Source: Candidatus Atribacteria bacterium (GTDB taxonomy: Bacteria > Atribacterota > JALVIU01). From it: a stretch of 5,384 nucleotides of DNA. The position numbers were made by a program, and so were the translations under genes. Where the stretch lies: positions 1 through 5,384 of the forward strand of contig JALVIU010000101.1 of the NCBI GenBank assembly GCA_027028665.1, given 5' to 3'. This document shows positions 1-5,384 of this stretch, piece after piece. The notes beneath the pieces were generated by a model, which saw only the letters and a program-made list of their open reading frames with translations, ran no database searches and had not been told where the DNA came from. Positions within the stretch are counted from its first letter, which is position 1; every line of letters begins with the position of its first letter.

Positions 1-1573
1 CAAGTGAACCATATATACCACCTTTGAAATATTGATCTACCTTTAAGAATTTTGCCTCATTTATTACATCCTTTTTATCTGTACCAGATGCAAGGTAGAG
101 TATGTACCCTTTTTTGTAAAGTCTCTCCAAAAACTCTCTTGCCCCTTTTATAAGATAGAAGTCAAGTGGAACTTCCCCATCTGTTACCCTATTCATTCTC
201 TTTTTAACAAGTTCTATTATCCTATTTCTATACATAGTCTTATAGTAAAGTGCATCCTTTATCTCAGATGGTGGGATATAACCAAATTCCTTTATCATAT
301 CCACAAGTCCTTCCATCTGAAGAATAGTTTGAACCCCTGTGGTCTTCTCTATAAAATCTTTTACCCTTTCTTCTACCTGAGGATCCTTTTTCCCTCCTGT
401 TATCATCTCTACCATAAGGGGTCCCATGATATTCTCCCATCCTTCCCTTAGGGTAGAGATAGTACCATCAAAATCAAACACGATATGTTTTACCTTTCCC
501 TTTTCTATATAGGCATCCAGTATATCCATATCAGGATGGACTACATCCACATGTCCAAGCTCTTGCCAGTTTTCCTTTACATCAAGAGGGGTCACCTTTC
601 CTGTACCCTCTCGTGTTACAGAGATAGCGGCTACATTATTTGCAATCTTTGCAGAAAACACAGGATCTTTCGTTGCAAGGAGAGATAGGGTAAGTCCTGC
701 CAGAAAGGCATCCCCTGCTCCTGTCACATCAACTGGCTCTACAGTGGGGGTAAATATCCTTTTCTGTATACCTTCTTTTGCGTCCACATAGAGTATTCCT
801 CTCTCAGAAAAAGTAATGTAAAGAGGTGCGCCTATTTTATCACTTACATCAAAACCGTATCTCTTTGCAAAACTCATTGTCTCACGGGGTTTTTCATTCT
901 TTGAAAAAAGTGCATTGTATAAAGATACAAATTCCTGGTCATTGGGCTTTAAGATCATACCTCTAAAGAGATGTGCCCTTTTCCGAGAATCAACAATAAA
1001 GAGTTTATCGGGATATTTTTCTCTTTGATGGTGAAGTAGTCTTCTTATATTTTCAGTGATAACACCTGGATTCTCTGTTTCTTTCTGGTCTCCAATAATT
1101 ACAGCATCTACCACAGGGACCAATCTTTTAAGTTTATCCAGTATAGCATCTTCTGCCTCTTTGGATATAGGGGCAAGCTCTAAAAAGTCCACCCTCCCCT
1201 TATCCTCTTTTCGTGTTTTAATGTTTAGAAGTTTAGTATATGTAAAGGTCATTTTGTCTTTATCTTCTACCACACAGGATTTTGGAAGTCTATATTCATT
1301 CCAGAGTATCCTTTTAAGGTCCATACCAAATCCATCATCACCACACACACTTATAAGGTAAGTTCGTGCACCCAAGAGGGATAAATTCTTCGCCATATTC
1401 CCTGCAGCCCCAGGTGATAGATCCCTCTCTATACATGGGGTATTGGGGATCCCTGTCTCCCTGCTTGGCTCAGAGAGAAGGGGGTCATAATAACACGAAA
1501 GGTCCAAAGACACATCTCCTACAACCAATACCTTAAACCTGGGGAACTCTTCCAGAATCTGAGATATATTCAT
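1..1573 (-). CDS. PfkB-family sugar kinase fused to HAD phosphatase (HldE-kinase-like; C-terminus cut by window edge)
   Basis: My own reverse-strand translation gives 524 residues with no stop, running off the left edge. Residues about 10-335 are a PfkB/ribokinase-fold kinase resembling the heptose-7-phosphate kinase half of HldE/RfaE. Visible features are the N-terminal VVGDVSLDL strand (17-25), PGAAGN (54-59), DSRKR (195-199), LKPND (208-212) and the ATP-site/catalytic signature DVTGAGDAF (282-290), with D288 the likely base. From about 361 a HAD hydrolase begins. Motif I is DFDGT (367-371; D367 nucleophile, D369 acid/base), followed by a roughly 120-residue mostly helical C1-type cap and motif II in LASGTD (S496). 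Motifs III and IV should lie beyond base 1. By analogy the kinase would phosphorylate a sugar phosphate and the HAD domain would remove a different phosphate. The ATG is fixed by GGGAGG five bases upstream. It lies 12 bases after the preceding gene and is probably the last visible cistron of the operon. The kinase and HAD folds are secure; the substrate is inferred. Confidence 0.88.
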   Translation of the reverse strand, partial: MNISQILEEFPRFKVLVVGDVSLDLSCYYDPLLSEPSRETGIPNTPCIERDLSPGAAGNMAKNLSLLGARTYLISVCGDDGFGMDLKRILWNEYRLPKSCVVEDKDKMTFTYTKLLNIKTRKEDKGRVDFLELAPISKEAEDAILDKLKRLVPVVDAVIIGDQKETENPGVITENIRRLLHHQREKYPDKLFIVDSRKRAHLFRGMILKPNDQEFVSLYNALFSKNEKPRETMSFAKRYGFDVSDKIGAPLYITFSERGILYVDAKEGIQKRIFTPTVEPVDVTGAGDAFLAGLTLSLLATKDPVFSAKIANNVAAISVTREGTGKVTPLDVKENWQELGHVDVVHPDMDILDAYIEKGKVKHIVFDFDGTISTLREGWENIMGPLMVEMITGGKKDPQVEERVKDFIEKTTGVQTILQMEGLVDMIKEFGYIPPSEIKDALYYKTMYRNRIIELVKKRMNRVTDGEVPLDFYLIKGAREFLERLYKKGYILYLASGTDKKDVINEAKFLKVDQYFKGGIYGSL

Positions 1574-1578
1574 TTTTT

Positions 1579-1584
1579 CCTCCC
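1579..1584 (-). promoter_or_regulatory. Ribosome binding site of the kinase-phosphatase gene
   Basis: On the minus strand this reads GGGAGG, five A residues before the ATG at 1573-1571. It lies in the 12-base gap after the TAG stop (1588-1586) of the preceding gene and supports this start codon for the kinase-HAD fusion. Confidence 0.75.
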
Positions 1585-1585
1585 A

Positions 1586-2581
1586 CTATAGCATTTCTTT
1601 AATTAATTTATAAAGAGAAGTAACAGTATCTAAGTGATTTCCCTCTATGTAGTATCCCTTTCCGTTAAAAGACTGAGGCACCCGTGTTACGATAGATTTT
1701 ATGTCACGGAAGTAATATGTATATGTATGATCATCATTTACATCTTGGAGATTTACAGGCCTTAGGTCAAAATCTGCGGTAATTATATCATTCGGTACCA
1801 TACCTATATTTGCTGCCATAGAAAATGCCTTAAGATACACCTCTACCATGATTACGGCAGAGCCTGTAAGAATACAGATGCCCCCATCTATAAGTTTTGT
1901 GATATATGATGCAAATATGCCAAAATCCCTTCCACTTGTCCCGCCTATTGCCCTTCCATTAAATTCGGGATGCATATGGTGGATGTCATCTCCTACTGCT
2001 ACATGTACTGTAAGGGGAATGCCTAGTTTGTAAAAATTATATATAACTGAATACTCTGAATATTTAAACTCTACATTCTCTCCTATGTATAGCTCCCCGG
2101 ATAAGAACCTTCCCAATGTCTCACCATATCCCAATAAAAGCTCATCCCCTACAGAAATGGCCCGATTCAGGTATCTTCCCGTCTCATAGGCAAATCCGAA
2201 CTCACCCTTTTGGAGTGCATTAGGCACATTCTCAGAGGTCTCACCTAAAAGTGCAAGCTCAAAGTCATGAATAGTAAATGCCCCGTTTACACCCAATATA
2301 TCTATCATTCCCTCTTTTGCAAGATCGATAAGTATAGGACCCATACCGTTTTTTATTATATGTGCACCTGATGCCCATATAATGGGAAGCCCCCTTTTCT
2401 TTGCATCTACCATACTCTTTGCAAGGGTTTTTAAATCCTCTGTATCATACGAAAGGGGTTTTTTCAAGATCTCTTCAGGATTCATAAGATCCCTTATGTT
2501 TACTTTGTTCGGCCTTTTTGAAACAGGGTATCTCTTTATTTTAGTAAAATCAAAAATCTCATACCTCCCTCTATATTCCAT
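1586..2581 (-). CDS. Conserved-looking protein of unassigned function, 331 residues, between GmhA-like isomerase and kinase
   Basis: I cannot assign a function. The protein looks soluble, with no signal peptide or membrane segment. It is rich in motif-like blocks typical of an enzyme: SGAHIIKNGMGP (71-82), GVNGAFTIHDFELALLGE (97-114), HVAVGDDIHHMHPEFNG (193-209, four His plus paired Asp, a candidate metal or active site), GGTSGRDF (213-220), TGSAVIMVEVYLKAFSMA (239-256) and YYFRDIKSIVTR (289-300). The alternating strand/Gly-rich-loop/helix pattern suggests a Rossmann-like fold. A distant relation to the deoxyhypusine-synthase-like NAD-binding fold is possible, but the catalytic lysine block of true deoxyhypusine synthases is not visible. 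Its start overlaps the isomerase gene by 11 bases and its stop is 12 bases before the kinase-HAD gene, so it is probably translationally coupled and acts on the same sugar-phosphate pathway. The start is supported by AGGAGGT just upstream. That it is a real gene is near certain; the role is open. Confidence 0.9.
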   Translation of the reverse strand: MEYRGRYEIFDFTKIKRYPVSKRPNKVNIRDLMNPEEILKKPLSYDTEDLKTLAKSMVDAKKRGLPIIWASGAHIIKNGMGPILIDLAKEGMIDILGVNGAFTIHDFELALLGETSENVPNALQKGEFGFAYETGRYLNRAISVGDELLLGYGETLGRFLSGELYIGENVEFKYSEYSVIYNFYKLGIPLTVHVAVGDDIHHMHPEFNGRAIGGTSGRDFGIFASYITKLIDGGICILTGSAVIMVEVYLKAFSMAANIGMVPNDIITADFDLRPVNLQDVNDDHTYTYYFRDIKSIVTRVPQSFNGKGYYIEGNHLDTVTSLYKLIKEML

Positions 2582-3155
2582 CTCTACCTCCTGCTATCCT
2601 TTCCTCTAAGAATTCACATAATATATGTATAATCATGATATGCACCTCTTGTATACGTGGTGTATCGGTTGAGGGGACACAATAACATATATCTGTAAAT
2701 TCTCTCATCTTGCCCCCTGTTTTTCCAGAGAGTCCTATAGTATATATACCTCTTTCTCTTGCTATCTTTAGGGCCTCAATTATATTTTCTGAATTGCCAG
2801 AGGTACTTATACCAATAAATAAATCTCCTTTATTTCCTATACCCTCTATCTGCCTTTTAAATATATATTTAAAATCATAATCGTTTCCAATTTCTGTAAT
2901 AACAGATGGGTTAGAGGGAAGTGCTATGGCAGGGATTGGATCCCTTTCTTTGTAAAATCGCCCGATAAGTTCTGCTACCATATGAAGAGCATCAGCGGTG
3001 CTTCCACCATTTCCTGCAACGAGGATCTTACCTTTATTCTTGATGACCTTTTCCATCATATCTACACCCTTTTCTATATCTTCAATATAGTGTATGAAGA
3101 ATTCTTTTATTATAGCATTGTGCGCCTCCACAATTTTTTGAATCCTATCTTTCAT
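2571..3155 (-). CDS. gmhA: GmhA-like SIS-domain phosphoheptose isomerase
   Basis: This 194-residue cytoplasmic SIS protein has the length and motifs of sedoheptulose-7-phosphate isomerase, which makes D-glycero-D-manno-heptose 7-phosphate for LPS or other heptose glycans. An N-terminal helical segment (1-40) leads to the phosphate-binding loops VAGNGGSTADALH (46-58) and STSGNSENI (117-125), with RIQEVHIMIIH (167-177) near the end. H58, E62, Q169 and H177 have exactly the spacing (4, 107, 8) of the zinc/catalytic set I recall for Burkholderia GmhA (H64, E68, Q175, H183), so the active site looks intact. The ATG is supported by GGAGGT five bases upstream. It lies 30 bases after endonuclease V and overlaps the next gene by 11 bases. 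The short tail AGGRDGI (188-194) encodes the next gene's ribosome binding site. The SIS isomerase call is firm. Heptose as substrate is likely, but a related sugar phosphate (as for DiaA-like or other SIS proteins) is not excluded. Confidence 0.88.
   Translation of the reverse strand: MKDRIQKIVEAHNAIIKEFFIHYIEDIEKGVDMMEKVIKNKGKILVAGNGGSTADALHMVAELIGRFYKERDPIPAIALPSNPSVITEIGNDYDFKYIFKRQIEGIGNKGDLFIGISTSGNSENIIEALKIARERGIYTIGLSGKTGGKMREFTDICYCVPSTDTPRIQEVHIMIIHILCEFLEERIAGGRDGI
2587..2592 (-). promoter_or_regulatory. Ribosome binding site of the 331-residue gene, embedded in the isomerase coding end
   Basis: The minus strand reads AGGAGG, then TAGAG, then the ATG at 2581-2579. The site lies inside the last codons of the upstream SIS gene, where it encodes a Gly-Gly pair. 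It decides the start of the downstream gene and, with the 11-base overlap, points to translational coupling. Confidence 0.75.
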
Positions 3156-3160
3156 TATCT

Positions 3161-3166
3161 ACCTCC
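3161..3166 (-). promoter_or_regulatory. Ribosome binding site of the gmhA-like gene
   Basis: The minus strand reads GGAGGT followed by AGATA and the ATG at 3155-3153. It sits in the 30-base gap after the endonuclease V stop. No hairpin plus T-run terminator is visible in this gap, which supports read-through from endonuclease V into the sugar genes. Confidence 0.7.
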
Positions 3167-3185
3167 ATGTTTCAATTTGTTAAAA

Positions 3186-3890
3186 TTATAACATATTTTT
3201 TAATTTTTTAGAAAATATATGTGCTTCTCTGATGGGAAGTGGTATGCGGTAATTTTCTGTAAGATCCAACACCACTCTGGAGAGAGAATCTATTGAAATA
3301 AGATGCCCAGGGGATATCCACATAGGTTTTACGTAATCACGGGTACGGAGAACTATACCCACTATTTCGTCATCAAAAATAATAGGAGCTCTATCTCCTC
3401 TCTTTAAACCTGGCATAGTATAGTTTCCCAGAAATCCCTGTTTTGCACATCCTATAGTGGGGATCTGAGTAACAATTCCAATATATACAGCAAGACCTGC
3501 CCTATGTGGATGATAAATCCCATGGCCATCTACCATTATAAGGCTTACCTTTTTCCTTACAGAAAGTGGTATTTTATCCCAACAAGAGATAAAACCCACT
3601 CCTTCTCTAAAGGTGAAAAATCCAGGAATATAGGGAAAAAAGACCTCATCTATGCTGTAAAAATTCTTCCAGAAGACAAAGTTATTTTCTTTTCTTTCAA
3701 ATAAAGAACAGGTCGAAATTATATACTCTTTACCGTCTTTCTCAAGGTATGACGCATCAAAACCCAAAACTGTATCCAGAACAGGTGTCCCTGAAAGCAG
3801 TACATGAAAGGCAAGTTTTTTTTGAAAGTGTACGGCTCTTTTGAGATCTTTTTTCTTAGATATGTCAAGCATATCATTTATATAATCCAT
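3186..3890 (-). CDS. nfi: Endonuclease V (deoxyinosine 3' endonuclease)
   Basis: This DNA repair nuclease nicks DNA (or RNA) at the second phosphodiester bond 3' of inosine, acting on deaminated adenine. At 234 residues it is full length for the family (about 220-230). Diagnostic blocks in order: GFDASY (43-48, catalytic D45), PYIPGFFTFRE (86-96, the PYIP wedge that probes the lesion and catalytic E96), IMVDGHGIYHPHRAGLA (118-134, catalytic D121, H127), PTIGCAKQG (144-152), RTRDYVKPMWISPGH (182-196) and YRIPLPIREAH (214-224, H224). All metal-binding acidic residues are present, so it should be active. No Shine-Dalgarno precedes the ATG. Met7 (ATG at 3872) is an alternative start, also without one. 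A TATAAT box lies 8 bases upstream of the ATG, suggesting a leaderless mRNA. It is the promoter-proximal gene of an apparent operon otherwise devoted to sugar phosphates. Confidence 0.95.
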   Translation of the reverse strand: MDYINDMLDISKKKDLKRAVHFQKKLAFHVLLSGTPVLDTVLGFDASYLEKDGKEYIISTCSLFERKENNFVFWKNFYSIDEVFFPYIPGFFTFREGVGFISCWDKIPLSVRKKVSLIMVDGHGIYHPHRAGLAVYIGIVTQIPTIGCAKQGFLGNYTMPGLKRGDRAPIIFDDEIVGIVLRTRDYVKPMWISPGHLISIDSLSRVVLDLTENYRIPLPIREAHIFSKKLKNML

Positions 3891-3898
3891 ATAATAAG

Positions 3899-3926
3899 AT
3901 TATACTACTTGACAATAAATATTCAA
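3899..3926 (-). promoter_or_regulatory. Sigma-70-like promoter for the leftward nfi-gmhA-kinase operon
   Basis: On the minus strand, TTGAAT (3926-3921; 4 of 6 consensus) is followed after 16 bases by a perfect TATAAT (3904-3899). Only eight bases separate this -10 box from the nfi ATG (3890), so initiation at the usual distance falls at or just before the start codon. It shares DNA with the opposing cimA promoter. Read by eye; the region is AT-rich, so a chance match is possible. Confidence 0.6.
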
Positions 3927-3937
3927 TAAGTTATCAT
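3909..3937 (+). promoter_or_regulatory. Sigma-70-like promoter for cimA
   Basis: A perfect TTGACA (3909-3914), a 17-base spacer and TATCAT (3932-3937; 5 of 6 consensus) form a strong textbook promoter. Initiation would be expected near 3944, leaving a leader of only about 20 bases before the cimA ATG. That leaves no room for a T-box, leader peptide or attenuator. Its -35 box lies between the -10 and -35 boxes of the divergent leftward promoter. Confidence 0.7.
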
Positions 3938-3954
3938 TTAAAAAATTAAGAAAA

Positions 3955-3961
3955 GGGGTGA
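3955..3961 (+). promoter_or_regulatory. Ribosome binding site of cimA
   Basis: GGGGTGA, close to the GGAGGTGA anti-16S consensus, lies five bases before the ATG at 3967 and supports that start. Confidence 0.65.
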
Positions 3962-3966
3962 GGGAG

Positions 3967-5384
3967 ATGGATAATAAAAAAGTTAAACTATACGATACTA
4001 CTCTAAGAGACGGAAGCCAGGGAAGAATGGTACAATTTTCAAGTATAGATAAGATACGCATTGCAAAAGCATTAGATGATTTTGGTATAGATTATATAGA
4101 AGGTGGATGGCCAGGTTCTAATCCAAAGGATATGGAATTTTTCAAAATGGCCCAAAATGAAGAGTTTCAACATGCAAAGATTGCTGCATTTGGCTCCACA
4201 AGAAGGCCCAATATATTACCTGAAGAAGATACAAATTTAAATGCACTCATTGAAGCAAACACCCCTACCGTAACAATATTTGGAAAGTCGTGGGATCTAC
4301 ACGTTACTGATGCGCTAAAGACATCCTTAGAAGAAAATCTGAACATGATTGAATCCTCCATAAAATTTCTAAAATCAAAGGGCAAGGAAGTGATATATGA
4401 TGCAGAACATTTCTTTGATGGATATAAGAACAATCCAGAGTATGCACTTAAAACCTTAAAAGCAGCACTTGAAGGCGGTGTGGATACAATAGTACTTGCA
4501 GATACAAATGGAGGAACACTTCCATGGGATCTTCTTAATATAATAGAAGAAGTGAAAAAAGGCATAGGAATCGAGACATTAGGCATTCATGCCCACAATG
4601 ATAGTGATATGGCAGTGGCAAATTCCCTTATAGGTGTAGGAAAGGGGATAGTCCATATACAGGGCACAATAAATGGATATGGAGAGAGGACGGGAAATGC
4701 AAATCTGTGTTCTATCATTCCAAATCTAATTATAAAAATGGGATATGATGCAAATTGTAAAGAGAATCTTCACAAACTCACAGAGCTTTCAAGATTTGTA
4801 AGTGAACTTGCCAATCTTCCCCATAATCCATATCTTCCATTTGTGGGAGAGAATGCATTTTCCCATAAGGGAGGCATTCATGTAAGCGCCGTTATGAAGA
4901 ATCCATCAACCTATGAACATATAAATCCAGAACTTGTAGGTAATAGAAGAAATATACTTGTATCTGAACTCTCAGGGAAAAGCAATGTCCTATATAAGGC
5001 AAAAGAGTTAAACCTTAATATACCAGAAAATGACGTGATAATAAGAGAAATCGTAAATAAGATAAAGGAACTTGAAAATAAGGGATACCAATTTGAGGCA
5101 GCATCTGGTTCCTTTGAGCTCCTTATAAGGAAGTTTTTAGGCAAATATCCAGAATTCTTTAAGGTATTAGGATACAGGGTAATCGTAGAAAAATTAGGAG
5201 AAGATCATGAGCTTATTTCTGAAGCCACAGTAAAGTTTAAGATTGATGATAATGTAATACTTACTGTAGCTGAAGGAAACGGTCCTGTAAATGCACTGGA
5301 TAAAGCACTTAGAAAGGGGCTTATAAGTTTCTATCCTGCACTTAAATTCATAGAACTTGTGGATTATAAGGTAAGAGTGCTTCA
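3967..5384 (+). CDS. cimA: (R)-citramalate synthase, CimA type (C-terminus cut by window edge)
   Basis: It condenses pyruvate with acetyl-CoA to (R)-citramalate, the first step of the threonine-independent route to 2-oxobutyrate and isoleucine; cytoplasmic. The visible 472 residues have no stop; the family is usually about 520-540 long, so some 50-70 residues lie beyond the edge. The HMGL-like TIM barrel opens with [12 protein letters not shown] (8-19; R14, metal ligand D15). Then come [13 protein letters not shown] (43-55), a block typical of the CimA branch rather than Leu[10 protein letters not shown] (145-153), [10 protein letters not shown] (177-186), [14 protein letters not shown] (207-220; metal ligands H208, H210), [15 protein letters not shown] (233-247; N244) and KGGIHVSAV (301-309). 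From about 373 ([17 protein letters not shown]) the LeuA-type C-terminal dimer domain begins, which binds the feedback inhibitor in this family. It is divergent from nfi across a 76-base gap. Function is confident; alternatives (2-isopropylmalate or homocitrate synthase) fit the motifs less well. Confidence 0.94.

Follow-up and report, generated by a model that had tools for sequence, protein, structure and literature searches.

Heptoses form part of the surface glycans of bacteria, and the ALPK1 pathway of innate immunity has ADP-heptose as a ligand. The DNA analysed here, a contig of 5,384 nucleotides from a Candidatus Atribacteria genome (hereafter, the window), raises the question of what is done by a 331-residue protein whose gene lies between those of a GmhA-type isomerase and of a PfkB-HAD fusion. 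An earlier reading of the sequence only had called the protein unassigned and had suggested a new enzyme of the heptose pathway, possibly of a Rossmann-type, NAD-dependent kind.

A conserved gene between isomerase and kinase genes

The ORF at 1586-2581 on the minus strand is intact from ATG to stop. It overlaps the SIS gene by 11 bases (2571-2581) and is separated from the PfkB gene by 12 bases (1574-1585). Coordinates were rechecked; the ORF, the overlap, the gap and the positions of four motifs in the protein (DDIHHMHPEFNG at 198-209, GGTSGRDF at 213-220, TGSAVIMVEVYLKAF at 239-253 and SGAH at 71-74) are all as the sequence-only reading had given them. The features used below are the following.

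11..493 (-): HAD phosphatase domain, fused to the PfkB domain and cut by the contig end; PF13419, E 1e-6
593..1534 (-): PfkB kinase domain; TIGR02198, 134 bits (cut-off 345); PF00294, E 2e-28
1586..2581 (-): GSU2086-family (NF052581) protein of predicted deoxyhypusine synthase (DHS) fold, 331 aa; NF052581, 319.9 bits; AlphaFold2 pLDDT 96.1, pTM 0.93; Z 19.9 to DHS 8put
1823..1864 (-): GSAVIMVEVYLKAF, residues 240-253; E247 and K251 invariant; helix following strand 234-239 (AlphaFold2 secondary structure)
1967..2005 (-): HVAVGDDIHHMHP, residues 193-205; H193 and D199 invariant, H204 at 95%
2258..2287 (-): NGAxxIHDFE motif, residues 99-108; invariant residues; hhalign to DHS; PDB profile alignment to 6juy, 6lrf and 3c2q
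2571..3155 (-): GmhA-type SIS isomerase, 194 aa; 1tk9 (GmhA), E 4e-50; zinc-site residues; TIGR00441, 199.8 bits

A residue check showed that the window SIS protein keeps all four zinc-site residues of GmhA (H61, E65, Q172/175 and H180/183; taken from PMC5387315); its TIGR00441 score narrowly misses the GmhA cut-off of 209.45. The PfkB domain is closest to domain I of HldE, the heptose-7-phosphate kinase, but is divergent. While kinase and phosphatase are fused in the window, the HAD protein of a Chloroflexota locus (L008) is encoded by a separate gene. An HldE-type nucleotidyltransferase was not found in the window genome, which is about 90% complete; the superfamily is represented there only by NadD, CoaD and a RibF-like protein. 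Two further genes flank the cluster, one for endonuclease V (3186-3890, minus strand; PF04493, E 2e-52) and one, cut by the contig end, for citramalate synthase (3958-5382, plus strand; TIGR00977, 719 bits); neither has an evident link to heptose. In composition the contig is typical of its genome (tetranucleotide r of 0.93 against sampled contigs) and thus reveals no obvious binning error. Contamination of the bin was considered as its source, and composition gives no sign of it.

Conservation was assessed across 83 aligned sequences drawn from many phyla, with relatives 35-57% identical to the window protein. Invariant are G72, H74, N99, G100, A101, I104, H105, D106 and E108, together with H193, D199, D219, E247, K251 and D272. 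Since these 15 residues are invariant throughout, the motifs of the window protein, judged from sequence, are more than chance. The emphasis that the sequence-only reading had laid on H201 and H202 was misplaced: the first is V or I in 65 of the 83 sequences and the second D in 16, and H204 is conserved in 95%. Conservation thus speaks against H201 as part of a putative H201/H202/H204 metal site.

The alignment was made possible by two homologues carried on large plasmids, one from Chloroflexota (L008, 7995-8975) and one from Solidesulfovibrio (L009, 7992-8957). With the window protein as single query, a scan of genome contigs returned no relatives and a PDB search returned only 3c2q (E 0.018). 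The same kind of contig scan with a three-sequence alignment yielded 246 relatives, 80 of which were kept. Pseudaminic acid and transketolase-like genes lie next to the cluster on Solidesulfovibrio pDCAR1.

A catalogued family without an assigned function

The window protein matches NCBIfam NF052581, the GSU2086 family, with 319.9 bits against a cut-off of 250, over positions 2-300 of the 301-position profile; the same profile matches all 83 aligned members (E up to 1e-3). By profile match, the protein is no orphan and belongs to a widespread, catalogued family to which no function is assigned. Because this named, curated family exists, "unassigned" is true of function only. No paper assigning the family a function was found in the literature searched, and neither its predicted DHS fold nor its probable role as an alternative to HldD is mentioned in those papers.

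Other profiles gave little. In Pfam there is a single marginal and partial match, barely above cut-off, to the ArgZ-like C-terminal Rossmann domain (PF21570; 64 of 213 profile positions). The window protein has no match to PF01916 (DHS) or TIGR02197 (HldD) at E up to 10, scores 14.5 bits with TIGR00321 (DHS; cut-off 304), and 25 bits with the full-length TIGR00300 (ArgZ/ornithine cyclodeaminase; cut-off 410.8). The family profile matched ArgZ chains in the PDB at E 1e-5, the match to DHS being weak. A phage or defence origin was also considered and set aside: there was no match in PHROGs, PADLOC or phage records, and no relative on a viral contig.

The predicted fold is that of deoxyhypusine synthase

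A structure was predicted with AlphaFold2 from 81 sequences, the two plasmid sequences being left out (pLDDT 96.1, pTM 0.93). In Foldseek the model ranked the archaeal LOR/SDH-like protein 3c2q, ArgZ/AgrE and DHS at the top (E about 1e-8). Alignment with VIA-align placed the predicted model on DHS 8put with a Z of 19.9 and an rmsd of 3.9 over 271 residues; DHS, AgrE and ArgZ all fall at Z 18-20, and the next group, the sirtuins, at Z 11. Likeness to DHS (PF01916; human DHS, archaeal 8put, 7cmc) extends over the whole chain (Z about 19-20) and includes the IHD/YHD motif region, where NGAxxIHDFE has the counterparts TGANLYHD in DHS and GNALATHDIE in ArgZ/ornithine cyclodeaminase. In hhalign, only residues 81-201 align with true DHS, IHD104-106 falling on LYHD with modest probability. 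With the C-terminal domain of ArgZ/AgrE and the archaeal ornithine cyclodeaminase (PF21570, TIGR00300, 3c2q, 6lrg) the fold is common over about 215 residues, and residues 51-114, including NGAxxIHD/GNALATHDIE, align in sequence; however, the protein covers no more than the 64 PF21570 positions and remains far below the TIGR00300 cut-off.

The differences from DHS are equally marked. Identity is about 12-15%, no DHS profile matches, and the SWGK motif, whose lysine is catalytic (K329 in human DHS), was not found in the window protein or in the family consensus; it is present in two true DHS examined alongside (L151 and L152). Lacking SWGK, the family is not a DHS by sequence. In its stead, the family has invariant E247/K251, H193 and D199, and its genes lie in sugar operons. 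The helix that follows strand 234-239 carries E247 and K251 four residues apart; by topology the two may correspond to H288 and N292 of DHS, and the same reasoning would place the GSAVIMVEVYLKAF segment in the active site. No true DHS was found above cut-off in the window's phylum.

The nearest solved structures being DHS and ArgZ/AgrE, one might suppose that the family carries out polyamine or amino-acid chemistry (in the manner of DHS, homospermidine synthase or ornithine cyclodeaminase) and is found in sugar operons only incidentally. We regard this as very unlikely, given the missing SWGK, the TIGR00321 score of 14.5 bits against 304, and a sugar-gene context that recurs across many phyla and even in a fusion protein (see below). 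Because the predicted fold ranks highest with DHS, tied with ArgZ/AgrE, the family looks like a DHS-related NAD enzyme with a place in heptose metabolism, its use of NAD being deduced from the model. In DHS, NAD serves a transient cycle of hydride transfer, and enzymes of this type restore their own NAD (PMC7226451). This property, and the many invariant polar residues, which argue for catalysis, make it improbable that the protein assists isomerase and kinase non-catalytically, or that it is a dehydratase or a net NAD(P)-dependent dehydrogenase; its tight genetic coupling with the GmhA and kinase genes would otherwise suit such roles.

Sugar-phosphate genes adjoin the family gene in many phyla

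A PfkB, HAD, SIS or nucleotidyltransferase gene lies within 300 bases of the family gene at 45 of the 83 loci. These loci span many phyla, including Planctomycetota and candidate phyla, which bears out what the sequence-only reading had said of similar proteins encoded next to PfkB, HAD and SIS genes in such genomes. Together with inspection of the predicted DHS/ArgZ fold, the neighbourhoods also favour its suggestion of a new NAD-dependent pathway enzyme, the activity itself being a prediction.

The order SIS, family gene, PfkB-HAD fusion recurs as in the window in five Thermotogota-type relatives (L010-L014); a sixth (L015) ends at a contig edge. Most of the Nitrospirota loci fetched have the order SIS, GSU2086, nucleotidyltransferase, and at the one locus scanned the latter is a D-manno-heptose-1-phosphate adenylyltransferase above cut-off. 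Genes for heptose-1-phosphate adenylyltransferases are among the family's neighbours across many phyla, and in Solidesulfovibrio and one Phycisphaerae genome a nucleotidyltransferase-PfkB fusion adjoins the family gene. In a Woesearchaeota locus (L016, 2990-5470) an 826-aa ORF joins an ARMT1-like phosphatase, a cytidylyltransferase-like domain and the DHS-like family domain. The ORF upstream of this fusion combines PfkB with a second nucleotidyltransferase.

The window protein resembles the family of the eponymous GSU2086 of Geobacter sulfurreducens in its full-length NF052581 match above cut-off and in the kind of its neighbours (gmhA and a heptose kinase gene); the window differs in belonging to a second subfamily, in its fused PfkB-HAD and in the lack of a nearby adenylyltransferase. 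Transposon scores of Geobacter on electrodes are alike for hldE (GSU2085, -3.1), GSU2086 (-3.2) and gmhA (GSU2087, -3.7) (PMC5585712); polar effects within one operon may be an alternative cause.

Genes for sugar ABC transporters or Gfo/Idh/MocA oxidoreductases, or deoC, lie next to some of the clusters in Chloroflexota and Thermotogota. Such surroundings, and the failure to find an HldE-type nucleotidyltransferase in the window genome, would suit a catabolic or salvage route: a heptose would be imported and phosphorylated, the family enzyme would epimerise it, and SIS would isomerise the product to sedoheptulose-7-phosphate. A HAD phosphatase is unexpected in a route of this kind, though, the window contig has no transporter gene, and the contexts in Nitrospirota, Geobacter, Solidesulfovibrio and Woesearchaeota look biosynthetic; we therefore give this route a low probability.

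At 17 Poribacteria loci (e.g. L062, 8965-9939) a long gene lies directly upstream of the family gene (the one scanned encodes an SMC protein), and most of these loci have a RecG-like helicase close by. In the Poribacteria genomes tested, an HldE-type nucleotidyltransferase is encoded elsewhere.

The family and HldD seldom occur together in Nitrospirota

HldD is the ADP-L-glycero-D-manno-heptose 6-epimerase, an SDR enzyme acting on ADP-heptose. A tree of the GSU2086 family, with its root drawn at the midpoint, separates two subfamilies. Subfamily I comprises members from Nitrospirota, Acidobacteriota, Methylomirabilota and Eiseniibacteriota; subfamily II comprises the window and Thermotogota (support 99), Chloroflexota, Planctomycetota, Armatimonadota, Bacillota and Poribacteria. 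The pattern described here concerns mainly subfamily I.

Among 198 Nitrospirota genomes, the family is present above cut-off in 143, HldD in 32, the adenylyltransferase in 174 and the HldA kinase in 183, so that much of the remaining pathway is present. The 174 genomes bearing the nucleotidyltransferase divide into 130 with the family only, 28 with HldD only, 3 with both and 13 with neither (Fisher p 3e-19, in a test that ignores shared ancestry). The genomes being related, a tree of HldA was built from 72 of them, rows with neither gene being left out. HldD-only genomes occupy five places on this tree, pointing to about five independent swaps. Comparison of 4-5 independent pairs shows no case of both genes changing in the same direction; a sign test on these pairs, too few to reach 0.05, gave a median p of 0.125-0.25, and dropping the "neither" rows favours opposite changes. 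A run that kept those rows, but in which four rows were misread, gave a median p of 0.6-1.

Across family genomes from many phyla, HldD was detected in 2 of 51; 31 of 50 such genomes have some match to an HldE domain, 20 of them above cut-off, and most family genomes outside Nitrospirota that have an HldE-type nucleotidyltransferase have no HldD. Absence of HldD says little in subfamily II, because many genomes there lack the nucleotidyltransferase: no HldE-type adenylyltransferase was detected in many of them, including all six Thermotogota-type genomes tested (L010-L015).

Altogether, the family tends to replace HldD in Nitrospirota. The earlier statement that no known heptose step needs such a protein should be qualified to this extent: family and 6-epimerase are rarely found together in that phylum. 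Three genomes with both genes and 13 nucleotidyltransferase-bearing genomes with neither count against an epimerase.

The low co-occurrence would fit equally well if the family enzyme modified a carbon other than C6 (e.g. C2 to C5), HldD and the family then leading to two end products. This is the main rival, and we consider it unlikely though well worth reckoning with. It draws on the existence of two forms of the SIS partner, which suggest more than one sugar: a GmhA-type H-E-Q-H and a variant H-D-E-H, the latter possibly a different isomerase, to judge by its residues. The GmhA-type form is that of the window, Thermotogota and Nitrospirota, and, with the D-manno-heptose adenylyltransferase scanned in Nitrospirota, it points to the standard manno-heptose and away from a different product. 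Hosts of the variant include Chloroflexota and Solidesulfovibrio. The variant, in which D and E replace the GmhA zinc ligands E65 and Q172, was seen at loci L008, L009, L022, L023, L025, L029, L046, L049, L052 and L145.

A candidate heptose-phosphate epimerase

The reading that we favour, with an estimated chance somewhat short of even, is that the family is a redox-neutral, NAD-dependent heptose-phosphate epimerase of the DHS superfamily, with C6 as the best candidate for its site of action. An NAD-binding enzyme of this superfamily would have been recruited to heptose metabolism, where it would work with GmhA, which converts sedoheptulose-7-phosphate to heptose-7-phosphate, and with the PfkB kinase and HAD phosphatase. 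Bound NAD+ would oxidise one carbon of the heptose phosphate to a ketone, and the same NADH would then reduce the ketone from the other face, with no net redox change. The likeliest carbon would be C6, giving the D-glycero to L-glycero conversion that HldD performs later, on ADP-heptose. Action of the family enzyme would precede nucleotide activation, since an HldE-type nucleotidyltransferase appears to be missing from many subfamily II genomes (the search covered this nucleotidyltransferase class); judging from these gene contents, the substrate in subfamily II is probably not ADP-heptose. The proposed reaction is, like that of HldD, a redox-neutral epimerisation; in contrast to HldD, the family has an unrelated fold and probably acts earlier, on a sugar phosphate. 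We infer NAD use, substrate level and stereocentre, and likewise that the window subfamily shares one reaction with that of Nitrospirota. Slightly more tentative is the wider proposition that a DHS-fold, NAD-dependent sugar-phosphate epimerase provides a second, unrelated means of heptose C6 inversion before nucleotide activation in many bacterial phyla and some archaea.

Found in 143 of the 198 Nitrospirota genomes sampled, and also in many other phyla, the family apparently acts in the heptose pathway. Were it an epimerase, heptose synthesis would follow a different order of steps across much of the bacterial tree, a missing HldD would no longer mean missing L-glycero-heptose, and the DHS fold would gain a role in carbohydrate metabolism; low co-occurrence with HldD could equally mark a different heptose product.

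Spread of the cassette

Among 50 genomes of the window's phylum, only the window genome has the family above cut-off. The whole cassette is shared with Thermotogota: against L010, the DHS-like protein is 57% identical, PfkB-HAD 44% and SIS 51%. This restriction to one genome in the phylum, and the cassette shared with Thermotogota, suggest horizontal transfer.

A second paralogue was observed in two Nitrospirota genomes (G075, L144 1979-2950; G085, L145 4968-5936), beside a nucleotidyltransferase and a PfkB-nucleotidyltransferase fusion. Both paralogues cluster with Solidesulfovibrio and Phycisphaerae and not with the other Nitrospirota copy.
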